From positions 124,001-188,000 of the forward strand of contig JAJDTU010000001.1 of NCBI GenBank assembly GCA_022826965.1: DNA of 64,000 bases. Reading direction: 5' to 3'. Positions 1 through 64,000 of the stretch are shown here, piece by piece (the stretch's first letter is position 1; the number at the start of each line of letters is the position of its first letter). The notes beneath the pieces were generated by a model. That model did not search any database. It was not told the origin of the DNA and saw nothing but the letters and a program-made list of their open reading frames with translations. The position numbers and the translations under genes are program-made. The stretch is from Dehalococcoidia bacterium (GTDB lineage Bacteria > Chloroflexota > Dehalococcoidia > Bin125).

Positions 1-254
1 GCGGCCGGGATCAGCTGCACCGTCCACTCGGCGTTGGAGAAATCGATGACGACATCGGGCGACCATTGGGCGAGCGCATCCACAGAGTTACTGAGCGGGA
101 CCGCGCGCCCGGCAATCTCGATCGACGATTCGTTCGACAGGCCGTCGAGCGCGCCGATCAGTTCAAGATCGTCGGCCGACTCGATGGCGGTCATGATCTG
201 GCGGCCCATGTTGCCGGCGCCGCTCATCATCACTCGGATGCGGGGGCGGATCAT
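1..254 (-). CDS. dapB: 4-hydroxy-tetrahydrodipicolinate reductase, N-terminal part (cut by window edge)
   Basis: Catalyses the NAD(P)H-dependent reduction step of the diaminopimelate/lysine pathway in the cytoplasm. Only the first 84 codons are inside the window. They begin MIRPRIRVMMSGAGNMGRQ, where GAGNMGR is the Rossmann nucleotide-binding loop typical of DapB, and end near DVVIDFS, the conserved strand after the cofactor pocket. The ATG lies 28 bases after the pnp stop codon on the same strand, so pnp and dapB are probably cotranscribed with rpsO (order rpsO-pnp-dapB). The start was chosen because it gives the normal short N-terminus before the glycine loop. Catalytic-domain residues are outside the window and cannot be checked. 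Confidence 0.88.
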   Translation of the reverse strand, partial: MIRPRIRVMMSGAGNMGRQIMTAIESADDLELIGALDGLSNESSIEIAGRAVPLSNSVDALAQWSPDVVIDFSNAEWTVQLIPA

Positions 255-281
255 GACTCACCTGCTCATCAATCGTTCCGC

Positions 282-3032
282 CTAGCGGCTAGGCGCTCCG
301 AAGTCGCTGCGCGGCGGCGGGGGTGGAGGCGGCGGGCCGTCGCCATCCGTCTGCGGTTGACCACGACGGATGTTGACCCGCGAGAGGATGCCACCGCGCC
401 GGCGTGGGGCTACGTTGCTGTCCGGCTGGCGTTCTTCCTGGTCGTCGGATTCGCGCTGCGTCTGACGCTCGGAACGCTGACCAGATTGCGGCTGGTCGGG
501 ACCGTCTCCGGATTGCTGATTCGAGTCGCCGCCCTGTTGCTGCGCGGAGCCTCGACGTCGTCGACGACGTCGGCGTCGGGGCTGGCCCTCTCGCGGCGGT
601 GCGACAGCAGCGGAGCTGTCCTCGGCCGGAGTGGCGGCGACCGGAGTGGCAACGTCGGCCCGATCCGCGGAGTCCTGCTCGGTCGGCGACGGCTCTACGG
701 CGGCGGTTGCCGGCTCGCTCGCTTCTTCGCCCTGCGGCATGGCCGCACGTTCGTCCAGCGGCATGGCCGCATTCTCGGCCTGCGGGATGGCCGCACTTTC
801 GGCCTGCGCCTCGACCGGTTCGCGCTGAACTCTCGGCCGTCGCTGGCGCGGCTCCCGGGGCTCGCGGGCCTCACGGTCACGGCGCGGCGGACGATCGTCG
901 CGGCTGCGGCGTTCGCGTGGCTCTCTCGGCTCCCGGCTTGGCGCGTCGGTGTCGCCGTTGAGCAGGGCCTTGCGCGACGCGTTGACGCGACCGAGGTTGT
1001 CCACCTCGATCACGATGATCTGCATCTCGTCGCCGACACTGACGACATCCTCGACTTTGTCGACCCGGTAGTCGGCCAGTTCCGAGATATGCACGAGGGC
1101 ATCCTTGCCCGGCACCATCTCGACAAACGCGCCGAACGGCAGGATACGGACGACCTTGCCGGTGTAAATCTGGCCGGGCTCGATGTCGCGGGTCATCGCG
1201 GAGACGCGGTCGAAGGCGGCTTGTCCCGAGGCCTGGTCGACCGCCGTGATGAACACTGCGCCGTCGTCCTCGACAGAGATTTCCGCACCGGTGTCGTCCT
1301 GCAGCGCGCGGATGTTGCGGCCGCCCGGGCCGATCAGCTGGCCAATCTTGTCCTGCGGCACATCGAGGCGCAGGATGCGAGGCGCGTGCGGCGACATCTG
1401 CTCGCGCGGGGCCTCGATGCACTCGGTCATCACATCCATGATTTGCAGGCGGGCATCTCGAGCCTGCTCGAGCGCGCGCGCCAGAATCTCGAGGTCAATG
1501 CCCTTGACCTTCATGTCCATCTGTAGCGCGGTCACGCCGTCGCGCGACCCGGCGACCTTGAAGTCCATATCGCCGAGGTGGTCCTCCATGCCGACGATGT
1601 CGGTCAGGATCGCTACGTCGTCTCCCTCTTTGATGAGGCCCATCGCGATGCCCGCGATCGGCGTCTTGATCGGAACGCCAGCGTCCATCATCGAGAGCAC
1701 CGAAGCGCAGACCGAGGCCATCGAGGTCGAGCCGTTCGATGCCAACACTTCTGAGACGATGCGAATCGTGTACGGGAAGTCCTCGAAGGGCGGCAGGATG
1801 GCGGCCATGGCACGCTCGCCAAGCATGCCGTGACCGATGCTGCGCCGCGACGGGTTGCCGACGCGGCCGGTCTCGCCTGTAGAGAAGGGCGGGAAGTTGT
1901 AGTGATGCATGAAGCGCTTCGAGTCCTCGGGCGTGAGGTCGTCGAGGCGTTGCGCCATGCCAGAGCCGGCCAGCGTGGTGAAGCTGAGCACCTGGGTCTC
2001 GCCGCGCTGGAACAGGCCTGAGCCGTGCGTCCGCGGGACGAGGTCGACCTCGGCCGAGAGCGATCGCAGGTCGGCGTGACCGCGACCATCCGGCCGGACG
2101 CCCTCATCAAGGATGCTGCGCCGCACGATGCGCTTCTCCAGCGCGTCGAAGGCCTCCGTGTGGCCGTCGATATCGGCGTCTTCATCGAGGCTCTCAAGCA
2201 GCGACGCCTTGACGGCGGCGCGGCGGCTGTCGCGGTCGGCTTTATCTTCGGCGTCTCGCAGCGCGGAGCGCAGGTCGTCGCCGTATTGCTCCTCGACTGA
2301 GGCAAGGATGTCGGTGTCGACTGATTGCGCCTCGTACTCGCGCTTGGTCGGCGAGACCTCAGCGGCGAGCGCTTCCTGCATCTCACAGATCGTGGAGATC
2401 GCTTCCTGGCCGATGGCCAGTGCTTCGACGAGCAGGGTTTCCGGCACCTCCCCCGCCTCGGCCTCGACCATCGTGATCGCGTCCTTGGTGCCGGCGACGA
2501 CGAGATTGAGATCCGAGGCTTCGAGCTGGGCGAAGGTCGGCTGCAGGACTAGCTCGCCGTCGACGTGGCCAATCCGCACCGACGCGACCGGGCCGTCGAA
2601 GGGAACGTCGGAGACGCAGAGCGCGGCCGAGGCAGCGATCGTGCCCAGCGTGTCGGGCGGGTTCTCCATGTCGACCGAGAAGATCGTGATGATCAACTGG
2701 GTGTCGTCGTTGTAGCCCTTCGGGAACAGTGGGCGAATCGGTCGGTCGGTCAGCCGTGCGGAGAGCACGGCCGTCGTCGTCGGTCGTCCTTCACGTCGGA
2801 AGAACGACCCGGGGATCCGGCCCGCGGCGTAGAGCCGCTCCTCAAACTCGACCGAGAGCGGGAAAAAATCGATTCCGGGCCGTGGCTTCGAGGCGGTCGC
2901 CGTGCCGAGCATCATCGTGTCGCCGTAGCGGACGGTGACCGCGCCGCCGGCCTGATGGGCGAGTCGGCCGGTCTCAATCGTGAGGGTGCGTCCGGCGATT
3001 TCCCGCTGGACGGTTCTGGTGGTGATTTCCAT
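282..3032 (-). CDS. pnp: Polyribonucleotide nucleotidyltransferase (PNPase) with long charged C-terminal tail
   Basis: 3'-5' phosphorolytic exoribonuclease of mRNA turnover, normally trimeric. 916 aa against about 700-750 usual. Order: first RNase PH domain (about 10-140), helical linker (about 240-305), second RNase PH domain (about 315-545) with the [14 protein letters not shown] signature whose Asp484 and Asp490 match the catalytic aspartates, KH domain (about 553-610, [11 protein letters not shown]), S1 domain (about 618-690, [14 protein letters not shown]). Residues 691-916 are an unusual low-complexity tail: Arg/Pro/Glu-rich blocks, an Ala/Met/Pro near-repeat around 755-790, an Arg cluster, and a terminal proline run. 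The tail resembles the disordered scaffold tails of RNase E type proteins, but its function here is unknown. It sits downstream of rpsO, the classic rpsO-pnp pair. Confidence 0.97.
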
Positions 3033-3202
3033 ATGGTTCCGAGTTCCTGTGCTTCCTTCGGTCTATCGGTCCTGCCGCCGCTTCCTCAACGACAGGGCTT
3101 GGCTGATCTGCGACGGCCGGGCCGTTGTAGGCCTGTTCCTGGCGCGTCGCCGATGTTCGTTCGAGACCGTTCGCAGCGTTCGTTCGCCCGAATCGCGCGA
3201 GG
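3033..3202 (-). other. rpsO-pnp intergenic leader
   Basis: 170 bases between the rpsO stop and the pnp start. A short GC hairpin (ACGGC/GCCGT arms near 3115-3127) is visible. In many bacteria this gap carries the RNase III/PNPase autoregulatory hairpin, but I cannot show that fold here and see no open reading frame with coding character. Confidence 0.3.
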
Positions 3203-3469
3203 TTAGCGGCGCAGACCCAGCTCGCTGACCAACGTCGAGTAGCGATTCACATCCTCGCGGTTGAGGTAACGCAGCTGTCTGCGCCGCTGCCCCACGAGCT
3301 TGGTCAACGCGCGGCGGGTGTGGTAGTCGTGCCGGTGCTCGCGCAGGTGTTCGGTCAGCAGGGCGATGCGCCGCGTCAACTGAGCGATCTGGACCTCCGG
3401 CGAGCCGGTGTCGTGCTCGTGTTGACCGAACTTGGCCGCAATCGCGGCTTTCTCTTCCTTGCTCAGCAT
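3203..3469 (-). CDS. rpsO: 30S ribosomal protein S15
   Basis: Primary 16S rRNA-binding protein of the small subunit platform. 88 aa, the exact usual length, starting [15 protein letters not shown]. The family landmarks are present: [30 protein letters not shown] (the rRNA-binding His/Asp region) and [13 protein letters not shown] longer in-frame start 34 codons upstream gives a basic extension unlike S15 and was rejected. The stop lies 170 bases before pnp on the same strand, the common rpsO-pnp arrangement. Confidence 0.98.
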
Positions 3470-3680
3470 GTCTGCCCCCAACGGCGTGCGCCGATCGGCA
3501 TTGGTGCGCGGCGGGCTGATGTCATTCCCGGTGTGTACCTGGTTCTTTCGATTTCGCTGGCGGCTCTCCAAGCCGCCCGCTCCCCGCCGCTGCGCTGCGT
3601 GGTCGTCTCGTTGACTAGACCCTACCAGACCATCCTGCCGCTCGAGCTAGCAATCGGTGACGTATGCGACACTGGGCGGC

Positions 3681-4025
3681 ATGGCAGTCCTGATGAGACA
3701 TCCCATCATGATCGTCCGGGCGCGGCTCGACCCGACGGTGCTGGAGGAGTTCGAGGACTGGCATCGCCGCACCCATTTGCCCCACGTGCTCGAGATTCCC
3801 GGCATCGTTTCGGCGTTCCGGGTCCGCGGCTCCGACCCGATCGCCGGCGCCCACCTGATGGGCTACACATTCGAGGACGAATCTGTCGTCCAGGCCGCAC
3901 TCGCCTCGGAACAGGCACAGGTCGCGCGGCGAGACTGGGATTTCTGGGCCGATCAGGTCTACGAGCTGTCGGTGGAGATCTATGCGCCGCTAGCGCCGCT
4001 GCCGATCTTCCAGCACCACAACTGA
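3681..4025 (+). CDS. Small dimeric alpha-beta barrel (Dabb/EthD-like) protein
   Basis: 114 aa, unassigned function. It begins MAVLMRHPIMIVRARLD. It contains LEEFEDWHRRTHLPHVLEIPG, the pattern (short strand, helix with W-x-x-x-x-H-L/I-P) seen in EthD/DUF4286-type ferredoxin-like folds that dimerise into a barrel, followed by an FRVRGSD strand and a second helix/strand half ending in VEIYAPL. Such proteins include small monooxygenase-like and stress proteins, so no substrate can be named. A GTG 8 codons upstream is possible; the ATG fits the fold better. It stands alone on the plus strand between rpsO and a converging gene cluster. Confidence 0.6.
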   Translation: MAVLMRHPIMIVRARLDPTVLEEFEDWHRRTHLPHVLEIPGIVSAFRVRGSDPIAGAHLMGYTFEDESVVQAALASEQAQVARRDWDFWADQVYELSVEIYAPLAPLPIFQHHN

Positions 4026-4037
4026 ACTCTTCCGACC

Positions 4038-4379
4038 CTACAAATCCAGTGCGACTTCGTCCTTGATCGCCGTTTTGCCTTCGGGCAGGGTGAAGAAGTT
4101 GCAGAAGCAGGTGCCCTCGAAGTCGACCAAGCCGTTGAGGACGGGCTCGCAGACGCAGATCGTGTCGTCGTTGTTGGCCGGCTGGCAGGGGCAATAGAAC
4201 TTGCCGAAGCGCATCCGCATGTTGACGAAGTCTTCGATCGTCTGGTCGGCATTCATCAGGATGTAGCCGCGCTCTTCGCAGAACCTGTCGGCGAGTTCGG
4301 TCATTTCGGCGCGGTACTTCTCGCGCAGCGCGCGCTCCTCCTCTTCGGGCAGGTCGGTCAGGCGTTCAAACTCGGCCAT
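4038..4379 (-). CDS. Ferredoxin-thioredoxin reductase catalytic-chain-like iron-sulfur protein
   Basis: 113 aa, about the length of the FTR catalytic (beta) subunit, which uses a 4Fe-4S cluster next to a redox disulfide to pass electrons from ferredoxin to thioredoxin. Three CxC pairs are visible: C63-P-C65, C75-V-C77 and C91-F-C93, plus an isolated C34. Plant/cyanobacterial FTR has CPC-x16-CPC-x8-CHC, so both spacings differ here (9 and 13) and the His of CHC is Phe. The N-terminal helical part (EEERALREKYRAEMTELADR) and GYILNAD-like segment match the family. It lies 37 bases downstream of pepA on the same strand, possibly cotranscribed. Ligand assignment is inference. Confidence 0.72.
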   Translation of the reverse strand: MAEFERLTDLPEEEERALREKYRAEMTELADRFCEERGYILMNADQTIEDFVNMRMRFGKFYCPCQPANNDDTICVCEPVLNGLVDFEGTCFCNFFTLPEGKTAIKDEVALDL

Positions 4380-4416
4380 GATTCGGCCTCTCCCTGATTG
4401 CTTCGTTCCCCTGAGT

Positions 4417-5913
4417 TTAAGCCGAAGCCTCGGCCCGGGCGGCAGCGAAGCGGACCAGCGAGCGAACCGGCACGCCGCTAGCGCCCTTGACCTGCGTCCC
4501 GCGCGTCTTCGAGGCGTCGTCGGTGCCGGCCATGTCGAGGTGCGCCCAGGGCGTGGCGCCGGCGAAGCGGGCGAGGAACTTGGCCGCCGTGATCGCGCCC
4601 GCGAGGCGTCCGCCAACGTTCTTCACGTCGGCGACTTGGCTGCGCAGTTGCTCGTCGTACTCGTCAAACATCGGCAGTTGCCAGAACTTCTCGCCGGCGA
4701 CTTTGCCCGCGGCGATCACTTCTGCGGCAAGATCGTCATCGTTGGCCATGACAGCGGTCGCGACATCGCCCAGCGCCACCGCGGCTGCGCCGGTCAGTGT
4801 CGCCACGTCGATCAGCGGCGACAGTCCCATGTGGTTGGCGTAGGAGAGCGCGTCGGCGAGGACCAGCCGGCCTTCGGCATCGGTGTTAATCACTTCGATC
4901 GTGGTGCCGTTCATCGCGGTCAGCAGGTCGCCGGGCTTGATCGCATTGCCGCCGGGCATGTTCTCGGTGCAGGGGGCCAGCGCGGTGACGTTAATCGGCA
5001 GTTCGAGGTCGGCGATTGCGCCCATCGAGGCAACTACTGCAGCCGCTCCCGACATATCCTGCTTCATCGCCTCCATGTTGGCGGCGGGCTTGATCGAGAT
5101 GCCGCCGGTGTCGAACGTGATGCCTTTGCCGCAGTAGCCAAGCCCCGGCTCGCCGGCGCCGCCGCGGTGGCGGAGGATCAGGAACTTGGCCGGCTGGTGC
5201 GATCCCTTGGCCACGCCGAGGAAGGAGCCCATGCCGAGCTCGGCGGCAGCCGGCTCGTCCATGATCTCGATGTCGACATCGTGCTCGGCGGCCCACGCCT
5301 CGGCCCGGCTGGCGAGCTCGGTCGGGGTGAGCAGATTGGACGGCTCGTTCGCGAGATCGCGGGCAAAATTCGCCGCGCCCGCCAACGAGCGGCCGTGCGC
5401 AATCCCGGCGTCGACCCCCGCCGTGTTTTCCGAGTGCAATGACGCTCGCTCGAGCACATTGGGCGTCTTCTTCGGCGCCTGGTGTCGGTTGAACCGGTAG
5501 AGGCCGAGATCTAGCCCCTCGCAAATCGCCCCCGCGACCTCCTCGGTCGTGAAACCGCACTCCTCGCCGTCCACTGCGACGGCCAAACTGCCCGAGGAAA
5601 GCGTTCGCGCCTTGCGTGCGCCGTTGGCGGCGGCGTGGCGGATCTCATCGAGTCCCATCTTCTCGGCCGGCCCAAGTCCGGCGATCACGACGCGCGCCGC
5701 CTCGGTCTGGCCGAAGGTATGTACCACCACGGTCTCATTGACAGCGCCGGACAGCTCACCCGACTTGACCAGCGGCCCAAGGCCACCGTCCAGTGCATCG
5801 TTGAGCTGGCGCAGCGTGCCGCCGTCCAGGATGTCGTCGTCCTTGGTCGCGAAGATCAGCAGGTGGTCGGCGGCGGCTTCAAGCGCCGGTTGGCCGCTGG
5901 CGGTGATGTCCAT
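4417..5913 (-). CDS. pepA: Leucyl aminopeptidase (M17 family)
   Basis: Cytosolic di-metal aminopeptidase, normally hexameric, that removes N-terminal residues from peptides. 498 aa, normal length. The N-terminal macro-like domain covers about residues 1-160. The C-terminal M17 catalytic domain carries GKGITFDTGGISIKP (metal-ligand Lys/Asp) and NTDAEGRLVLADAL, the M17 signature with Asp, Glu and Arg. The usual GGAAA block reads SGAAAV, a mild variant. It ends in a short Ala/Arg tail. It is probably the promoter-proximal gene of a two-gene unit with the iron-sulfur protein at 4038-4379. Confidence 0.96.
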   Translation of the reverse strand: MDITASGQPALEAAADHLLIFATKDDDILDGGTLRQLNDALDGGLGPLVKSGELSGAVNETVVVHTFGQTEAARVVIAGLGPAEKMGLDEIRHAAANGARKARTLSSGSLAVAVDGEECGFTTEEVAGAICEGLDLGLYRFNRHQAPKKTPNVLERASLHSENTAGVDAGIAHGRSLAGAANFARDLANEPSNLLTPTELASRAEAWAAEHDVDIEIMDEPAAAELGMGSFLGVAKGSHQPAKFLILRHRGGAGEPGLGYCGKGITFDTGGISIKPAANMEAMKQDMSGAAAVVASMGAIADLELPINVTALAPCTENMPGGNAIKPGDLLTAMNGTTIEVINTDAEGRLVLADALSYANHMGLSPLIDVATLTGAAAVALGDVATAVMANDDDLAAEVIAAGKVAGEKFWQLPMFDEYDEQLRSQVADVKNVGGRLAGAITAAKFLARFAGATPWAHLDMAGTDDASKTRGTQVKGASGVPVRSLVRFAAARAEASA

Positions 5914-6020
5914 GTGGGTCTCTCAACAAAGTCTCTAGAGGAGCTGGCCCTGAGCGAAACGGAGCAATGCAGATCATCCTAGCGACCACCCGGATGCGGA
6001 GCGGGGAATAACGTGGCGAA

Positions 6021-6734
6021 ATGCGGGAATTCCTACGCGAACTGGCCGCCGTGGCGGTGGCGGCGTCGGTCTATTACCTGGTTCGCGGCGCCGTCTCCGA
6101 CCGGGCCGAGGAAGCGTTCCAACGCGGACGCGACATCCTCGAGCTGGAACAGCGCTTCTGGCTCGATTGGGAACGCGCGATCCACGAGGCAATCCTCGGC
6201 TCCAACGCCCTGATCGACCTGGCCAACGGGGCCTACTTCTGGGGCCACATGCCGCTGCTCATCGTGCTGGCGGTCTGGCTCTGGCGATCGCACCGCGTGG
6301 TCTGGCGCTCACTTCGCAATGCGTTGCTGATCTCGGCCACGGCCGGGATGGTCTCCTACTTCCTCTTCCCAACCGCTCCGCCGCGCCTGATGCCGGAACT
6401 CGGTTTCGTCGACACACTCGCCCTGCGTGCCGCGCCCGCGTACCAGGCGCAGGAAGTCGGCCTCTTCGTCAATCCCTACGCAGCGCTGCCCTCGCTGCAC
6501 GTCGGCTGGGCGCTGCTTGCGGGACTGGCCGTCTGGCAGACATCGAGTCACCCACTGATGCGAGCATTTGCGATTGCCATTCCGCTCTCTCAGAGCTGGG
6601 CAGTCGTCGCCACGGCCAATCACTGGACCCTCGATGCCTTCGCCGGCATTGCGGTCTGCGCTATCGCGTGGCTGCTCGTCCTCCTGCGCAATAGCCTCAG
6701 CTTCAGAATGCCGGTCCAAGTCGACAGGAGTTGA
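6021..6734 (+). CDS. PAP2 / inositol-phosphorylceramide-synthase-like membrane phosphatase or transferase
   Basis: 237 aa integral membrane protein with about five or six hydrophobic segments. The type-2 phosphatidic-acid-phosphatase motifs are present in the order and style of the PAP2_3 (AUR1-like) subgroup: FPTAPPRLMPELG, then PSLHVGWA with the first catalytic His, then ANHWTLDAFAG with the second His and Asp. Such enzymes hydrolyse or transfer phosphate headgroups on lipids at the membrane. The substrate cannot be told from the sequence. Its stop lies 2 bases before the ATG of the YbjQ-family gene, so the two form a unit. Confidence 0.82.
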   Translation: MREFLRELAAVAVAASVYYLVRGAVSDRAEEAFQRGRDILELEQRFWLDWERAIHEAILGSNALIDLANGAYFWGHMPLLIVLAVWLWRSHRVVWRSLRNALLISATAGMVSYFLFPTAPPRLMPELGFVDTLALRAAPAYQAQEVGLFVNPYAALPSLHVGWALLAGLAVWQTSSHPLMRAFAIAIPLSQSWAVVATANHWTLDAFAGIAVCAIAWLLVLLRNSLSFRMPVQVDRS

Positions 6735-6736
6735 GC

Positions 6737-7051
6737 ATGCAGATCGTGACGACCGAGTCGGTACCCAACCGTGAGATCGCCGAAGTGTTGGGTCTCGTCA
6801 GCGCGAACAGCGTGCGTTCGCGGAATGTCGGGCGCGACATTTTGGCCGGGATCAAGAGCCTCTTCGGAGGCGAGATTCACGCCTACACCAAGCTGATGAG
6901 CGACACCAGGGTGCAGGTCATCGAGAAGCTCGAGGCCTCTGCCGACGCGATGGGCGCCGACGCCATCGTCGGCACCCGGATGATGACCTCCGACATCGGC
7001 CAGAACATGGCCGAGGTCTACATGTATGGCACGGCCGTCAAGCTGAAGTAG
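6737..7051 (+). CDS. YbjQ/UPF0145-family heavy-metal-binding-like protein
   Basis: 104 aa. It begins MQIVTTESVPNREIAEVLGLV and contains GRDILAGIKSLFGGEI, followed by VIEKLEASADAMGADAIVGTR, the ordered landmarks of the YbjQ (UPF0145) family, which forms pentameric ring-like assemblies in structures of homologues. Function is not established. The ATG at 6737 has an AGGAG ribosome site 6 bases upstream; a TTG two codons earlier directly abuts that site and is unlikely. It is coupled to the PAP2 gene in front of it. Confidence 0.85.
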   Translation: MQIVTTESVPNREIAEVLGLVSANSVRSRNVGRDILAGIKSLFGGEIHAYTKLMSDTRVQVIEKLEASADAMGADAIVGTRMMTSDIGQNMAEVYMYGTAVKLK

Positions 7052-7089
7052 TCGATCCCGCGGCCGGATCGCTCCACCGCGCAGATCCG

Positions 7090-8337
7090 TCAGTCCGCGC
7101 GAACGGGCCAGTCGGGATGCGACTTCAGCCGTTCCAGGATCGCAACCCCGACGTCGTACTTGTGCAGCAACGGCAGACGCTCCGGCTCTCCGGTTGCGTC
7201 GAGGAGCACCACGCGGTTGGTATCGACCTGGAAGCCGGCGTCGGCTTGCGTGACATCGTTGGCCGCGATGAACGCGAGGCCCTTCTTCTCGATCTTCGCC
7301 TTGGCGTTCTCGATCAGGTCGTCGGTCTCGGCGGCGAAGCCTACTTTGAGCAGATGCGCCGCCTCAATTGAGGCGATCACATCCGGGTTTTCGACCATCT
7401 CGAGCGTCATGCCCGATTCTTCTGCGTCTTGTTTTTTCAGTTTCGACTCGGCGGCCTCAGCCGGGCGGTAGTCGGCGACCGCAGCGGCCATCACAAGGGC
7501 ATTGGCGCCTCGCGCCGCGTTCTGGATTTCCGTCTGCATCTCGATTGCCGTGTCGACTGAGCGCACGACGATCCCGTAGCGGCCCTCGGGCGGGGGTTGT
7601 GTCGTGATCAATGTCACGGCGGCGCCCTGGTCCCGGGCCGCCTCGGCGACCGCTACGCCCATCTTCCCGCTGGAGTGGTTGCCCACGAAGCGAACCGGAT
7701 CGATCGGCTCGCGCGTGCCGCCGGCGGTGACGATGATGTGGCGACCCCTCAGGTCGCCGACGGTCCGGCCGATTGCTGATCGCACAGCGGCGGCCAGCTC
7801 GATCGGCTCGATCAGCCGGCCAAGTCCGCGACCCCCCGAGGCGAGCCGGCCGATCGCCGGCCCCGCAATGAAGACGCCCCGCGCCTTGAGCAACTCGAGG
7901 TTGGCTTGCACCGACGGCTGGCCGTACATGATCGAGTCCATCGCCGGGGCGACGACCAACGGGGCGCTGGTCGCCAGCGCGGTCAGCGTGAGCGGATTGT
8001 CGCCGATGCCCTGGGCGAGCTTGGCGATCGTCGTGGCTGAGGCCGGCGCAACCAACATCGCGTCGGCGCGGCGGCCCATCGCGACGTGTTGCTCGGCCGG
8101 CGCCGAGGGATCCCAGAGGTCAGCGGCGACCTCGCCCTTGATCAGCGAGCGGAACGTGAGTGGCGGAACGAAACGTGCCGCCGAAGGGGTCAGCGCGACA
8201 TCGACAATGGCTCCCGCATCCTCGAGACGTCGCGCGGCCTCCACGCTCTTGTAGGCAGAGATCGAGCCGGTGACGCCCAGCACAACCCGGCGGCCCTCGA
8301 GCGGCTGCGGCACCGGCGCCTCGCCCGCCGTGCTCAT
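7090..8337 (-). CDS. coaBC: Bifunctional phosphopantothenoylcysteine decarboxylase / phosphopantothenate-cysteine ligase, decarboxylase half altered
   Basis: Coenzyme A biosynthesis: the CoaB half joins cysteine to phosphopantothenate and the FMN-dependent CoaC half decarboxylates the product. 415 aa, normal length. CoaC occupies about 1-185 (VLGVTGSISAYK, catalytic-type His84, PASATTIAKLAQG), CoaB about 190-415 (VTAGGTREPIDPVRFVGNHSSGK, the ligase signature). Two CoaC active-site motifs deviate: the PxMNxxMW motif reads PAMDSIMY (Asn to Asp134), and the ACG motif that carries the redox Cys reads ASG (Ser167). CoaB looks intact. The GTG/ATG start overlaps the coaX stop by 4 bases, so coaX and coaBC are translationally coupled. 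Confidence 0.93.
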   Translation of the reverse strand: MSTAGEAPVPQPLEGRRVVLGVTGSISAYKSVEAARRLEDAGAIVDVALTPSAARFVPPLTFRSLIKGEVAADLWDPSAPAEQHVAMGRRADAMLVAPASATTIAKLAQGIGDNPLTLTALATSAPLVVAPAMDSIMYGQPSVQANLELLKARGVFIAGPAIGRLASGGRGLGRLIEPIELAAAVRSAIGRTVGDLRGRHIIVTAGGTREPIDPVRFVGNHSSGKMGVAVAEAARDQGAAVTLITTQPPPEGRYGIVVRSVDTAIEMQTEIQNAARGANALVMAAAVADYRPAEAAESKLKKQDAEESGMTLEMVENPDVIASIEAAHLLKVGFAAETDDLIENAKAKIEKKGLAFIAANDVTQADAGFQVDTNRVVLLDATGEPERLPLLHKYDVGVAILERLKSHPDWPVRAD

Positions 8338-9110
8338 GGGGTGCCTTCGGCGTTGTGGTAGTACAGCTCGCGCAGACCCCAGAGAATCAGGTCTTCGTCG
8401 ACGATGTCGAGGATCGTGGTCTCCTCGGCGATCCGCGGCGCCCAGCCGCCGGTCGCGACAACCCTCGCGTTGCCCAGTTCCTGGCGGAATCGGGCGATGA
8501 TGCCTTCGACCAGGCCGACGTAGCCGAAGAGAATCCCACTCTGCAGCGCTGTCTCGGTGCGTGTGCCGATGGCCGCGGGCGGCCGGTCGAGGTCGATCCG
8601 GGCCAACCGGCTGGCGCGATTGAAGAGCGCCTCCGTGGAGATCCCAATCCCGGGCGAGATCGCGCCCCCGATGTAGACGCCGTGCTCATTGATTGCGTCG
8701 AACACGGTCGCCGTCCCGAAGTCCACGACAATCAGGGGCGGCGGTCCATATCGCGACACTGCCGCCACTGCGTCCACGATGCGATCGGCGCCGAGTTCCT
8801 CGGTGTGCTCGATCCCGATTCGCACCGGTTTGCGCATGTGCGGCGAGACCAGCAGCGGCTCGGTGCGCAGAAACTTGCGGCACACATCCTGGAAGACCGG
8901 CGCCAGAGGTGGGACCACAGACGAGATGATCGCGCCGTCGATCTGGCTGATCTGAATCCCCTCGTAGCGCAGGAGCGAAGCCACGAAGATGCCGTATTCG
9001 TCGGACAGGCGGTCATGCTGAGTGGCGAGACGCCACGTATGGACAATTTTACGGTCGTTAAACACGCCGATCTGCAGGGTCGTGTTGCCGATATCGATCG
9101 CAATCAACAT
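8334..9110 (-). CDS. coaX: Type III pantothenate kinase
   Basis: ATP-dependent phosphorylation of pantothenate, first step of CoA synthesis. 258 aa, typical for CoaX. Landmarks: MLIAIDIGNTTLQIGVF (phosphate-1 loop with catalytic Asp), GADRIVDAVAA, VVDFGTATVFDAI (second phosphate motif) and GGAISPGIGISTEALF. It belongs to the ASKHA fold rather than to the P-loop CoaA type. Its stop overlaps the coaBC start (4-base overlap). It is divergent from dnaA across a 393-base gap that must hold promoters for both directions. Confidence 0.96.
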   Translation of the reverse strand: MLIAIDIGNTTLQIGVFNDRKIVHTWRLATQHDRLSDEYGIFVASLLRYEGIQISQIDGAIISSVVPPLAPVFQDVCRKFLRTEPLLVSPHMRKPVRIGIEHTEELGADRIVDAVAAVSRYGPPPLIVVDFGTATVFDAINEHGVYIGGAISPGIGISTEALFNRASRLARIDLDRPPAAIGTRTETALQSGILFGYVGLVEGIIARFRQELGNARVVATGGWAPRIAEETTILDIVDEDLILWGLRELYYHNAEGTP

Positions 9111-9503
9111 CGCTCATCGCCCTTCGCCAGCGGGTCCAAAGGCTCCGCGAACATGACTTCCCGATAGCCCGGACGCCACCGCACATCGTTATCCCGTGCA
9201 TTCTAGGCACGATTGGAGAGTAGGACGCCAGATTCATCAATGGGCCTGATCGCCGGCGTGGCGGAGACGTAACGCGGACTGTCAAGTGTATGGACGAACG
9301 GCGTGGATGATTTGGGGGAGAAGTGGATAGGCTATCTGGTCAGCAGCGTACTTCGGGGGTTCCTCGCGATAGCTGTTGTGTGCCCGCACGCTGGTTAGTA
9401 TGTTCCCTCAAGCGACCCCCTCTGCAGAGCGGCCTCTCTGGTCGATCCGCCAGGGGCCCGTGCATCGCCCGCAGCAGTATTTCCATAAGGAAGCGAGAGC
9501 GGC
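9111..9503. promoter_or_regulatory. Divergent coaX/dnaA intergenic region with two degenerate DnaA boxes
   Basis: 393 bases without a credible gene. Two direct 9-mers that each match the DnaA box core GTGGAT (7 of 9 to TGTGGATAA) lie at 9302-9310 and 9322-9330, 20 bases apart in the same orientation. This spacing would suit DnaA autoregulation or part of an origin. A ribosome site (GGAAG) precedes the dnaA ATG. No promoter hexamers can be assigned with confidence. Confidence 0.45.
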
Positions 9504-10910
9504 ATGGTCTCCCGGTCCGCGCGATCGCTCAATGACCCACACTCCGACCCCCGCGCCATCTGGCAGCGCACACTGCAACTCCTGAGAGACTCACTCGACC
9601 GAGAAACCTACGAGACCTGGTTCGCCGAGACTCACGCGATCGAGATCCGTGGCGGCGTGCTCCACGTCGGCGTGCCCACCGTGATCAAGCTCGAAACACT
9701 GCGCGGCAGCTACTACCCGCAGTTGGCCTCCGCAGTCCGGCAGGCCGCCGGTCGGCCAATGGAGATCGAACTTCGCGTCGCTGCGAGGCCCGAGCCGATC
9801 TCGCCCGCTCTCGACTTCGCCGAATCGCCCAGCGTGCTCGACGGCGGTCGCGGCCAACCGATTCAGCCCGCGCGCAGTCGCCCGTCGGTACTCAATCAGG
9901 CCACGTTCGAGCGGTTCGTCGAAGGCACCTCCAACCAGATCGCCGTCACCGCCGCCCGGCGCGTTGCCTTCCATCCGGGCGAAGACACCAATCCGCTGTT
10001 CATCTACGCCAACTCGGGCTTGGGCAAGACCCACCTGCTGCACGCGATCGCCCATGTCACCATGCAGCGCCACTACACGGTGCTCGTCGAGACCGAGTCC
10101 TACGTACGCCAGTTCGTCAACAGCGTCGGGGCCGGGGAACGGGCCGCCTTCCAGGCCAAGTACGAGTCGGCCGAGGTGCTCATCATTGACGACGTGCAGA
10201 AGCTGGGTGGCAAAACGCAGACCCAGGAGGAGTTCTTCAACGTCTTCAATGCGATGCATAAGCAGGGGCGGCAGATCGTGATTGCCTCCGACATGCCTCC
10301 GCGCCGATTGACCGGCCTCAGCGAGCGTCTGGTGACGCGCTTCGAGGGCGGGCTGGTGGTCGAGATTAGCCCGCCGGACCTCGAGCTGCGTCTGGCGATT
10401 CTGCAGCGCACGATCCGAGACTGGAAGCTCGACATCGACGAGCAGACGGCGTACATGATCGCCGAACGGGGCGGCACCAACGTCCGCGCACTGCTTGGCG
10501 CGTTGCAGCGAGTCCGCGTGTACGCCGAGAGCGACCGTTCGCCCGTCACTCCCGCCGTCGTGATGCGCGCGTTGGCCGGACACATCCCCGAGGAAGCACG
10601 CAAGGCGAAGCCGACGGTGGCCGAACTGATCGCCGCGGCGTCTGACGTCACCACTGTCGCGCCGGAACTCTTTACCTCTCCGCGCAAGGACCGCCGAACG
10701 GCGCGCGCCCGTCAACTCGTCATGTACCTCGCCTGCCACCACACGGACCTCTCGCTCAACGCGATCGGCGAGGCGCTCGGTGGCCGAGACCATTCAACGG
10801 TGCTGCACGGTCGAGACAAGGTCGAGTCACTCTTGACCAAGACCGGCGATCCCGAAGCGCAGTGGTGGGTGCAGCAAATCTCCGAGATCCGTTCGCGCCT
10901 GCATCTTTAG
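9504..10910 (+). CDS. dnaA: Chromosomal replication initiator protein DnaA
   Basis: AAA+ ATPase that binds DnaA boxes and melts the origin. 468 aa. Domain I about 10-100 (WQRTLQLLRDSLDRETYETWF), a short linker, AAA+ domain about 130-345 with Walker A NSGLGKTHLLHAI and Walker B VLIIDDVQKLGG, then domain IV about 375-468 with the DNA-binding signature GGRDHSTVLHGRD. Walker A has NSG where most have GGVG, a mild variation. The ATG has GGAAG 10 bases upstream. No dnaN follows; instead obg and nadD do, with gyrB 3 kb away on the opposite strand. Confidence 0.97.
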   Translation: MVSRSARSLNDPHSDPRAIWQRTLQLLRDSLDRETYETWFAETHAIEIRGGVLHVGVPTVIKLETLRGSYYPQLASAVRQAAGRPMEIELRVAARPEPISPALDFAESPSVLDGGRGQPIQPARSRPSVLNQATFERFVEGTSNQIAVTAARRVAFHPGEDTNPLFIYANSGLGKTHLLHAIAHVTMQRHYTVLVETESYVRQFVNSVGAGERAAFQAKYESAEVLIIDDVQKLGGKTQTQEEFFNVFNAMHKQGRQIVIASDMPPRRLTGLSERLVTRFEGGLVVEISPPDLELRLAILQRTIRDWKLDIDEQTAYMIAERGGTNVRALLGALQRVRVYAESDRSPVTPAVVMRALAGHIPEEARKAKPTVAELIAAASDVTTVAPELFTSPRKDRRTARARQLVMYLACHHTDLSLNAIGEALGGRDHSTVLHGRDKVESLLTKTGDPEAQWWVQQISEIRSRLHL

Positions 10911-11150
10911 GGCGGCGTCCAGTCTCCGCGACTTCCACATCGGCTCCACGATTCATCCGGTCGTCTCGCGCTCTGCTCCACGGCGCGCCCACCGTCGCGA
11001 ACGGTCAAGACCCTGCTCAGGCCGCAGTGACCGCCACTCATCCCCTTTGCCCCACGATCAGACAACAACGACAACGATCTACACAACTCTCTCCTCACTT
11101 GTAGATCCCTGATCCGGAATGGCCGTCGAGGGTGTGGATAAACTCGACGC
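10911..11150. other. Candidate oriC segment: perfect DnaA box and inverted repeat between dnaA and obg
   Basis: 240 bases. A perfect consensus DnaA box (TGTGGATAA) lies at 11133-11141, just before the obg ATG. Upstream, GATCTACA at 11076-11083 and TGTAGATC at 11100-11107 form an exact 8-base inverted repeat with a 16-base spacer, in a locally A/C-rich stretch that is poorer in G than its surroundings. Several TCCACA/TCCACG cores occur at 10930-10985. Only one full box is visible, so oriC is a hypothesis; the inverted repeat could instead be an operator of obg. Confidence 0.4.
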
Positions 11151-12425
11151 ATGATCGACTCAATCGAAATCGAGGTCGAAGGCGGTGCGGGCGGTCGCGG
11201 TGCCGTGTCGTTCCGCCGCGAGAAATTTGTTCCGCGCGGCGGCCCTGACGGCGGCCGCGGCGGCCGTGGCGGCGACGTGATCGTGGTGGCCAACGGTCAG
11301 TTGAACACGCTCAGGCGCTATCGGCGCCAGCGCAGGTTTCGGGCCGAGTCGGGCACCAACGGTGGAACGAATCAAAAGCGCGGTCGCGGCGGTGCAACGC
11401 TGCTGCTTGAACTGCCGGTCGGCACGATCGTGTCGCAGGTCAAGGGCGCAAACGCGGAACAACTCGTTGACCTGAGCGAAGACGGGCAGTCGCTGGTGGT
11501 GGCCTGGGGCGGCCGCGGCGGCCAGGGAAACATGTACTTCCGCAGCGCGACCAATCAGACACCGCGGGTCGCGCAAAAGGGCGAGCTTGGTGAGCGTCGC
11601 AGACTCAAGTTGGAGCTGCGCGTGCTCGCCGATGTGGGCATTGTCGGCCTGCCCAACGCGGGCAAGTCATCGCTGCTGCGCTACCTCACGGCCGCCCGGC
11701 CGCGGGTCGCCGACTACCCGTTCACCACCCTGGAGCCGCACCTGGGCGTCGTCTCGGTGGGTTGGGATGAGTTCGTGATGGCCGACCTGCCCGGATTGAT
11801 CGAGGGCGCAGCCGACGGCGCCGGGCTGGGCCACGACTTTCTCCGCCACACCTCGCGCACGCGCCTGCTCGTCCACCTGATCGACGGCTCGCAAGACGAT
11901 CCGCGCAGGGCGAAGGATCTCGTCGACCACGAGCTCGCCGGATACTCGGCGGAGCTGGCGGGCAGGCCTCAGATCGTTGCGATCAACAAGGTCGACCTCG
12001 AGGAGGTGGATGTGCTGCGGGACGAGATATCCGAGATGTTCGCCGACTTGCGGCAAGCGCCGCTCTTCTGCTCAGCCGCGACCGGCGAGGGTACCGAGGC
12101 CGTCGTCGCGGCCTGCGCGTCTGCTCTGTCGGAACTGCACGAACCGGAGCCCGCGCGAGAGCTGAAAGTCCCGGTTGTGAGACCCAGGCAGGACGGCCGG
12201 CGATTCGAGGTCGAACAAATCTCTTCCGGCGCCTTCTCCGTCAAAGGCGCGTCAGTGGAGCGGTTCGTATCAATGATGGAGCTCGACAACGACGAAGCCC
12301 TGGCCGAGACCTACCGCTGGCTCGACCGGCGCGGCGTCGCGGCGGCGCTGCATCGGGCCGGATGCCAGCCGGGGGATGTGGTGCGGATCGGCCGATCCTC
12401 GATCCGCTGGGAGTGGGAGCGCTAG
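11151..12425 (+). CDS. obg: GTPase Obg/CgtA
   Basis: Ribosome-associated GTPase needed for 50S maturation and stress control. 424 aa. The N-terminal glycine-rich Obg fold covers about 1-160 (EGGAGGRGAVSFRREKF, GGRGGRGGDVI). The G domain covers about 161-330 with GLPNAGKSSLL (G1), DLPGLIEGAADGAGLG (G3) and NKVDLEE (G4). A C-terminal OCT domain covers about 345-424, as in Gram-positive-type Obg. The start is the ATG 10 bases after the DnaA box. nadD follows with a 4-base gap, an obg-nadD unit seen in many bacteria. Confidence 0.97.
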   Translation: MIDSIEIEVEGGAGGRGAVSFRREKFVPRGGPDGGRGGRGGDVIVVANGQLNTLRRYRRQRRFRAESGTNGGTNQKRGRGGATLLLELPVGTIVSQVKGANAEQLVDLSEDGQSLVVAWGGRGGQGNMYFRSATNQTPRVAQKGELGERRRLKLELRVLADVGIVGLPNAGKSSLLRYLTAARPRVADYPFTTLEPHLGVVSVGWDEFVMADLPGLIEGAADGAGLGHDFLRHTSRTRLLVHLIDGSQDDPRRAKDLVDHELAGYSAELAGRPQIVAINKVDLEEVDVLRDEISEMFADLRQAPLFCSAATGEGTEAVVAACASALSELHEPEPARELKVPVVRPRQDGRRFEVEQISSGAFSVKGASVERFVSMMELDNDEALAETYRWLDRRGVAAALHRAGCQPGDVVRIGRSSIRWEWER

Positions 12426-12429
12426 CGGC

Positions 12430-13068
12430 GTGGCGGAGCCGGCGCTGACCGACGAGCTCCAGTTCGAGTCGCACGAGCGTGTCGGGGCGTTGGGCGGCAC
12501 CTTCGATCCGCTCCACCGAGCCCATCTGCACCTCGCCGACGCAGCTGCCCAGGCCCTGCAGTTGGATCGGCTCATCCTGATCCCGGCCGGCGACCCCTGG
12601 CGCAAGCGGGACCGATCGGTCACGCCGGCCAGGCATCGGCTGGCGATGACGCTCGCCGCGGTGGAAGAGCGGCGCGGCGGCCTGGAGGTGTCGGACCTCG
12701 AGATCCGACGTGACGGGCCGACTTACACCCTCGACACCGTGCGAGAACTCCGCGACCGAGGTGCGAAGCAGCTTTGGTGGATCATGGGCGCCGACGCCGT
12801 GCTCGACCTCCCCCACTGGCACAAACCGAACGAGATACTCACCTGCGCCCGCATAGCGGCGGCGGTGCGCCCCGGAGCCGAGCTCGACCGCCGTCAGCTC
12901 GACCGGATTGTCTACGGCCTCGGCCGCTGGCTCGACTGGGTGCCGATGGACCCGATCGATCTGTCGGCGTCGGAGCTGCGGGATCGAATGCGCGCGCACG
13001 AGGACGTCTCAGATGATGTGCCCTTGGCTGTGCTGAGTTACGCCCGCGAACAACAGCTGTACGAGTAG
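12430..13068 (+). CDS. nadD: Nicotinate-nucleotide adenylyltransferase
   Basis: Transfers AMP from ATP to nicotinate mononucleotide in NAD synthesis. 212 aa from the GTG at 12430. Landmarks: VGALGGTFDPLHRAHLHLA (nucleotidyltransferase GGTFDPxHxGH motif), GADAVLDLPHWHKPNEIL, and a C-terminal LSASELRDRMRA, the family ISSTxIR-type motif in a variant form. The GTG lies 4 bases after the obg stop. An in-frame ATG farther upstream would lie inside obg and was rejected. Confidence 0.94.
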   Translation: MAEPALTDELQFESHERVGALGGTFDPLHRAHLHLADAAAQALQLDRLILIPAGDPWRKRDRSVTPARHRLAMTLAAVEERRGGLEVSDLEIRRDGPTYTLDTVRELRDRGAKQLWWIMGADAVLDLPHWHKPNEILTCARIAAAVRPGAELDRRQLDRIVYGLGRWLDWVPMDPIDLSASELRDRMRAHEDVSDDVPLAVLSYAREQQLYE

Positions 13069-13099
13069 GGCTGGCCCGATGGGAGTCCCGCGCTGCGCA

Positions 13100-13762
13100 T
13101 TAGCAGTGCCCGATGTTCGCCGAAGTGTAGTGCTCCTTGCGCACAAGCACGGTCAGGCGCGGCCCGGGAGGCAAGAGGAACGGCCGCAGGGGCAGCGTTT
13201 GAATCCAGGCGAAGCCGGCGTCGTAGGCGAGCTGTCCGACCTGGGCGAAGCTGCGTAGTCTGGGCGACCGCCCGTTGCGGCCGAGCACAGCCGACCAGAT
13301 GGCGTTGACGGTCTCCGACCTCGAGGGCGCAACCTCCCAGAGCACGGCGACGCCGTTGTGGTCGAGAACCCGCCAGAGCTCCTCCAGCACCCGCAACGCG
13401 TGCCGGTCATCCCAGTGACGCAGCTGGTGGGGAACAAGAGCGAAGTCCACTTGCCCGTCCTTCATCGGTAATCGATGGCATTCAGCTCTGAGCACGTCCA
13501 CGCCAGACGCGACCCCCGGTTGACGGCCATCGGTCAGGATGGCGATCGGAGTCGGCTCCAGCTCGGCCACGTCCGCGATCAAAGAGGCCAGCGCCGGTGA
13601 ATCGGGACCGAGTACGAGCAGCCGCTCGACCGCGGCCATCGCCGTCAAGCCGACGATCTGCGCGGCGGGCGAATCCTCCAGAGCGAGCCGCGCCTGTCCA
13701 CGCCACCAGCGTCGGAGGGCGGGAGGCATGACTACCCCCAACGCGCCCGCAGAATCGCTCAC
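13100..13762 (-). CDS. Class I SAM-dependent methyltransferase-like protein
   Basis: 220 aa. The Rossmann-like core is recognisable: VERLLVLGPDSPALASLIADV in place of motif I (no canonical GxGxG), VDVLRAECHRLPMKDGQVDFALVPHQLRHWDD resembling the xxLPFxDxxFDxVxxxxxLxH segment of Methyltransf_11, then ALRVLEELWRVLDHNGVAVLWEV. The glycine loop reads LGPDSPAL, so cofactor binding may be weakened. It sits directly downstream of gyrB on the same strand (4 bases between gyrB stop and this GTG), so it is probably cotranscribed. The substrate is unknown. Confidence 0.68.
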   Translation of the reverse strand: MSDSAGALGVVMPPALRRWWRGQARLALEDSPAAQIVGLTAMAAVERLLVLGPDSPALASLIADVAELEPTPIAILTDGRQPGVASGVDVLRAECHRLPMKDGQVDFALVPHQLRHWDDRHALRVLEELWRVLDHNGVAVLWEVAPSRSETVNAIWSAVLGRNGRSPRLRSFAQVGQLAYDAGFAWIQTLPLRPFLLPPGPRLTVLVRKEHYTSANIGHC

Positions 13763-13766
13763 GGTG

Positions 13767-16488
<2,722 letters not shown>

Positions 16489-16501
<13 letters not shown>

Positions 16502-17034
16502 TCCGTCCCGTGCCGCGCCTACGCAGCAACATCATCGCGATCTACATCGTCCGCCCGGCACGAGACGGGCTCGAACTGCTCATGCTCCAGCGACCGCCGA
16601 GCCACCGCTTCGCCGGCGCCTGGCAGACGGTCGGCGGCCACATCGAGGAGAAGCAAGGCGAGACCGCCTGGCAAGCCGCCATGAGAGAGCTGGACGAAGA
16701 AACCGGCCTGGAGGTCGAGCGCTGGTTCCGCATCGACCGCCCCGAGACCTTCTACAACCCCGAAAACGACACGATCTACATCGTTCCCGCCTTCGCTGCC
16801 CTGGTTGCGGCACGAGCGGAGCCAACGATCTCGGCAGAGCACCAGGCTTGGCGTTGGCAGAGTCCCACTCAAGCAGCAGAAACCGTCGATTGGGCGGCGA
16901 TGCGCGACTCGATCCTGATGGTCGGAGAGGCATTGGCAGATCCCGGGAACCCTGGTCTGGGCGTGATGGAGTTTGACCCCAGGATTCTCCCTGGCGACCG
17001 GCACCTGGACGCCAACAGCGCCCTACACGACTGA
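16489..17034 (+). CDS. Nudix hydrolase with expanded Nudix box
   Basis: 181 aa. Nudix fold with Nudix box GGHIEEKQGETAWQAAMREL followed by DEETGL. The RExxEExGL half is intact (Arg and the Glu pair that bind Mg2+), but two extra residues lie between the second Gly and the first box Glu compared with GGxxExGE. The N-terminal SNIIAIYIVRPARDGLELLMLQRP strand is family-typical and recalls dihydroneopterin-triphosphate or (d)NTP pyrophosphatases. The GTG start lies inside the trmO 3' end, which suggests translational coupling. Substrate unknown. Confidence 0.82.
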
Positions 17035-17065
17035 CCATCAACGACGACCGTGCAACGATGAGCCC

Positions 17066-18151
17066 ATGACATCGATCGGACTCATCGGCTTCGAACGCTC
17101 CGGCAAAACGACACTGTTCAACGCCCTGACCGGCGCCGGCCGGGCCACCGGTTTCACCACGCACATGGAGCCGCACGAGGGCGTCGTCCCGGCCGCCGAC
17201 GCGCGCCTGGACAAGCTCGCTGACCTGTATCAACCGAAGAAGACAACCCCGGCCGTGCTCGATGTGGTCGATTTCCCCGGCGCCGGATTCGCCGGCGCGC
17301 TGGGAGGAGGAAACGAGCCCCCGTCAAGCAGATTGCTCGACCAGCTCTCACAGCTCGATACCCTGGTCCACGTCGTGCGCGCATTCCACAACGACGCCGT
17401 GCCGCACCCCGCCGAACGCATCGACCCCCAGGGCGACATTGAGGCGATGCAACTTGAACTCACGTTCGCCGACCTCGCCCTGATCGAGAAACGGCTTCAG
17501 CGCATCGCCGACGAAACCAAGTCGATGAAGGCGGCTGAACGCGTGGCCGCGGACCGAGAAACCGATCTGTTGCGACGCCTGCATAACCACCTCGGTGACG
17601 GCGGCACCCTGCTCGACGCGCCGCTCTCTGATCTCGAGCGCGCCGATATCCGTCACTACCGATTCCTCACCGAACGGCCAATGCTGACCATCTTCAACGT
17701 CGACGAGGACGCGGCCGCCGGAGCTGCGATTGAAGGCATCGCGCTCTCGGCCCGACTGGAGGAAGAACTGCGCGACTTCGACGACGACGAGGCTGCCTCA
17801 TATCGCGAGGAGCTTGGCGTCGGAGCCGGAGCGGTCGAGACGGCCCTCCAGGAGACGTTCCGGCTGCTGGGCCTGCGCACATTCTTCACCGTCGGCCCGG
17901 ACGACTGCCACGCCTGGAACGTGAGGGCCGGCGACACCGCGCCGCAGGCTGCCGGTAGGATCCACACCGACTTCGAACGAGGCTTCATCCGCGCCGAAGT
18001 CGTGCGCTGGGACGATCTGATCGACTGCGGAGCAGCCGTCGGCGCGTCCGGCGCAGAAGCAGAGGCCAAGAGGCGCGCCCAACTCCGCACCGAAGGCAAG
18101 GACTACGAAGTCCAGGACGGCGATGTCCTGCACATCCTCTTCAACATCTGA
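17066..18151 (+). CDS. ychF: Redox-regulated ATPase/GTPase YchF
   Basis: 361 aa, normal for YchF/OLA1. G1 loop GFERSGKTTLFNALTG (the usual NVGKS is SGKTT), G3-like DVVDFPGAGF, and NVDED where YchF proteins have the NxxE motif that favours ATP over GTP. A coiled-coil helical pair covers about 130-200. A C-terminal TGS domain ends KDYEVQDGDVLHILFNI. YchF proteins bind ribosomes and respond to oxidative stress in studied species. The start is the ATG before TSIGLIGF; an upstream start adds an unrelated extension inside the Nudix gene's end. Confidence 0.94.
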   Translation: MTSIGLIGFERSGKTTLFNALTGAGRATGFTTHMEPHEGVVPAADARLDKLADLYQPKKTTPAVLDVVDFPGAGFAGALGGGNEPPSSRLLDQLSQLDTLVHVVRAFHNDAVPHPAERIDPQGDIEAMQLELTFADLALIEKRLQRIADETKSMKAAERVAADRETDLLRRLHNHLGDGGTLLDAPLSDLERADIRHYRFLTERPMLTIFNVDEDAAAGAAIEGIALSARLEEELRDFDDDEAASYREELGVGAGAVETALQETFRLLGLRTFFTVGPDDCHAWNVRAGDTAPQAAGRIHTDFERGFIRAEVVRWDDLIDCGAAVGASGAEAEAKRRAQLRTEGKDYEVQDGDVLHILFNI

Positions 18152-18181
18152 CCGCGCCCGTCCGGGACGTATCCTCTAGCC

Positions 18182-19018
18182 ATGGCCAGTTCCGCCGACA
18201 TCGCCCGCGCACTGCTGATCGCCGCCCGCGACGGCCCCGCCGTGGCCTCTTGCACCGTGATGGGCGCGACCGACGGAGTCGAGATCGCGCTTGGCGCAAA
18301 GATGCTGGTCTACGAGGACAACAACCTGGGCGAGATCGGCGGCGGCCCACTCGAAGCGGCCGTCGCCGAGTTCGGTCGCAGAGCGATCCCCAAACACCTC
18401 GTCCAGACCTGTGCCTTCACACCGGGCGGCGAGCTGGTTGAAGGCCGCCGCGCGATCGAGGCCGCAGACGCAATCGTCGAAATCCTCGTCGAGGTCGTTG
18501 AGCCCGCGTCAACCTTGCTCGTCGTGGGCGGCGGACACGTCGGCCTCGCCGTGGGCCAACTCGGAGCGATGCTGGGCATGGAGGTCGCGATCATCGACGA
18601 CCGCGAAGACTACGCCAATGAGGACCGCTTCCCCTACGAGGCCAACGTCATCTGCGGGGACTTCGGCGAAGAGCTCGAACGCTTCCCGATCTCCGCCAAC
18701 ACCTACATCGTCCTCGTCTCGCGCGGGCACAAAGTGGACGAGCTGGCACTGCGCGCAGTCGCCGAACGGGGCGCCGGATACGTCGGCATGATCGGCTCCA
18801 AGCGCCGCACCCGCACGGTCTTGCAGCACCTGGCTGAGGAAGGCATCGATCCGCAGGCGCTGGACAGGGTCTTCACGCCGATCGGCCTCGATATCGGCGC
18901 GGAGACCCCCGAAGAAATCGCCGTATCGGTACTGGGCGAGATCATCCTCGTACGCCGCGGCGGCGGCGCGCAGCCGATGTCGGAGCACGGCCGCATGTTG
19001 GCCTCAATCCGGCGCTAA
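18182..19018 (+). CDS. XdhC/CoxF-family molybdenum-hydroxylase maturation protein
   Basis: 278 aa. The N-terminal XdhC_CoxI domain (about 10-85) contains LGAKMLVYEDNNLGEIGGGPLE. The C-terminal Rossmann domain (about 110-265) has LLVVGGGHVGLAVGQLG and VSRGHKVDELALRAV, then GYVGMIGSKRRTR. XdhC-type proteins bind and sulfurate molybdopterin cytosine dinucleotide for insertion into xanthine dehydrogenase/CO dehydrogenase-type enzymes. No such hydroxylase is in the window, so the client is encoded elsewhere. It is followed 32 bases later by a single-domain homologue. Confidence 0.88.
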   Translation: MASSADIARALLIAARDGPAVASCTVMGATDGVEIALGAKMLVYEDNNLGEIGGGPLEAAVAEFGRRAIPKHLVQTCAFTPGGELVEGRRAIEAADAIVEILVEVVEPASTLLVVGGGHVGLAVGQLGAMLGMEVAIIDDREDYANEDRFPYEANVICGDFGEELERFPISANTYIVLVSRGHKVDELALRAVAERGAGYVGMIGSKRRTRTVLQHLAEEGIDPQALDRVFTPIGLDIGAETPEEIAVSVLGEIILVRRGGGAQPMSEHGRMLASIRR

Positions 19019-19050
19019 ACTGGAAAGCCGAAAGACGCAGAGGAACGACG

Positions 19051-19368
19051 ATGCCACAGGACGAAGTCTACGAAGCCATGTCGAGCGCCTTCGAGCAGGG
19101 TGCGCCGGTCGCGCTGGCCACCGTGGCTCAAACCCTCGGCTCGACCCCACGCAAGACGGGCGCCAAGATGCTGGTCCGCGAGGACGGCACGTTCGTCGGC
19201 ACGATCGGCGGTGGCTGCGGCGAGGCGGAGGTCTGGCAGGAGGCGATGGATGCGCTGGATGACGGCGACGCCCGCATGGTCACGGTCGACCTGACCGAGC
19301 CGGTTGACGGCGAAGACAAGATCTGCGGCGGGATTATGCGCATATTCGTCGAGCGGTTGGAAGCATAA
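19051..19368 (+). CDS. Single-domain XdhC_CoxI protein
   Basis: 105 aa, only the N-terminal CoxI-type domain: PVALATVAQTLGSTPRKTGAKM, then VREDGTFVGTIGGGCGEAEV, a close match to the XdhC_CoxI signature GAKMLV...GTIGGGxxE. It lacks the Rossmann domain found in the gene just upstream, so the two probably form a pair that works in molybdenum-cofactor insertion, as in coxI/coxF or xdhC arrays. The ATG follows AGGAACG at suitable spacing. Confidence 0.85.
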   Translation: MPQDEVYEAMSSAFEQGAPVALATVAQTLGSTPRKTGAKMLVREDGTFVGTIGGGCGEAEVWQEAMDALDDGDARMVTVDLTEPVDGEDKICGGIMRIFVERLEA

Positions 19369-19519
19369 CCCCCACCCTCACCGTCACGGAGATCGCTGGT
19401 AAGCTAGGAATCAGCCGCCCGTACCGGGCCTCTCCGACGTTGGGGAGGAAGACCGAGGCGACGCGTTGCACCCAGCGAGCGGCGCGCGCTGAGCGCCGGC
19501 GGCACAGCAGGAGTTCGGT

Positions 19520-19768
19520 ATGGCACTGATCGGGTTTGGTCCTGTCGAAGCGATTGTCGTCGTGATCGTCGTGTTGGTCGTCTTCGGCGCGGGTCGTCTG
19601 GCCGGCGTCGGCAAGGCGCTCGGCACCGGTCTACGCGAGTTCCGCGAGGAAGCGCGGACGTCCGATTCGGAGGAAGAGGGCGAAGAAGAAGCATCGGACG
19701 AAGTCGCAGTCTCGTCCGGCGAGTCCGAAGAAGAAGACAAGCCATCCTCGTCCGGCTCTGCCGGCTGA
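19520..19768 (+). CDS. tatA: Twin-arginine translocase subunit TatA/TatE family
   Basis: 82 aa. A short N-terminal membrane helix (IGFGPVEAIVVVIVVLVVFGAGRL) with the FG-A-G-R-L hinge is followed by an amphipathic helix (GVGKALGTGLREFREEAR) and a strongly acidic/Ser tail (residues 49-82). This is the TatA plan: oligomers form the pore for folded Tat substrates. Usual FGPKKLP is FGAGRLAG here. An AGGAG site precedes the ATG. No tatC is adjacent. Confidence 0.9.
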   Translation: MALIGFGPVEAIVVVIVVLVVFGAGRLAGVGKALGTGLREFREEARTSDSEEEGEEEASDEVAVSSGESEEEDKPSSSGSAG

Positions 19769-19792
19769 CGTCGCGACGCCCGTTCATCACTG

Positions 19793-20551
19793 TTGATCCG
19801 ACTGCGTGCAGTTGCCCTCGACCTGTGGGGCACGCTGATCGTTGACGCCCCCGGCGGCGGGCGCCGCCGCATGCGGCGGCGCGAAACCAGGCTGACCAGG
19901 GCCTACGAGCGCGCCGGCGCGGGGCCCGGCGCAGCCGACGCAGTTCCGTTGGCGATCCGGAGCGCAATCAATGAACTCGTCGTCGCCCATCAGTCCAACA
20001 TCGACCTCTCCGGCGACGACCGTGTGAACGCCGTGCGTCGCTCGATGCTGGAGCAGTGCCCCGACACCGTCGAAGATGACGCGCTGCTCGAGGAACTGAT
20101 CGCCTCGGTCTGCGAGAGCGCGAGCTGGGAACCGCCCGACATCATTGATGGCGTGGAAACGGAATTCGACCGACTCAAGCAGCACGGACTGACCCTCGCC
20201 GTCGTCTCAAACACCGGGTTGGCGCCAGGCTGCTACGTCGAGCGCGCCCTGGTCGCTCGCGGATTCGACCGCTGGATCGATCACTGGATCTGGTCCGACG
20301 AGGTGCTGAGCTGGAAGCCGGGACAGCCGATCTTTCAGGCCGCGCTCGACGCGCTACAGACCGCGGCAGGCGAGACCGCCTTCGTCGGCGACACGCCCGA
20401 GGCGGACATCCTCGGTTCGCAGCACGCCGGGTTCGCAATCTCGGTACTGGTAGGAAGCAAAGGCGAAGACGCTGTTCGTCCGGACATCGCGTTGCCGTCG
20501 TTGCGCGGCCTGACCGATGCGCTCAACGAAGCGGGCGTTCTTCCCATCTGA
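19793..20551 (+). CDS. HAD-superfamily hydrolase
   Basis: 252 aa from a TTG start. Motif I AVALDLWGTLIVD (nucleophile Asp; the usual DxDGT is DLWGT, so the second Asp is Trp, as in several HAD hydrolases), cap domain about 20-110, motif II VVSNTGLAPG, motif III Lys in LSWKPGQPIFQAAL, motif IV FVGDTPEADILGSQHAG. The role is a small-molecule phosphatase or dehalogenase-like reaction; the substrate is not assignable. No ATG fits before the motif, so TTG is accepted without a clear ribosome site. Confidence 0.85.
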   Translation: MIRLRAVALDLWGTLIVDAPGGGRRRMRRRETRLTRAYERAGAGPGAADAVPLAIRSAINELVVAHQSNIDLSGDDRVNAVRRSMLEQCPDTVEDDALLEELIASVCESASWEPPDIIDGVETEFDRLKQHGLTLAVVSNTGLAPGCYVERALVARGFDRWIDHWIWSDEVLSWKPGQPIFQAALDALQTAAGETAFVGDTPEADILGSQHAGFAISVLVGSKGEDAVRPDIALPSLRGLTDALNEAGVLPI

Positions 20552-20618
20552 GTCGGCAGAGACCTTCCTCGTTCTCCGTCCTCCGCCAGGGCTGTTGACA
20601 GAAACATATGCTGGAACC

Positions 20619-21800
20619 ATGAGATTCGGATCGCTCGGCGGCGCAGGTATCCAGGTTGGTCGGATTCTCGGAATCCCGATCAAGCTCGACCTGTCGTTTT
20701 TCCTCGTGTTCGGGTTGTTGGTCTTCCTGATCGCGACCCAACTGGACATCATCCCCGAGTCCGTCAATGGACTGGGCGGCGCCGAGCGCTGGATCTACGC
20801 CGTAGCCGGTGGAGTGGTCTACTTCCTCTCACTGTTGGTCCACGAGCTCGCGCACTCACTCATGGCGCGGCGCTACGGCATGGAGGTCTCTTCGATCACG
20901 CTGTTCTTCTTTGGCGGCGTGTCACTGATTCGCGAGGACTCGCAGCGCCCCGGTCAGGAGTTCTGGATTGCGATCGTCGGTCCGCTGGCCTCGCTCGTGC
21001 TGGGCATCGGCATGCTCCTGATCGCCCTGTTCGCCCTACCCGACGCGACCGTCCTGCAGCGGATGGTCTTCGTCCTGGGCATCCTGAACTGCTTCCTCGC
21101 GGCGTTCAACATGCTGCCTGGCTTCCCCCTTGACGGCGGGCGTGTCGTGCGCTCGTTCGTCTGGCGCATCACCGGCTCGCGCCATCGCGCGACTCGCGCG
21201 TCTGCACGGCTGGGCCAACTGCTCGGAGCCGCCATGATCATCTACGGCATCGGCGGCCTCTTGACCGACTCCGCGATTTTCGACAGCGGCCTCAACTCGG
21301 TCTGGGTCCTCCTGATCGGATTCCTGCTGTTGACCCAGGCCGCTCAGGGCGTGAAGGCGGCCGAATTGGAACGCGACCTGGCCGGAATGCGGGTCGGAGA
21401 GCTGATGCTGCAGCCGCCGGTTGCCAGAACCGCGGAGGCCGATCTGCCGATCCGGATCCTCGCCCCGTCGCGAGCGCAACTGAACCAGCAGGATGTGTTC
21501 ATCGTGGCGGAAGGAGGTACGGCGATCGGCATCGCCTCGGCGGTGCAGATCCTGCTGCTCGACGATGAGCGTTACCAGAGCGACACGCTGCGCGACATCA
21601 TGCTGGAAGCGAGCCAGATCCAACCGCTCGGCCCGGATGCCGGCGCTGACGAGGCACTGCATCGTCTGCAGAAGGAGCGGACCTTCGTACTTCCAGTCGT
21701 CGAGCGAGGCCGGCTGCTCGGCGTCGTGGGCCTCGAACAGATTCTCAAGGCGCTGGGGCAAACTCCACCACCGAAACTGGACCCGTCGGCCGGAGCCTGA
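20619..21800 (+). CDS. Site-2-protease-type M50 metalloprotease with C-terminal CBS pair
   Basis: 393 aa. Membrane zinc protease: HELAHSLMA (HExxH) in one transmembrane helix and NMLPGFPLDGGRVVRS (the NxxPxxPLDGG motif with the third ligand Asp) in a later one. About six hydrophobic segments cover 20-250. A cytoplasmic CBS-domain pair covers about 270-385 (VGELMLQPP... and FVLPVVERGRLLGVVGLEQIL). This is the S2P/FtsH-independent class that resembles Rv2869c-unlike, CBS-bearing archaeal and Chloroflexi S2P proteins. The ATG before RFGSLGG is preferred over an upstream start within the HAD gene end. Confidence 0.9.
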   Translation: MRFGSLGGAGIQVGRILGIPIKLDLSFFLVFGLLVFLIATQLDIIPESVNGLGGAERWIYAVAGGVVYFLSLLVHELAHSLMARRYGMEVSSITLFFFGGVSLIREDSQRPGQEFWIAIVGPLASLVLGIGMLLIALFALPDATVLQRMVFVLGILNCFLAAFNMLPGFPLDGGRVVRSFVWRITGSRHRATRASARLGQLLGAAMIIYGIGGLLTDSAIFDSGLNSVWVLLIGFLLLTQAAQGVKAAELERDLAGMRVGELMLQPPVARTAEADLPIRILAPSRAQLNQQDVFIVAEGGTAIGIASAVQILLLDDERYQSDTLRDIMLEASQIQPLGPDAGADEALHRLQKERTFVLPVVERGRLLGVVGLEQILKALGQTPPPKLDPSAGA

Positions 21801-21837
21801 ACTGATTGGAGCCCTTCCGATCGGTACAGTCGAAAAC

Positions 21838-23244
21838 GTGACCGAGACAGCCAGGCCTTCCCGTTGGTCGCCCCGCCTCAGCGCAGCCGTGCTGGCCGGT
21901 AAGGCCGCCCGCCTGGGCATGCGAGCTCTGGGTTCCGGCGGAACGGCGCTGCCCGGACTGGTCGTCGAGCGTCTGCATCCACAGGCCACCGAGCGCCTCG
22001 CCGGTCGGCTCTCGGCGACCGCCCTGATCACCGGGACCAACGGCAAGACCACGACCTCGGCCATGCTGGCCCGGATCCTGCGCGCCGACGGCCGCACCGT
22101 CGTGCACAACCGCTCCGGCTCCAACCTGATGCGCGGCGTCACCGCCTCGCTCGTTGAGGCGGCGAATCCACTTGGAGGCCTCGTTCACGGCTGCACGGCC
22201 GTGCTTGAGGCCGACGAAGCAGCGCTGCCGGCCATCGCCCGGGCGGCCCCGCCGACGACAGCCGTGTTTACGAACCTGATGCGCGATCAACTCGATCGTT
22301 ACGGCGAGATCGAGTCGATCGCACTGCGCTGGGCTGAAACCCTGGCTGACTTCCCGACGGACGCGACCATCGCGCTCAACGCCGACGACCCGCTGATCGC
22401 GTCGCTCGCAACCTGCTGGGATGGACCCTGCTTGCGGTTCGGCATCGAAGACGCTGACGTCCCGCCGGCTCCATCCGGAGAGATTGTCGATGCAATCTGG
22501 GATCCCGCCACGCAGGACGATTTTCGCTACTCGCGTCGGTACTTTGCCCAGCTCGGTCGCTGGCACACCGACGCGGGTGTCGAGCGGCCCACACCCGAAG
22601 TCTCGGCCGACGAGATCGTACAGGCCGAGGCATCGACGCAGTTCGTGCTACGCCTGCCTGAAGGCTCAGCGTCGATCGACCTGCCCGCGCTGGGGCTGTA
22701 CAGCGTCTACAACGCGTTGGCGGCGGCGACGGCGGCCACGGCGCTGGGAGTGCCGCCGGAGACGATTAAACGCGGTCTTGGCGCCCATCAAGCGGCATTC
22801 GGCCGACAGGAGGAGATGGTCGTCGATGGCCGCCGGGTGCGGATACTGTTGGGCAAGAATCCATCCGGAATGAACCAGGCCCTGCGCACCCTGCAGCGAC
22901 CCGGCGAGCGTCATCACCTGCTGGTGCTGCTCAACGACGGCATAGCCGACGGCACCGACGTGTCCTGGATCTGGGACGTCGATTGGGAATCGCAGGCGGA
23001 GCATTGCGAATCGCTCGTGGTCGGTGGGCATCGCGCCGCCGACATGGCGCTGCGCTTGGAGTACGCCGGCTTCCCTGCGCCGCGTGGTCCCGTCGCGAAC
23101 GATGTCGGTCGCGCCTTGCGCGCGGCGCTCGACGCGCTCCCTCAATCGGAGCGGCTCACCATTCTGCCAACATATACAGCGATGCTTGACGTCCGTCAGC
23201 GACTGGGACGCATGGGAGCCGCTCGGCTATGGGACGTGGCCTGA
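21838..23244 (+). CDS. murT: Lipid II isoglutaminyl synthase (glutamine-hydrolysing) subunit MurT, zinc-ribbon cysteines missing
   Basis: 468 aa from a GTG. Mur-ligase-like ATPase that with GatD amidates the alpha-carboxyl of D-Glu in lipid II. ATP loop TALITGTNGKTTTSAM (about 61-76), central domain with NLMRDQLDRYGEIES, C-terminal DUF1727 domain with LLGKNPSGMNQALRTL and LLVLLNDGIADGTDVSWIWDV. Known MurT proteins carry a Cys4 zinc ribbon in the central domain; the equivalent stretch (about 219-252, YFAQLGRWHTDAGVERPTP aligned with the YxHLGxYxCxxCGxxRPxP pattern) contains no cysteine. gatD follows with a short overlap. Confidence 0.93.
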   Translation: MTETARPSRWSPRLSAAVLAGKAARLGMRALGSGGTALPGLVVERLHPQATERLAGRLSATALITGTNGKTTTSAMLARILRADGRTVVHNRSGSNLMRGVTASLVEAANPLGGLVHGCTAVLEADEAALPAIARAAPPTTAVFTNLMRDQLDRYGEIESIALRWAETLADFPTDATIALNADDPLIASLATCWDGPCLRFGIEDADVPPAPSGEIVDAIWDPATQDDFRYSRRYFAQLGRWHTDAGVERPTPEVSADEIVQAEASTQFVLRLPEGSASIDLPALGLYSVYNALAAATAATALGVPPETIKRGLGAHQAAFGRQEEMVVDGRRVRILLGKNPSGMNQALRTLQRPGERHHLLVLLNDGIADGTDVSWIWDVDWESQAEHCESLVVGGHRAADMALRLEYAGFPAPRGPVANDVGRALRAALDALPQSERLTILPTYTAMLDVRQRLGRMGAARLWDVA

Positions 23245-24026
23245 TGTCGAGCTCGAACGACCGTCGGCTCGATGTCGCGGTGCTCTACCCGGACCTGCTC
23301 AACCTCTACGGAGATCGCGGCAACGCCCGCGCCATGGCACGCCGCTGCGCGGCCCGCGGGATCGAAGCCACGGTCACGGGCGTCGACATCGGCGATCAAT
23401 GGTCTCCCGAGCAGAGCGACCTGGTCCTGATCGGTGGAGGACAGGACCGCGAACAGCGCCGCGTCCAGGCCGACCTACTGCGGCGCGGCAACGCGATCCG
23501 CGACTACGTCAACGATGACGGAGTCGTGCTCGCGGTTTGCGGAGGATTCCAACTGTTCGGCCACCAGTATCGGGGCTGGGACGGCGACGTCATGGATGGC
23601 ATCGGTATCTTCGACGCGGTGGCTGCTCATCCGGGACCAAACGTCAGCCGCTGTGTCGGCAACGTCGTGGCTCTGTGGGAAGGTGAGACGCTCGTCGGCT
23701 TCGAAAACCACGGCGGGCGGACGTATCTCAACGATGGCCAGCAAGCGCTGGCCGATGTCGCCAGCGGATTCGGCAACAACGGTGGCGACGGGCTCGAGGG
23801 GGCCCGGGTCAAGAACGCATTCGGCACCTACCTGCACGGTGCGGTGCTGCCCAAGAATCCCCACCTCGCCGACCGGCTGATCGCCCTCGCCCTCGAGCGC
23901 CGCTACGGACCCGGTGCCGGCGAACTCGAGGCGCTGGACGACGGGGCGGCGCTGCGAGCCCACGCCGAAGCGTTGCACACGGCGCTGTCGGCGACGGAGT
24001 CGCCGCTTGGGCGCCGTTTCGCATAA
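23229..24026 (+). CDS. gatD: Lipid II isoglutaminyl synthase glutamine amidotransferase subunit GatD
   Basis: 265 aa, class I GATase-3 (CobB/CobQ-like) that supplies ammonia to MurT. Landmarks: VLYPDLLNLYGDRGNA, LVLIGGGQDREQRRV, nucleophile Cys in LAVCGGFQLFG, GFENHGGRTYL, and catalytic His in FGTYLHGAVLPKNP. The ATG at 23229 has GGGAG 8 bases upstream; an ATG 5 codons later overlaps the murT stop as TGATG and is also possible. The 16-base overlap with murT fits a tightly coupled heterodimer. Confidence 0.95.
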   Translation: MGRGLMSSSNDRRLDVAVLYPDLLNLYGDRGNARAMARRCAARGIEATVTGVDIGDQWSPEQSDLVLIGGGQDREQRRVQADLLRRGNAIRDYVNDDGVVLAVCGGFQLFGHQYRGWDGDVMDGIGIFDAVAAHPGPNVSRCVGNVVALWEGETLVGFENHGGRTYLNDGQQALADVASGFGNNGGDGLEGARVKNAFGTYLHGAVLPKNPHLADRLIALALERRYGPGAGELEALDDGAALRAHAEALHTALSATESPLGRRFA

Positions 24027-24066
24027 CGTAAAGTCGATCCGTCGGCACCAGGAATAGGAATCGGAC

Positions 24067-24285
24067 ATGGCCGAAACCACCACACTCACCCGCACCGCGC
24101 CGGACATCTCCTGCGAGCACTGCGCCCATGCGATCAGCGGCGCATTGACGGCGATTGACGGCGTCTCCGCAGTCTCCGTCGATGTAGGCGGCAAGCGAGT
24201 CGATGTCGAATACGACGCCCGATCCGCGACAGCCGAGCAGATCGACGCCGCGTTGGAGGAGGAAGGCTATCCCCCGCTCCGATAG
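24067..24285 (+). CDS. Heavy-metal-associated (CopZ-like) metallochaperone
   Basis: 72 aa HMA fold: TAPDISCEHCAHAISGALTAIDGV with the CxxC metal-binding pair (Cys16, Cys19), then VSVDVGGKRVDVEYD and the final helix AEQIDAALEEEGY. Small copper/heavy-metal chaperones of this type deliver metal to P-type ATPases or sensors, but none is in the window. GGAATAGGAA upstream serves as ribosome site. The 3' part overlaps the only ATG available to the following M23 gene. Confidence 0.9.
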   Translation: MAETTTLTRTAPDISCEHCAHAISGALTAIDGVSAVSVDVGGKRVDVEYDARSATAEQIDAALEEEGYPPLR

Positions 24286-25300
24286 CCCCTGGGGAGAGGA
24301 GTACTCCGGGCGCGGCCTTTACGGCGCGCCGCGCAGCCCGCGCCGATATCCACCCCGGAGTTCCTCAAGCGATCAAGGCGGCTGGCTGATCGGGCCAACG
24401 TGGCTCTACGTCGCGGTGGCATTGGTCGTCTTCGCCGTCGCCGCGATCGTCGCAGTTGTGCAAGCGACCGGCTCGGAGGCCGTCCCCGGACCGGCCCCGG
24501 AGGAGCAGATAGTCGCCGTCGCTCAACAGCGCCAACCGAGCGAACCAGCCGGCCACAGCGCTGCCTCCGAGAACGAAGTAACGACAGAAGCCGAGGTAGC
24601 GGACGAGCCTGAGCCGACAATCGAATCCGAGACGGCCGAGGTTGACGAGCTGGCGGAGTCTCAAGCGCAACAAGGCGAGGTGCAGGACGAACAGCAACCA
24701 CCGGCGCAGCCGGCGACAGAGACAGACGAAGCGGATAACCCACTCCGCGGATTCATCGTTCCGATCCAGGGCGCATGCGTCACGGAGTTCCCGGGACACC
24801 TGCCCGAGGCCTCCCGGGCGTACCGCAATGACGGGGTCCATGAAGGCCTCGACTTCTATCAGTGGGCGTCCTGCACAACGATCAGCTTTTCGACCGAGAT
24901 TCTCGCCGCTAAGGCAGGCGTGGTCGTCCGGGCAGATGTCGACTACGTCGATATCACCCCGGCCGACTGGGAGAGATTCCAGGCGGCGAACTGGGAGGGC
25001 GACGAGATTCTTGACGAGTTGCGGGGGCGGCAGGTGTGGATCGACCACGGACGAGGCATCGTGACGCGCTATGCCCACCTTTCCGCAATCGCCGACGGGA
25101 TCGTCAAGGGTGCCGAGGTGCAGCAAGGTCAGGTGATCGGCTATCCGGGAGAGTCGGGGCAGCGCGAGGTCTACGCCAATCCGGGCACAGACATCCATCT
25201 CCATTTCGAGATCAGGGTCGGCAACGGTTGGTTGGGACAGGGCAAGACGCCACGGGAGGCCCGAGACCTCTATCTACAGGCATTCGGCCGCGCTGACTAA
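24203..25300 (+). CDS. Membrane-anchored M23-family (LytM-like) peptidase
   Basis: 365 aa if the ATG at 24203 is used, which places 83 bases inside the copZ-like gene in another frame; no other ATG/GTG/TTG occurs in frame before the membrane helix, so the start is uncertain. A basic cytosolic lead (1-60), one transmembrane helix (about 66-86), an acidic Glu/Gln-rich linker (about 87-170) and an extracytoplasmic M23 domain (about 180-350) with HEGLDF (HxGxD), VDITPADWE insertion, IDHGRGIVTRYAHLS and IHLHFEI (HxH). Zn ligands are thus present. The likely role is peptidoglycan cross-link cleavage or activation of other hydrolases. Confidence 0.82.
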   Translation: MSNTTPDPRQPSRSTPRWRRKAIPRSDSPWGEEYSGRGLYGAPRSPRRYPPRSSSSDQGGWLIGPTWLYVAVALVVFAVAAIVAVVQATGSEAVPGPAPEEQIVAVAQQRQPSEPAGHSAASENEVTTEAEVADEPEPTIESETAEVDELAESQAQQGEVQDEQQPPAQPATETDEADNPLRGFIVPIQGACVTEFPGHLPEASRAYRNDGVHEGLDFYQWASCTTISFSTEILAAKAGVVVRADVDYVDITPADWERFQAANWEGDEILDELRGRQVWIDHGRGIVTRYAHLSAIADGIVKGAEVQQGQVIGYPGESGQREVYANPGTDIHLHFEIRVGNGWLGQGKTPREARDLYLQAFGRAD

Positions 25301-25342
25301 CAGCCCACGCCCGTTCACGCGGTTCAGCCCTGCGGCCAGGAT

Positions 25343-27676
25343 CTAACGCGGGCTAATCGGCTTCGGCGGCGGCTCGTCGGGGTCGCGCCTCGCGGTCAGG
25401 CCGGCGATCACGTCCGCTTCCAGTAATCGTTCGATCTCCACCTCGGCCAGGCAGAGCGTCTCTTGCAGAATCTCAAGGGTGTGCTCACCCATTCTCGGCG
25501 CCGGCCGATCGCACGAGGCCGGGCGCCGGCGCAGACGCCAGGGGAATCCCTGGTACTGTCGTGTGCCCGTGTCGGCGTGAGTCAGATGCAGCCACCAGTC
25601 CCGAGCGGACAGGTGAGGATCTCGCAAGTGGGTCAACGTCGAGTGAACCGCCGCGGCCGGGACACCAATCGCCTGCAGCCGGTGTTGCAGCGTCTGTGAG
25701 TTCCAGCCTCGGGTCCACTCCGTCAGCGCAGCCTCCAGGTTGGCCTCGTCCGACTTGCGACCCTCCGCCGTTCGCCATTCAAGTCGATCGAGATCCGCCT
25801 CCTCCGCGAGCCGCAGCCAGGTCTCGTCGTCCCTGACCGAGATGGCGATCCACTCGTCGCTAGCGTCGACACCGTCGGCGCAACGGAAGCACTCGTGCGG
25901 CGCGACCTCGGGCAGACGATTCCCGTTGCGCGCTGGCATCTCCACTCCCGCCGAGCCGGCCAGCAGGTACTCGTCGATGTAGGCGACGGCCGACTCGAAC
26001 ATCGAACCCTCGACGTGTACCGCCGTTCGCGCGTGCTGCGCGCGCAGCGCCGCCGCCAGCGCCGAGGCCGCCATCTGCGCACCGACGATCGGGTCGGCTT
26101 GCATCGTGCCGAGCATCAGCGGGGCTTCGCCGTGATAGCCGTAGAGCAGATCCCAACCGGCGTTTCCCTCGGTGGTGCCGCCGTTGGCGCGGAAGTTGTC
26201 GTACGGACCACCCGTCCCGAATCCTGAGAAGGACACCAGCGCGATGTGAGGATTGGCCTCGCGCATGTGCTCGTGTGTCAGGCGCAGATTCTGCAACACG
26301 CGAGGTCGGAAGTTCTCCAGCACTACGTCGGCCTGAGCGATCAAATCGAGCGCCAGCTCGCGGCCTGGCTCGGTATCGAGGGCAATGGAGATCGTGCGCT
26401 TGCCGCGATTGGCCATGTTGAAGTTCGGCCGAACGTTCAAGGGATGCGCGTCGGGAGAGGCCACCCGCATCGGTCCCATCGCTTCATAGCGCCAGAGGTC
26501 GGGGCGCTTCGGCCCCTCGACCTTGATGACCTCGGCGCCCAGGTCGCTCAGCAGCCCCGAGGCGTACGGCCCCAGCCAGGCGTGGGTGAAATCGACGACC
26601 CGCAAACCGTCGAGCGGACCGCCTGATGTCTCGGGCCTCGCCCGCAAGGCAAACCGATCCGAGCGCTCCGTTTCGTTCTCGAACTCGGCCACTCGCATCG
26701 CTCGTCCTGCGCCGGCCAGGCCATTCTCGGTCCGGAAAAAGTCGATCGCGTTGAGCTGCGGATCGTCAAGCAACTGCTGCGCCGAGCGATGCATCGCCAT
26801 CACCGAGCCAAGCTCGGATAGTTTCGTCCAGATCGTCCGCGCATCCATCGACTCGATGATCGGCAGCAGGTACTGCTTCGACGGCTCTTGCTCAGCAAAT
26901 CGTGCGTCGCCTTCGAGCAACTCGGGAGGCGGTGGATCGCTACCGAAGGCGACCGGCGCGTTGCGCAGCGTCTCCTTCGACCAGGGCGAGATCGTGATGT
27001 AGCCGTCCGTCGTCTGCATGACCTCAGACCAGCCGGGAGTCCCGCCGACGCGGGGCAGGGCCTCGCCCAGGAACTCCGAGCGCAGCGCCATGATCAACGT
27101 CGAACATGCCTCGTGCGAGGAGAGCTCAATCCACTCGCCCTTGCCGGAATGCATCCGCTCGAGCAGCGCCGCCAGGGCGGCCACGGCGCCGAGAATGCCG
27201 ATCGTGCGCGGTATGATCGCGGCCGGCGCAGCCAGCGGCTCCCGCCCCGCAAGTCCGTTCGTGCCGGCGAACCCGGACAGCGCCTGGATCAGCAGGTCAT
27301 CGGCTTGGTACTCGGAGTACGGGCCATCCGTGCCATACGGCGACGAATGCACCACCACGAGACGCGGACACTCCTCGGCCACCCCGTTGAGCTCCGCAAG
27401 GGGCGCGTCGGTGACCAGCACGTCCACCTCGGCAAGCCCTGCCCGCCACGCTCCCGTGTTCAACACCTTGCCGACGTTCAGCGACTCCCGCAGCAGCGAG
27501 ATCCTCTTACCGTTCCGCTCGAGAGTCGGCGGTGCAGTGCGCAGCAGGGAATCAGGTGACTCGAAGGTCAGTACGTCCGCACCCCAGCGTGCGAACTCGC
27601 GCGCGCAGGCCGCCGCCGGCACGTCGCGGCTGTACTCGACCACTCGAATGCCGCTGAGTAGGTTCCCGTCCGACAC
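25343..27676 (-). CDS. Two-domain CaiB/BaiF (class III) CoA-transferase, N-terminal half lacking the catalytic Asp
   Basis: 777 aa, two tandem CaiB-like domains in one chain (about 1-345 and 355-750), each starting with a G-x-R-V-V/D-x-x GADV/GAEV segment (LSGIRVVEYS; LDGLRVVDFTHAWLGP). Class III enzymes move CoA between carboxylic acids through an Asp-acyl anhydride. In the C-terminal half the expected Asp is present (QADPIVGAQ, Asp528). In the N-terminal half the aligned position is Pro156 (IIPRTIG). The chain may be a pseudo-dimer with one active site. It ends the minus-strand unit hydrolase/hydratase/transferase; the acid substrate is unknown. Confidence 0.88.
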   Translation of the reverse strand: MSDGNLLSGIRVVEYSRDVPAAACAREFARWGADVLTFESPDSLLRTAPPTLERNGKRISLLRESLNVGKVLNTGAWRAGLAEVDVLVTDAPLAELNGVAEECPRLVVVHSSPYGTDGPYSEYQADDLLIQALSGFAGTNGLAGREPLAAPAAIIPRTIGILGAVAALAALLERMHSGKGEWIELSSHEACSTLIMALRSEFLGEALPRVGGTPGWSEVMQTTDGYITISPWSKETLRNAPVAFGSDPPPPELLEGDARFAEQEPSKQYLLPIIESMDARTIWTKLSELGSVMAMHRSAQQLLDDPQLNAIDFFRTENGLAGAGRAMRVAEFENETERSDRFALRARPETSGGPLDGLRVVDFTHAWLGPYASGLLSDLGAEVIKVEGPKRPDLWRYEAMGPMRVASPDAHPLNVRPNFNMANRGKRTISIALDTEPGRELALDLIAQADVVLENFRPRVLQNLRLTHEHMREANPHIALVSFSGFGTGGPYDNFRANGGTTEGNAGWDLLYGYHGEAPLMLGTMQADPIVGAQMAASALAAALRAQHARTAVHVEGSMFESAVAYIDEYLLAGSAGVEMPARNGNRLPEVAPHECFRCADGVDASDEWIAISVRDDETWLRLAEEADLDRLEWRTAEGRKSDEANLEAALTEWTRGWNSQTLQHRLQAIGVPAAAVHSTLTHLRDPHLSARDWWLHLTHADTGTRQYQGFPWRLRRRPASCDRPAPRMGEHTLEILQETLCLAEVEIERLLEADVIAGLTARRDPDEPPPKPISPR

Positions 27677-27689
27677 AGGACGGTTCCTC

Positions 27690-28502
27690 CTAGGAACTGC
27701 CCGGCTTTTGCAGCTTGGCCAGCGCCTGCGCGACCGGCGAGAGCTGCCGCCTGCCCTTCACCATCCGCGGGTCCGGCGTACCGAACTGGGCGCCGGTGGC
27801 ATAGGTCATGAAGCTGGCGTTGATGTGGGTCGTGAATCCCTGACCGTCCTGCATGTTGTTGATCGAGTGCTTGATCTGGCGCAGCGACATCGGAGTCCGC
27901 TGGGCGACCTCGTTCGCGAACTGCAGCGTCTTTCGCTCCAACGCTTCGGCTGGATAGACCTGGTTGACGAAGCCCAACTCCATCGCCTCGCGAGCGGGGA
28001 TGAAGCGGTTCTGGAAGAGAATCTCCTTCGCCTTGCGCACGCCCAGATCCCAGGGCGCCGAGAAGTACTGCGTGTGCGACGGCAGGAACAGCGCATCGTC
28101 GGACGCAAAGATCAGGTCCATCGACGCCGCCACCATCCAGCCGCCGAAGATGCACTTGCCCTGCACCATCGCGATCGTCGGTTTGGGGATGTTGCGCCAG
28201 CGCATGGTGTTGGCGATCCGCGTGTCGCGCTGCCGGTCGAAGACGCCGACGAAGTCTTCAGCCCAGCCGCGAATCTCACGGTCGGCGATCTCCGGCGGCG
28301 AGCCCAGGTCGTGACCGGCCGAGAAATCAGGACCATTGCCGGAGAGCACGATCACCAGCACCTCCGGATCGTCCGCCGCTTCCTGGAAGGCGCGGTCGAT
28401 CTCCTCCAGCAGCACGCGCGATTGCGCGTTGCGGTACTCGGGCCGGTTCATAATCACCCGCGCCACCGGGCCCGGTTCGTAGATCACTTCGTGGTACGTC
28501 AT
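27690..28502 (-). CDS. Enoyl-CoA hydratase/isomerase family protein
   Basis: 270 aa crotonase fold. VIMNRPEYRNAQSRVLLEEI (CoA-binding strand/helix), GNGPDFSAGHDLGS (oxyanion-hole loop), and MVQGKCIFGGWMVAASMDLIFASDDA (second oxyanion-hole region). Crotonase Glu positions: the second half reads GGWMVA without an obvious catalytic Glu pair, so the reaction could be hydration, isomerisation or another crotonase reaction. It sits 14 bases upstream of the CoA-transferase in the same direction, which suggests a shared CoA-thioester pathway. Confidence 0.88.
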   Translation of the reverse strand: MTYHEVIYEPGPVARVIMNRPEYRNAQSRVLLEEIDRAFQEAADDPEVLVIVLSGNGPDFSAGHDLGSPPEIADREIRGWAEDFVGVFDRQRDTRIANTMRWRNIPKPTIAMVQGKCIFGGWMVAASMDLIFASDDALFLPSHTQYFSAPWDLGVRKAKEILFQNRFIPAREAMELGFVNQVYPAEALERKTLQFANEVAQRTPMSLRQIKHSINNMQDGQGFTTHINASFMTYATGAQFGTPDPRMVKGRRQLSPVAQALAKLQKPGSS

Positions 28503-28553
28503 GACATGCTCGTCTCAACGGCTGGCGAATCAGTTTGAGGCTATCAGCGAACC

Positions 28554-29345
28554 TCAGACGAACGCCTCCAACAACAACACTTCGAGGACCTGGTTGAACT
28601 CTTCGGGCAACTCCCAATAGACGCTGTGTCCCGCATGCGGGACCTGGATGTACTGCGCGCCGGGGACCATCTGCGCCGCCCGCTCGATCAGTTCCGCCGG
28701 GATGATCGCGTCCTCGGCGCCGGCCAGGAAGATCGTCGGCATCGTCAGGGCCGACAACTCGTCCTTGGACACCGCGCCGGCGTCCCGGCCGAACTCCAAC
28801 GGCTGATTCGGGTCGAGCGGCGGATTCAAGCCTCTGATCTGGTTGTAGAGGAACACGCCGTTGGGCTCCCGCTCGAGGTAGTCCGGGCCGACCATGCGCG
28901 TCAATCCGCCCTGCTCCTGGTTGATCTGCGCCGACTCAACAGCCTTCTGCATCTCCTCGATCAGCTCCGGCGCGTCGATCCCGAGGAACGTGTCGGCCAT
29001 CAACAGTCCCTTCACCCGCTGCGGATTGCGCACCGCGAACGGCAGGATCGTGAAGCCGCCCATCGACTGACCGACCAACACCGCCTCAGGAATCTGGAGC
29101 GCGTCCATCAACTCGCCCAGGTCGCGAGCGAACGCGGTGCGACCCTCGCCCGAGTCGTCGCGGCTTCGTCCCCAGCCGCGCACTTCATATGTCACGCAGC
29201 GGAAGCGGTCACGGAAGACCGGGATCTGCTGCCACCAGCTCAGGTGGTTGCCGCCCGCGCCGTGCACAAAGACGATCGTCTCCTGGCCCTCCCCGAACTC
29301 GTCGTAGATCAGTTGGCCGCCGGTCACATCGAGTGTCTGGGGCAT
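28554..29345 (-). CDS. Alpha/beta hydrolase
   Basis: 263 aa. The first strand/oxyanion region is FVHGAGGNHLSW. The nucleophile elbow is VGQSMGGFT (Ser in GxSxG). The acid is in FLAGAEDAIIP and the His is in PHAGHSVYWELPEEF. The whole triad is therefore visible. It resembles 3-oxoadipate enol-lactonase/esterase type proteins. It is the first gene of the minus-strand unit with the hydratase and CoA-transferase and is divergent from the selenoprotein operon across 101 bases. Confidence 0.88.
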   Translation of the reverse strand: MPQTLDVTGGQLIYDEFGEGQETIVFVHGAGGNHLSWWQQIPVFRDRFRCVTYEVRGWGRSRDDSGEGRTAFARDLGELMDALQIPEAVLVGQSMGGFTILPFAVRNPQRVKGLLMADTFLGIDAPELIEEMQKAVESAQINQEQGGLTRMVGPDYLEREPNGVFLYNQIRGLNPPLDPNQPLEFGRDAGAVSKDELSALTMPTIFLAGAEDAIIPAELIERAAQMVPGAQYIQVPHAGHSVYWELPEEFNQVLEVLLLEAFV

Positions 29346-29446
29346 CGTTTTGGCTCCTTACCGTGCACCATTGCCGTGAATCAAGCTGCGTATCAGGTCT
29401 CTGCTGGGCTAAACGCTACTCTTTTGGCAGTTTGTGAGGTGCCGCG

Positions 29447-30505
29447 ATGGCCTTCGAGTACGACGGCGTCGACCTGCCGATCCGAGAGAAAACAATCTCA
29501 TCCCAGCGCATGAGCTGGGACGTGATCGCCGCGCCGGGCCGTTGGTGGACGGGCGCCGAGCGGGTCGAAATCGCAAGAATCGGTCGCGCCGCACGAGACT
29601 TCGAGGCCGTCGGCAGCGAGATCCTGCCCGAGGCCGCGGTCTACGCAGTTCAGAAACTGGTCGTCGATAACGCGAATCTGAATCGCGAGTGGTACAACCA
29701 GATCATCGCCATGCCCGGCATGACCGAGGATCGCTACGTCGAACTGGTCGCGGTGGTCGTGCACGCGCTCTCGATCGACGAGTTTCACCGCGCCCTCGGC
29801 CTCGCTCTCGAGCCCCTGCCCGAGCCATCAAGCGGGGAACCCTCGCGACAACGCCCGGCCGAGGCCGAGCAGCGGTACTCCTGGCCGCCGATCGTGCCGA
29901 AAGGCGGCTTGAACCCCGGCGATCAGACGCTCTACGGGCCGATGGAGTGGGGCGCCAATGTCATCTCGGCCCTGTCGCTGATTCCCGAGAACGTCCGCTG
30001 GCTGCACGACCTCTCGGAGGGCCACTACCTGTCCTTCGCAGAGATGCGCCAGCCCGACCCGCTGCGCGCCATTTCCCGCTCTCAGATTGAGCTGATCGCT
30101 GCCCGGGTCTCGGCGCTGAACGAGTGCTTCTATTGAACCGCCTCGCACGTACGCATGCTCCGTGAGAGCAGCCAGCGAAGCGGCACCCTCGACAGCCTCA
30201 ACCTTCAGGGCACGGTCAACCCCGACACCGATAGCGGCGTTGCCCACGGCAGCCTGCTGACCGCCTTCGCCGAAGCCGCCGTCCGACAAACCGACGCCCT
30301 GCCCGGCCTGCGCAAACGAATCGCGACTGAGCTTGGCCCGCAGGAGCTGGTCGACGCCGCCGGGATCGTGGCCAACTTCCAGCGCATGGTGCGGATCGCC
30401 GACGGCTGCGGCATCCCGCTCGACGACTTCACCAGGGAAGCCACCGACGATTGCCGCGAGGAGCTCGGCATCCACGAGTACGCCTCCGCCGCAAACACCG
30501 CATAG
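29447..30505 (+). CDS. AhpD/CMD-like selenoprotein, copy 1 (TGA at 30134-30136 read as selenocysteine)
   Basis: 352 aa if TGA codon 230 is selenocysteine. The active-site array matches AhpD peroxidases exactly: Glu215, Cys227, Sec230, His234 reproduce E-x11-C-x2-C-x3-H (E118/C130/C133/H137 of M. tuberculosis AhpD) in VSALNECFY-U-TASH. Residues 20-130 form a preceding helical CMD-like half (WWTGAER, YVELVAVVV, SIDEFHRALG). About 120 residues follow the TGA and are homologous to those of copy 2 (NFQRMVRIADGCGIPLD is identical), showing protein-level constraint beyond the TGA. The ATG has GAGGTG 5 bases upstream. The likely role is thiol/selenol-dependent peroxide or disulfide reduction; the reductant is unknown. 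Confidence 0.85.
30137..30183 (+). promoter_or_regulatory. Predicted bacterial SECIS hairpin, copy 1
   Basis: Directly after the TGA. The outer stem pairs 30138-30146 with 30175-30183 (8 of 9 pairs). The inner stem pairs 30153-30160 with 30166-30172 (7 pairs, one bulged A at 30155). The apical loop CGUGA is at 30161-30165, 24 bases after the TGA, with G in its second position. Known bacterial SECIS elements are in-frame hairpins at this distance. Pairing was worked out by eye. Confidence 0.7.
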
Positions 30506-30520
30506 AGTTCGGAACCCGAC

Positions 30521-31615
30521 ATGACCACGACGACCGAGGCCTTTGCCTACGCCGACGGCACCTGGCCCGTGCTCGAGCGCGTGCCGGAGGCGCACCGACG
30601 CAGTTGGACCATGCTGGCCTCGGCCGGCGAATGGTGGACCGGCGCTGAGCGAATCAGCATCGCTGCGGAATGTCGTCGCGCCTCAGCATTGGTCGACGGT
30701 CGGCCGGATCCCGGACGTGGCCCGGCGGTACTGCCCGATGCAGCGACCTTCGCCGTCCACAAGCTGATTGGCGACTTGCCCAACGTCACCCGCGACTGGT
30801 ACGACGAGACGATCAGCGCCGAAGGCATGTCCGACGCCCACTACATCGAGCTGCTCGGTGTCGTCGTCCACGTCTGGTCGATCGACGAGTTCCACCGCGC
30901 ACTGAGCATCGATCTGGAGCCACTTCCCGATCCGATCCCCGGCGAGCCGACCCGGATTCGTCCCGCCGGAATCAGGGCGAACGGCAGTTGGCCGCCCACG
31001 ATCCTGCCGGAGGATCTGCACGAAACTGAAGCGGACATCTACGGCGGATCAGAGCGGACGTCCAATGTGCGCGCCGCAATGAGCCTGCATCCCGACAGCG
31101 TCCGCTGGCTCAGCGATCTATTCGACGCCCACTACCTGAGCTGGGTCGAGATTCAATCGGTGCAGGAGCCGTTTCGGGTGCTCACCCGTCCGCAACGAGA
31201 GCTGGTCGCTGCCCGGGTGTCTGCGCTGAACGAGTGCTTCTATTGAACGATCTCGCACGTGATGCTGCTCGGTCGGAGCAGCGAGGGCAATGACGCGCTG
31301 AACCTCAACGGCACGGTGAGCAACGAGATCGACAGTGGTGTCGAGCACGGCGACGTGTTGCTGCGCTACGCCGACGCTGCCGTCCGCCGTGGTCCCGACC
31401 TCGCGGAAACTCGCGAGGCACTCAATGCCGCCATGGGACCCGACGCCGTCGTGGACTGCGCCGCGACCATTGCCAACTTCCAGCGAATGGTCAGAATCGC
31501 GGACGGCTGCGGCATTCCCTTGGACTCGTTCTCAAGGCGCGAGTCGGAGAAGTGGCGAGACGATCTCGGGATTGACAGCTTCCGCAGCCGCGAGAATACG
31601 TTCGGCCAGAGCTGA
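30521..31615 (+). CDS. AhpD/CMD-like selenoprotein, copy 2 (TGA at 31244-31246 read as selenocysteine)
   Basis: 364 aa with Sec242. The same active site: Glu227, Cys239, Sec242, His246 in VSALNECFY-U-TISH. It is paralogous to copy 1 along the whole length: WWTGAER near residue 35, YIELLGVVVH, SIDEFHRALS, LEPLPDP, and after the TGA ALNLNGTV, DSGVEHGD and NFQRMVRIADGCGIPLD. The ATG lies 15 bases after the copy 1 stop, so both are in one operon. The final TGA at 31613-31615 is the real stop. Nucleotides around the internal TGA (about 24) are identical in both copies. The next gene, ribH, converges 7 bases later, leaving almost no 3' untranslated gap. Confidence 0.85.
31247..31287 (+). promoter_or_regulatory. 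Predicted bacterial SECIS hairpin, copy 2
   Basis: A perfect 7-bp stem pairs 31264-31270 with 31276-31282 around the loop GGUCG (31271-31275). Its GGUC matches the start of the E. coli fdhF SECIS apical loop (GGUCU). The loop starts 24 bases after the TGA, the same distance as in copy 1. A short outer stem (31251-31254 with 31283-31286) may extend it. Confidence 0.75.
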
Positions 31616-31622
31616 GCTACGG

Positions 31623-32111
31623 CTACTCGATTGTTTGCAACAACCGCGCGATTTCAATCGCTGCCTGCGCGGCCTCTTCGCCTTTGTTGCCGGCCGAGCC
31701 ACCGGCGCGGGCCATGGCCAGCGCGACGGTTTGCGTCGCCAGCACTTCGAAGATGACCGGGACGCCCGTGTCCAGCCCGACTCGGGCGATGCCCTGCGTC
31801 GCTCCGTCGACGACCAGCCGGTAGTGATCGGTCTCGCCCAGAATCACCGCGCCCAGGCAGATAACGGCATCGAATCGACCGGTCTGCGCACATTTCTGCG
31901 CGGCGATCGGAATCTCGAACGCGCCCGGGACCCAGTAAATGTCGATCTCGTCAGTGTCGGCGCCGTTCTCTTCGAGGTGGTCGATACAGCCGTCGAGCAG
32001 CTTGCTGGTGACAAAGTCGTTGAATCGACTCACGACGACCGCAAAGCGCAGACCGCTGGCCGGACCATGCTCAGGGTCAGGGTTGGCCGCGCCGTCGTGC
32101 ACTCTAGGCAT
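31623..32111 (-). CDS. ribH: 6,7-dimethyl-8-ribityllumazine synthase
   Basis: 162 aa, normal length. It joins the RibA-derived pyrimidine with dihydroxybutanone phosphate; 60-mer or pentameric capsids are usual. Landmarks: VVSRFNDFVTSKLLDG, VPGAFEIPIAAQ (substrate loop), VICLGAVILGETDHYRLV with the catalytic His, and PVIFEVLATQTVALA. It is the last gene of the ribD-ribE-ribBA-ribH unit, 17 bases after ribBA, and converges on the selenoprotein operon. Confidence 0.97.
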   Translation of the reverse strand: MPRVHDGAANPDPEHGPASGLRFAVVVSRFNDFVTSKLLDGCIDHLEENGADTDEIDIYWVPGAFEIPIAAQKCAQTGRFDAVICLGAVILGETDHYRLVVDGATQGIARVGLDTGVPVIFEVLATQTVALAMARAGGSAGNKGEEAAQAAIEIARLLQTIE

Positions 32112-32128
32112 GGCGTTGTTCGCGCTCG

Positions 32129-33499
32129 CTAGCCGATGGCCGCGCGGCGAGCGGGAGGCTGGCCGTCGTCGTCGGGTTCGGCCACTTCGATCGCATCGGA
32201 GTCGAGCAGGTGTCCCATCTTCTCCCGCTTGACCGAGAGATAGCGGACGTTATGAGGATTCGCGGCGGCGATGACCGGCACGCGCTCGACGATCTCCAGA
32301 CCGTAGCCCGCGAGGCCGTGACGCTTGGCCGGGTTGTTGGTCATCAGACGGATCCGGTGGACGCCGAGGTCACGCAGGATCTGCATACCGATGCCGTAGT
32401 CGCGGCGGTCGGCGGAGAAGCCCAGCGCGAGGTTCGCTTCCACCGTGTCCATCCCTTGGTCCTGCAGCGCGTACGCCGCGATCTTGTTGTGCAGACCGAT
32501 ACCGCGGCCCTCCTGAGCCATGTAGACAATCACGCCGCGCCGCTCCTCGGCCACGATCCGCATGGCGATATCCAACTGTTCGCCGCAGTCACAGCGCTGC
32601 GAGGAGAAGACATCACCGGTCAGACATTGGGAGTGGACCCGTACCAGCGTGGGCTCGTCGTTGTCCACATTGCCCATCACCAGAGCGACATGCTCCTCCA
32701 AGTGGTCACGGGTGCGGAACCCAACCAGGCGCCAGGTGCCCATCGGCGTCGGCAGATTCGCCTCGGAGACTCGTTCAACCAGTTGTTCGGTGCGTAGCCG
32801 GTATTGAATGATCTGCTCGACTGAGACGAGCTTGATCTTGTGGCGCCGGGCAAAGCGCACGAGGTCGGGCAGGCGCGCCATCTCGCCGTTGCGCTTCATG
32901 ATCTCGCAGATCACCGCGCCCGGCTGAAGCCCGGCCAGCCGGCAAAGGTCAACCGACGCCTCGGTCTGCCCGGCCCGAACGAGCGTCCCGCCGTCTCGGG
33001 CGCGTAGCGGGAACATGTGACCCGGCTGGACCAGGTCATCCGGCGTGGAGTGCGGATCCATCAACACCTGGACGGTGCGCGCCCGGTCGGCCGCGGAAAT
33101 GCCGGTCGTAACGCCCGAGCGAGCCTCGACCGAAACAGTGAACGCTGTCCCCAACGGGGCGGAGTTGGAACCCTGGTCGACCATTAGCCGCAGGCCGAGC
33201 CGGTCGAGGATGGCGCCGTCCATGGCCACGCAAATCAGGCCGCGACCGTGGGTCGCCATGAAGTTGATCGTCTCCGCGGTCACAAACTGAGCCGGCAGAG
33301 CGAGGTCGCCCTCGTTCTCCCGATCCTCGTCATCGGTGATGATCAGCGGCTCGCCCAGCGCGAACGCCTCGATCGCTTCCTCCACCGGGCTGAATGGTGT
33401 CTTGCGCCGGCGGGCCTTGGTCGTACGACGTGCGCGCCGAGGCTTTGACTGACTGGAGTCGTCTGAGGGGCGGGCGCTGGTCGGTTCGGCGTCGGTCAT
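32129..33499 (-). CDS. ribBA: Bifunctional 3,4-dihydroxy-2-butanone-4-phosphate synthase / GTP cyclohydrolase II
   Basis: 456 aa. A basic N-terminal lead (about 1-36) rich in Lys/Arg/Ser precedes RibB (about 37-240; IITDDEDRENEGDL acidic metal loop, GHMFPLRARDGG). RibA (about 250-440) has the zinc motif SQCLTGDVFSSQRCDCGEQL and VIVYMAQEGRGIGLHNKIAAY. It supplies both riboflavin branches. Its ATG overlaps the ribE stop (ATGA), showing coupling. A short acidic tail ends the chain. Confidence 0.97.
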   Translation of the reverse strand: MTDAEPTSARPSDDSSQSKPRRARRTTKARRRKTPFSPVEEAIEAFALGEPLIITDDEDRENEGDLALPAQFVTAETINFMATHGRGLICVAMDGAILDRLGLRLMVDQGSNSAPLGTAFTVSVEARSGVTTGISAADRARTVQVLMDPHSTPDDLVQPGHMFPLRARDGGTLVRAGQTEASVDLCRLAGLQPGAVICEIMKRNGEMARLPDLVRFARRHKIKLVSVEQIIQYRLRTEQLVERVSEANLPTPMGTWRLVGFRTRDHLEEHVALVMGNVDNDEPTLVRVHSQCLTGDVFSSQRCDCGEQLDIAMRIVAEERRGVIVYMAQEGRGIGLHNKIAAYALQDQGMDTVEANLALGFSADRRDYGIGMQILRDLGVHRIRLMTNNPAKRHGLAGYGLEIVERVPVIAAANPHNVRYLSVKREKMGHLLDSDAIEVAEPDDDGQPPARRAAIG

Positions 33500-34146
33500 C
33501 GCGCATCGCCTTCGCTCGACTCGCGCGCGGCGAGCCGTTCATCCAACAACTGATCGATCGTCTCTTCAATCCTCGTCGCCAACAACTCATCGACGTAGCG
33601 GGCAAGGATGTCGGTTTCGAGATTCACCGCATCTCCAGGCTCGCGGTCCAGGAGATTCGTGTGTTGCTGAGTGTACTGAACAAGCGACACCGCAAATCCG
33701 GACTCGTCTTTATCGATGATCGTCAGCGATACCCCGTCGATGCAGACCGGACCCTTGACGCTCATGTGACGCAACAGGTCCGCTGGCGCGTCGTAGGAGA
33801 CGACAATCGCCTCTTCTTCGGGCCGCGTGTCGCGGAACGCGCCCCGACCCTCGACGACGCCGCGAACGAGATGGCCGGACAGCCGGTCCATTGGGCGCAC
33901 CGAGCGCTCGAGGTTCACGCGGTCGCCAACCGTGAGCTCGCCCAGGTTCGAGCGTCGATAGGTCTCGGGCATCAGGTTGGCCAGGAACTGGCTCGACTCG
34001 ATCTGAGTCACCGTCAGATCGACGCCGTTGATCGCAATGCTGTCCCCGAGCTGAGCGTCTTCGAGGATCATCGGGGCAGAAATCCGAAGCACGCCGGGAG
34101 CGGCCTCGGTGATTTCGCCGACCTCTTCGATGATCCCCGTGAACAT
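33496..34146 (-). CDS. ribE: Riboflavin synthase (alpha chain)
   Basis: 216 aa starting MFTGIIEEVGEI, the canonical N-terminus; a start 16 codons upstream was rejected. Two lumazine-binding barrels: about 1-96 (SIAINGVDLTVTQI, NLMPETYRRSNLG) and about 97-200 (HLVRGVVEGRG, SVKGPVCIDGVSLTI, YTQQHTNL). The first barrel has AINGVDLTV where CxNG(A/V)CLTV is usual, so the Cys pair is absent. It dismutates two lumazines to riboflavin. Its stop overlaps the ribBA start by 4 bases. Confidence 0.96.
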   Translation of the reverse strand: MFTGIIEEVGEITEAAPGVLRISAPMILEDAQLGDSIAINGVDLTVTQIESSQFLANLMPETYRRSNLGELTVGDRVNLERSVRPMDRLSGHLVRGVVEGRGAFRDTRPEEEAIVVSYDAPADLLRHMSVKGPVCIDGVSLTIIDKDESGFAVSLVQYTQQHTNLLDREPGDAVNLETDILARYVDELLATRIEETIDQLLDERLAARESSEGDAR

Positions 34147-34273
34147 CGCCCTGGCTCCGCGATCTTGGCCTGAATGTGGCCTGTTGGCCGTCAATGCTAC
34201 CTGCAGAGGGAGCCTCAGCTCACATAACGGTGGGCAGACCAGGCGGCAACGAACAGGTGAAGCCGAGCGAGCG
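34147..34273 (-). other. ribD-ribE gap without a recognisable FMN riboswitch
   Basis: 127 bases between ribD and ribE. I looked for the conserved RFN-element blocks and do not see them on either strand here. No gene or strong hairpin is apparent. Confidence 0.4.
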
Positions 34274-35953
34274 CTACGAGGCCAGCCGTTTGATCAGGAT
34301 GTCGTTGCCGGCCTCGTCGCGTCGGTAGTACCGATACCCCGCCGACTTGTACTGGTCATCCGTCAAGCCCGGCGCGCTCTCGGCCGTTAAGGTCAGCCAG
34401 CTGAAGTCCCGCCCCCCTGCTGACGCCTCGCAAGAATGCAGCAGGCGTTCCCCGGCGCTCGCCGGAGCGTCGGCGCGAACGGCGAGACAGCCAATCGACG
34501 CCGCCAATCCCTCGTCGAAGCGAACCACCGCCACGCCGACGATGTCTTCGCCCTCGGCTGCTTCGCTGTTCGGCTGTGGTTGCGGCAGCGGGATCGCGGC
34601 GAGCCAGACGACGGCTCCGCCGACCCGCGCCTCCGCCGATAAATCGCTCCCGGCCCCCTCATCCTGGATCCCGTGTGCAGCCAGCAGCTCACTGACGGTG
34701 TCCGCGTCGGACTGCCCGGCCTGGCGGATGCGAACGTCTTGCTCGCGCTCGGGATGGCTCGGATAACCCACGACCAGCAGGTCGTCGCCGAGTCGCTCCA
34801 CCGTCATGCTGTTCAGCCGCAGGACATCCCGCATCCGCTCGGCTCCTCGGCCCCGGACCGCGGTCTGGGCGTCGCCGCCAATGATCATCGGCGCAACGAC
34901 GGCCGTGACCTTGTTAATCAACCGCTGGTCGAAGAACGAGCCGAGCACCTCGCCCCCGCCCTCGACCAGCAGGCTCACCACGCCGCGCTCGCGGCCCAGA
35001 CAATCGAGCAGTGCGGGTAGGGACACCCGACTCCCACCGGACCCTTCCGTCGGCAGCACCTCGACATCGACCTTGCCTGAACGCATCGCCTCGAGCCAGT
35101 CGTCCGCAGCAGCCGCCGTCGTCGCGATCAGCGTCGGCGACGAATCCGTGTCGCTCAGCACGCGGCTGTCGAGCGGCGTCCGGCCCCGGCTGTCGACAAC
35201 CACCCGCAGCGGCTGCGGCACCGGACCGCGCCACTGCTCCGGTCGAGCCGTGAGTTGCGGGTCGTCAACGATGATCGTCCCCACGCCGACGAGCATCGCG
35301 TCGAACAGCGGGCGGTTCTGATGGGCCCAGCGCAAGGTCTGCGGACCGGAGATCCAGCGAGAATCGCCGCTCGTCGATGCAATCCGGCCATCCAGCGAGG
35401 CCGCGAACTTGGCCGTCACGAAGGGCCGTCCGGTGCGCCGATGGTGCGCGTAGGCCTCGTAATGTGCGGCCGCCTCGGCGGCCCCGTCGCCCAGGCTCAC
35501 TTCGATACCAGCCTCGCGGAGCAGGTCCAGGCCCCGGCCTGCGACTCGGGCGTCCGGGTCCCCGTAGGCAACGACGACGCGGGCCAACCCGGCTTCGATG
35601 ATCGCCGTCGTGCACGGCGGCGTGCGGCCATAGTGCCCACAGGGTTCGAGCGTCACGTACATCGTCGCACCCTGCGCGAGATCGCCGGCCTCACGCAAGG
35701 CCATCACCTCGGCGTGCGGACCGCCCGCCGGTCGTTCGCTTCCCGGAGTGCCGAGTGACTCCGTCGGCCGACCATACTCCGAGGCGGGATCTGCGCTGCC
35801 CGGTGGTTGTGTGGCGCCCTCGCCCACGATCTGTGAGCCCCGCGCAACGACGGCGCCGACCGCCGGGTTGGGACTGGTCGTACCGCGCACCGAACGGGCG
35901 AGGTCGAACGCTCGAGCCATCAGACGCGAACTACCGACCGGGCGCGAGCTCAT
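34274..35953 (-). CDS. ribD: Riboflavin deaminase/reductase RibD fused to a C-terminal GNAT-like domain
   Basis: 559 aa against about 360-380 usual. Deaminase domain about 10-160 with zinc ligands HAE (His80) and PCGHYGRTPPC (Cys105, Cys114), preceded by a roughly 30-residue Gly/Pro/Ser-rich insertion (47-78). Reductase domain about 175-397 (AKFAASLDGRIAS, LLVEGGGEVLGSFF). Residues about 406-559 form an extra domain that looks GNAT-like: VRIRQAGQSDADTVSELLA at its start and SAGYRYYRRDEAGNDILIKRL at its end, with a weak acetyl-CoA loop. The ATG overlaps the anti-sigma-like gene stop by 4 bases, so the rib unit appears to be read from the sigma gene promoter. Confidence 0.93.
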   Translation of the reverse strand: MSSRPVGSSRLMARAFDLARSVRGTTSPNPAVGAVVARGSQIVGEGATQPPGSADPASEYGRPTESLGTPGSERPAGGPHAEVMALREAGDLAQGATMYVTLEPCGHYGRTPPCTTAIIEAGLARVVVAYGDPDARVAGRGLDLLREAGIEVSLGDGAAEAAAHYEAYAHHRRTGRPFVTAKFAASLDGRIASTSGDSRWISGPQTLRWAHQNRPLFDAMLVGVGTIIVDDPQLTARPEQWRGPVPQPLRVVVDSRGRTPLDSRVLSDTDSSPTLIATTAAAADDWLEAMRSGKVDVEVLPTEGSGGSRVSLPALLDCLGRERGVVSLLVEGGGEVLGSFFDQRLINKVTAVVAPMIIGGDAQTAVRGRGAERMRDVLRLNSMTVERLGDDLLVVGYPSHPEREQDVRIRQAGQSDADTVSELLAAHGIQDEGAGSDLSAEARVGGAVVWLAAIPLPQPQPNSEAAEGEDIVGVAVVRFDEGLAASIGCLAVRADAPASAGERLLHSCEASAGGRDFSWLTLTAESAPGLTDDQYKSAGYRYYRRDEAGNDILIKRLAS

Positions 35954-37131
35954 GTCCGTCGGCGTCGGTCCACGATCGCCAGCGTCAGCCAGAACACCGT
36001 CGCAGCCACCGCAAACGCGGCCAGCACGATCTGAACCGGCCGCTCCCACGACGGGTCCGTCGCCAGTTCGACCGAGCGGGAACGCGGTCGTTCTTCCAGC
36101 GGCCAATCGGATTCGGTGTGTCTGACCAATCGCACGACCGTCCGTGTCTCTGTCTCTGACTGTGTCTCAGCCCTTGACGCCTCGACATCCTGGTCGTCAT
36201 CGACAGACGAGGCGACATCGGGCTCCCAAGCTTGTTCATCCGCCAGGGACGATACGGTTTCCTCTGCGTCGCTCGCCTGCGAGACCTCCGTGCCGTCTTC
36301 GACCGTTGCCGCCGCTTCACCCCTGACCACGCCCGCAGCAGTCACATCTTGGGCGTCATCCTCTCCGCCTCCCGCGGCCTTGCGCCCCGCCGTCAACGCT
36401 CGTCGTGATGGATCGTCCGCCTCCTCCTGGGTCTGCCGCCCCTCTTCTGCCTCTTCCTGTACGGCCGCAGACGCTTCCTCATGCACTTCAACGCCCTGTT
36501 GCGCCTCGTGCTCCATGGCCTGCTCCTGCGCTTCAACCTCGACAGCCGCCACCGCCGTTTCCGGCTCGGATTCCATCTCCTCTGCTTCAGCGGCCGGCGG
36601 ATCGCCGCGGCCCGGTTGTTCCGAGCCGGACGAAACCTGGGTGACAGTCGCCACATCGGATGCTTCCGCCGATTGCGACTGCAACTCGACTTCTTCCGTC
36701 ACGACCTGCGCCGTAGGCACGCTGTTCGCCGAATCCTCCGCCTGAGTCGTCGTGAACGTAACGGTCGGCGAGTCGATTACGTCGAACACCATGACCGCAG
36801 CGAATGCGGCAACACCGACGGCTGCCGTCGCCATGGACATTCTCAGCGCTCGTGTCGCCCCGGACGCGGCAAGCTCAGTCCGCGTGCCGCGCTCGACGAT
36901 TTCCGGCGTCAACTGGAACGGAGCCGCCGCGGGAGCCGGGGCGAAACTCCTCAGCACCGAGCGCATGTCCTGCAGATCGGCGAGGTACTCCTGCATCTCA
37001 TCAGATACAGCGAGCCGCGCTTCGACGCGGACTCGCTCCTGCGGGGTGAGCTCGTCGTCCAGGTACGCCGAGAGTTCGTCGCGCCAATCGCGACGACCAA
37101 AGATCGACAGGATGCTCAGACGCAGCTGCAT
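35950..37131 (-). CDS. Membrane anti-sigma-factor-like protein
   Basis: 393 aa. The N-terminal part (about 15-60: WRDELSAYLDDELTPQERVRVEARLAVSDE continuing) has the helical pattern of the ZAS anti-sigma domain, but the zinc ligands (HxxxCxxC) are absent. One hydrophobic helix lies at about 98-118. A long acidic, Glu/Gln/Ser/Thr-rich region covers about 130-345. A second hydrophobic helix lies at about 362-385, followed by a DRRRR end. It follows the ECF sigma gene (148 bases) in the same direction, which is the standard sigma/anti-sigma arrangement. Long low-complexity outside region and two helices suggest a sensor. Confidence 0.72.
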   Translation of the reverse strand: MQLRLSILSIFGRRDWRDELSAYLDDELTPQERVRVEARLAVSDEMQEYLADLQDMRSVLRSFAPAPAAAPFQLTPEIVERGTRTELAASGATRALRMSMATAAVGVAAFAAVMVFDVIDSPTVTFTTTQAEDSANSVPTAQVVTEEVELQSQSAEASDVATVTQVSSGSEQPGRGDPPAAEAEEMESEPETAVAAVEVEAQEQAMEHEAQQGVEVHEEASAAVQEEAEEGRQTQEEADDPSRRALTAGRKAAGGGEDDAQDVTAAGVVRGEAAATVEDGTEVSQASDAEETVSSLADEQAWEPDVASSVDDDQDVEASRAETQSETETRTVVRLVRHTESDWPLEERPRSRSVELATDPSWERPVQIVLAAFAVAATVFWLTLAIVDRRRRT

Positions 37132-37279
37132 CTCATACCAATCCAGACATCTGTACCCTCGTCGGCAGCCGCCAACCGCTCCGTTTCCAGCTCTCCTCCA
37201 AATTTAGACGCAATCTCGACCCCAATGGTTCCCGTTGCGACGGTGTCGTCCTCCACGTCAGAGCTCCGCACATGGCACG

Positions 37280-37882
37280 TCACCGCTCCAACAGTTGATG
37301 CTGCTTCAGATAGTCGCGCATCGCGGAACGACCACGACTGATCCTTGACTTCACCGTACCCATAGACCAGCCGGTGGCGTCGACGATTTCCCGATACTCC
37401 ATGTCCATCACGTCGCGGTAGAACACCGCCCGCCGCTGATCCTCCGGCAGGGAGTCGAGCGCCTCGCGCAGCGTGCCGCTCAGCTCGATGTTCATCAAGT
37501 GCTCGTCCAGCGGCCGGCCGGCCGACTCCGGCGTGAACTGATCGCCCAGCGTGTCGGTCAGACGGTCGAGCGACGTGGATGGCCGCCGCTGCCGTTGTCG
37601 CAGGTGATCGAAGCAGGTCCGCCGCGCGATCACTCCAAGCCAGGCCGGGAACTTGCCGCGCTGCTTGTACGTGCTCAGCCGATCCCAGGCCTTGATGAAC
37701 GCTTCCTGCATCAAGTCCTCGGCGTCCGCCATGCCCACGATGCCGCCGCAGGTCGCACGGATCCGCGTCTGGTGGCGCAGCACCAACACGTTGAACGCAT
37801 CCATCCGACCGTCCAGCGAGATCGTGACGAGGTCGTCGTCCTCGAGCGATGTCAGGTCCGTACTGCCGCGAAGATGCTGCAC
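37280..37882 (-). CDS. ECF-subfamily RNA polymerase sigma factor
   Basis: 200 aa. Sigma region 2 covers about 18-100: AFNVLVLRHQTRI, DAEDLMQEAFIKAWDRL (the core-binding D-A-E-D-L-x-Q-E-x-F motif), RGKFPAWLGVIARRTCFDHLRQRQRR. Sigma region 4 covers about 125-190: LDSLPEDQRRAVFYRDVMDMEYREIVDATG with the helix-turn-helix SMGTVKSRISRGRSAM. The start is a GTG; a GGAGGGG stretch lies somewhat far upstream (about 14 bases). It is the first gene of the unit leading into ribD. The stimulus is unknown. Confidence 0.94.
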   Translation of the reverse strand: MQHLRGSTDLTSLEDDDLVTISLDGRMDAFNVLVLRHQTRIRATCGGIVGMADAEDLMQEAFIKAWDRLSTYKQRGKFPAWLGVIARRTCFDHLRQRQRRPSTSLDRLTDTLGDQFTPESAGRPLDEHLMNIELSGTLREALDSLPEDQRRAVFYRDVMDMEYREIVDATGWSMGTVKSRISRGRSAMRDYLKQHQLLER

Positions 37883-37967
37883 GCGCGGGATCCACCCCTC
37901 CTCAGATATCTGACGAGCCTAGAGAGACTAGCAATCGTCCGCCGCAAACCTGTGGGAAACTGCCGTC

Positions 37968-38801
37968 ATGCCGCTGGTCGACCCGCGTCCAATCATCGAA
38001 CAGGCCCACGCGCGAGGTCGCGCCGTTGTCGGAGCCAATGTGTCCACGATCCAGATGGTCCGCGGCGTGGTCCAGGCCGCCGAAACCGCTGGGCGACCAG
38101 TGCTGGTCCAGTTCAACCGCTCCGGACTGTCGCTGATTGGCGGCGTGGATGTCGCTTCCCTCGTCGTCAAGACCGTCGCCGAGGCATCGGCCGCGCAGGT
38201 CGCGCTGCACCTCGACCATGCCGACACGCTGGATGAACTCTCCGCCGCGATCAATGCGGGCTTCGGCTCCGTCATGATCGATGGCTCGACCTTGCCCTTC
38301 GGCCGGCACCTCACCCTCGCCCAGTCGGCCAAGGGCCTGACGATCTGGTCGGGGCTGCCGCTCGAGGCCGAGTTGGGACACGTCGCCGGCAACGAAGCCG
38401 GGGTCACGATCGGCGACGCGTCCTGGACCGATCCCGATCAGGCCGCCCGCTTCGTCGAGGCCACCCAAGTAGATTGGCTCGCCGTCGCCGTCGGCAACAC
38501 GCACGGTGGACCGGCGGTGGGCGGACTCCAGATCGAGCGCCTGCAGGCCATTCGAGCCGTGCTGGACGTTCCGCTGGTCCTGCACGGAGCCAGCGGTCTG
38601 ACGGACGAAGAACTACTGAGCGCCGTCGAGCTGGGCGTGGCCAAGATCAACGTCGGCACGGCGCTCCATCAAGCTGCAGCCAACGGCATGCAAGAGCATC
38701 TGCAACAGCGTCCCGGCGACCTGCGGGGAGCGCTCGAGAGAGCCGAGATCCGCGTGGCCGACGAGACGACGGCCCTCCTCACTGCGACTTGGGCCGCCTA
38801 G
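37968..38801 (+). CDS. Class II (zinc) ketose-bisphosphate aldolase
   Basis: 277 aa TIM barrel. Zinc ligand and base motifs: ALHLDHADTLDEL (HLDH), the NTHGGPAVGG segment (His), and PLVLHGASGLTDEEL (His). DASW/DPDQAARFVEAT and VAVGNTHG match the fructose-1,6-/tagatose-1,6-bisphosphate aldolase family. The phosphate loop AKINVGTALHQA is present. It could be Fba, GatY/KbaY or a related aldolase; substrate choice is not readable. Divergent from the sigma gene across 85 bases. Confidence 0.9.
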   Translation: MPLVDPRPIIEQAHARGRAVVGANVSTIQMVRGVVQAAETAGRPVLVQFNRSGLSLIGGVDVASLVVKTVAEASAAQVALHLDHADTLDELSAAINAGFGSVMIDGSTLPFGRHLTLAQSAKGLTIWSGLPLEAELGHVAGNEAGVTIGDASWTDPDQAARFVEATQVDWLAVAVGNTHGGPAVGGLQIERLQAIRAVLDVPLVLHGASGLTDEELLSAVELGVAKINVGTALHQAAANGMQEHLQQRPGDLRGALERAEIRVADETTALLTATWAA

Positions 38802-38875
38802 GCCCCAGTACCCCTTCTGCATGGTTACGATCCGCCACACTGGACGGCAAACCGGGAACATGCGAGGGGTTCGCC

Positions 38876-41251
38876 ATGCTCAGCAACTACCGAATTCTGG
38901 ACCTGACCGACGACCGCGGCCTGATCGGCGGCATGATCCTCGCCGACCTCGGCGCAGATGTGATCGCAATCGAGCCACCCGACGGCAACCCCGCCCGCCG
39001 ACGAGGCCCCTTCGCCGACGGCTCCAACGAAGGCGAGATCGAGGACTCCCTCGTCTGGCAGTCCTACGCAAGGGGTAAGCGATCGGTCGTCCTGGATCTG
39101 GAGTCCGACGAAGGCAAGGCGCAGTTCATCGAGCTCGCACGCAGCGCCGACGCGCTCATCGAGTCGGCCGACGTCGGCGCGATGGACGCGCTTGGCTTCG
39201 GCTACGACGCATTGTCGGCAGTCAACCCCGGCCTGGTCCATGTCGCCATCACCCCGTTCGGCTCCAGCGGACCCAAGGCCGGCTGGGCTGCCACCGATAT
39301 CACCGTCGCCGCCGCGGCCGGTCCGATGATCCAGAGCGGGGACAAGGATCGACCGCCGCTCAGAGTCGGCCTGCCCCAGACCGCCCTGCACGCCGGCGCA
39401 GAAGCCGCCCTCGGTGTACTCATGGGTCTGCACGAGCGCAAGCGTTCAGGTCTCGGCCAATACGTCGACGTCTCCGCCCAGGCCGCCTACGCCCAGGCGA
39501 CCCAGTCCGGCATCCTGGCCGCCGCCAACGACTCCGGGCAGTTCCTGCGCTCGGCCGTCGGCGCAGCCTTGGGACCGCTCGAGATTCGCCTCTTCTGGCC
39601 CTGCAAGGACGGCCACGTCGCCATCACCTACCTCTTCGGCGCAGCCATCGGACCCTTCACCGACCGCCTGATGCAGTACGCGCTCGAAGAGGGCTACTGC
39701 GACCAGGCAACCCGCGACAAGGACTGGCTCAACTACACCAACCTGATCCTCACCGGCCAGGAGCCGATCAGCGAATACCTGCGCTGCTGCGATGTCGTCG
39801 GAGCGCTCTGCGCCGACAAGACCAAGGCCGAGCTCTTCCAGGTCGCGCAGGAGCGACGACTGCTGATTGTGCCGGTCTCGACCATGGACGACCTCGACGA
39901 GAACGAGCATCTCGCCGCCCGCTCCTACTGGCGCGAGGTCGAGCGTGACGGTCAATCGGTCAAGTTCCCCGGCCCCTTCGCCCGCCTCTCGGACACCCCC
40001 ATCGAGTACGGCCGACCCGCGCCAATGCTCGGCGAACACACCGACGAAGTGCTCGCTGAGAGCCACCCGGCGGCAGTTCTCAATAGAGCAAACGCCGCCA
40101 CGCCGAACCTGCCGCCGCTCTCCGGCCTGAAGATGCTCGACCTCATGTGGGTCATGGCCGGTCCCGCCGGCACCCGAGCCCTCTGCGACTTCGGAGTCAG
40201 CTCCGTGCGCATCGAATCGAGCACCCGCATCGACACCGCGCGCACCCTCCAACCCTTCATCGACGACGAAGCGACCCAGCCCGAAGGCTCGGCCATGTTC
40301 CACAACATGAACGCCGGCAAACGCATGATGACCGTCGATCCGGCCAATCCGCAGGGCCGCGAGCTGATCCTCGACCTCGTTCGCTGGGCCGACATCGTTA
40401 CCGAGTCTTTCACCCCCCGCGCCATGCGCGGCTGGGATCTGACCTGGGAGACGATCCACGAGGTCAACCCGCGCGCGATCATGATGTCCTCCTGCCTCAT
40501 GGGACAGGACGGTCCGCTGGCCGAGTTCGCCGGCTTCGGCAACCTCGCCGCCGCCTTCGCCGGCTTCACCCCGCTCTGCGGCTGGCCCGACCGCTCCCCG
40601 GCCGGACCCTTCGGCGCATACACCGACTACGTCGCCCCGCGCTTCGCCTCCGCCGCCCTGCTCGCCGCCCTCGACGAGCGCGACCGCACCGGACAGGGCC
40701 AGTACATCGACGTCTCGCAGATGGAAGCCGCGATCCACTTCCTCACGCCCGCCTTCCTCCAGTACCGCCTGACCGGCGAGAAGTGGCTCGCCGACGGCAA
40801 TAACGACCCCGACATGTCCCCGCACGGCGTCTTCCCGTCCGAGGGCGAGGACTCCTGGGTCGCCGTCGCCTGCCGCAACGACGCCGACCGCGCAGCGCTC
40901 GAATCCGTGCTCAACGGCGCCGCGCTGGAAGACTGGACTGCTGCCCGCTCGGCCGAGGACGCGATGAACACGCTCCAGGCAGCAGGCGTCCCCGCGCACG
41001 CCGTCCAGGACTCCGCCGCCTGCTTCGCCGACCCCCAGCTCCAGCACCGCAACCACTTCGTCGAACTGACGCACCCAACTCAGGGCCGCTCGGTCGTCGA
41101 GGGAGCAAGAATCGTCTTCGGCCGATCCCCCGCCGGCCGCCCAACGGTCGCCCCGACCATGGGCGCCGACAACGACCACGTCCTCCGCGAGATCCTCGGC
41201 TACACCGACGACCAGATAATCGAACTGGTAGCGTCGGGAGCCTTGCAGTAG
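38876..41251 (+). CDS. Two-domain CaiB/BaiF (class III) CoA-transferase, second locus
   Basis: 791 aa, built like the protein at 25343-27676: tandem CaiB domains at about 1-395 and 412-790 (LSNYRILDLTDDRGLIGGM; LSGLKMLDLMWVMAGPAGTR). In the C-terminal half the catalytic-type Asp is Asp584 (AYTDYVAPRF). In the N-terminal half the aligned position is Ala170 (QTALHAG). Each half has a GxGQY-x-DVS segment. A GAGGGG ribosome site lies about 7 bases before the ATG. It is followed by two alpha/beta hydrolases in the same direction. The substrate is unknown. Confidence 0.88.
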   Translation: MLSNYRILDLTDDRGLIGGMILADLGADVIAIEPPDGNPARRRGPFADGSNEGEIEDSLVWQSYARGKRSVVLDLESDEGKAQFIELARSADALIESADVGAMDALGFGYDALSAVNPGLVHVAITPFGSSGPKAGWAATDITVAAAAGPMIQSGDKDRPPLRVGLPQTALHAGAEAALGVLMGLHERKRSGLGQYVDVSAQAAYAQATQSGILAAANDSGQFLRSAVGAALGPLEIRLFWPCKDGHVAITYLFGAAIGPFTDRLMQYALEEGYCDQATRDKDWLNYTNLILTGQEPISEYLRCCDVVGALCADKTKAELFQVAQERRLLIVPVSTMDDLDENEHLAARSYWREVERDGQSVKFPGPFARLSDTPIEYGRPAPMLGEHTDEVLAESHPAAVLNRANAATPNLPPLSGLKMLDLMWVMAGPAGTRALCDFGVSSVRIESSTRIDTARTLQPFIDDEATQPEGSAMFHNMNAGKRMMTVDPANPQGRELILDLVRWADIVTESFTPRAMRGWDLTWETIHEVNPRAIMMSSCLMGQDGPLAEFAGFGNLAAAFAGFTPLCGWPDRSPAGPFGAYTDYVAPRFASAALLAALDERDRTGQGQYIDVSQMEAAIHFLTPAFLQYRLTGEKWLADGNNDPDMSPHGVFPSEGEDSWVAVACRNDADRAALESVLNGAALEDWTAARSAEDAMNTLQAAGVPAHAVQDSAACFADPQLQHRNHFVELTHPTQGRSVVEGARIVFGRSPAGRPTVAPTMGADNDHVLREILGYTDDQIIELVASGALQ

Positions 41252-41285
41252 CAACAAGCGCAACGAACAGCATGGGAGAAGCGAC

Positions 41286-42170
41286 ATGGCGACCCACCAC
41301 GGTGAGCGAATGATCGAGGGCAACGGCGTCGAAATCTGCACCGACTCCTTCGGCGATCCCAGCAACCCGGCGATCCTGCTGTTCTCGGGCGGGTCGGGGT
41401 CGATGCTGCTCTGGGAGGAAGACTTCTGCGAGCGCCTCGCCGACGGCGGACGCTTTGTCATTCGCCACGATCAACGCGACACCGGGAAGACCACCTCTTG
41501 TCCACCGGGCGAGCCGAACTACACGCTCTATGACATGGCCGCCGACGGCGTGGCGGTGCTCGACGCATACGGCGTGGAACGAGCGCACATCGCGGGCCTG
41601 TCGATGGGCGGATTCATCACCCAGTTGGCCGCGCTCGACTATCCCGAGCGGGTGCTGACCCTGACGCAGATGATGTCCACGCCCGATCTGCACGCTTTCC
41701 TGGCGCCGCTGCTGGGCAATCCGGAGGGGACGAAGCTGCCGCCGCCCAGGCCGCAAGTGATGGAGGCGTTCGCCGCAGTCGGCGAGATCGACGGGAATGA
41801 TCCGGACGCCGTGCTTGCCGGCCGAGTCAGGCTGTTTCAGTCGTTGCAGGGCTCGAAGTATCGGGGCCAGGGCCGCAGCAAGGAACTGCTTCGCGCCGAA
41901 ATTGACCGCGCGATCAGCTTCCAGAGCAGCATGAACCACGTCGGCGCAGAGCTTCAGACCGAGCCCTGGGTCCACCGTCTCGGCGAACTGGACCTCCCCA
42001 CGCTGGTGATCCACGGCGACGAGGATCCGATCGTGCCGTTCGAGCATGGTGAGGCGGTCCAGGCAGCGATCCGAGGGTCAACGCTGCTGCGCATGGAAGG
42101 CGTGGGTCACGAGCTTCCCAGAGGAGTCTGGGACGTGGTCGTGCCCGCGATCCTGGAGCACACCAGCTGA
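41286..42170 (+). CDS. Alpha/beta hydrolase, tandem copy A
   Basis: 294 aa. It begins MATHHGERMIEGNGVEICTD. The nucleophile elbow is AGLSMGGFI. The acid loop is VIHGDEDPIVP and the catalytic His is in GVGHELPRGVW. The RHDQRDTGKTT segment after strand 4 and the overall plan recall the RdmC/aclacinomycin-methylesterase-like group. It is clearly paralogous to the next gene (same length, same start and end sequences). It lies 34 bases after the CoA-transferase, so it is probably cotranscribed. Confidence 0.88.
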   Translation: MATHHGERMIEGNGVEICTDSFGDPSNPAILLFSGGSGSMLLWEEDFCERLADGGRFVIRHDQRDTGKTTSCPPGEPNYTLYDMAADGVAVLDAYGVERAHIAGLSMGGFITQLAALDYPERVLTLTQMMSTPDLHAFLAPLLGNPEGTKLPPPRPQVMEAFAAVGEIDGNDPDAVLAGRVRLFQSLQGSKYRGQGRSKELLRAEIDRAISFQSSMNHVGAELQTEPWVHRLGELDLPTLVIHGDEDPIVPFEHGEAVQAAIRGSTLLRMEGVGHELPRGVWDVVVPAILEHTS

Positions 42171-42200
42171 AGACTCACCGCACACTACAGGAGCCCGACC

Positions 42201-43085
42201 ATGGCGACGCATCACGGCGAGCGCATGATCGACGCCAACGGCATCCGGATCTGCACCGATTCCTTCGGCGACCCCACCGATCCGACCATCCTGCTCGTCA
42301 TGGGCGCAGGCGGTTCGATGATGGGCTGGCGCGATGAGTTCTGCCAGCGACTCGCCGACCCCGGACGCTTCGTCATTCGCTACGACAACCGCGACACCGG
42401 CAAGACCACGCCACACTGTCCCCCGGGCGAACCGAACTACACGCTCGACGTCCTGGCCGACGACGCCGTGGCAGTCCTCGACGCCTATCAGGTTGAGCAG
42501 GCCCACATTCTCGGCATCTCGATGGGCGGCATGATCACCCAGCTGATCGGCCTCAACCACCCCAACCGAGTGCTCACCATCACACCAATCATGTCCACGC
42601 CCCAGGCCGGCGTGGTGACGGACGCGTTCGCGGGCAAGGACGTGATCGAGCTCTCCCCGCCGCACCGCAAGGTGCTCAACCTCGTGACCAGCCGCGACCA
42701 GATCGACTGGACCGACCGTGAGACAGTGATCGCGATGCAGGTCGAGTCCTTCGCCACGATCAAAGGTTCCCGCTATCCCGAGGATCCCGCAATGGCCGAC
42801 CACATCGCCAGAGACTTCGATCGAGCTATCAACTACGCCAGCTCCGTTAATCACACACCCGCCATGGCGCAGTCCGATGCCTGGCATCACCGGCTAAGCG
42901 AGATCAACAAGCCGACCCTCGTCATCCATGGCGACGAAGACCCCATCCTCCCCTACGACCACGGCCAGGCCCTCCACGCCGCGATCAGCGGCTCGACCTT
43001 GCTCACCATGGAAGGCGTCGGCCACGAACTCCCGCGCGGCATCTGGGACACGGTGATCCCCGCCATCCTCGACCACACCAGCTAA
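42201..43085 (+). CDS. Alpha/beta hydrolase, tandem copy B
   Basis: 294 aa paralogue of the preceding gene: MATHHGERMIDANGIRICTD start, LGISMGGMI elbow, VIHGDEDPILP acid loop, GVGHELPRGIWD for the His, and the same HTS C-terminus. The central lid (about 150-220) is the most divergent part, suggesting changed substrate choice after duplication. A ribosome site (ACAGGAG) precedes the ATG. The gene ends just before a GC-rich palindromic repeat. Confidence 0.88.
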   Translation: MATHHGERMIDANGIRICTDSFGDPTDPTILLVMGAGGSMMGWRDEFCQRLADPGRFVIRYDNRDTGKTTPHCPPGEPNYTLDVLADDAVAVLDAYQVEQAHILGISMGGMITQLIGLNHPNRVLTITPIMSTPQAGVVTDAFAGKDVIELSPPHRKVLNLVTSRDQIDWTDRETVIAMQVESFATIKGSRYPEDPAMADHIARDFDRAINYASSVNHTPAMAQSDAWHHRLSEINKPTLVIHGDEDPILPYDHGQALHAAISGSTLLTMEGVGHELPRGIWDTVIPAILDHTS

Positions 43086-43095
43086 CCACTTTCAC

Positions 43096-43140
43096 TCTCC
43101 CCCCGCAAAGCGGGGGGAGATGCCGAAGGCAGAGGGGGGC
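43096..43140. repeat. GC-rich double-palindrome repeat, possible bidirectional terminator
   Basis: A perfect 11-bp stem pairs 43096-43106 with 43110-43120 around an AAA loop. A second small hairpin (TGCC-GAA-GGCA) follows at 43121-43131, then a G run. It lies between two converging genes. This resembles the intergenic GC-rich palindromic repeats scattered through many GC-rich genomes. No T-tract follows, so termination is only possible. Confidence 0.7.
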
Positions 43141-43148
43141 ACTCCCGC

Positions 43149-43730
43149 TCATCGCCGATACACCGACATCACCACCCCGCTTCCCGTCGACCCCGTCCGC
43201 ACCAACTTCAGATTCCCCGGGGCCGCACCCTCGCCGAACAGCCGCTTGCCCGCTCCCACCACCACCGGGAACGTCCATAACCGATACTCATCAATCAACT
43301 CATGCGCGATCAGCGTCTGGATCAGCTCAACGCTCCCGTGAACCTGGATCAGCGGACCATCCCCCGCTTTGAGCCGCTCGATCTCACCAGCGACATCGCC
43401 GCTCACCCGAGTCGACGGACCCCACGGCAATGGATGATCCGCCGACCGCGTCGCCACATACTTCCGACCCCCATTCAGCCGAGCCGCCACCGGGTCATCC
43501 CCGCCAACGTGGGGCCAGTGCGACGCGAACACGTCATACGTCCTCCGGCCAAACAGCAGGTCGTACGGCTCCGACATCGCCTCCGCATACACCCGAGGCA
43601 TCACGTCCTCCCAGTACGGAGCCCCCCAACCACCGGCCGAAAACCCACCCGAAGGATCCTCCTCCGGACTCGTCGGACTCTGCATCACCCCGTCCAGCGT
43701 GACGAAACTGAGAATCGCCAACTCCCGCAT
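43149..43730 (-). CDS. Dihydrofolate reductase-fold (RibD C-terminal-like) protein
   Basis: 193 aa. SFVTLDGVMQSP near the N-terminus and YDLLFGRRTYDVFASHWP followed by KYVATRS are the landmarks of the YyaP/YwjB-type DHFR-like family (RibD_C fold). LIQVHGSVELIQTLIAHELIDEYRLW and PVVVGAGKRLFGEG complete the fold. The role in this family is generally unknown; an NAD(P)H-dependent reductase is inferred. Its ATG overlaps the stop of the oxidoreductase gene in front of it (TGATG), so they form one unit. Confidence 0.86.
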   Translation of the reverse strand: MRELAILSFVTLDGVMQSPTSPEEDPSGGFSAGGWGAPYWEDVMPRVYAEAMSEPYDLLFGRRTYDVFASHWPHVGGDDPVAARLNGGRKYVATRSADHPLPWGPSTRVSGDVAGEIERLKAGDGPLIQVHGSVELIQTLIAHELIDEYRLWTFPVVVGAGKRLFGEGAAPGNLKLVRTGSTGSGVVMSVYRR

Positions 43731-44836
43731 CAGAGCTCGTCCAGATCCACCGACCGCCCCGTCTCCGCCGACTCATAGATCCCAAACACGATCTTCATCG
43801 TCTCCAGATTGTCCCGACCCCCGCTCACCGGCTCCGCCCCGTCCTCGCAGCACGACGCAAAGTGGATGATCTCATTCACGTAGGGATTCATGGTCGGCAG
43901 CGACACCTCACTCGTATCCACCGGCTGGAAGCTCGTCGCCGGATCGAAACTCTCCTCGCCCTCTTGCTGAGCGCTGGTCATCACGGCCGGCACCCGATGC
44001 CACATGAGCGGCGTGTTCTCCTCCGGAGGCGGCGTCCACGCTGCCCCCTGATCGCCCAGGATCACCGTCTGGAACAGCCACGGCGCCCGACTCGTCAGAC
44101 TCGCCGTCAGCGTCCCGATCGCCCCGTTCGCGAACTCCAGCGTCGCCACCGTCCGATCCTCCGCATCGTTCGTGAAACTCGGATGCCCGCGCCAGGCCCG
44201 AGCCTCGACCCGCACCACCTCGCCCACGAAGAACCTCATCAAATCCAGGTGATGCACCGAGAGCAGCGTCACCACCCCGCCGCCGCCCCGCTTGCCGTCG
44301 AATCCCCACCAGCCCGCTCGAGGCGCGATCGGCTGGTTCGGATCGTCCAGCGCCGCCGTCAGGAACGTGTCCGTCCGCGCCGACCAGATCCGACCCAGCT
44401 CGCCCGCCTGGATCCGGCGCCGCAGCGCCACGTAGCTCGGCACATGACGCAGATGCTGCGCGACCATGAACGTCACCCCCGCCTCCTCCGTCGCCTCCAC
44501 GATCGCCCGGCACTCGTCCACCGAGATCGCCATCGGCTTCTCCAGCAGCACATGCTTGCCCGCCTGCGCCGCCGCAATCGCCAGCTCCGCATGCGTGTCG
44601 TGGATCGTGCAGATATCGACCGCATCGATATCCGCCAGTTCGCACATCTCCCGAGCGTCCGTGAAGATCGCGTCCGCCTCCAGGTCCGCCTCCGCCGCAA
44701 ACCCCTGCGCCGCCTCCTCGCGGATATCGCAGACCGCCGCCAACCGCACCCGCTCCGGGTCATGCTGATACCCGGGCAAATGCTGCCGAGAAATCCCGCC
44801 CGCCCCAATCAGTCCAACCTTCAGCGGCTCCGCCAT
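43730..44836 (-). CDS. Gfo/Idh/MocA-family NAD(P)-dependent oxidoreductase
   Basis: 368 aa from the ATG that has GGGAG 8 bases upstream. Rossmann domain about 1-125: VGLIGAGGISRQHLPGY, AVCDIREEAA, CTIHDTHAELAIAAAQAGKHVLLEKPMA with the EKP signature (Lys at the active site). C-terminal alpha/beta domain about 130-340 with WWGFDGKRGGGGVVTLLSVHHLDLMRFF, where the His pair suits the family catalytic site. These enzymes oxidise or reduce sugars, inositols and related polyols; the substrate is unknown. Confidence 0.92.
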   Translation of the reverse strand: MAEPLKVGLIGAGGISRQHLPGYQHDPERVRLAAVCDIREEAAQGFAAEADLEADAIFTDAREMCELADIDAVDICTIHDTHAELAIAAAQAGKHVLLEKPMAISVDECRAIVEATEEAGVTFMVAQHLRHVPSYVALRRRIQAGELGRIWSARTDTFLTAALDDPNQPIAPRAGWWGFDGKRGGGGVVTLLSVHHLDLMRFFVGEVVRVEARAWRGHPSFTNDAEDRTVATLEFANGAIGTLTASLTSRAPWLFQTVILGDQGAAWTPPPEENTPLMWHRVPAVMTSAQQEGEESFDPATSFQPVDTSEVSLPTMNPYVNEIIHFASCCEDGAEPVSGGRDNLETMKIVFGIYESAETGRSVDLDEL

Positions 44837-44929
44837 AACCGTCGCTCCCTCATCCATTAGGTCCATCGAGTGAGCCCAAGACTACCGAGCCGCGCGTCCG
44901 CGCGTCCGTCACCCGCCTAAACTGGCTGC

Positions 44930-45006
44930 GGGTCCTTAGCTCAGTTGGCCAGAGCAGCGGACTTTTAATCCGAAGGTCCTGGGTTCGAGTCCCAGAGGAC
45001 CCACCA
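44930..45006 (+). tRNA. tRNA-Lys (anticodon TTT), CCA encoded
   Basis: A full cloverleaf: acceptor GGGTCCT pairs with AGGACCC, D-arm GCTC/GAGC, anticodon loop CTTTTAA with TTT, T-arm CTGGG-TTCGAGT-CCCAG, discriminator A at 45003 and genomic CCA at 45004-45006. The anticodon stem has one G-A mismatch at its base. It marks the left edge of a region with accessory genes. Confidence 0.95.
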
Positions 45007-45065
45007 ACAGCACCCTCTCATCGAACTCGCGCGATGGAACCGCATCGCCCACCGTCGAGCGCAAC

Positions 45066-45722
45066 GTGAAGAAGTACATCCTCTTCGACCACGACGGTGT
45101 CCTGGTCGAAACGGAACAGTGGTACTACCTGGCCAACAAGCGAGCGCTGCGTTCGCTCGGAATCGATCTCCCGCGAGACGCCTATCTGGCCAACATGGCC
45201 AACGGAGTCTCCGCCTGGGAGGCGGCGCGAAGCGCCGCAATCCCCGAATCCGACATCAAACGTGGCCGAGAACAACGAGACCGTTACTACCGGCACTACC
45301 TGACGACCGAAGACATCGAAATCGAGGGCGTCCTCGAAACACTGGCCGCACTCGCAGACACGTACAGGATGGCGATTGTGACCACATCCAAGCGGCCGGA
45401 CTTCGACCTGATCCACGAGAACCGGTCCATCCTCGACCACATGGAGTTCCATCTGACCGAGGAGGATTACGAGCAAGCCAAGCCGCATCCGGAACCCTAC
45501 CTGACAGGCCTCGAACGCTTCGGAGCAACTGCCGCTGAGACCGTCGTGGTCGAAGACTCGGCCAGAGGCTTGAAGTCCGCAGTCGCATCCGGCATCGACT
45601 GCATCGTCGTCGCCAACGACTTCACCGCAACCCACGATCTGTCCCTGGCAACTGCCAGGGTCGCCACGTTCCGCGACCTGCCATCTGCAATCGAGCGCCT
45701 GACGACGTCATCCCGTCGCTAG
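45066..45722 (+). CDS. HAD-superfamily phosphatase (beta-phosphoglucomutase-like)
   Basis: 218 aa from a GTG. Motif I ILFDHDGVLVET (DxDGV), helical cap about 20-85, motif II AIVTTSKRPDF, motif III Lys in QAKPHPEPYLTGL, motif IV VVEDSARGLKSAVASG. Such proteins are phosphatases or phosphomutases; the substrate is not readable. Its stop overlaps the stop of the converging DHFR-like gene by 4 bases. Confidence 0.88.
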   Translation: MKKYILFDHDGVLVETEQWYYLANKRALRSLGIDLPRDAYLANMANGVSAWEAARSAAIPESDIKRGREQRDRYYRHYLTTEDIEIEGVLETLAALADTYRMAIVTTSKRPDFDLIHENRSILDHMEFHLTEEDYEQAKPHPEPYLTGLERFGATAAETVVVEDSARGLKSAVASGIDCIVVANDFTATHDLSLATARVATFRDLPSAIERLTTSSRR

Positions 45723-46360
45723 TCCGCCCGCACATACCGCAGATGAGTCGCCAACCGACCCTCGATCACCTCCGCAATCCGATACCCCGACCCAACCTCC
45801 GGCACCTCCTCGAACAGCCGCCGCCCGCCGCCGAAGATCACCGGCGCCAGCGCGATCTCCAGCTCCTCGATCACGCCCATCCGCAGGTACTGCTGAATCA
45901 CGTTCGCCCCGCCCGAGATCCGAATATCCCCTGCGCCCGCCGCCTCCCGCGCCAGCTCCAGCGCCCGCTCCGGACCATCCTCAACGAAGAAGAACGTCGT
46001 CCCGCCCGGCCGCACCCACGCCTCCCGCGGCTGATGCGTCAGCACAAACACCGAGTTGTGGAACGGCGCCTCCTCGGGCCAGGAGATCTCGCCCTGGTCG
46101 AACATCCGCCTGCCCATGATGTTCGCCCCGGTCTCCTCCGTAATCCGCCGCTGCAGATCGTTCACCGGACCGGTCTCCCCGCCCTCGCCGAATCCCAGGT
46201 TCTCGCGAAAGTGCTCCAGCTCGAAGATCCAGCCCATCAGCGACCCCCACTTCGCCGCCCAGTCCAGGTACGCCGGCTCATCCCAGTGCGCAACCGCCAT
46301 CCCCTCCGGAGCCATGTACCCGTCAAGGCTCAACCCAATATTGACAAACACCCGCCCCAT
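45719..46360 (-). CDS. Dihydrofolate reductase-fold (RibD C-terminal-like) protein, second copy
   Basis: 213 aa from the ATG before GRVFVNIGLSLDGYMAPEG. ANIMGRRMFDQGEISWPEE and VFVLTHQPREAW are the family landmarks, then ISGGANVIQQYLRMGVIEELEIALAPVIFGGGRRLF. It is related to, but not a close copy of, the protein at 43149-43730. A longer start adds 19 non-conserved residues. It converges with the HAD gene. The function of this family is mostly unknown. Confidence 0.87.
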   Translation of the reverse strand: MGRVFVNIGLSLDGYMAPEGMAVAHWDEPAYLDWAAKWGSLMGWIFELEHFRENLGFGEGGETGPVNDLQRRITEETGANIMGRRMFDQGEISWPEEAPFHNSVFVLTHQPREAWVRPGGTTFFFVEDGPERALELAREAAGAGDIRISGGANVIQQYLRMGVIEELEIALAPVIFGGGRRLFEEVPEVGSGYRIAEVIEGRLATHLRYVRAD

Positions 46361-46468
46361 CTCGCCCTCCCTCGTGAGCAGGCCGCTCCGACTCCAGCCA
46401 GGAGACCGCCCGAGCAAAGCCTAACGACCAGCCAGTCCCGTCGCCCAAATCCCCCAAAACTGGACCTA

Positions 46469-46545
46469 GGCCCCGACCCTCAGCCGGCCAGACCAGCGGA
46501 CCTTCAATCCGAGGGCCTCGTGTTCGAATCCCAGAGGGCCCACCA
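46469..46545 (+). pseudogene. Decayed tRNA-Lys copy
   Basis: About 77 bases aligning end to end with the tRNA-Lys at 44930-45006, including the anticodon arm frame (loop CCTTCAA), the T-loop TTCGAAT and the CCA, and some flanking sequence (AAACTGG before it and CCTCTCATC after it). The D-stem no longer pairs (CCTC/GACC), and the invariant U33 is C. It is therefore unlikely to be a working tRNA despite an apparent TTC anticodon. Confidence 0.75.
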
Positions 46546-46604
46546 TCAGAATCCTCTCATCAATGAGTCATTGAGCATCACTCTGGCCGTCGGTATCACC
46601 TTGT

Positions 46605-48335
46605 CTATTCGTCAGGACGCAACGACGCCAACCAAAGAATGATCCACAGGACCAAGGCAGCGTCTGCGTGTGGATCCTGTGATCGCACACCATGTGCGCA
46701 ACTGTCACGGAGGTTCATCGCATGATTGTCCACAAGCAGATACGCAAGCATGCGCGCATTCGACGCGCCGATAACGTCATGTAGATCGTCCAGAATGGGC
46801 CGCAAACCCCGCAGACCTCCACACTCATCCCCTTGAGGCGGAAATGAAATCTCGACTCCCGCCTTGCGCGCCAGCATTCTTATCGTGGACTCGATCCTCG
46901 GAAGTGCAATATGCACCGCTGTGTCATAGTCCCGTGCCCAATAGAAATCGAAAGCCTTGGCGAATATGTCAACCTCGAAGTCGTCGATCACGACAGAGTC
47001 AGCCAAGATCTCGCGTATCGACGCTCGCTCCGCCTCGGGCCGTTCCTCAATCGAGGCCAGACATGGGGCGATGAATAGAAGTGCTGCAATTGAAGCTTGC
47101 GTACGGAAATGCTCTGCTATCCCTCGACGCAGTTTCGCATCGTTGCTGGTCGGGCGGCAGCATTCGATGCCGTCATGCACGATGTGCACTCGGCCAATGA
47201 GATTGATCAACCTCGGTTCGTTATGAATGCGCTCCGCTTCCTCCTCGATCAAGTCGATTCGGCCTAGCGATTTGAATCCCCAGGCCGTTGTGATCTCAAT
47301 GGCATCTGACATAGTTTCAGCGGATCGCACAGTAGTCGTGATTTTCTCAATGACTTCGTTTGGCACGGACTGCTCCGCACTGATCTCGTGAAACTCACCG
47401 TCGTAAGCCAAGCCGCCCCGGATTCCCCGAATCTCCTCGATCAGTGCCGATTCGCCATTTCCGCCCTTAGCCCACTCCTCTGCCTCTTGGAGAAACCTGC
47501 CAGCGCGCAGATCCGAGTCTGCGCGTTTCGCTTCGTTGATGAACATTTGACTGGCATTGGTACGAATCTGTCGTTCGAGACCCTTATCTTTGTCCTGCTC
47601 GGCCATGGAACGCTGGATCTTGTACAGCGACTCCCTGAGAGTCCACGTCTCCCCTTCCGGCCGAGCGAGGTAACCGGCTTGCAAGGACTCGATCCTCTCC
47701 GCCAAGGCAGATGGCCGATGCTGTGCTGGTAGGCACGCAGCGGCACGGATGGCCCAGTGCGAGTCTTCTCCGTGCGTCTCGGCAAACATCGCCTCGCACC
47801 GCTTCGCGATGCCGTGGTACTCTGCCGGAGCGTTGAGGACCTTCGTCAACTCAGCAGCGCGACACAACAAGCTTTGTTGACGCATTTCGAGGTGGATAAT
47901 GTCCGAGCCCTGCAATTCGTCGAAGAACTGAAGATAGTTGACAATCGCCGCCCGGGCGTATAGGTGCGCCTGTTGTCGCTCGCCATACTTGAGAAACCAC
48001 AACATATCGTTCAGCATCGCAGTAACGAGCGGGTGCTTTGTGTATGAGGTCAGTTCGTGCCAGACTTCGAGGACTTCGGGATGCTCGTCGCGGATGAACT
48101 GGAGCAGTCCTTCTGCGGCTCCGAACACGGCTACGATTGGGCCAGCAGACGATGGACGTGTCGAACCGACAAATCTGAAGTTCGCGAACATCGCAACAGC
48201 TCGTCCAACCGGCTCGTCACGCTGTGCCTCGGTGATTCCAAAATCTACGCGCGTGTCCCAGTTGAATTGATCCGACTTCGCAGCCCAATCATCGAGAAGT
48301 GTCGCCATGCGTTCAGTATCGATCTGCTCAGACAT
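46605..48335 (-). CDS. DUF4209-like protein with C-terminal HEPN-type motif
   Basis: 576 aa, largely helical, no signal peptide or membrane helix. The C-terminus carries NLRDSCAHGV, matching the NLRNxxAHG motif I associate with DUF4209 and the HEPN R-x4-H pattern (Arg543, His548). HEPN domains are often RNases in toxin-antitoxin and anti-phage systems. The N-terminal two thirds are helical repeats without a recognised family. Base composition is visibly less GC-rich than in neighbouring genes, consistent with transfer. It lies downstream of a decayed tRNA copy. Family assignment is from memory of motifs and is tentative. Confidence 0.6.
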   Translation of the reverse strand: MSEQIDTERMATLLDDWAAKSDQFNWDTRVDFGITEAQRDEPVGRAVAMFANFRFVGSTRPSSAGPIVAVFGAAEGLLQFIRDEHPEVLEVWHELTSYTKHPLVTAMLNDMLWFLKYGERQQAHLYARAAIVNYLQFFDELQGSDIIHLEMRQQSLLCRAAELTKVLNAPAEYHGIAKRCEAMFAETHGEDSHWAIRAAACLPAQHRPSALAERIESLQAGYLARPEGETWTLRESLYKIQRSMAEQDKDKGLERQIRTNASQMFINEAKRADSDLRAGRFLQEAEEWAKGGNGESALIEEIRGIRGGLAYDGEFHEISAEQSVPNEVIEKITTTVRSAETMSDAIEITTAWGFKSLGRIDLIEEEAERIHNEPRLINLIGRVHIVHDGIECCRPTSNDAKLRRGIAEHFRTQASIAALLFIAPCLASIEERPEAERASIREILADSVVIDDFEVDIFAKAFDFYWARDYDTAVHIALPRIESTIRMLARKAGVEISFPPQGDECGGLRGLRPILDDLHDVIGASNARMLAYLLVDNHAMNLRDSCAHGVRSQDPHADAALVLWIILWLASLRPDE

Positions 48336-48507
48336 CCTCGACTTCCTTTCACCATCCAGCCCCGGCGTCGATTCTCAGCCCGCAGACCACTCAGCGTCAG
48401 AGTGCTCGATTTGATGCGATCGCACGGCCCGCAGCGAGAGGGCGGCCCCCGCAGGTCTAGGGTCCACAGGTTGAAGCCGCGACGCTCCCCAAGGTTATGT
48501 CATAGTC

Positions 48508-49302
48508 CTAGAGACTGCCAAGTTGATGTCGCGTATGCAACGTACGCTGGAATCCTCGCGGAAACCTGTAGAGCATTTCCATCGGAAGCCCGGCTACGTC
48601 GTGCTCAGCATCGCTCGGGATGGTCTCAATGTCGCTAAGCGCTGCGTGCTCCGGGACCGCCGTAAACGCCGCTGCAAGCGCGTCCAGGATGTCATTCTCG
48701 TTGACACCCCGGTGGCCCATCGAGAGTGCATCTCGCCAGATCGACTCCGCCATCGGTTCGATGTTGCACAGCACCGCCAGCCGCTCGCGGATACCCTCAT
48801 CCTTCTTCTTGGAGTGGGACATCGCGCGCTCACCGTTGAATCCCCAGAAGCAGAGCTCTGGATGAACCTCCCTGATCTTCTTACGGGCGGCGTCGCTCGA
48901 CCTCAGGAGCACGTCGACTTCACCGACTTTGGGCACAATCCCCCAGGCCTGCTTGCTCAGTCCTTTTCCAAGTTCGCGACGGTTGGTATCAGAGCCGGCT
49001 TGGTAGTTCTGGTATCCGCCTTGCCGGAACGCTTCGATGGCCGCCCGGCCCGGCGCTGGAAACACCGACGAACCACGTTTACCTAACATCCTGCGAGCCA
49101 AGCGGTCAGCCGAACGGGTTCGGCGCTCAGAATTCGGCAACCCGATCGGGATATCAATCAAAATGAGCGACGCGGCTCCCCATTCGTCAAACAAGGCGGC
49201 CACAGTCGGGAAGACTCGAATGTCCCAACCTCCCGCGGTGAAGGAAGTGATGCGGATTGCCAGCCAACCATCCTTGGCCCAGTCCACACCGATGACATCC
49301 AT
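48508..49302 (-). CDS. DUF429-family predicted nuclease (RNase H-like fold)
   Basis: 264 aa. MDVIGVDWAKDGWLAI (first acidic strand), ILIDIPIGLPNSERRTRSADRLAR, LGKRGSSVFPAPGRAAI, IREVHPELCFWGFNGE and NENDILDALAAAFTA are the ordered landmarks of DUF429, in which the acidic residues suggest an RNase H-like metal site. Its biological role is not established. Like the preceding DUF4209-like gene it has lower GC than the core genes, and both read in the same direction with a 172-base gap. Confidence 0.82.
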   Translation of the reverse strand: MDVIGVDWAKDGWLAIRITSFTAGGWDIRVFPTVAALFDEWGAASLILIDIPIGLPNSERRTRSADRLARRMLGKRGSSVFPAPGRAAIEAFRQGGYQNYQAGSDTNRRELGKGLSKQAWGIVPKVGEVDVLLRSSDAARKKIREVHPELCFWGFNGERAMSHSKKKDEGIRERLAVLCNIEPMAESIWRDALSMGHRGVNENDILDALAAAFTAVPEHAALSDIETIPSDAEHDVAGLPMEMLYRFPRGFQRTLHTRHQLGSL

Positions 49303-49457
49303 CTAGATCTCCTTCCAGACGCCAGCGCCGCTGCGGTGCTGAGTAGGCTACTAGCGCCACACCCCGCCCCGAACCCGTGCCCGCATAAGATCACCCCAGC
49401 CGGACCAGAGCGTATCGAAGCCCATCCAAACCCAATCCCCCAACCCCGAAATCGCCC

Positions 49458-50204
49458 ATGACCGTCGACCCCATCTTCGCCGACCCCACCCTCGCCGACC
49501 TCTACGACACCTTCTCCCTCCACCGACGCGACTTCGACTTCTACCTCCCCTTCCTCATGGCCGCCGACAGCGTCCTCGACGTCGGTTGCGGCACCGGCGA
49601 GCTCCTGCGTTCCGCCCGCCAGGCCGGCCACACCGGACGCCTCTGCGGCCTGGACCCCGCGGCCGCCATGCTCGATCTGGCCAGGCAGAAGCAGACCGAC
49701 GTCGAGTGGATCCTGGGCGATCTGTCCGCGCTCGACCGGCGCCACCAGTTCGACCTCGTCGTCATGACCGGTCACGCCTTCCAGGTCTTCATCGACGACG
49801 ACCAGCTGCGCCACGCGCTCGCAACGATTCGCTCCCTCCTCAACGGCCACGGCCGCTTCGCCTTCGAGACCCGAAACCCGCTTGTCCGCGCCTGGGAACG
49901 CTGGACCCCCGAGCACGCCGTCGAAGTCGTCCACAACGGCCGGACCGTCCGCATGGCCCACCAGGTCGAGACCCCCATCACTGGCGACCTCGTCTCCTTC
50001 ACCCACACCTTCACCAGCCCCGGCTGGGATCAGCCCCAGGTCAGCCGAAGCACCCTCCGCTTCCTCGACCGCGGCGCGCTCGCCGCCTTCCTCTCCGACG
50101 CCGGCGTCGCCATCGAGCAACAGTTCGGAGACTGGGAGCACCAGCCCTTCACCCCAACCAGCCCCGAAATCATCACCATCGCTAGGCCCGCCAGGCCCGC
50201 CTGA
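49458..50204 (+). CDS. Class I SAM-dependent methyltransferase
   Basis: 248 aa. Motif I VLDVGCGTGELLRSARQAG, motif II GLDPAAAMLDLARQK, then WILGDLSALDRRHQFDLVVMTGHAFQVF and LLNGHGRFAFETRNP. A complete Methyltransf_25-type core lies at about 40-145 and an all-beta C-terminal half at about 150-235. The substrate is unknown. Its last codons run into a duplicated fragment of the phosphotransferase gene (copy at 50206-50272 on the other strand). Confidence 0.9.
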   Translation: MTVDPIFADPTLADLYDTFSLHRRDFDFYLPFLMAADSVLDVGCGTGELLRSARQAGHTGRLCGLDPAAAMLDLARQKQTDVEWILGDLSALDRRHQFDLVVMTGHAFQVFIDDDQLRHALATIRSLLNGHGRFAFETRNPLVRAWERWTPEHAVEVVHNGRTVRMAHQVETPITGDLVSFTHTFTSPGWDQPQVSRSTLRFLDRGALAAFLSDAGVAIEQQFGDWEHQPFTPTSPEIITIARPARPA

Positions 50205-50205
50205 G

Positions 50206-50272
50206 TCATCCGAAGATCGACGCAGGACACAGCAGCGCTCGTAGCTCCTCCATCGTCCCGATCGGCGCCGGC
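50206..50272 (-). pseudogene. Duplicated 3' end of the phosphotransferase gene
   Basis: The segment 50200-50272 matches 50781-50853 with about four differences in 73 bases and encodes, on the minus strand, the same C-terminal peptide and stop (PIGTMEELRALLCPASIFG). The rest of the gene is missing here. It is a gene fragment left by duplication or rearrangement around the small ORF at 50400-50711. Confidence 0.8.
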
Positions 50273-50399
50273 ATTGCCCCAGTGCAGCGCAGATGTTCGC
50301 AGGCGACACTCCTTCCGCCAACCCGCTCCAACCCCTACAGACCCCTGATATCATCAGAACACCCGTGCTGTACGCACGCCGATCCACAAGGAGACTCAC

Positions 50400-50711
50400 A
50401 TGCCCAACCCCTACCACTTCCGAGCCAACATCGACCGCCTCGCGCGATACGCCAACGGCCCGGCCCCCGCCTACAGGCGGCTCGACGCGCTCGACACCAT
50501 CGTCCGCGAGATGTATGCCCGGACCGAGCGAGCCCGTCTCAACTATCAGATGTACCTCGCCACCGACCCCTTCGACGTCGCCCGCCACCTCCTCCGCGAC
50601 CTCCACGACCACTCTTCCGTTCCCCCTCTCCCCCTGGGAGAGGGTTGGGGTGAGGGCTCCCCCACCCCCACCGAGGACGAACCACCGGAGGAAGACGACG
50701 ACCCCTTGTAA
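50400..50711 (+). CDS. Small hypothetical protein containing an in-frame palindromic repeat
   Basis: 103 aa, no family recognised. An AAGGAG-type ribosome site lies about 8 bases before the ATG, which supports translation. Residues 1-72 look coding (helical, YRRLDALDTIVREMYARTERARLNYQ). Residues about 75-88 are PPLPLGEGWGEGS, which is simply the translation of the repeat at 50624-50656, and the tail is acidic (EDEPPEEDDD). It lies between the two copies of the phosphotransferase 3' end. The gene is real with moderate confidence, the tail probably acquired. Confidence 0.5.
   Translation: MPNPYHFRANIDRLARYANGPAPAYRRLDALDTIVREMYARTERARLNYQMYLATDPFDVARHLLRDLHDHSSVPPLPLGEGWGEGSPTPTEDEPPEEDDDPL
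50624..50656. repeat. GC-rich palindromic repeat inside the small ORF
   Basis: A 9-bp perfect stem pairs 50624-50632 with 50636-50644 (CCCTCTCCC/GGGAGAGGG, loop CCT), followed by a TTGGGGTGAGGG tail. This unit is one I recognise as dispersed in many GC-rich genomes, where the other strand is often mistranslated as a TPTLSQGERG-like peptide. Two T-runs (50721-50727 and 50740-50746) follow downstream. Confidence 0.8.
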
Positions 50712-50787
50712 TCGCCCCAACTTTTTTGTTCGAGCCCGTTTTTTTCTGTAGGTCGGGCCCGCCCCGCCCAGCCTCGCCGTGCCTGAA

Positions 50788-51771
50788 TCATCCGAAGATC
50801 GACGCCGGACACAGCAGCGCTCGCAGCTCCTCCATCGTCCCGATCGGCCCCGGCTGACCCCGCGCGCGCCACTGCCGGCTCAGCTCATCGACGCCGAAGT
50901 CATGCAGCAGAGTCCAGGCGACCGCCCGATTCGCGAAGTCAGCGTCATCGAGCAAACCGGGATCGTACGCGCCCAGGAACGCGCGAGCGAGCACCGGATC
51001 CCGCCCGCAAAACCCCATCCAGACCGGCATCCACTCGTACTCCCGCACACCGATCTTCGCGTCGCCGAAGTCGATCAGCGCATCGATCCGCCAACCATCG
51101 TCGGACGGGGTGCAGAGCACGTGGTCCGCGCCCAGGTCGCCATGCACCACGACCCGCGAGGCCGACCGGTCCGCCGCAATCGCATCGTCAAGCACGGCCT
51201 CCAGCGAACTCACAAGCCCGCTGCCCAGCACTCCCGCTCCAACCAGCTCGCTCACCGAGCTGCGCCGCCCCTCCATCACGACATCGTTCCACGCCCGCGC
51301 GGTCGCGGCATTGGCAAACCGGCCGACATCGATCGAGTGAAGCCTGCGCACGATTCGGCCGAGTTGCGCCGCCAGCGACGCGGCGTCGCGCTCTGAAAGG
51401 TCCTGGCGAATCTCCGAAAACGGTCGAGCCTCGCAGTAACGAGTGATCACGTAAGCCCAGAAGACTCCCGCCCCGTCGGCGATGCGCCCGCAGCCGACGA
51501 GCTCGGATACGGGAATCTGCTCCTCGGAGCTGAGCTCTCCCAACAGACGCCGCTCGAGTTCGAACTCATCCCAGAACGGGCTGTAGATCTTCAGCGCAAA
51601 CGCTCGGTCGAGCAGGAAGACCGCGTTGGTGTGCTCGCTCGCCGCATGCAGCCGCCGGTAGCCGATCCCCTCCCGAGCGCATATCGCGTCGATCAGTCCC
51701 CGCCAGACCGAGACGTCGCGATAGATCCGCGTCCAGTCCTCCCAGCGTTCAACCCGAATCGAAGGCAACAT
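50788..51771 (-). CDS. Phosphotransferase (APH/choline-kinase fold)
   Basis: 327 aa from the ATG before LPSIRVERWEDW. Kinase-like fold: N-lobe about 30-110 with AFALKIYSP (ATP-binding Lys), C-lobe about 115-320 with VVVHGDLGADHVLC (catalytic HGDxxxxN-like loop, where Asn is His) and IDALIDFGDAKIG (DFG-like Mg2+ motif). It is a small-molecule kinase of the APH superfamily; aminoglycoside resistance cannot be claimed. Its 3' end is duplicated 580 bases away. Confidence 0.85.
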   Translation of the reverse strand: MLPSIRVERWEDWTRIYRDVSVWRGLIDAICAREGIGYRRLHAASEHTNAVFLLDRAFALKIYSPFWDEFELERRLLGELSSEEQIPVSELVGCGRIADGAGVFWAYVITRYCEARPFSEIRQDLSERDAASLAAQLGRIVRRLHSIDVGRFANAATARAWNDVVMEGRRSSVSELVGAGVLGSGLVSSLEAVLDDAIAADRSASRVVVHGDLGADHVLCTPSDDGWRIDALIDFGDAKIGVREYEWMPVWMGFCGRDPVLARAFLGAYDPGLLDDADFANRAVAWTLLHDFGVDELSRQWRARGQPGPIGTMEELRALLCPASIFG

Positions 51772-51980
51772 CACGTCGCTTCCCACACATCTCCGGTTCC
51801 CTACGACGCTACCCCTCGCACCACGACTGTCGCCCCCGACGCTCGCAGCCGGATCGCCCACCGCATCAGCACATCTGTACGGATATCATCGTCAAGACCG
51901 AATCGCTGACCCGCACACGCCCGCACAGGAAGGCAACCGCGATAACCGATCACTAACCGCCGAGCAGCCCTCGAACAGCG

Positions 51981-52760
51981 TCAGAGGTCTTGCTCGTCGA
52001 CCCACCGCCGCAACTCCGCGGCGAAGCGCTCCCCCTGCTCGCTGATCACGAAGTGGCCGGCCTCGTCGATGTAGACCAGCGTCGACCTTGGCAGCCTCCG
52101 CTGCAGGTCCTCGGCGTTCTCCCGGTGTCCGACCAGGTCGTCGGCGCCGTAGAGCAGCAGCGTCGGTCGATCGAAGCGTCCCCAGTAGGTCTCCACGGGC
52201 GAACGCTCCATCGCCCCCATGACGACGGCGCGATCACTCGGCGTCGTGCGCGCGAGCCGGAACAACCACTCGGCCCGCTCCGGATCGCGAACGCCAAAGC
52301 CGGGGGCGCAATAGGCGCGCTCGAAGCGCTCGTTCCATGCTTCGATGTCACCCTCGTCGGAGCCTGACGTCGCCGTTTGCATATCGGTCGGGCTGGCCTG
52401 CGGTGGATACTTGCCGCCTCCCGAGCCGATCACCACCGCGTCCGGTGCGTGGTCGCGCGCGATCACCTGCGCCGCCCGCGCACCCCAGGCGTGACCGACC
52501 ACGATCAGCGATCCGGCGCCGCGCGGCTCGACCAGCTGCATCGCGGCCTGTCCGAGCTCCTCGAACGAGTACGGTTCGCAGGGCGGCGGGCTCTCGCCGA
52601 CGCCCGGGACATCGAATCGGACGATACGTCCAAGCTCCACCAGTCCGGGCACGACGAAGTCCCACGTATGCAGGCTCTGGCCCGCCCCGTTGATCAGCAG
52701 AAAGGTGCGCTCGCCCTCACCGTCGACCCGAGTATGGATGCGGGCCGGGTCGATGCTCAC
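51981..52760 (-). CDS. Alpha/beta hydrolase-fold protein without a nucleophile serine
   Basis: 259 aa from a GTG preceded by AGAGGTG. Oxyanion strand LLINGAGQSLHTWDF, strand 4 region FDVPGVGESPPP, nucleophile elbow VVGHAWGARA where GxSxG has Ala91 in the Ser position. Acid YGADDLVGH and His IDEAGHFVISEQ remain. Haloalkane dehalogenases and epoxide hydrolases of this style have GHDWG, so Ala at this place suggests a catalytically changed or inactive member. The lid covers about 130-195. It sits just downstream of the NHL gene on the same strand. Confidence 0.85.
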   Translation of the reverse strand: MSIDPARIHTRVDGEGERTFLLINGAGQSLHTWDFVVPGLVELGRIVRFDVPGVGESPPPCEPYSFEELGQAAMQLVEPRGAGSLIVVGHAWGARAAQVIARDHAPDAVVIGSGGGKYPPQASPTDMQTATSGSDEGDIEAWNERFERAYCAPGFGVRDPERAEWLFRLARTTPSDRAVVMGAMERSPVETYWGRFDRPTLLLYGADDLVGHRENAEDLQRRLPRSTLVYIDEAGHFVISEQGERFAAELRRWVDEQDL

Positions 52761-52817
52761 CGAACACCTCTTCCGGCCTGATGAAGGGATCAAGCGCTGC
52801 CAGAGCCCGCTTCGCGG

Positions 52818-53894
52818 CTACCGCAGCGCCGGCCTCGTAGGGATCGGCGCGACCTGGTCTTCCCGTAGCGGATAGGCCTCCTTGCGGTAGACCTGCACGC
52901 GGTTGTAACCGAAGTCGGGGATCAACAGCCGGTCGCCGTCGATCCGCACCGACGCCGGCGAGCGCAGGCGCTTCTCCTCCTCGAGGACCGTCAGATCGCG
53001 CTGCCGCAGCAGGATCGGTTGCTCCATCAGCATCTTCAGCGCCGACGGCGAAAGCGTCGCGTCGCCAAGGAACTTCTCCACGTAGCGCCCCTCGCGATTG
53101 AACAGCAACACGCGATTGTTGCCACGGTCGGCGACGTAGATGTCGCCGTGTTGATCGACCGCCACGCCCGCCGGGCGGTTCAGTTCTCCGTCGCCGTCGC
53201 CGCTCGATCCGATGATCATCAGCGGCTCACCCGAGGGACTGAACTTCTGCACCCGGTCGTTGCGCCAGTCGCCGACGTAGACACAGCCGTCCCCGTCGAG
53301 CGCGATGCCCCAGGGCATATCGAGTTCGCCGAATCCGCTGCCGTAGCTGCCGAACCCGTCGATGTACCGTCCGTCCATCGTGAAGCGCTGGACGCGATGG
53401 TTCATCGTGTCGACCACCAGCAGGCGTCCCTCGTCGTCGATCGCCATGTGGGCCGGTCGGTCGAGCTGGCCCGGCGCGCTGCCGTGCTCGCCCCAGCGCG
53501 CAATCTCTTCGTCGCGCTCGCGCGTCGCGATGGTGATCGTGTGATCGGCCTCGTCCGAGACGATGATCCGCTCGTCCTCGTCGCAGACGATCCCGGCCGG
53601 CCAGATCCAGCCGCAGTCGGCCTCGGCCGGCCGGTCGTTCGGCTCCGCCGGCCGGCGCCGGACCACGCCGAGGTCCTCGTCCTCCCAGTTCAGGATCCGC
53701 AACGGGCCGCCTGTCTCGAAGGGCCCGCGTCCGAGGCAGTAGATCCGCCCCTCCTTGCCGACCGCGAGGTCAATCGGGTTGAAGGTCACCAGCCGACGTC
53801 CCAGCGTCTGCTCGTAGGGATAGCCGGCACGCAGCAGTATCTCGTACGTGCCGTTGGCAGATGCTTCGTTGGCGCCGTTCGTCTCGACAGCCAT
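52818..53894 (-). CDS. NHL-repeat beta-propeller protein
   Basis: 358 aa from the ATG whose first base pairs with the DUF1501 stop (TGATG). Repeated NHL blades are visible: LDRPAHMAIDDEGRLLVVDTMNHRVQRFT, LDMPWGIALDGDGCVYVGDWRNDRVQKFS and LNRPAGVAVDQHGDIYVADRGNNRVLLFN, each about 45 residues. An earlier, more degenerate blade occupies about 80-160 and a last one about 325-350. Six-bladed propellers of this type bind proteins, RNA or ligands. No signal peptide is visible. It belongs to the DUF1800-DUF1501-NHL unit. Confidence 0.9.
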   Translation of the reverse strand: MAVETNGANEASANGTYEILLRAGYPYEQTLGRRLVTFNPIDLAVGKEGRIYCLGRGPFETGGPLRILNWEDEDLGVVRRRPAEPNDRPAEADCGWIWPAGIVCDEDERIIVSDEADHTITIATRERDEEIARWGEHGSAPGQLDRPAHMAIDDEGRLLVVDTMNHRVQRFTMDGRYIDGFGSYGSGFGELDMPWGIALDGDGCVYVGDWRNDRVQKFSPSGEPLMIIGSSGDGDGELNRPAGVAVDQHGDIYVADRGNNRVLLFNREGRYVEKFLGDATLSPSALKMLMEQPILLRQRDLTVLEEEKRLRSPASVRIDGDRLLIPDFGYNRVQVYRKEAYPLREDQVAPIPTRPALR

Positions 53895-55063
53895 CAGCCC
53901 ACTCCAATCGGCTCCCGGTATGGGTGGATCTGCTCGAAGCTGCCTCCCACGATCGCGGTCGGGTCGACCCCGAGCCACTGGTCGAGCACCGTGCTGTAGA
54001 TGCTGCGGAAGTCGATCGTGTGCGAAAGGTCTTCGCCGTAGAGCCAGTCGCTCGGGTCCAGCGAGGGATATTCGCCGTAGAGTCCGCCCCGCACGCCATC
54101 CCCAATCAGATACGCGCCGCCGCCCGAGCCGTGGTCGGTACCCGATCCGTTGTCGCGGATGCGCCGCCCGAACTCGGTGAAGACGAGGATCGTGACCTCC
54201 TCGGACGCGTTGTGGTTGCGCAGATCCTGGATGAAGTCACGGATCGCCTCGGAAAGCTGGGTCAGCAGTACCGGAAGCTGATCGTTCTGGCCCGAGTGGG
54301 TGTCATAGCCTCGCTGCAGCGTGTAGAAAATCCGCGCCCCCAGTCCGGCGGTGTGCACGCGTACCACGTCGCGCAACGCCTGCGCGATCGGGCTGCTGCC
54401 GTATTCCACCTCCGAGGCGTACTGTTCGGGTGCGTCGGCCAGGATCTCCGCGCTCTGCAGCACGCTCAGCCCGGTCTGGGCGAGGTACTCCTGCACCATC
54501 GCGGTCCCGACAGCCGGCGTGTACATGCGTTTGAAGCTGTCCAGGTCCTTGGCCCGCTCCTGCTCCAACTCGATCTCGGTCATCAGACCGAAGCGGTCGA
54601 GGGAGTCGACCGAGGTGACGGTCACGCCCGGAGCGGCCAGCGCGCGCGGAAGTCCGAGCCCGAAGTTGACAGCCGTCACGGGATTCTGCGATTGCGGGTC
54701 GAACTCGCGGGTCAGTTTGCCCAGCCAGCCCTCGGTCGAGATCTTGTCGGGCGTGCAGGTGTGCCAGATGTCCGTCGCGCGGAAGTGTGATCGATCCGCC
54801 CCGGGACCGCCCTGGTGCTCCCAGCCGGCGCCCTGGATCACTGCGACCTTACCGTCGTCGTAGAGCTGCTTGAGCGGCGCGACGGCCGGGTGCCAGGCGA
54901 GCTCATTGTTGAGTGGCAGCGTCTCCTCAGCCGGCACGGCCACGGTCGGTCGGGCGTCGCGGACGATGCCGCTCTGAAATGGGATCACCGTGTTGAGGAA
55001 ATCCAGCCCGCCGGCGAGTTGAATCACCACCAGCACCGGGGGTCTGGCTATGGAAGTCGTCAT
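53894..55063 (-). CDS. DUF1501 family protein
   Basis: 389 aa. PVLVVIQLAGGLDFLNTVIP at the N-terminus matches the DUF1501 start (VxVxLxGGxDGLNTVVP). VAVIQGAGWEHQGGPGADRSHFRATDIWHT, ILVFTEFGRRIRDNGSGTDHGSGGGAYLIG (metal/sulfatase-like His cluster) and GLYGEYPSLD follow in order. These proteins resemble alkaline-phosphatase/sulfatase-fold members, and are usually Tat-exported; no Tat signal is present here. It lies between DUF1800 and NHL genes, the usual partner order. Confidence 0.93.
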   Translation of the reverse strand: MTTSIARPPVLVVIQLAGGLDFLNTVIPFQSGIVRDARPTVAVPAEETLPLNNELAWHPAVAPLKQLYDDGKVAVIQGAGWEHQGGPGADRSHFRATDIWHTCTPDKISTEGWLGKLTREFDPQSQNPVTAVNFGLGLPRALAAPGVTVTSVDSLDRFGLMTEIELEQERAKDLDSFKRMYTPAVGTAMVQEYLAQTGLSVLQSAEILADAPEQYASEVEYGSSPIAQALRDVVRVHTAGLGARIFYTLQRGYDTHSGQNDQLPVLLTQLSEAIRDFIQDLRNHNASEEVTILVFTEFGRRIRDNGSGTDHGSGGGAYLIGDGVRGGLYGEYPSLDPSDWLYGEDLSHTIDFRSIYSTVLDQWLGVDPTAIVGGSFEQIHPYREPIGVG

Positions 55064-55084
55064 GGTCAGTCTCTCCTTCGGGAC

Positions 55085-56479
55085 TTATGCGAACTGGTAC
55101 TCGGGCGCAGCCACGATCAGCTGGACCATGCGCCCGATACGCTCTCTGGCCTCGGACCCCGCGCCGTTCTCGAAGACGAGCGCTCCGCCTTCCTGCGCAC
55201 GCTCGATCAACTCCTCCCGCGTCTGCGGCTTGACGGCAAGCGGTCCGCACAGATCGAGGCAACGGTCCACGAGTTGCTCGGGGCTCGCGTCGCCGTCGGC
55301 GGCGACGCGCTCGATGATCTGGGCGATGCCGGGCTTGGACGTGTCCATCACCTGTTCGACGGCGAAGTTGACCCGTTGCGTCAGCGTGCCCGAGTCAAAC
55401 CACTCCTGGCCGGTGTGCCAACCCTCGACTGAGGGTGGATCGTAGAGCCGTTGGCCCATCAACTCCGCCGCCCGCGAGAGTTCGGACATTGGCAGGTCGG
55501 GGAACTGTGGTGCGCCGGTGAGCTTGATCACGCCGCCGACGAACTCGACCGGGCTCTTGACCCGCTGGAAGCGCGCATCCTTGAAGAAATCGGAGTTGAG
55601 CAGCGTGCGCATGACCTCTCGAATGTCGCCGTCAGACTCAAGGAACGCAGTCGCCAGCGTGTCGATCGCCTCCGAGTCGACCGGCGGGGCCTGGTGCCAG
55701 GAGGGGACCGGCGGCTCGTCGGCGACGAAGAAGTTGTAGAGATGGCGGGCAATGAAGCGTGCGCAGGCCTCCTGCTTGATGATCACCTCGATCACGTCCT
55801 CGCCGCTGACGACGGTCTCACCGAGGAATATCTTCTCCTCGCTGTCGTGGTCGTCGGGATCGAAGCGGAACTGCGGATCGTTCATCTCATAGGGGTTGAT
55901 CGGAGCCCCCGGGACAATCGTCCAGCCGGTGAACGCCCGCGCCGCCGCCTTGACGTCGTCCTCGGTGTAGTTGCCGATGCCGAGCGAGAACAGTTCGAGT
56001 AGTTCGCGGCCGTAGTTCTCGTTGACCGAGTCGGCGTGGTTCTCAGAGTTGTCGAGCCAGTCGATCATCGCCGGGTCGCGCGAGAGGTCGAGCAGGATCT
56101 GGCGCATGCTGCCGAGTCCGTTCTCGCGAAACTGATCGACCTGTGCGATGCTTGCCCGGGCGTGGACCGCCTTGAAGAACGCGGTGGCGAAGATCTGGTG
56201 CCAGAGCAGCGCCATCTTCTCGCGCAACGGACGTGGACCATTGGCCATGTTGTAGATCCAGCGCGACGCAGGAACCGACGGCAACTCGATCGAAGTGGCC
56301 GTCGGCAGGTACCGCTCGATCACGTCCTGATCGGGATCGGTGAACGTTTCCGGATGAAGCAACTCTTCGACCACGTCTTCGTAGGGTCGGGCGGCCAGTT
56401 CCTCCAGCTCGTCCCGTCTCGCGCCCACACCAACGCGGCGCATCAGGTGCGCCATCAGTTCCAACTGGTCCCCGGGCAT
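55085..56479 (-). CDS. DUF1800 family protein
   Basis: 464 aa from the ATG with GGAGG 5 bases upstream. LMAHLMRRVGVGARRDELEELA, WIYNMANGPRPLREKMALLWHQIFAT, NYGRELLELFSLGIGNYTEDDVKAAARAFTGW and PSVEGWHTGQEWFDSGTLTQRVNF are the ordered landmarks of DUF1800. Function is unknown; it almost always neighbours DUF1501, as here (21-base gap). No signal peptide. The long helical domain suggests a partner of the DUF1501 enzyme. Confidence 0.94.
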   Translation of the reverse strand: MPGDQLELMAHLMRRVGVGARRDELEELAARPYEDVVEELLHPETFTDPDQDVIERYLPTATSIELPSVPASRWIYNMANGPRPLREKMALLWHQIFATAFFKAVHARASIAQVDQFRENGLGSMRQILLDLSRDPAMIDWLDNSENHADSVNENYGRELLELFSLGIGNYTEDDVKAAARAFTGWTIVPGAPINPYEMNDPQFRFDPDDHDSEEKIFLGETVVSGEDVIEVIIKQEACARFIARHLYNFFVADEPPVPSWHQAPPVDSEAIDTLATAFLESDGDIREVMRTLLNSDFFKDARFQRVKSPVEFVGGVIKLTGAPQFPDLPMSELSRAAELMGQRLYDPPSVEGWHTGQEWFDSGTLTQRVNFAVEQVMDTSKPGIAQIIERVAADGDASPEQLVDRCLDLCGPLAVKPQTREELIERAQEGGALVFENGAGSEARERIGRMVQLIVAAPEYQFA

Positions 56480-56716
56480 CTCGGCCTCCGCTCCCTGGCG
56501 TGACGGCCGTTCGCGTCCAGCATGGTGCAGCGCCAACAACCGCCGCCACGGTCACTACGAAACGTAGCAAATTCGATACAGCTCGATCGGCTGAGTGTTC
56601 GTCTTCGGCCGGCCTTGCTCGCGCGGCCCTCGGCGCTGTCACCGCGCTACGCCTGCGATTGCTGAGGAGCCCGTCGGGGGACTAGCCTCAACCATGCTGC
56701 AGCGAAGGAGCGAGCC

Positions 56717-58342
56717 ATGACCGACCACGACCAACCGCAACATGAGGCCATCGTCATCGGCGCCGGCGTCGCCGGCATCTATCAGATCTACAAGCTGCAG
56801 GAGATGGGCATCGACGCCACCGTCCTCGAAACCGCCGAGGGACCGGGCGGAACCTGGTACTGGAACCGCTATCCCGGTGCCCGTTTCGACTCGGAGAGCT
56901 ACACCTACGGCTACTCGTTCTCTCAGGAGTTGCTGGACGAATGGGACTGGAGCGAGCACTTCGCCGGCCAGCCCGAGACGCTGCGCTACCTGAATCACGT
57001 CGTCGACAAGTTCGATCTACGCCAGCACATGCAGTTTGGTTGCAAGGTCCAGGGCGCCTCCTTCGATGACGACAGCTCTCTCTGGACCGTCCACCTCGAG
57101 GACGGCCGCGAACTGACCTGCCGCTTCCTGCTCACCGCGATCGGCATGCTCTCGGCCGCCACGATGCCAAGGATCGAAGGCGTCGACAGCTTCGAAGGTG
57201 ATTCCTGGCACACGTACTACTGGCCGCACGAGCCGGTCGATCTGGCTGGCAAGCGGGTCGCTGTGGTTGGCACCGGCGCGACCGGCGTCCAGGTGATCGC
57301 CGAGATCGCCGACAAGGTCGGCGAACTGACCGTCTTCCAGCGCCGACCCAATTGGTGCGCGCCGCTCCACAACGGCCGAATCGATGAGGCGACGCAAGCC
57401 GAGATCCACGCCACCTACGACGAGATCTTCGAGCTCTGCCACCAGACCCCGGGCGGCTTCATCCACGCCCCTGACCAACGCAAGTACCGCGACGTGCCTG
57501 AGGAGGAACGGCTCGCCCTCTGGCAGAAGCTCTACGAAACGCCGGGCTTCAGCAAATGGTTCGGCAACTTCGTCGACACCGGCATCGACCCTGAGGCCAA
57601 TGCCGGCTACTCGGAGTTCATCGCCAACAAGATCCGTGAACGCGTCCACGACCCGCTCACCGCCGAGAAGCTGATCCCCAAAGACCACGGCTTCGGCACG
57701 CGGCGGGTCCCGCTGGAGACGCGCTACTACGAGGCCTACAACCGCGACAACGTGCACCTGATTGACATCAACGAGACGCCGATCGAGCGGATCACGCCCA
57801 GGGGCATCCGTACCTCATACCAGGAGTTCGAGTTCGACCTGATCATCTACGCGACGGGGTTCGACGCGATCACCGGCGCCTTCGATCGGATCAACTTCAC
57901 CGGCTCGGCCGGCCTGCCCTTGCGCGACAAGTGGGCCGAGAGCCCCGACACCTTCCTCGGCATGCAGACGGCCGGCTTCCCCAACCTGCTGATGCTCAGC
58001 GGGCCGCAGGGCGGTTCCGTCTCGACCAACTACCCGCGCGGGATCGAGACCTCCGTCAACTGGATCTCGGACCTGCTCGGCTACATGCGCGACCAAGGCT
58101 ATCGCCGCGTCGAAGCGCAGGCCCAGGCCGAGCAGGAGTGGCGAGGCCATGTCGCCGAGATGTACCAGTTCCAGCTCATGAACAAGATCAGGAGCTGGTT
58201 GACAGGCTACAACTCTAACGTCGACGGCCACGGAAAGCACGATGGGACGCGCTATGTGATCTACCCCGGCGGCGCGCTACGTTACCGCGAGCATCTCGCC
58301 GAGGTCGCCGGAAACGGCTACCAAGGCTTCAGACTCTCCTAG
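56717..58342 (+). CDS. Flavin-containing Baeyer-Villiger-type monooxygenase
   Basis: 541 aa class B FAD/NADPH monooxygenase. FAD loop IVIGAGVAGIYQIYKLQ (about 12-28), GPGGTWYWNRYPGARFDSES (FAD/active-site region), the Baeyer-Villiger fingerprint FEGDSWHTYYWP (F159-x-G-x3-H-x3-W-P), NADPH loop VVGTGATGVQVIAEI (about 183-197), and DLIIYATGFDAITGAFD. These enzymes insert oxygen next to ketones (cyclohexanone, steroid or phenylacetone type). Substrate is not readable. Its stop overlaps the stop of the converging sterol-reductase-like gene. Confidence 0.94.
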   Translation: MTDHDQPQHEAIVIGAGVAGIYQIYKLQEMGIDATVLETAEGPGGTWYWNRYPGARFDSESYTYGYSFSQELLDEWDWSEHFAGQPETLRYLNHVVDKFDLRQHMQFGCKVQGASFDDDSSLWTVHLEDGRELTCRFLLTAIGMLSAATMPRIEGVDSFEGDSWHTYYWPHEPVDLAGKRVAVVGTGATGVQVIAEIADKVGELTVFQRRPNWCAPLHNGRIDEATQAEIHATYDEIFELCHQTPGGFIHAPDQRKYRDVPEEERLALWQKLYETPGFSKWFGNFVDTGIDPEANAGYSEFIANKIRERVHDPLTAEKLIPKDHGFGTRRVPLETRYYEAYNRDNVHLIDINETPIERITPRGIRTSYQEFEFDLIIYATGFDAITGAFDRINFTGSAGLPLRDKWAESPDTFLGMQTAGFPNLLMLSGPQGGSVSTNYPRGIETSVNWISDLLGYMRDQGYRRVEAQAQAEQEWRGHVAEMYQFQLMNKIRSWLTGYNSNVDGHGKHDGTRYVIYPGGALRYREHLAEVAGNGYQGFRLS

Positions 58343-59475
58343 TAGACGTACGGCACGATTCGGTAGGGCACCCGTTCCTGGTACTCGGCCCACTTCTCGG
58401 GGCCGTACTTCTCGGCGCAAGCTCGATCGTCCTCGATCTGACGCCAGGTGAACATCGTCACCACGAACATCATGTACGTGTACGCCCAAACATTGTCGAA
58501 GTGGCCGAAACTGAGCGCGATCGCCAGGCCGAACAGGCCCTCTCCGAAGTAGTTGAAGTGGCGGGCGGTGCCCCAGAAGCCGCTGCAGAGAATCTTGCGG
58601 TCGCCGGCCTGAATCACCTCCGGTTCAATCCACAGGAACTTGCGCTCGGGCCAACGCTTGAACCAGTACTTCTGCAGGTTGGCCCCGCGCGAGATTATCC
58701 ACCCGGCTAGGAACAGCGCCGCCGCCCCGCCCACGATCGCGAACTCTGCAGCCGCCGAGAATCCCGGATCCGGTTGCGCCGCCATTGCCCACAAGGGCAG
58801 GATGAACAGCCAGCCGTAGACCACCAAACCACCCCAGAACAGCTTGAATCCGGTCTTCTCGTGGATCAGGTCGTAGGTGTAGAGCTGCACCCGTTCCCAG
58901 ATGAAATAATCGGTGATGTAGAACGTGTAGATCCCCGCGTACAGGAAGACGCCGAGATTTGCGTCGGCGAAGTTCTCGTGGTGCCAGACCGCGCCTGACA
59001 GCGCGTTCAGCGCCAACATCGTTCCGCCGACGACGTAGAACCACATCTTCACGTCGAAGTACTCGTTGAAGAACGAGAACTCCTGCTTACGGCCCAGGTA
59101 AAACGCGATGAACGGGTTCTTGACCTCGCCCTGCGGCTGGCCGAACACGGCGATCAGCGAGAAGATGACGCTGAACACCGTGCCGCCGAAGACGGACCAG
59201 ATCGAGGCGCGATAGAACCAGTCGCGCGGCATCCCGGTGACCTCGGTCGCCCAGATGATCAGTACGATCGCGAAGACCAGCAGCCCGTTAAGCCTGTAGG
59301 TGCGCGGCTCTCCGGTCTCGGGATTCGTGACGTAGCCGGTCACCTTGCGGGCGGCCAGGGCCATCTGCGCGACAGCGAACGCCGCGAAGATGATCAGCGG
59401 AGTGAAGAACGCGAGGATCTTCTCCTCTGCCGTTAGATCGAACAGGTGCTCAAGACCGAGGGATTCAATAATCAT
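58339..59475 (-). CDS. ERG4/ERG24-family sterol-reductase-like membrane protein
   Basis: 378 aa, about nine hydrophobic segments. C-terminal landmarks of the sterol C14/C24 reductase family are clear: LCSGFWGTARHFNYFGEGL (family LLxSGWWGxxRHxNYxGD) and DDRACAEKYGPEKWAEYQERVPYRIVPYVY split as DDRACAEKYG then VPYRIVPYVY at the C-terminus. In the middle, FIAFYLGRKQEFSFF and WERVQLYTYDLIHEKTGFKLFWG resemble the substrate/NADPH region. Known members reduce sterol double bonds; the compound here is unknown. Convergent with the monooxygenase gene. Confidence 0.87.
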   Translation of the reverse strand: MIIESLGLEHLFDLTAEEKILAFFTPLIIFAAFAVAQMALAARKVTGYVTNPETGEPRTYRLNGLLVFAIVLIIWATEVTGMPRDWFYRASIWSVFGGTVFSVIFSLIAVFGQPQGEVKNPFIAFYLGRKQEFSFFNEYFDVKMWFYVVGGTMLALNALSGAVWHHENFADANLGVFLYAGIYTFYITDYFIWERVQLYTYDLIHEKTGFKLFWGGLVVYGWLFILPLWAMAAQPDPGFSAAAEFAIVGGAAALFLAGWIISRGANLQKYWFKRWPERKFLWIEPEVIQAGDRKILCSGFWGTARHFNYFGEGLFGLAIALSFGHFDNVWAYTYMMFVVTMFTWRQIEDDRACAEKYGPEKWAEYQERVPYRIVPYVY

Positions 59476-59618
59476 GACCGAATGCCCCTTCCGCCGGTTG
59501 TAGGCATATTGTTACGGATCGAGAACGCCGACGGGCACTGGGCGCGCCCACGTGCATGCGGCGCATTCGCGCCGGCATCGCCCGCTGATGATCGAGCGCC
59601 AACGCCTAGCCTGTGGCC

Positions 59619-60824
59619 ATGCAACTGGGCATGCAACCAGATCCAGCCGATCATCCGATCGTCCAGACGGCCAGGTCGCTGCGCCCGCTGATCGTCGCCT
59701 CCGCCGATGAGACCGAAGCGAACGGCAAGCCTCCCGACCAGCTGATCGAGGCGTTTACCGACGCCGGGCTCTACCGCATGTTCGTCCCCAAGGCGGCCGG
59801 CGGTGAGGAAGTGCCCCCGCTGGTCGCGTTTCATGCGGTGGAGGCGCTGTCCGAGGCCGACCCGTCCTCCGGTTGGGTGGTGATGCTGGCCACCGAGCTG
59901 TCGTTGGTAACCGGATTCCTGGAGACGGAGCACTTGCGCGAAATGATCGAATCGGACGAGCCGGGCGGCCCGCGCTGCCGCATCGCCGGCTCGGCTCGAC
60001 CGACGAACTGGGGCAAGCGCGTCGAGGGCGGCTGGATCATCAACGGGATCGCGACATATGCCAGCGGCATCGACCACGCCACGCAGGTCGTCGCTGCGTT
60101 CCGCGACGAGGACCATCCCGACAACTCCTACATGTCCTTCCTCGAACCCGACCAGGGCACGATTCTGCGGACCTGGGACACGATGGGCCTGCGCGGCACC
60201 GGCTCGCACGACTACGAGAGCGCGGATGTGTTCGCGCCCGACAAGCGGACCATGCAGATCGGCTCTCGTCCCCGCGCGAGCGGTCCCAACTGGCGGATCC
60301 CCGACACCGGAATCGCGAGCTGGCTGCAGAACGGCGGACAGGCGCTGGGCTCGGCCCAGGGCGCGATCAACGAGGTCGTGCGCCATGCTCACCTCGTCGC
60401 CAGCAAGAGCGACTCGCGCACCCTCGCCGAGCGCGAGCAGTTCCGCGTGGCGCTGGGACGGGCGCAAGCGCGGGTCGGCTCGGCGCGATCGTACGTGCGA
60501 GAGATGGGCGGGCGGGCCTGGCAGTCGGTGCTCGAGGGCGAGCCCGACCGCGATGCGACGGCGCAGTGGCGGCTGGCCAACGTCAACGCCGTCCACGCCG
60601 CGACCGAGGCGGTCGAGATCCTGTTCAATGCCGCCGGGACCAACGCCATTCACCGCCGCTGGACACTCGAGCGCCGCTTCCGAGATCTGCAGGTGGCGAG
60701 GAGGCACAACGCCGGTCTCGACTTCAACTGGGACGCCGGATCAAGGCAGATGCTCGACCTGCCGCCGCTGACGAGAGGCGCGGCGATCCCCGATCGCGAC
60801 CGGTATCAGGCGGCGGCGGAGTAG
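59619..60824 (+). CDS. Acyl-CoA-dehydrogenase-fold flavin-dependent (group D) monooxygenase-like protein
   Basis: 401 aa from the ATG (a GTG 2 codons earlier is possible). AFTDAGLYRMFVPKAAGGEEVPP, SEADPSSGWVVMLAT, IAGSARPTNWGKRVEGGWIINGIATYASGIDHATQV and DTMGLRGTGSHDYESADVFAP follow the plan of HsaA/HpaB/DszC-type FADH2- or FMNH2-dependent monooxygenases rather than true acyl-CoA dehydrogenases (no catalytic Glu region). HsaA acts in cholesterol-ring degradation in actinobacteria, but the substrate here is unknown. It follows the sterol-reductase-like and Baeyer-Villiger genes. Confidence 0.86.
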   Translation: MQLGMQPDPADHPIVQTARSLRPLIVASADETEANGKPPDQLIEAFTDAGLYRMFVPKAAGGEEVPPLVAFHAVEALSEADPSSGWVVMLATELSLVTGFLETEHLREMIESDEPGGPRCRIAGSARPTNWGKRVEGGWIINGIATYASGIDHATQVVAAFRDEDHPDNSYMSFLEPDQGTILRTWDTMGLRGTGSHDYESADVFAPDKRTMQIGSRPRASGPNWRIPDTGIASWLQNGGQALGSAQGAINEVVRHAHLVASKSDSRTLAEREQFRVALGRAQARVGSARSYVREMGGRAWQSVLEGEPDRDATAQWRLANVNAVHAATEAVEILFNAAGTNAIHRRWTLERRFRDLQVARRHNAGLDFNWDAGSRQMLDLPPLTRGAAIPDRDRYQAAAE

Positions 60825-61027
60825 CGGCCAAGCAGTGCCGGCTTGCCCGACCACATTGAGATCTCCGCCAGCGGATAGGGCCGGCCGGGCCCCACCCGCG
60901 CGCGGGACCCTCACCCCCTGCGTTCGCAGGGCTGCGCTCGATTAAGTTGGGGGACGGGATCTCGGTTTTGGTAGGTTGGCTGTGCGGCGGTATTGGTCCG
61001 CGCGCCGGTTTGCTGGAAAGAGGATTC
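60825..61027. other. Intergenic stretch with terminator-like hairpin
   Basis: 203 bases. CCCTGC at 60916-60921 and GCAGGG at 60926-60931 form a 6-bp stem around GTTC. The sequence before it (CCCTCACCCC) recalls the tail of the palindromic repeat at 50624-50656. No T-run follows. A ribosome site (AGAGGA) for the next gene lies at the end. Confidence 0.45.
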
Positions 61028-62206
61028 ATGATGAAGGTTCCCTGGAGAGCGTTGTTGCCGCTGGGACTGGCCTTGCTCCTGTTTCCGTTGGCGCTGGCGT
61101 GCGGCGACGATGATTCCGATGAGCCGTTCCGAATCGGTGTGATGGAGTCGGCCACCGGGCCCGGGGAGACGTACGGGACGGTTGCGATCCAGGCCAAGGA
61201 GTTAGCGGTTGAGGAGATCAACGCGGCCGGCGGGATCAACGGGCGGATGATCGAGCTGGTCGTCGAAGACTCGAAGTGCAGCGCGCAGGACGCGATCACC
61301 GCCTACAACAAGCTGACCGATGTCGACGGAGTGAAGATCATCCTGGGCACGTCGTGCTCGGGCGCGATGCTCGGCGCGGCGCCGCTGGCGGAGAAGGACG
61401 GGGTGGTGATGTTCTCCGGACTCGCGACCAACCCTGACATCGCCCAGGCGGGCGACTACATCTTCCGCACGTCGCTGAACGACGCGCAGCTCGGCGTCGA
61501 CACCGGCAACCTGCTCTGGGAGGACGGGGTGCGCAAGCTGGCCACGATCTCGGAGTCGACCGACTATGCCGAGGGTGTGCGCCGCACCACAGCCGAGCAG
61601 TTCGAGGAGCTCGGCGGCGAGATCGTCGGCGAGGAGCGCTACGCCTCCGACGCGACGGACTTCCGCACGTCGTTGACCAAGCTGTTCAGCGAGAATCCCG
61701 ACGCGCTGCACATCGCGGCGCAGGCGGAGTTCGCCGGCGGCACGATCGTCAAGCAAGCGCGCGAACTCGGCTACGAGGGTCCGATTTACTCGGAGATCGT
61801 GGTGGTCGGCGCGACGGCGCTGGAGATCGCGGGCGATGCGGCGACCGGCCTGAAGGCCGTGATCACCGATATCGATCCGGCCAACGAGAAGGGTCAGGAA
61901 GTGCTCGCCAGCTTCCGCGAGAAGTACGACTACGTCACGCTGCCCTGGTACCTGGCCTCGGCCTACGACACCGTCTACATCACGGCCGCATGTCTTGAGG
62001 AGACGAACGACGACCAGGACGCGGACGGCTTCCGCGACTGCCTCTATGCGATCACCTGGAGCGGCGGGATCGGCGATAACTACAGCTTCGACGAGCGCGG
62101 CGAGGTGGTCGGTCTGGCCAACGTCGTCGTCGAAGTGCTGCCGGTCTCGGAGCGCAACGAAGACAACAACGGCTACAAGGTGCTGGGGCCCGCGCCGATC
62201 AAGTAG
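61028..62206 (+). CDS. Branched-chain amino-acid-type ABC transporter substrate-binding lipoprotein
   Basis: 392 aa. Signal peptide with lipobox LALAC (Cys25 or 26), so the mature protein would be a membrane-anchored lipoprotein. Periplasmic-binding-fold (Peripla_BP_6/LivK) landmarks: RIGVMESATGPGETYGTVAIQAKELAVEEINAAGGINGRMIEL, IILGTSCSGAMLGAAPLAEKDGVVMFSG, YASDATDFRTSLTKLFSENPDAL. Two ATGs are adjacent; the second (61031) has AGGA at ideal spacing. The ligand is unknown; such proteins bind amino acids, aromatic acids or amides. livH- and livM-type genes follow. Confidence 0.93.
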   Translation: MMKVPWRALLPLGLALLLFPLALACGDDDSDEPFRIGVMESATGPGETYGTVAIQAKELAVEEINAAGGINGRMIELVVEDSKCSAQDAITAYNKLTDVDGVKIILGTSCSGAMLGAAPLAEKDGVVMFSGLATNPDIAQAGDYIFRTSLNDAQLGVDTGNLLWEDGVRKLATISESTDYAEGVRRTTAEQFEELGGEIVGEERYASDATDFRTSLTKLFSENPDALHIAAQAEFAGGTIVKQARELGYEGPIYSEIVVVGATALEIAGDAATGLKAVITDIDPANEKGQEVLASFREKYDYVTLPWYLASAYDTVYITAACLEETNDDQDADGFRDCLYAITWSGGIGDNYSFDERGEVVGLANVVVEVLPVSERNEDNNGYKVLGPAPIK

Positions 62207-62254
62207 CATCGGTCGCCGGTTCCCCGCTCGGTCTGCGGGGAGGAGCCCAGAACC

Positions 62255-63631
62255 GTGACTGCCTGGTCGGGCCGTCTTGATCTGAGCGAGTTCCGCGAGC
62301 GTCCGCGCGATCTGCTCGCGGTCGTGCTGGCGGCCGCCGTGGTCGGCTACATCTGCTGGGCGATCAGCCAGTCGCCGCAGCAGGCGTTGCAGTTCACCTT
62401 CAATGGACTCTCGGTCGGCGCGATCTATGCGCTGCTGGCGATCGGCTTCACGCTCGTCTACAGCACGGTCTGGTTCTTCGACCTCTACTACGGCGCCGCC
62501 GCGGCGATGGGCGCGTACGGCATCTTCTATCTGCGCTCGGGCGAGGCGCTGGGCGGTCAGTACCAGGTCAACGATCCGGCGGTCAACGTCGTCTTCGGGC
62601 TGGTCACGGCGGGCGTGGCGTTGTGGGCGCTGCGAGAGGTCTTCCACCGCCGCCTACGCGAGCGGTTCGGGAATCGCAGTGCGCTCGCCGTGGAGGCGCT
62701 GGTCGCGGGCGCGCTGGGCGCCTACATGGGTGTCGTCCTGACCTGGACGAACGATCTGCACGTCCTGTTCGCTCCGGCCATCGCTATGGCGACGGCGTTC
62801 GCGGTCGCCTGGCTCGTGAGGCGCGCCGCCGCGCGACTGCCGCAACGGATTGATCGGTCCGGGTTTCCCGTAATGGCCGCTATCGCCGGAGCGGCGATGG
62901 GAGTCGTGGTCGGCGTGGCGCTGGCCGATACGGGCGGTTCGAAGCTGTATCTGAGCTGGGTCGTGTCGTGTCTGTTGGCGGGGATGGTCGGGCTCGCGTT
63001 CTACCGCGGCCTGTACGTGCAGATCATCCAGCGCACGCGTTCGCGCCTAATCATGCTGGTCGCCTCGCTCGGTGTCCTGCTGGCCTTGACCGCGCTGACA
63101 GTCATCGTCTTCGAGAGCGCTCCACGTCCCTTGCCCGACGTATTCGGCAGCGTTCCCTGGGAGGTCGGCGGCGCGACGATCAAGGGCTTCAACGTCTTCG
63201 CCATCGGCGTCGCTTGCGCGGCGTTTGTCGGACTTCTGCTGTTGCTCAAGCGGACTGCGTTCGGCAAATCGGTGCGGGCGATCGGCGACGATGAAGAGGT
63301 CGCGAAGGTGGTCGGGATCAACACGACCGTGGTCATCGCGATCGTCTTCTTCCTCGGCGCCGTGTTCGCGGCGTTGGCCGGAGTGCTCAACGGCCACGAC
63401 ACGGCGATCCAGCCGCGCATGGGGTTGATCATGTTGCTCAAGGGCTGGATCGCGTCGGTGGTCGGCGGGATTGGCAACCTGTACGGCGCGATCGTCGGCG
63501 GCTTTGCGCTGGGCATGATCGAGCAGTTCGGGATCTGGAGCCTGGCCGGGGAATGGAAGGACGTGGTTTCGTTCGTGGTGCTGATTCTGTTCCTCTCGTT
63601 CTGGCCCAACGGCCTGTTGCCGAGGAGGTGA
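62255..63631 (+). CDS. LivH-type ABC transporter permease with large internal insertion
   Basis: 458 aa from a GTG, where LivH is usually about 290-310. FTFNGLSVGAIYALLAIGFTLVYS (about 48-70), FFDLYYGAAAAMGAYGI, and the C-terminal ALKRTAFGKSVRAIGDDEEVAKVVGINTT, GHDTAIQPRMGLIMLLKGWIASVVGGIGNLYGAIVGG and LILFLSFWPNGLLPRR are family landmarks. Residues about 95-230 are an extra segment with about four further hydrophobic stretches and an Arg-rich loop, not seen in ordinary LivH. The livM-type gene begins 4 bases after the stop with a perfect AGGAGGTGA ribosome site. Confidence 0.92.
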   Translation: MTAWSGRLDLSEFRERPRDLLAVVLAAAVVGYICWAISQSPQQALQFTFNGLSVGAIYALLAIGFTLVYSTVWFFDLYYGAAAAMGAYGIFYLRSGEALGGQYQVNDPAVNVVFGLVTAGVALWALREVFHRRLRERFGNRSALAVEALVAGALGAYMGVVLTWTNDLHVLFAPAIAMATAFAVAWLVRRAAARLPQRIDRSGFPVMAAIAGAAMGVVVGVALADTGGSKLYLSWVVSCLLAGMVGLAFYRGLYVQIIQRTRSRLIMLVASLGVLLALTALTVIVFESAPRPLPDVFGSVPWEVGGATIKGFNVFAIGVACAAFVGLLLLLKRTAFGKSVRAIGDDEEVAKVVGINTTVVIAIVFFLGAVFAALAGVLNGHDTAIQPRMGLIMLLKGWIASVVGGIGNLYGAIVGGFALGMIEQFGIWSLAGEWKDVVSFVVLILFLSFWPNGLLPRR

Positions 63632-63635
63632 TTCG

Positions 63636-64000
63636 GTGTCGGTGATTCCGCAGGCACTCCGCGAGCGGCCGCGCGCCGATATCGAGCGCGTCGCGACCGT
63701 GTTCGTGCTTGGCTGGGCAGTGGCGTTCATGCTCTGGCAGGGGACCGGATTCACGGTCACGCTGATGACGGTCTTCGCGATCTGGGCGATCCTGGCGGTC
63801 AGTCTGAACCTGGTGGTGGGATTTACCGGGCTGCTCTCGGTTGGACACATCGGATTCTTCGGGATCGGCGCCTACACGATGGCGATCCTCGCCTCGGACG
63901 CGTCCTACGATCAGCTCCGCACCGAGGCGATCCCAACCCCCGGCTGGCCGTTCTTTGCCGCGCTGCCGATCGCCGTGGCGCTGACCGCGCTGGTCGCGAT
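63636..64000 (+). CDS. LivM-type ABC transporter permease (cut by window edge)
   Basis: 121 complete codons from a GTG that has AGGAGGTGA at 63623-63631, the best ribosome site in the window. LNLVVGFTGLLSVGHIGFFGIGAYT (about 57-82) is the LivM signature, after a basic lead and two hydrophobic segments. It pairs with LivH as the second permease of a HAAT-family importer. The ATPase genes (livG/livF) would be expected downstream, outside the window. Confidence 0.92.
   Translation, partial: MSVIPQALRERPRADIERVATVFVLGWAVAFMLWQGTGFTVTLMTVFAIWAILAVSLNLVVGFTGLLSVGHIGFFGIGAYTMAILASDASYDQLRTEAIPTPGWPFFAALPIAVALTALVA

Follow-up and report, generated by a model that had tools for sequence, protein, structure and literature searches.

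The window analysed here is a stretch of 64,000 nucleotides from a Dehalococcoidia bacterium. It contains two adjacent genes, A and B, each of which has a single in-frame TGA. An earlier note, made from the sequence alone, proposed that they code for selenoproteins. Is this TGA read as selenocysteine (Sec), and if so, what kind of proteins are these? The best overall explanation is, in our opinion, a fairly secure one: A and B would be selenoproteins of the NCBIfam family NF041238, made from a short operon, with SECIS-driven Sec insertion, fused AhpD domains and a redox role.

Two adjacent genes with in-frame TGA codons

Gene A (29447..30505, forward strand) codes for an AhpD-related protein of 352 amino acids and ends with a TAG stop. 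Its in-frame TGA (30134..30136, forward strand) corresponds to residue 230. Gene B (30521..31615, forward strand) codes for a paralogue of 364 amino acids. Its in-frame TGA (31244..31246, forward strand) corresponds to residue 242, and its terminal stop is also TGA. Standard gene calling would truncate both genes at the in-frame TGA. The spacer between them has 15 bases (30506..30520, forward strand), which is consistent with a single transcript.

When the TGA is read through, both proteins are 50% identical over their full length. The motif E215-x11-C227-x2-U230-x3-H234 of A is found with identical spacing in B, 122 residues follow the U in each protein, and the stretch NFQRMVRIADGCGIPLD is the same in both. 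The earlier note had described a two-gene unit of AhpD/CMD-like selenoproteins, with one TGA in each paralogue, exact spacing of Glu, Cys, U and His, about 120 homologous codons past the TGA and identical blocks in this downstream part: All this agrees with our results. It had also mentioned about 24 identical bases around the TGA. The identity is real, its measured length is 26 contiguous bases (21 before the TGA and 5 from its T on). In both genes, GC at the codon positions is equal upstream and downstream of the TGA.

A known family of selenoproteins

Both proteins belong to NF041238 (AhpD_rel_CFYUT, "alkylhydroperoxidase-related (seleno)protein", 357 positions). A scores 353 bits (profile positions 1-356, E 2e-105) and B 343 bits (positions 3-357, E 2e-102), the curated cut-off being 175, and both contain the C-F-Y-U/C-T motif together with the spaced Glu, Cys and His of AhpD. 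Their lengths, 352 and 364 amino acids, are normal for this family, not unusual as had been thought. Scores with related profiles are below the corresponding cut-offs: A and B give 33.2 and 31.3 bits with TIGR01926 (peroxidase-related enzyme, cut-off 81.8), and A gives 13.8 bits with the AhpD profile TIGR00777 (cut-off 191.95).

The Sargasso Sea selenoproteome study of 2005 presented "hypothetical protein 1" as a selenoprotein (PMC1088965), and a 2026 review lists NF041238 as this AhpD-related protein (PMC13188914). Sec at this position of the family was therefore already known. What is new is the conserved, old tandem pair and the two-domain, sestrin-like fold. We have found no assayed NF041238 enzyme in the literature searched.

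In about 1,150 genomes, 83 NF041238 matches were listed over the cut-off, and each of them has a single TGA. They are found in the class of the window (32), in the class of an alphaproteobacterial metagenome-assembled genome (MAG) (50) and in that of a gammaproteobacterial MAG (1). The TGA is at the same position in the 67 family genes (67/67) which were read letter by letter. No Cys-containing member appears among the 83 matches listed over the cut-off in the three classes sampled; the 2005 study counted a few (PMC1088965). A tblastn search for plasmid-borne relatives found none.

Some other observations concern this family. Two of its genes, L028 and L029, are about 98% identical and come from MAGs labelled Alphaproteobacteria and Gammaproteobacteria, a case of either recent transfer or mis-binning. 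AhpD-like relatives with a TGA and a score under the NF041238 cut-off are common in the class of the window; some stand in clusters of two or three (G239:C22 and G356:C96 are examples). Two more distant AhpD-like genes, with CxxU in each, adjoin each other at L050:1600-2400 (genome G005:C124).

Evidence for Sec insertion

The genome which contains the window is a draft of 3.0 Mb, 97% complete. A search of the genome, which the earlier note had suggested, detects the full Sec machinery in it: selA (523 bits, cut-off 268), selB (325 bits, or 347 with a second piece, curated cut-off 242), tRNA-Sec with a UCA anticodon (70 bits, cut-off 47) and selD (352 bits). A genome devoid of this machinery would argue against Sec; with these four genes present, this objection does not apply. 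In addition, selA is present in all 18 genomes of the class (18/18) which hold NF041238 over the cut-off, compared with 254/393 overall, a background which makes this co-occurrence supportive but not decisive. The selD gene (G000:C12:264989-265930, L017) itself has one in-frame TGA near its start, in the motif RCGGUGSKFGP, which we take to be the Sec site of SelD itself: In this genome, selD is a selenoprotein gene too.

Selection was estimated as dN/dS against 12 orthologues each for A and B. Downstream of the TGA, A has values of 0.11-0.24 and B of 0.06-0.45, close to the upstream ones (0.08-0.23 and 0.07-0.25), and at most one codon is gapped in comparison with the orthologues. Purifying selection acts on the downstream region, which does not decay by indels, as expected by the earlier note. 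A pseudogene or a frameshift is rejected, since this region is both selected and almost gap-free. The highest values for B stem from the lineage formed by L061 and L073, whose B tail has an A-like sequence.

In fact, gene B of these two loci (L061:1624-2706 and L073:244-1326) has a C-terminal tail which ends in YASAANT, like the neighbouring A, and LGLHQYASAANT is present in both copies of L061. This may be the result of gene conversion within the pair.

A hairpin of the bacterial SECIS type follows both TGA codons and recurs across the family; the earlier note had recommended looking for it. It has a (T)GCTC/GAGC(A) stem and a five-base loop, which is CGTGA in A (GCATGCTC-CGTGA-GAGCAGC, 30153..30172, forward strand) and GGTCG in B (GCTGCTC-GGTCG-GAGCAGC, 7 pairs, 31264..31282, forward strand). 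The loop starts 24 bases past the TGA in both cases. Bacterial SECIS elements are described as having a loop of 3-9 nt with G in one of its first two places, a stem of 4-16 pairs, a distance of 16-37 nt from the UGA and a minimum free energy of -7.5 or below (PMC13188914). Both hairpins are within these limits, with loops CGUGA and GGUCG, a distance of 24 nt, and energies of -9.3 kcal/mol for A and -13.7 kcal/mol for B in 30-base segments.

As its inner stem is almost invariant, this hairpin shows weak covariation: The three innermost pairs are kept in 35-36 of 36 distinct family sequences. For this reason, codon-choice tests were used instead. In the 5' arm, CTC is used for Leu at +8 in 64/65 genes, although it makes up 28% of the Leu codons in the rest of these genes; in the 3' arm, Ser at +11 is coded by AGC or AGT in 63/65 genes (41% elsewhere). 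These counts are not independent trials, since the 65 genes are related. When stability is compared with that of synonymous recodings, only one of 12 offsets, +15, is clearly above expectation (mean z -0.98), the others having mean z values from -0.39 to +0.22. Taken individually, the hairpin of B shows a clear effect (z -2.2), while that of A does not stand out (z -0.67).

All these data bear on the possibility that the TGAs are true stops, with truncated proteins, pseudogenes or regulatory readthrough as a result. Under the standard code both frames do end at the TGA. Nevertheless, the low downstream dN/dS, the near absence of gaps, the conservation of core residues, the presence of the same TGA in every one of the matches listed, the hairpin and the complete Sec machinery make this very unlikely. 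Reading of TGA as Trp can be dismissed as practically inconceivable, since TGG is used 7 times in A and 10 times in B, B has TGA as its own terminal stop, the UCA tRNA is tRNA-Sec, and AhpD homologues have Cys at this position. Judging from the sequences, A and B are almost certainly genuine selenoproteins which read UGA as Sec.

Conservation and origin of the tandem pair

To study the distribution of the pair, we sampled 15 genomes from the genus. In 11/15 the two genes are adjacent; in G117 A is in place and B lies on another contig, G194 has only A, and two genomes, one of them highly fragmented, have neither. A remnant of gene B is found at L023:5041-5202, between A and ribH, with 38% identity over 91 C-terminal residues.

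In the tree, A and B form one clade each, with full support. G140, a genome from another genus, has two neighbouring copies, one of which joins A, so the split between A and B probably predates the genus. Support is weak (80/43) at the fork from which its exact date would follow. A and B are ancient sister lineages. Genomes in the alphaproteobacterial sample have up to four copies, with one tandem pair (G692). The copies of this pair, found at L106:234-2565, group together in the tree, which indicates that it arose separately. Contrary to what the earlier note had supposed, the occurrence of two such genes in one operon is not unusual: The pair has been conserved within the genus, and the AhpD family has tandem selenoproteins elsewhere too.

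The flanks of the pair are constant. One flank has genes for a CaiB-family CoA-transferase, an enoyl-CoA hydratase and, in most cases, an alpha/beta hydrolase, the other has ribH and ribBA. All of them are on the opposite strand, so they provide neither an operon partner nor a hint about function. Scans for promoters and terminators were uninformative. The protein of 777 residues encoded by one gene in the window (25343-27676, reverse strand) contains two stretches of CoA-transferase family III and seems to be a fused duplicate.

The nearest relatives of A and B are found in Chloroflexota and Dehalococcoidia MAGs. One of them (MPNM, bin125) was obtained from the sponge Aplysina aerophoba, in a study which reported selA and selB as enriched in sponge symbionts (PMC5649159). 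The pair offers a clean example of Sec usage, with good support, in an uncultured lineage which has sponge relatives.

Two-domain architecture

The earlier note had described a long C-terminal extension. We find instead that residues 208-335 of A (30068..30451, forward strand), which can be aligned with AhpD-related enzymes whose structure is known (PDB 6k40) and with TIGR01926, are a normal AhpD core, which contains the relay residues E215, C227, Y229, U230 and H234. It is the N-terminal half that is extra. This N-terminal domain (29447..29884, forward strand) has an AhpD-like fold without the CxxC present there in many relatives: Most members in the alphaproteobacterial sample have it, A, B and several others do not. 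A and B keep the C-terminal helix-turn-helix with CxxU, as defined previously (PMC4674687, PMC11429811).

An AlphaFold2 model of A, with Sec modelled as Cys, has a pLDDT of 94 and a pTM of 0.93. When the whole model is compared with known structures by VIA-align, human Sestrin2 ranks first (Z 17.8, 240 residues, rmsd 3.3 A), with positions 1-324 of the model superposed on positions 76-477 of the chain. Single-domain AhpD-like proteins reach Z 14.5 and cover only positions 142-334, the next unrelated row has Z 2.7. When the N-terminal domain is folded alone, the first 12 rows are AhpD-like (Z 9.2 to 7.0), and unrelated structures appear from 4.5 down. Both comparisons lead to a fused pair of AhpD domains in a sestrin-like arrangement. 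By sequence, the internal duplication is only suggestive (hhalign P 0.0013, probability 19%), it is the structure that carries the claim. No sestrin family or chain was found by sequence at E <= 10, and the link to sestrins is based on the modelled fold; it may reflect remote homology. No match at E 0.001 was found in a library of viral protein structures.

Active site and proposed mechanism

The relay of PA0269 consists of Glu36, Cys48, Tyr50, Cys51 and His55 (PMC3141380). It corresponds to Glu215, Cys227, Tyr229, Sec230 and His234 of A. In the AhpD of M. tuberculosis, Cys133 forms a mixed disulfide with AhpC, and Cys130 is partly buried (PMC6626918). The Sec of A and B is found at the position of Cys133, an attacking rather than a clearly resolving one, so the "resolving cysteine" position of the earlier note is not well established. 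The first Cys is the more important one in the AhpD of Burkholderia, so Sec may play either role.

From these correspondences we infer that A and B are probably Sec-dependent reductases of peroxides or disulfides. Both would be made as one short operon, SelB and tRNA-Sec(UCA) reading UGA because of the SECIS hairpin, whose loop lies 24 bases away. The N-terminal AhpD-like domain would have lost its cysteines, and the C-terminal domain would carry the relay. Sec230 might attack a hydroperoxide or an oxidised partner, Cys227 might then close a selenenylsulfide as the resolving residue, and a cellular thiol donor might reduce it.

Other functions may be considered. A and B could be disulfide adaptors: As AhpD does with AhpC, they would transfer electrons to a peroxiredoxin, with dihydrolipoyl or thioredoxin as the donor, and would not reduce peroxides themselves. 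All the relay residues are kept, and M. tuberculosis AhpD reduces AhpC through the residue which Sec replaces here (PMC6626918), but no peroxiredoxin gene lies beside the pair, only the CaiB, enoyl-CoA hydratase, hydrolase and riboflavin genes; we consider this a possible, less likely function. Action on a specific organic substrate, such as reductive dehalogenation of the kind performed by the AhpD-like debrominase Bmp8, appears improbable. Brominated compounds are common in marine sponges, relatives of A and B occur in marine sponge metagenomes, and Bmp8 is among the structural matches (6ohi and 6ohj, Z 13.8 and 13.6; Z 7.2 for the N-terminal domain). Nevertheless, the single-domain AhpD-like peroxidase-related proteins mentioned above match equally well or slightly better, and the PDB relatives found by sequence are AhpD-like proteins, not Bmp8. 

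Comparison with known systems

A fold and a two-domain architecture can now be assigned to a selenoprotein family which has been listed as hypothetical for twenty years. It also provides a bacterial, Sec-bearing counterpart for testing the origin of sestrin-type proteins.

A and B resemble NF041238 proteins in general in their full-length match, the CFYUT motif, CxxU with Sec in second place and equal length. They differ in being two diverged tandem copies and in having no CxxC in the N-terminal domain, where many alphaproteobacterial members have one.

Sestrins (human Sestrin2, PDB 5t0n and 5dj4) also have two fused AhpD-like domains with the same relative placement. In sestrin, however, the catalytic residue, Cys125, is kept in the N-terminal domain and the C-terminal site is lost (PMC4674687), A and B present the reverse situation. 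We may speculate that NF041238 is a Sec-bearing prokaryotic version of the sestrin architecture, derived from an ancestor with a redox pair in each domain: Sestrins would have kept the N-terminal pair and the Chloroflexota lineage only the C-terminal Sec site, the N-terminal domain being repurposed, perhaps for binding a substrate or ligand, and A and B would have different jobs or form a mixed complex. This proposal is rather doubtful.

Sestrin-like fused AhpD proteins have been reported in bacteria (PMC11429811), without mention of selenoproteins. Those of Corynebacterium ureicelerivorans and Comamonas aquatica are similar to A and B, they keep the C-terminal site and have an N-terminal domain without cysteines, but their site has two Cys (PMC11429811). 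Finally, AhpD and peroxidase-related enzymes (TIGR01926; 6k40, 2oyo, 2prr; PA0269, 2o4d) share with A and B the C-terminal fold, the five relay residues and their spacing. The differences are Sec in place of the second Cys and an additional AhpD-like domain in front.

Follow-up and report, generated by a model that had tools for sequence, protein, structure and literature searches.

Introduction

The DUF4209 family overlaps with the C6orf70 family of HEPN domains and was placed in the HEPN superfamily by 2013 (Anantharaman et al. 2013, PMC3710099). According to this study, HEPN domains are characterized by an Rx4-6H motif, a polar residue (N, D, or H) following the arginine, and an upstream Ex3[KR] motif, and the DUF4209/C6orf70 family occurs in fusions with TPR repeats and in operons related to restriction-modification. 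HEPN proteins also comprise the anticodon nucleases PrrC and RloC, which are associated with restriction-modification, and the toxins of HEPN-MNT toxin-antitoxin pairs. A second family of relevance here is DUF429, which has already been predicted to be RNase-H-like and whose genomic context has been described as conserved between closely related taxa, with mobility considered unlikely (PMC3985635).

In this study, we analyzed a stretch of 64,000 nucleotides from a Dehalococcoidia bacterium, referred to as the window, which encodes a protein of the C6orf70/DUF4209 type next to a clear member of the RNase-H-like DUF429 superfamily. Like the published C6orf70/DUF4209 proteins, the window protein has an Rx4H motif with a polar residue after the arginine, an Ex3R motif, and a putative helical-repeat N-terminus (in the published case a TPR fusion), and it shares the restriction-modification context; in contrast, the modification gene of the window genome is present as a relic only. 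Eukaryotic C6orf70 members reportedly possess a transmembrane segment, whereas the strongest hydrophobic stretch of the window protein is modest (KD19 1.49). The likeness to PrrC and RloC would consist of a HEPN RNase beside DNA modification that provides a second, suicidal line of defence (PMC3710099). Unlike these nucleases, the window system has no ABC-ATPase and belongs to the DUF4209 family, and the methyltransferase linked to it is not of Type I but of the N6_N4 type and fused to HNH.

Results

A DUF4209 protein with a predicted C-terminal HEPN-type domain

The gene under study starts with ATG, is preceded by a plausible ribosome-binding site (AAAGGAAG), and encodes 576 amino acids. A promoter and terminator scan at the locus yielded nothing exceeding shuffled sequences. 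The features of the gene and its product are:

46605-48335, minus strand: DUF7380/DUF4209 protein of 576 aa, a candidate for defence resembling PDC-S39, with a HEPN-type domain at its C-terminus
46620-47030, minus strand: HEPN-type (DUF4209) domain, residues 436-572, scoring 23.1 bits alone against a Pfam cut-off of 22.3
46692-46709, minus strand: R543-D-S-C-A-H548, an Rx4H motif in which the R is followed by a polar residue and both R and H are invariant across all 29 aligned domains
46878-46892, minus strand: E482-x3-R486, the HEPN Ex3[KR] motif (definition in PMC3710099), invariant
47391-48335, minus strand: N-terminal alpha-solenoid of the structure model, about residues 1-315, with generic helical-repeat matches only

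When the whole protein was compared to Pfam, two weak matches were obtained, neither of which reached its cut-off: DUF7380 aligned to residues 87-171 with an E value of 1.4e-4, and DUF4209 to residues 511-567 with an E value of 7e-4 and 20.0 bits, slightly under the required 22.3. We rejected the Rx4-6H motif alone as worthless evidence for a HEPN domain, as 99% of shuffled versions of the window protein contain an R-x4-6-H; the narrower R[NDH]-x3-5-H is present in 42%. The motif stands above chance because R543, H548, E482/R486, and P479 are invariant among the relatives. In a first alignment, composed of 17 sequences of which most are encoded by Chloroflexota genomes, the invariant non-initiator columns were A130, P479, E482, R486, R543, and H548, and all of these except A130 were also invariant in a second alignment of 17 sequences, which combined four members of the first with 13 from viral-collection contigs. 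The same five residues were invariant in an alignment of 29 domain sequences, 18-45% identical to the domain of the window protein, in which R543 is followed by D in the window and by N or H in the relatives. Each of these 29 domains matched the DUF4209 profile with an E value of 0.01 or better, and the window protein displays all of the published sequence hallmarks of HEPN domains.

A first structure model based on four sequences was of low quality across the HEPN part (mean pLDDT 60). The model based on 17 sequences had a mean pLDDT of 79.8, with about 83-95 across most of the HEPN region. Residues 1-315 of the model resemble alpha-solenoids of a generic kind and might serve as a platform for sensing or for binding a partner. 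The fold search with the whole model, which mainly tested these residues, listed generic solenoids only and no HEPN chain, and a profile search of PDB sequences matched no solved HEPN structure. Family membership and motif together suggest that the C-terminal part adopts a HEPN fold.

Based on its sequence, the window protein is assigned to the C6orf70/DUF4209 branch of the HEPN superfamily. A preliminary description of this DNA had pointed to R543 and H548 within an NLRDSCAHG sequence of this open reading frame, and had read the protein as about 500 uncharacterized helical residues attached to a C-terminal HEPN-type domain. The frame is real, both residues are exactly where they were placed, and the uncharacterized part is helical in the 17-sequence model. 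The domain call is likewise right, being supported by the Rx4H and Ex3R motifs and the DUF4209 match, but not new, as the assignment was already in the literature and the family is also catalogued by PADLOC.

A divergent member of the PDC-S39 family

Residues 80-566 of the window protein matched positions 82-574 of the PADLOC profile PDC-S39 with an E value of 2.7e-29. PDC-S39 is a single-gene candidate for phage defence, its defensive role being itself a prediction. The window protein scored 100 bits against this profile, compared to about 700 bits for core members. All 17 members of alignment A2 matched it. The window protein is 16-24% identical to most of the other aligned members and 36-37% identical to the closest ones; its closest DUF4209 relative, encoded by genome G017, shares 37% across the full length. 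Judged from these scores and the full-length match, the window protein is a member of a divergent PDC-S39 branch.

DUF4209 genes are sporadically distributed, occurring in 13 of 400 genomes of the phylum and in 5 of 61 relatives, and were found on Klebsiella and Streptomyces plasmids as well as on contigs of viral collections. Two scans of viral contigs with the window-type subfamily yielded no relative, and neither did a search of phage records. The surroundings of several DUF4209 genes contain restriction genes, namely an EcoRI-type methylase and GmrSD_N-HNH (L043), GmrSD (L039 and L041), and HsdM (L047), in agreement with the published association with restriction-modification. At L051, the DUF4209 gene lies near a STAND-like ATPase gene with TPR; this STAND/AAA-TPR-like gene (L051:5632-7881, G673) is located directly upstream on the same strand, and the two might form a sensor-effector pair. 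A Pfam scan of 104 flanking genes, given for the 25 commonest of 97 families, was headed by phage integrases (4 hits) and GmrSD_N (3 hits). The G017 copy is located between the genes for GAPDH and enolase, with no obvious defence island.

This position of the G017 copy would suit a housekeeping protein of RNA processing or decay, a bacterial counterpart of C6orf70/ERMARD that has no role in defence, and C6orf70, a member of the same HEPN family, has been predicted to act in RNA degradation at the ER membrane (PMC3710099). However, such a protein would not be expected to show the sporadic distribution, the copies on plasmids and viral contigs, the nearby restriction genes of its relatives, or the insertion described below, for which G011 and G004 have empty sites, and we regard a housekeeping role as distinctly improbable.

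In genome G043, the DUF4209 relative at L052:7205-9484 has a C-terminal extension which, by eye, reads as an MNT-type nucleotidyltransferase (GSHARGE...DVDLLI). If this reading holds, one chain would join a HEPN toxin to the class of antitoxin that usually accompanies it. The extension would speak for DUF4209-HEPN being the toxin of a HEPN-MNT-like toxin-antitoxin pair, since in both cases the toxin is a HEPN RNase. Yet no MNT or small antitoxin gene was identified alongside the window gene, the neighbours of which encode a RibD_C protein, the DUF429 protein, and a methyltransferase-domain protein, and the Klebsiella plasmid relatives have no annotated partner. There is thus little to recommend a toxin-antitoxin pair at this locus.

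An insertion at a putative tRNA-Lys-linked variable site

The DUF4209 gene is part of an insertion of approximately 3.0 kb with the following elements and surroundings:

44930-45006, plus strand: tRNA-Lys(ttt), at which a variable site of the genus is anchored
45719-46417, minus strand: left flank, RibD_C protein
46424-49464, no strand: the insertion (about 3.0 kb), which the same-genus genomes G011 and G004 do not have
46445-46545, plus strand: degenerate tRNA-Lys copy, left edge of the insertion
48347-48433, minus strand: relic of 29 codons, 3' end of a DNA methyltransferase-HNH gene, between the DUF429 and DUF4209 genes
48508-49302, minus strand: DUF429 protein of 264 aa, predicted RNase-H-like; a neighbour whose pairing with DUF4209 is not conserved
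49458-50204, plus strand: right flank, methyltransferase-domain protein

In G011 and G004, the RibD_C and methyltransferase-domain genes of the two flanks are about 40-60 bp apart. The two inserted genes have GC3 values of 0.63 and 0.69, compared to 0.76-0.91 in the four neighbouring genes measured. Positions 46479-46545 correspond to a degenerate 3' part of tRNA-Lys and are 82% identical to the gene at 44930-45006, and a comparable island of genome G010 is bordered directly by tRNA-Lys on one side and by the same right-flank gene on the other. The empty sites, the tRNA-Lys copy, and the G010 island together give the site the appearance of a variable locus linked to tRNA-Lys. The degenerate copy, which ARAGORN did not call, follows the real tRNA-Lys at a distance of about 1.5 kb. 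Elsewhere in the window, at 41286-43085, two adjacent similar open reading frames of 294 aa encode alpha/beta-hydrolase-like proteins, apparently a tandem duplication.

The relic of a methyltransferase-HNH gene precedes the DUF4209 gene

The relic directly upstream of the DUF4209 start codon is 72% identical to residues 391-419 of a methyltransferase-HNH protein from the G010 island (tblastn in the window, E 8e-8), which carries N6_N4_Mtase and HNH domains. These 29 codons are all that was found of the gene directly upstream of DUF4209 in the window. In G017, the DUF4209 gene begins 2 bp after a gutted methyltransferase-HNH open reading frame with an HNH profile match, in which the first ~50 methyltransferase residues run straight into the HNH part. 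A link of this DUF4209 branch to methyltransferase-HNH was hence seen twice and a link to DUF429 once, and the original partner of the window gene appears, from sequence comparison, to have been a DNA methyltransferase-HNH gene. A further methyltransferase-HNH fragment (residues 37-90, with stops) was noted in the window's own genome at G000:C8:8839-9000.

As the methyltransferase has been lost in the window, the DUF4209 gene would therefore act alone, as predicted for PDC-S39, or be a passenger. The passenger reading, in which the effector is part of a decaying remnant left after methyltransferase loss, is in line with the state of the methyltransferase gene in three genomes, reduced to 29 codons here, gutted in G017, and decayed in G008. 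We nevertheless consider it unlikely, as the effector frame is intact, retains every invariant residue, and is preceded by a plausible ribosome-binding site, and the G017 copy is likewise intact.

Four intact methyltransferase-HNH genes of the close clade, compared with no matched control, are each followed by an overlapping second gene (-4 to -8 bp). In G010 this gene encodes a TIR protein, in G005 a HEPN protein of PF05168, in G002 a protein with a hydrophobic tail, and in G017 an unrelated protein whose tail is weakly hydrophobic. A decayed methyltransferase-HNH gene in G008 is followed by a gene for a 30% identical relative of the G002 hydrophobic-tail protein; two further copies are uninformative, as another copy of G008 (contig C40) has no obvious partner downstream and that of G012 stops at the contig edge. 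More distant methyltransferase-HNH genes have mixed genes downstream. Methyltransferase-HNH genes whose downstream neighbour, overlapping or adjoining, encodes a TIR, HEPN, or hydrophobic-tail protein were noted at L104:6149-8451, L137:856-3026, L138:1-2300, L141:3916-6103, and L142:987-1918. The comparison suggests an interchangeable set consisting of the TIR, the PF05168 HEPN, the hydrophobic-tail (G002 and G008), and the weak-tail (G017) proteins and of DUF4209-HEPN (second copy of G017 and the window); in both DUF4209 cases the methyltransferase is degenerate. As a tentative model for this Dehalococcoidia family, to which we attach well under even chances, the N6/N4 methyltransferase-HNH might be the fixed half of a two-gene cassette, acting as sensor or guard, and the overlapping second gene might encode a replaceable suicide effector, with recombination in the conserved HNH end bringing about the exchange. 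This pattern of interchangeable effectors is possibly the sole new part of our findings.

The adjacent DUF429 gene is not a conserved partner

The DUF429 gene is assigned to PF04250 with an E value of 8.2e-52, and the acidic residues of the family are kept in its product. The preliminary description had noted the RNase H-like acidic pattern, correctly so and in accord with the published prediction (PMC3985635), and had proposed that the DUF4209 and DUF429 genes form an undescribed two-nuclease defence module. A single two-nuclease operon would agree with the shared strand, the distance of 172 bp, the common insertion, the lowered GC3 of both genes, and the retention of the acidic residues. However, when a DUF429 profile built from 8 homologues was applied to the neighbourhoods of 17 distinct DUF4209 relatives, DUF429 was detected in the window only, and tblastn searches of 31 DUF4209 neighbourhoods revealed none beside relatives; viral-contig flanks were covered in these searches with DUF429 sequences close to that of the window. 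The Pfam scan of 104 flanking genes, given for the 25 commonest of 97 families, would by itself leave room for a single DUF429. The Klebsiella plasmid copies of DUF4209 have no annotated DUF429 alongside. PF04250 is present in 9 of 16 DUF4209-bearing genomes, and in 9 of these 9 it is found on a different contig; G017 has no close DUF429 homologue but a distant one on a separate contig. Conversely, G002, which has no DUF4209 match, possesses a 66% identical DUF429; its contig runs from within the same tRNA-Lys into a homologue of the window's phosphotransferase gene. In G008, a gene for a DUF429 relative (57%) shares its strand with a UvrD-like helicase gene that follows shortly downstream (L054:2175-6036).

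DUF429 was rejected as a functional partner of DUF4209 on this co-occurrence, no DUF429 having been detected beside about 30 relatives. By the refuting condition that the preliminary description itself had set, the two genes are not neighbours in the other genomes compared, the HNH relic between them indicates that DUF4209 once followed another gene, and DUF429 is described as having a context unlikely to be mobile (PMC3985635). We concluded that the chance of a two-nuclease operon is very slim. Of the preliminary description, the HEPN-type domain thus stands, whereas the undescribed module with DUF429 is not supported, the relic pointing to a different original partner.

Discussion

Taken together, the window gene probably encodes a stand-alone HEPN RNase effector of the DUF4209/C6orf70 (PDC-S39) family that was acquired horizontally as part of a modification-linked abortive-infection cassette with a methyltransferase-HNH gene. 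By analogy with its family, the protein would be an RNase that dimerizes and is triggered by phage. The C-terminal HEPN-type domain probably forms dimers, as HEPN RNases do, in which R543/H548 and E482 would cut cellular or phage RNA in a metal-free reaction, while the N-terminal alpha-solenoid probably serves to sense infection or to bind a partner. Cutting of RNA would likely halt the cell or the phage, resulting in abortive infection or dormancy. The gene would have arrived at the tRNA-Lys-linked site as the second gene of a methyltransferase-HNH plus effector cassette, the methyltransferase later being lost except for the end of its HNH part. The methyltransferase may earlier have controlled the effector or cooperated with it.

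With this locus, a HEPN family whose function in phage defence is a prediction gains a divergent member that was acquired by horizontal transfer, and the tempting pairing with DUF429 is shown not to be conserved. A divergent member with a methyltransferase-HNH history is in itself of modest interest. The methyltransferase-HNH relic and the interchangeable downstream genes, in turn, lead to a concrete hypothesis as to how RNases of this kind may be coupled to DNA modification.
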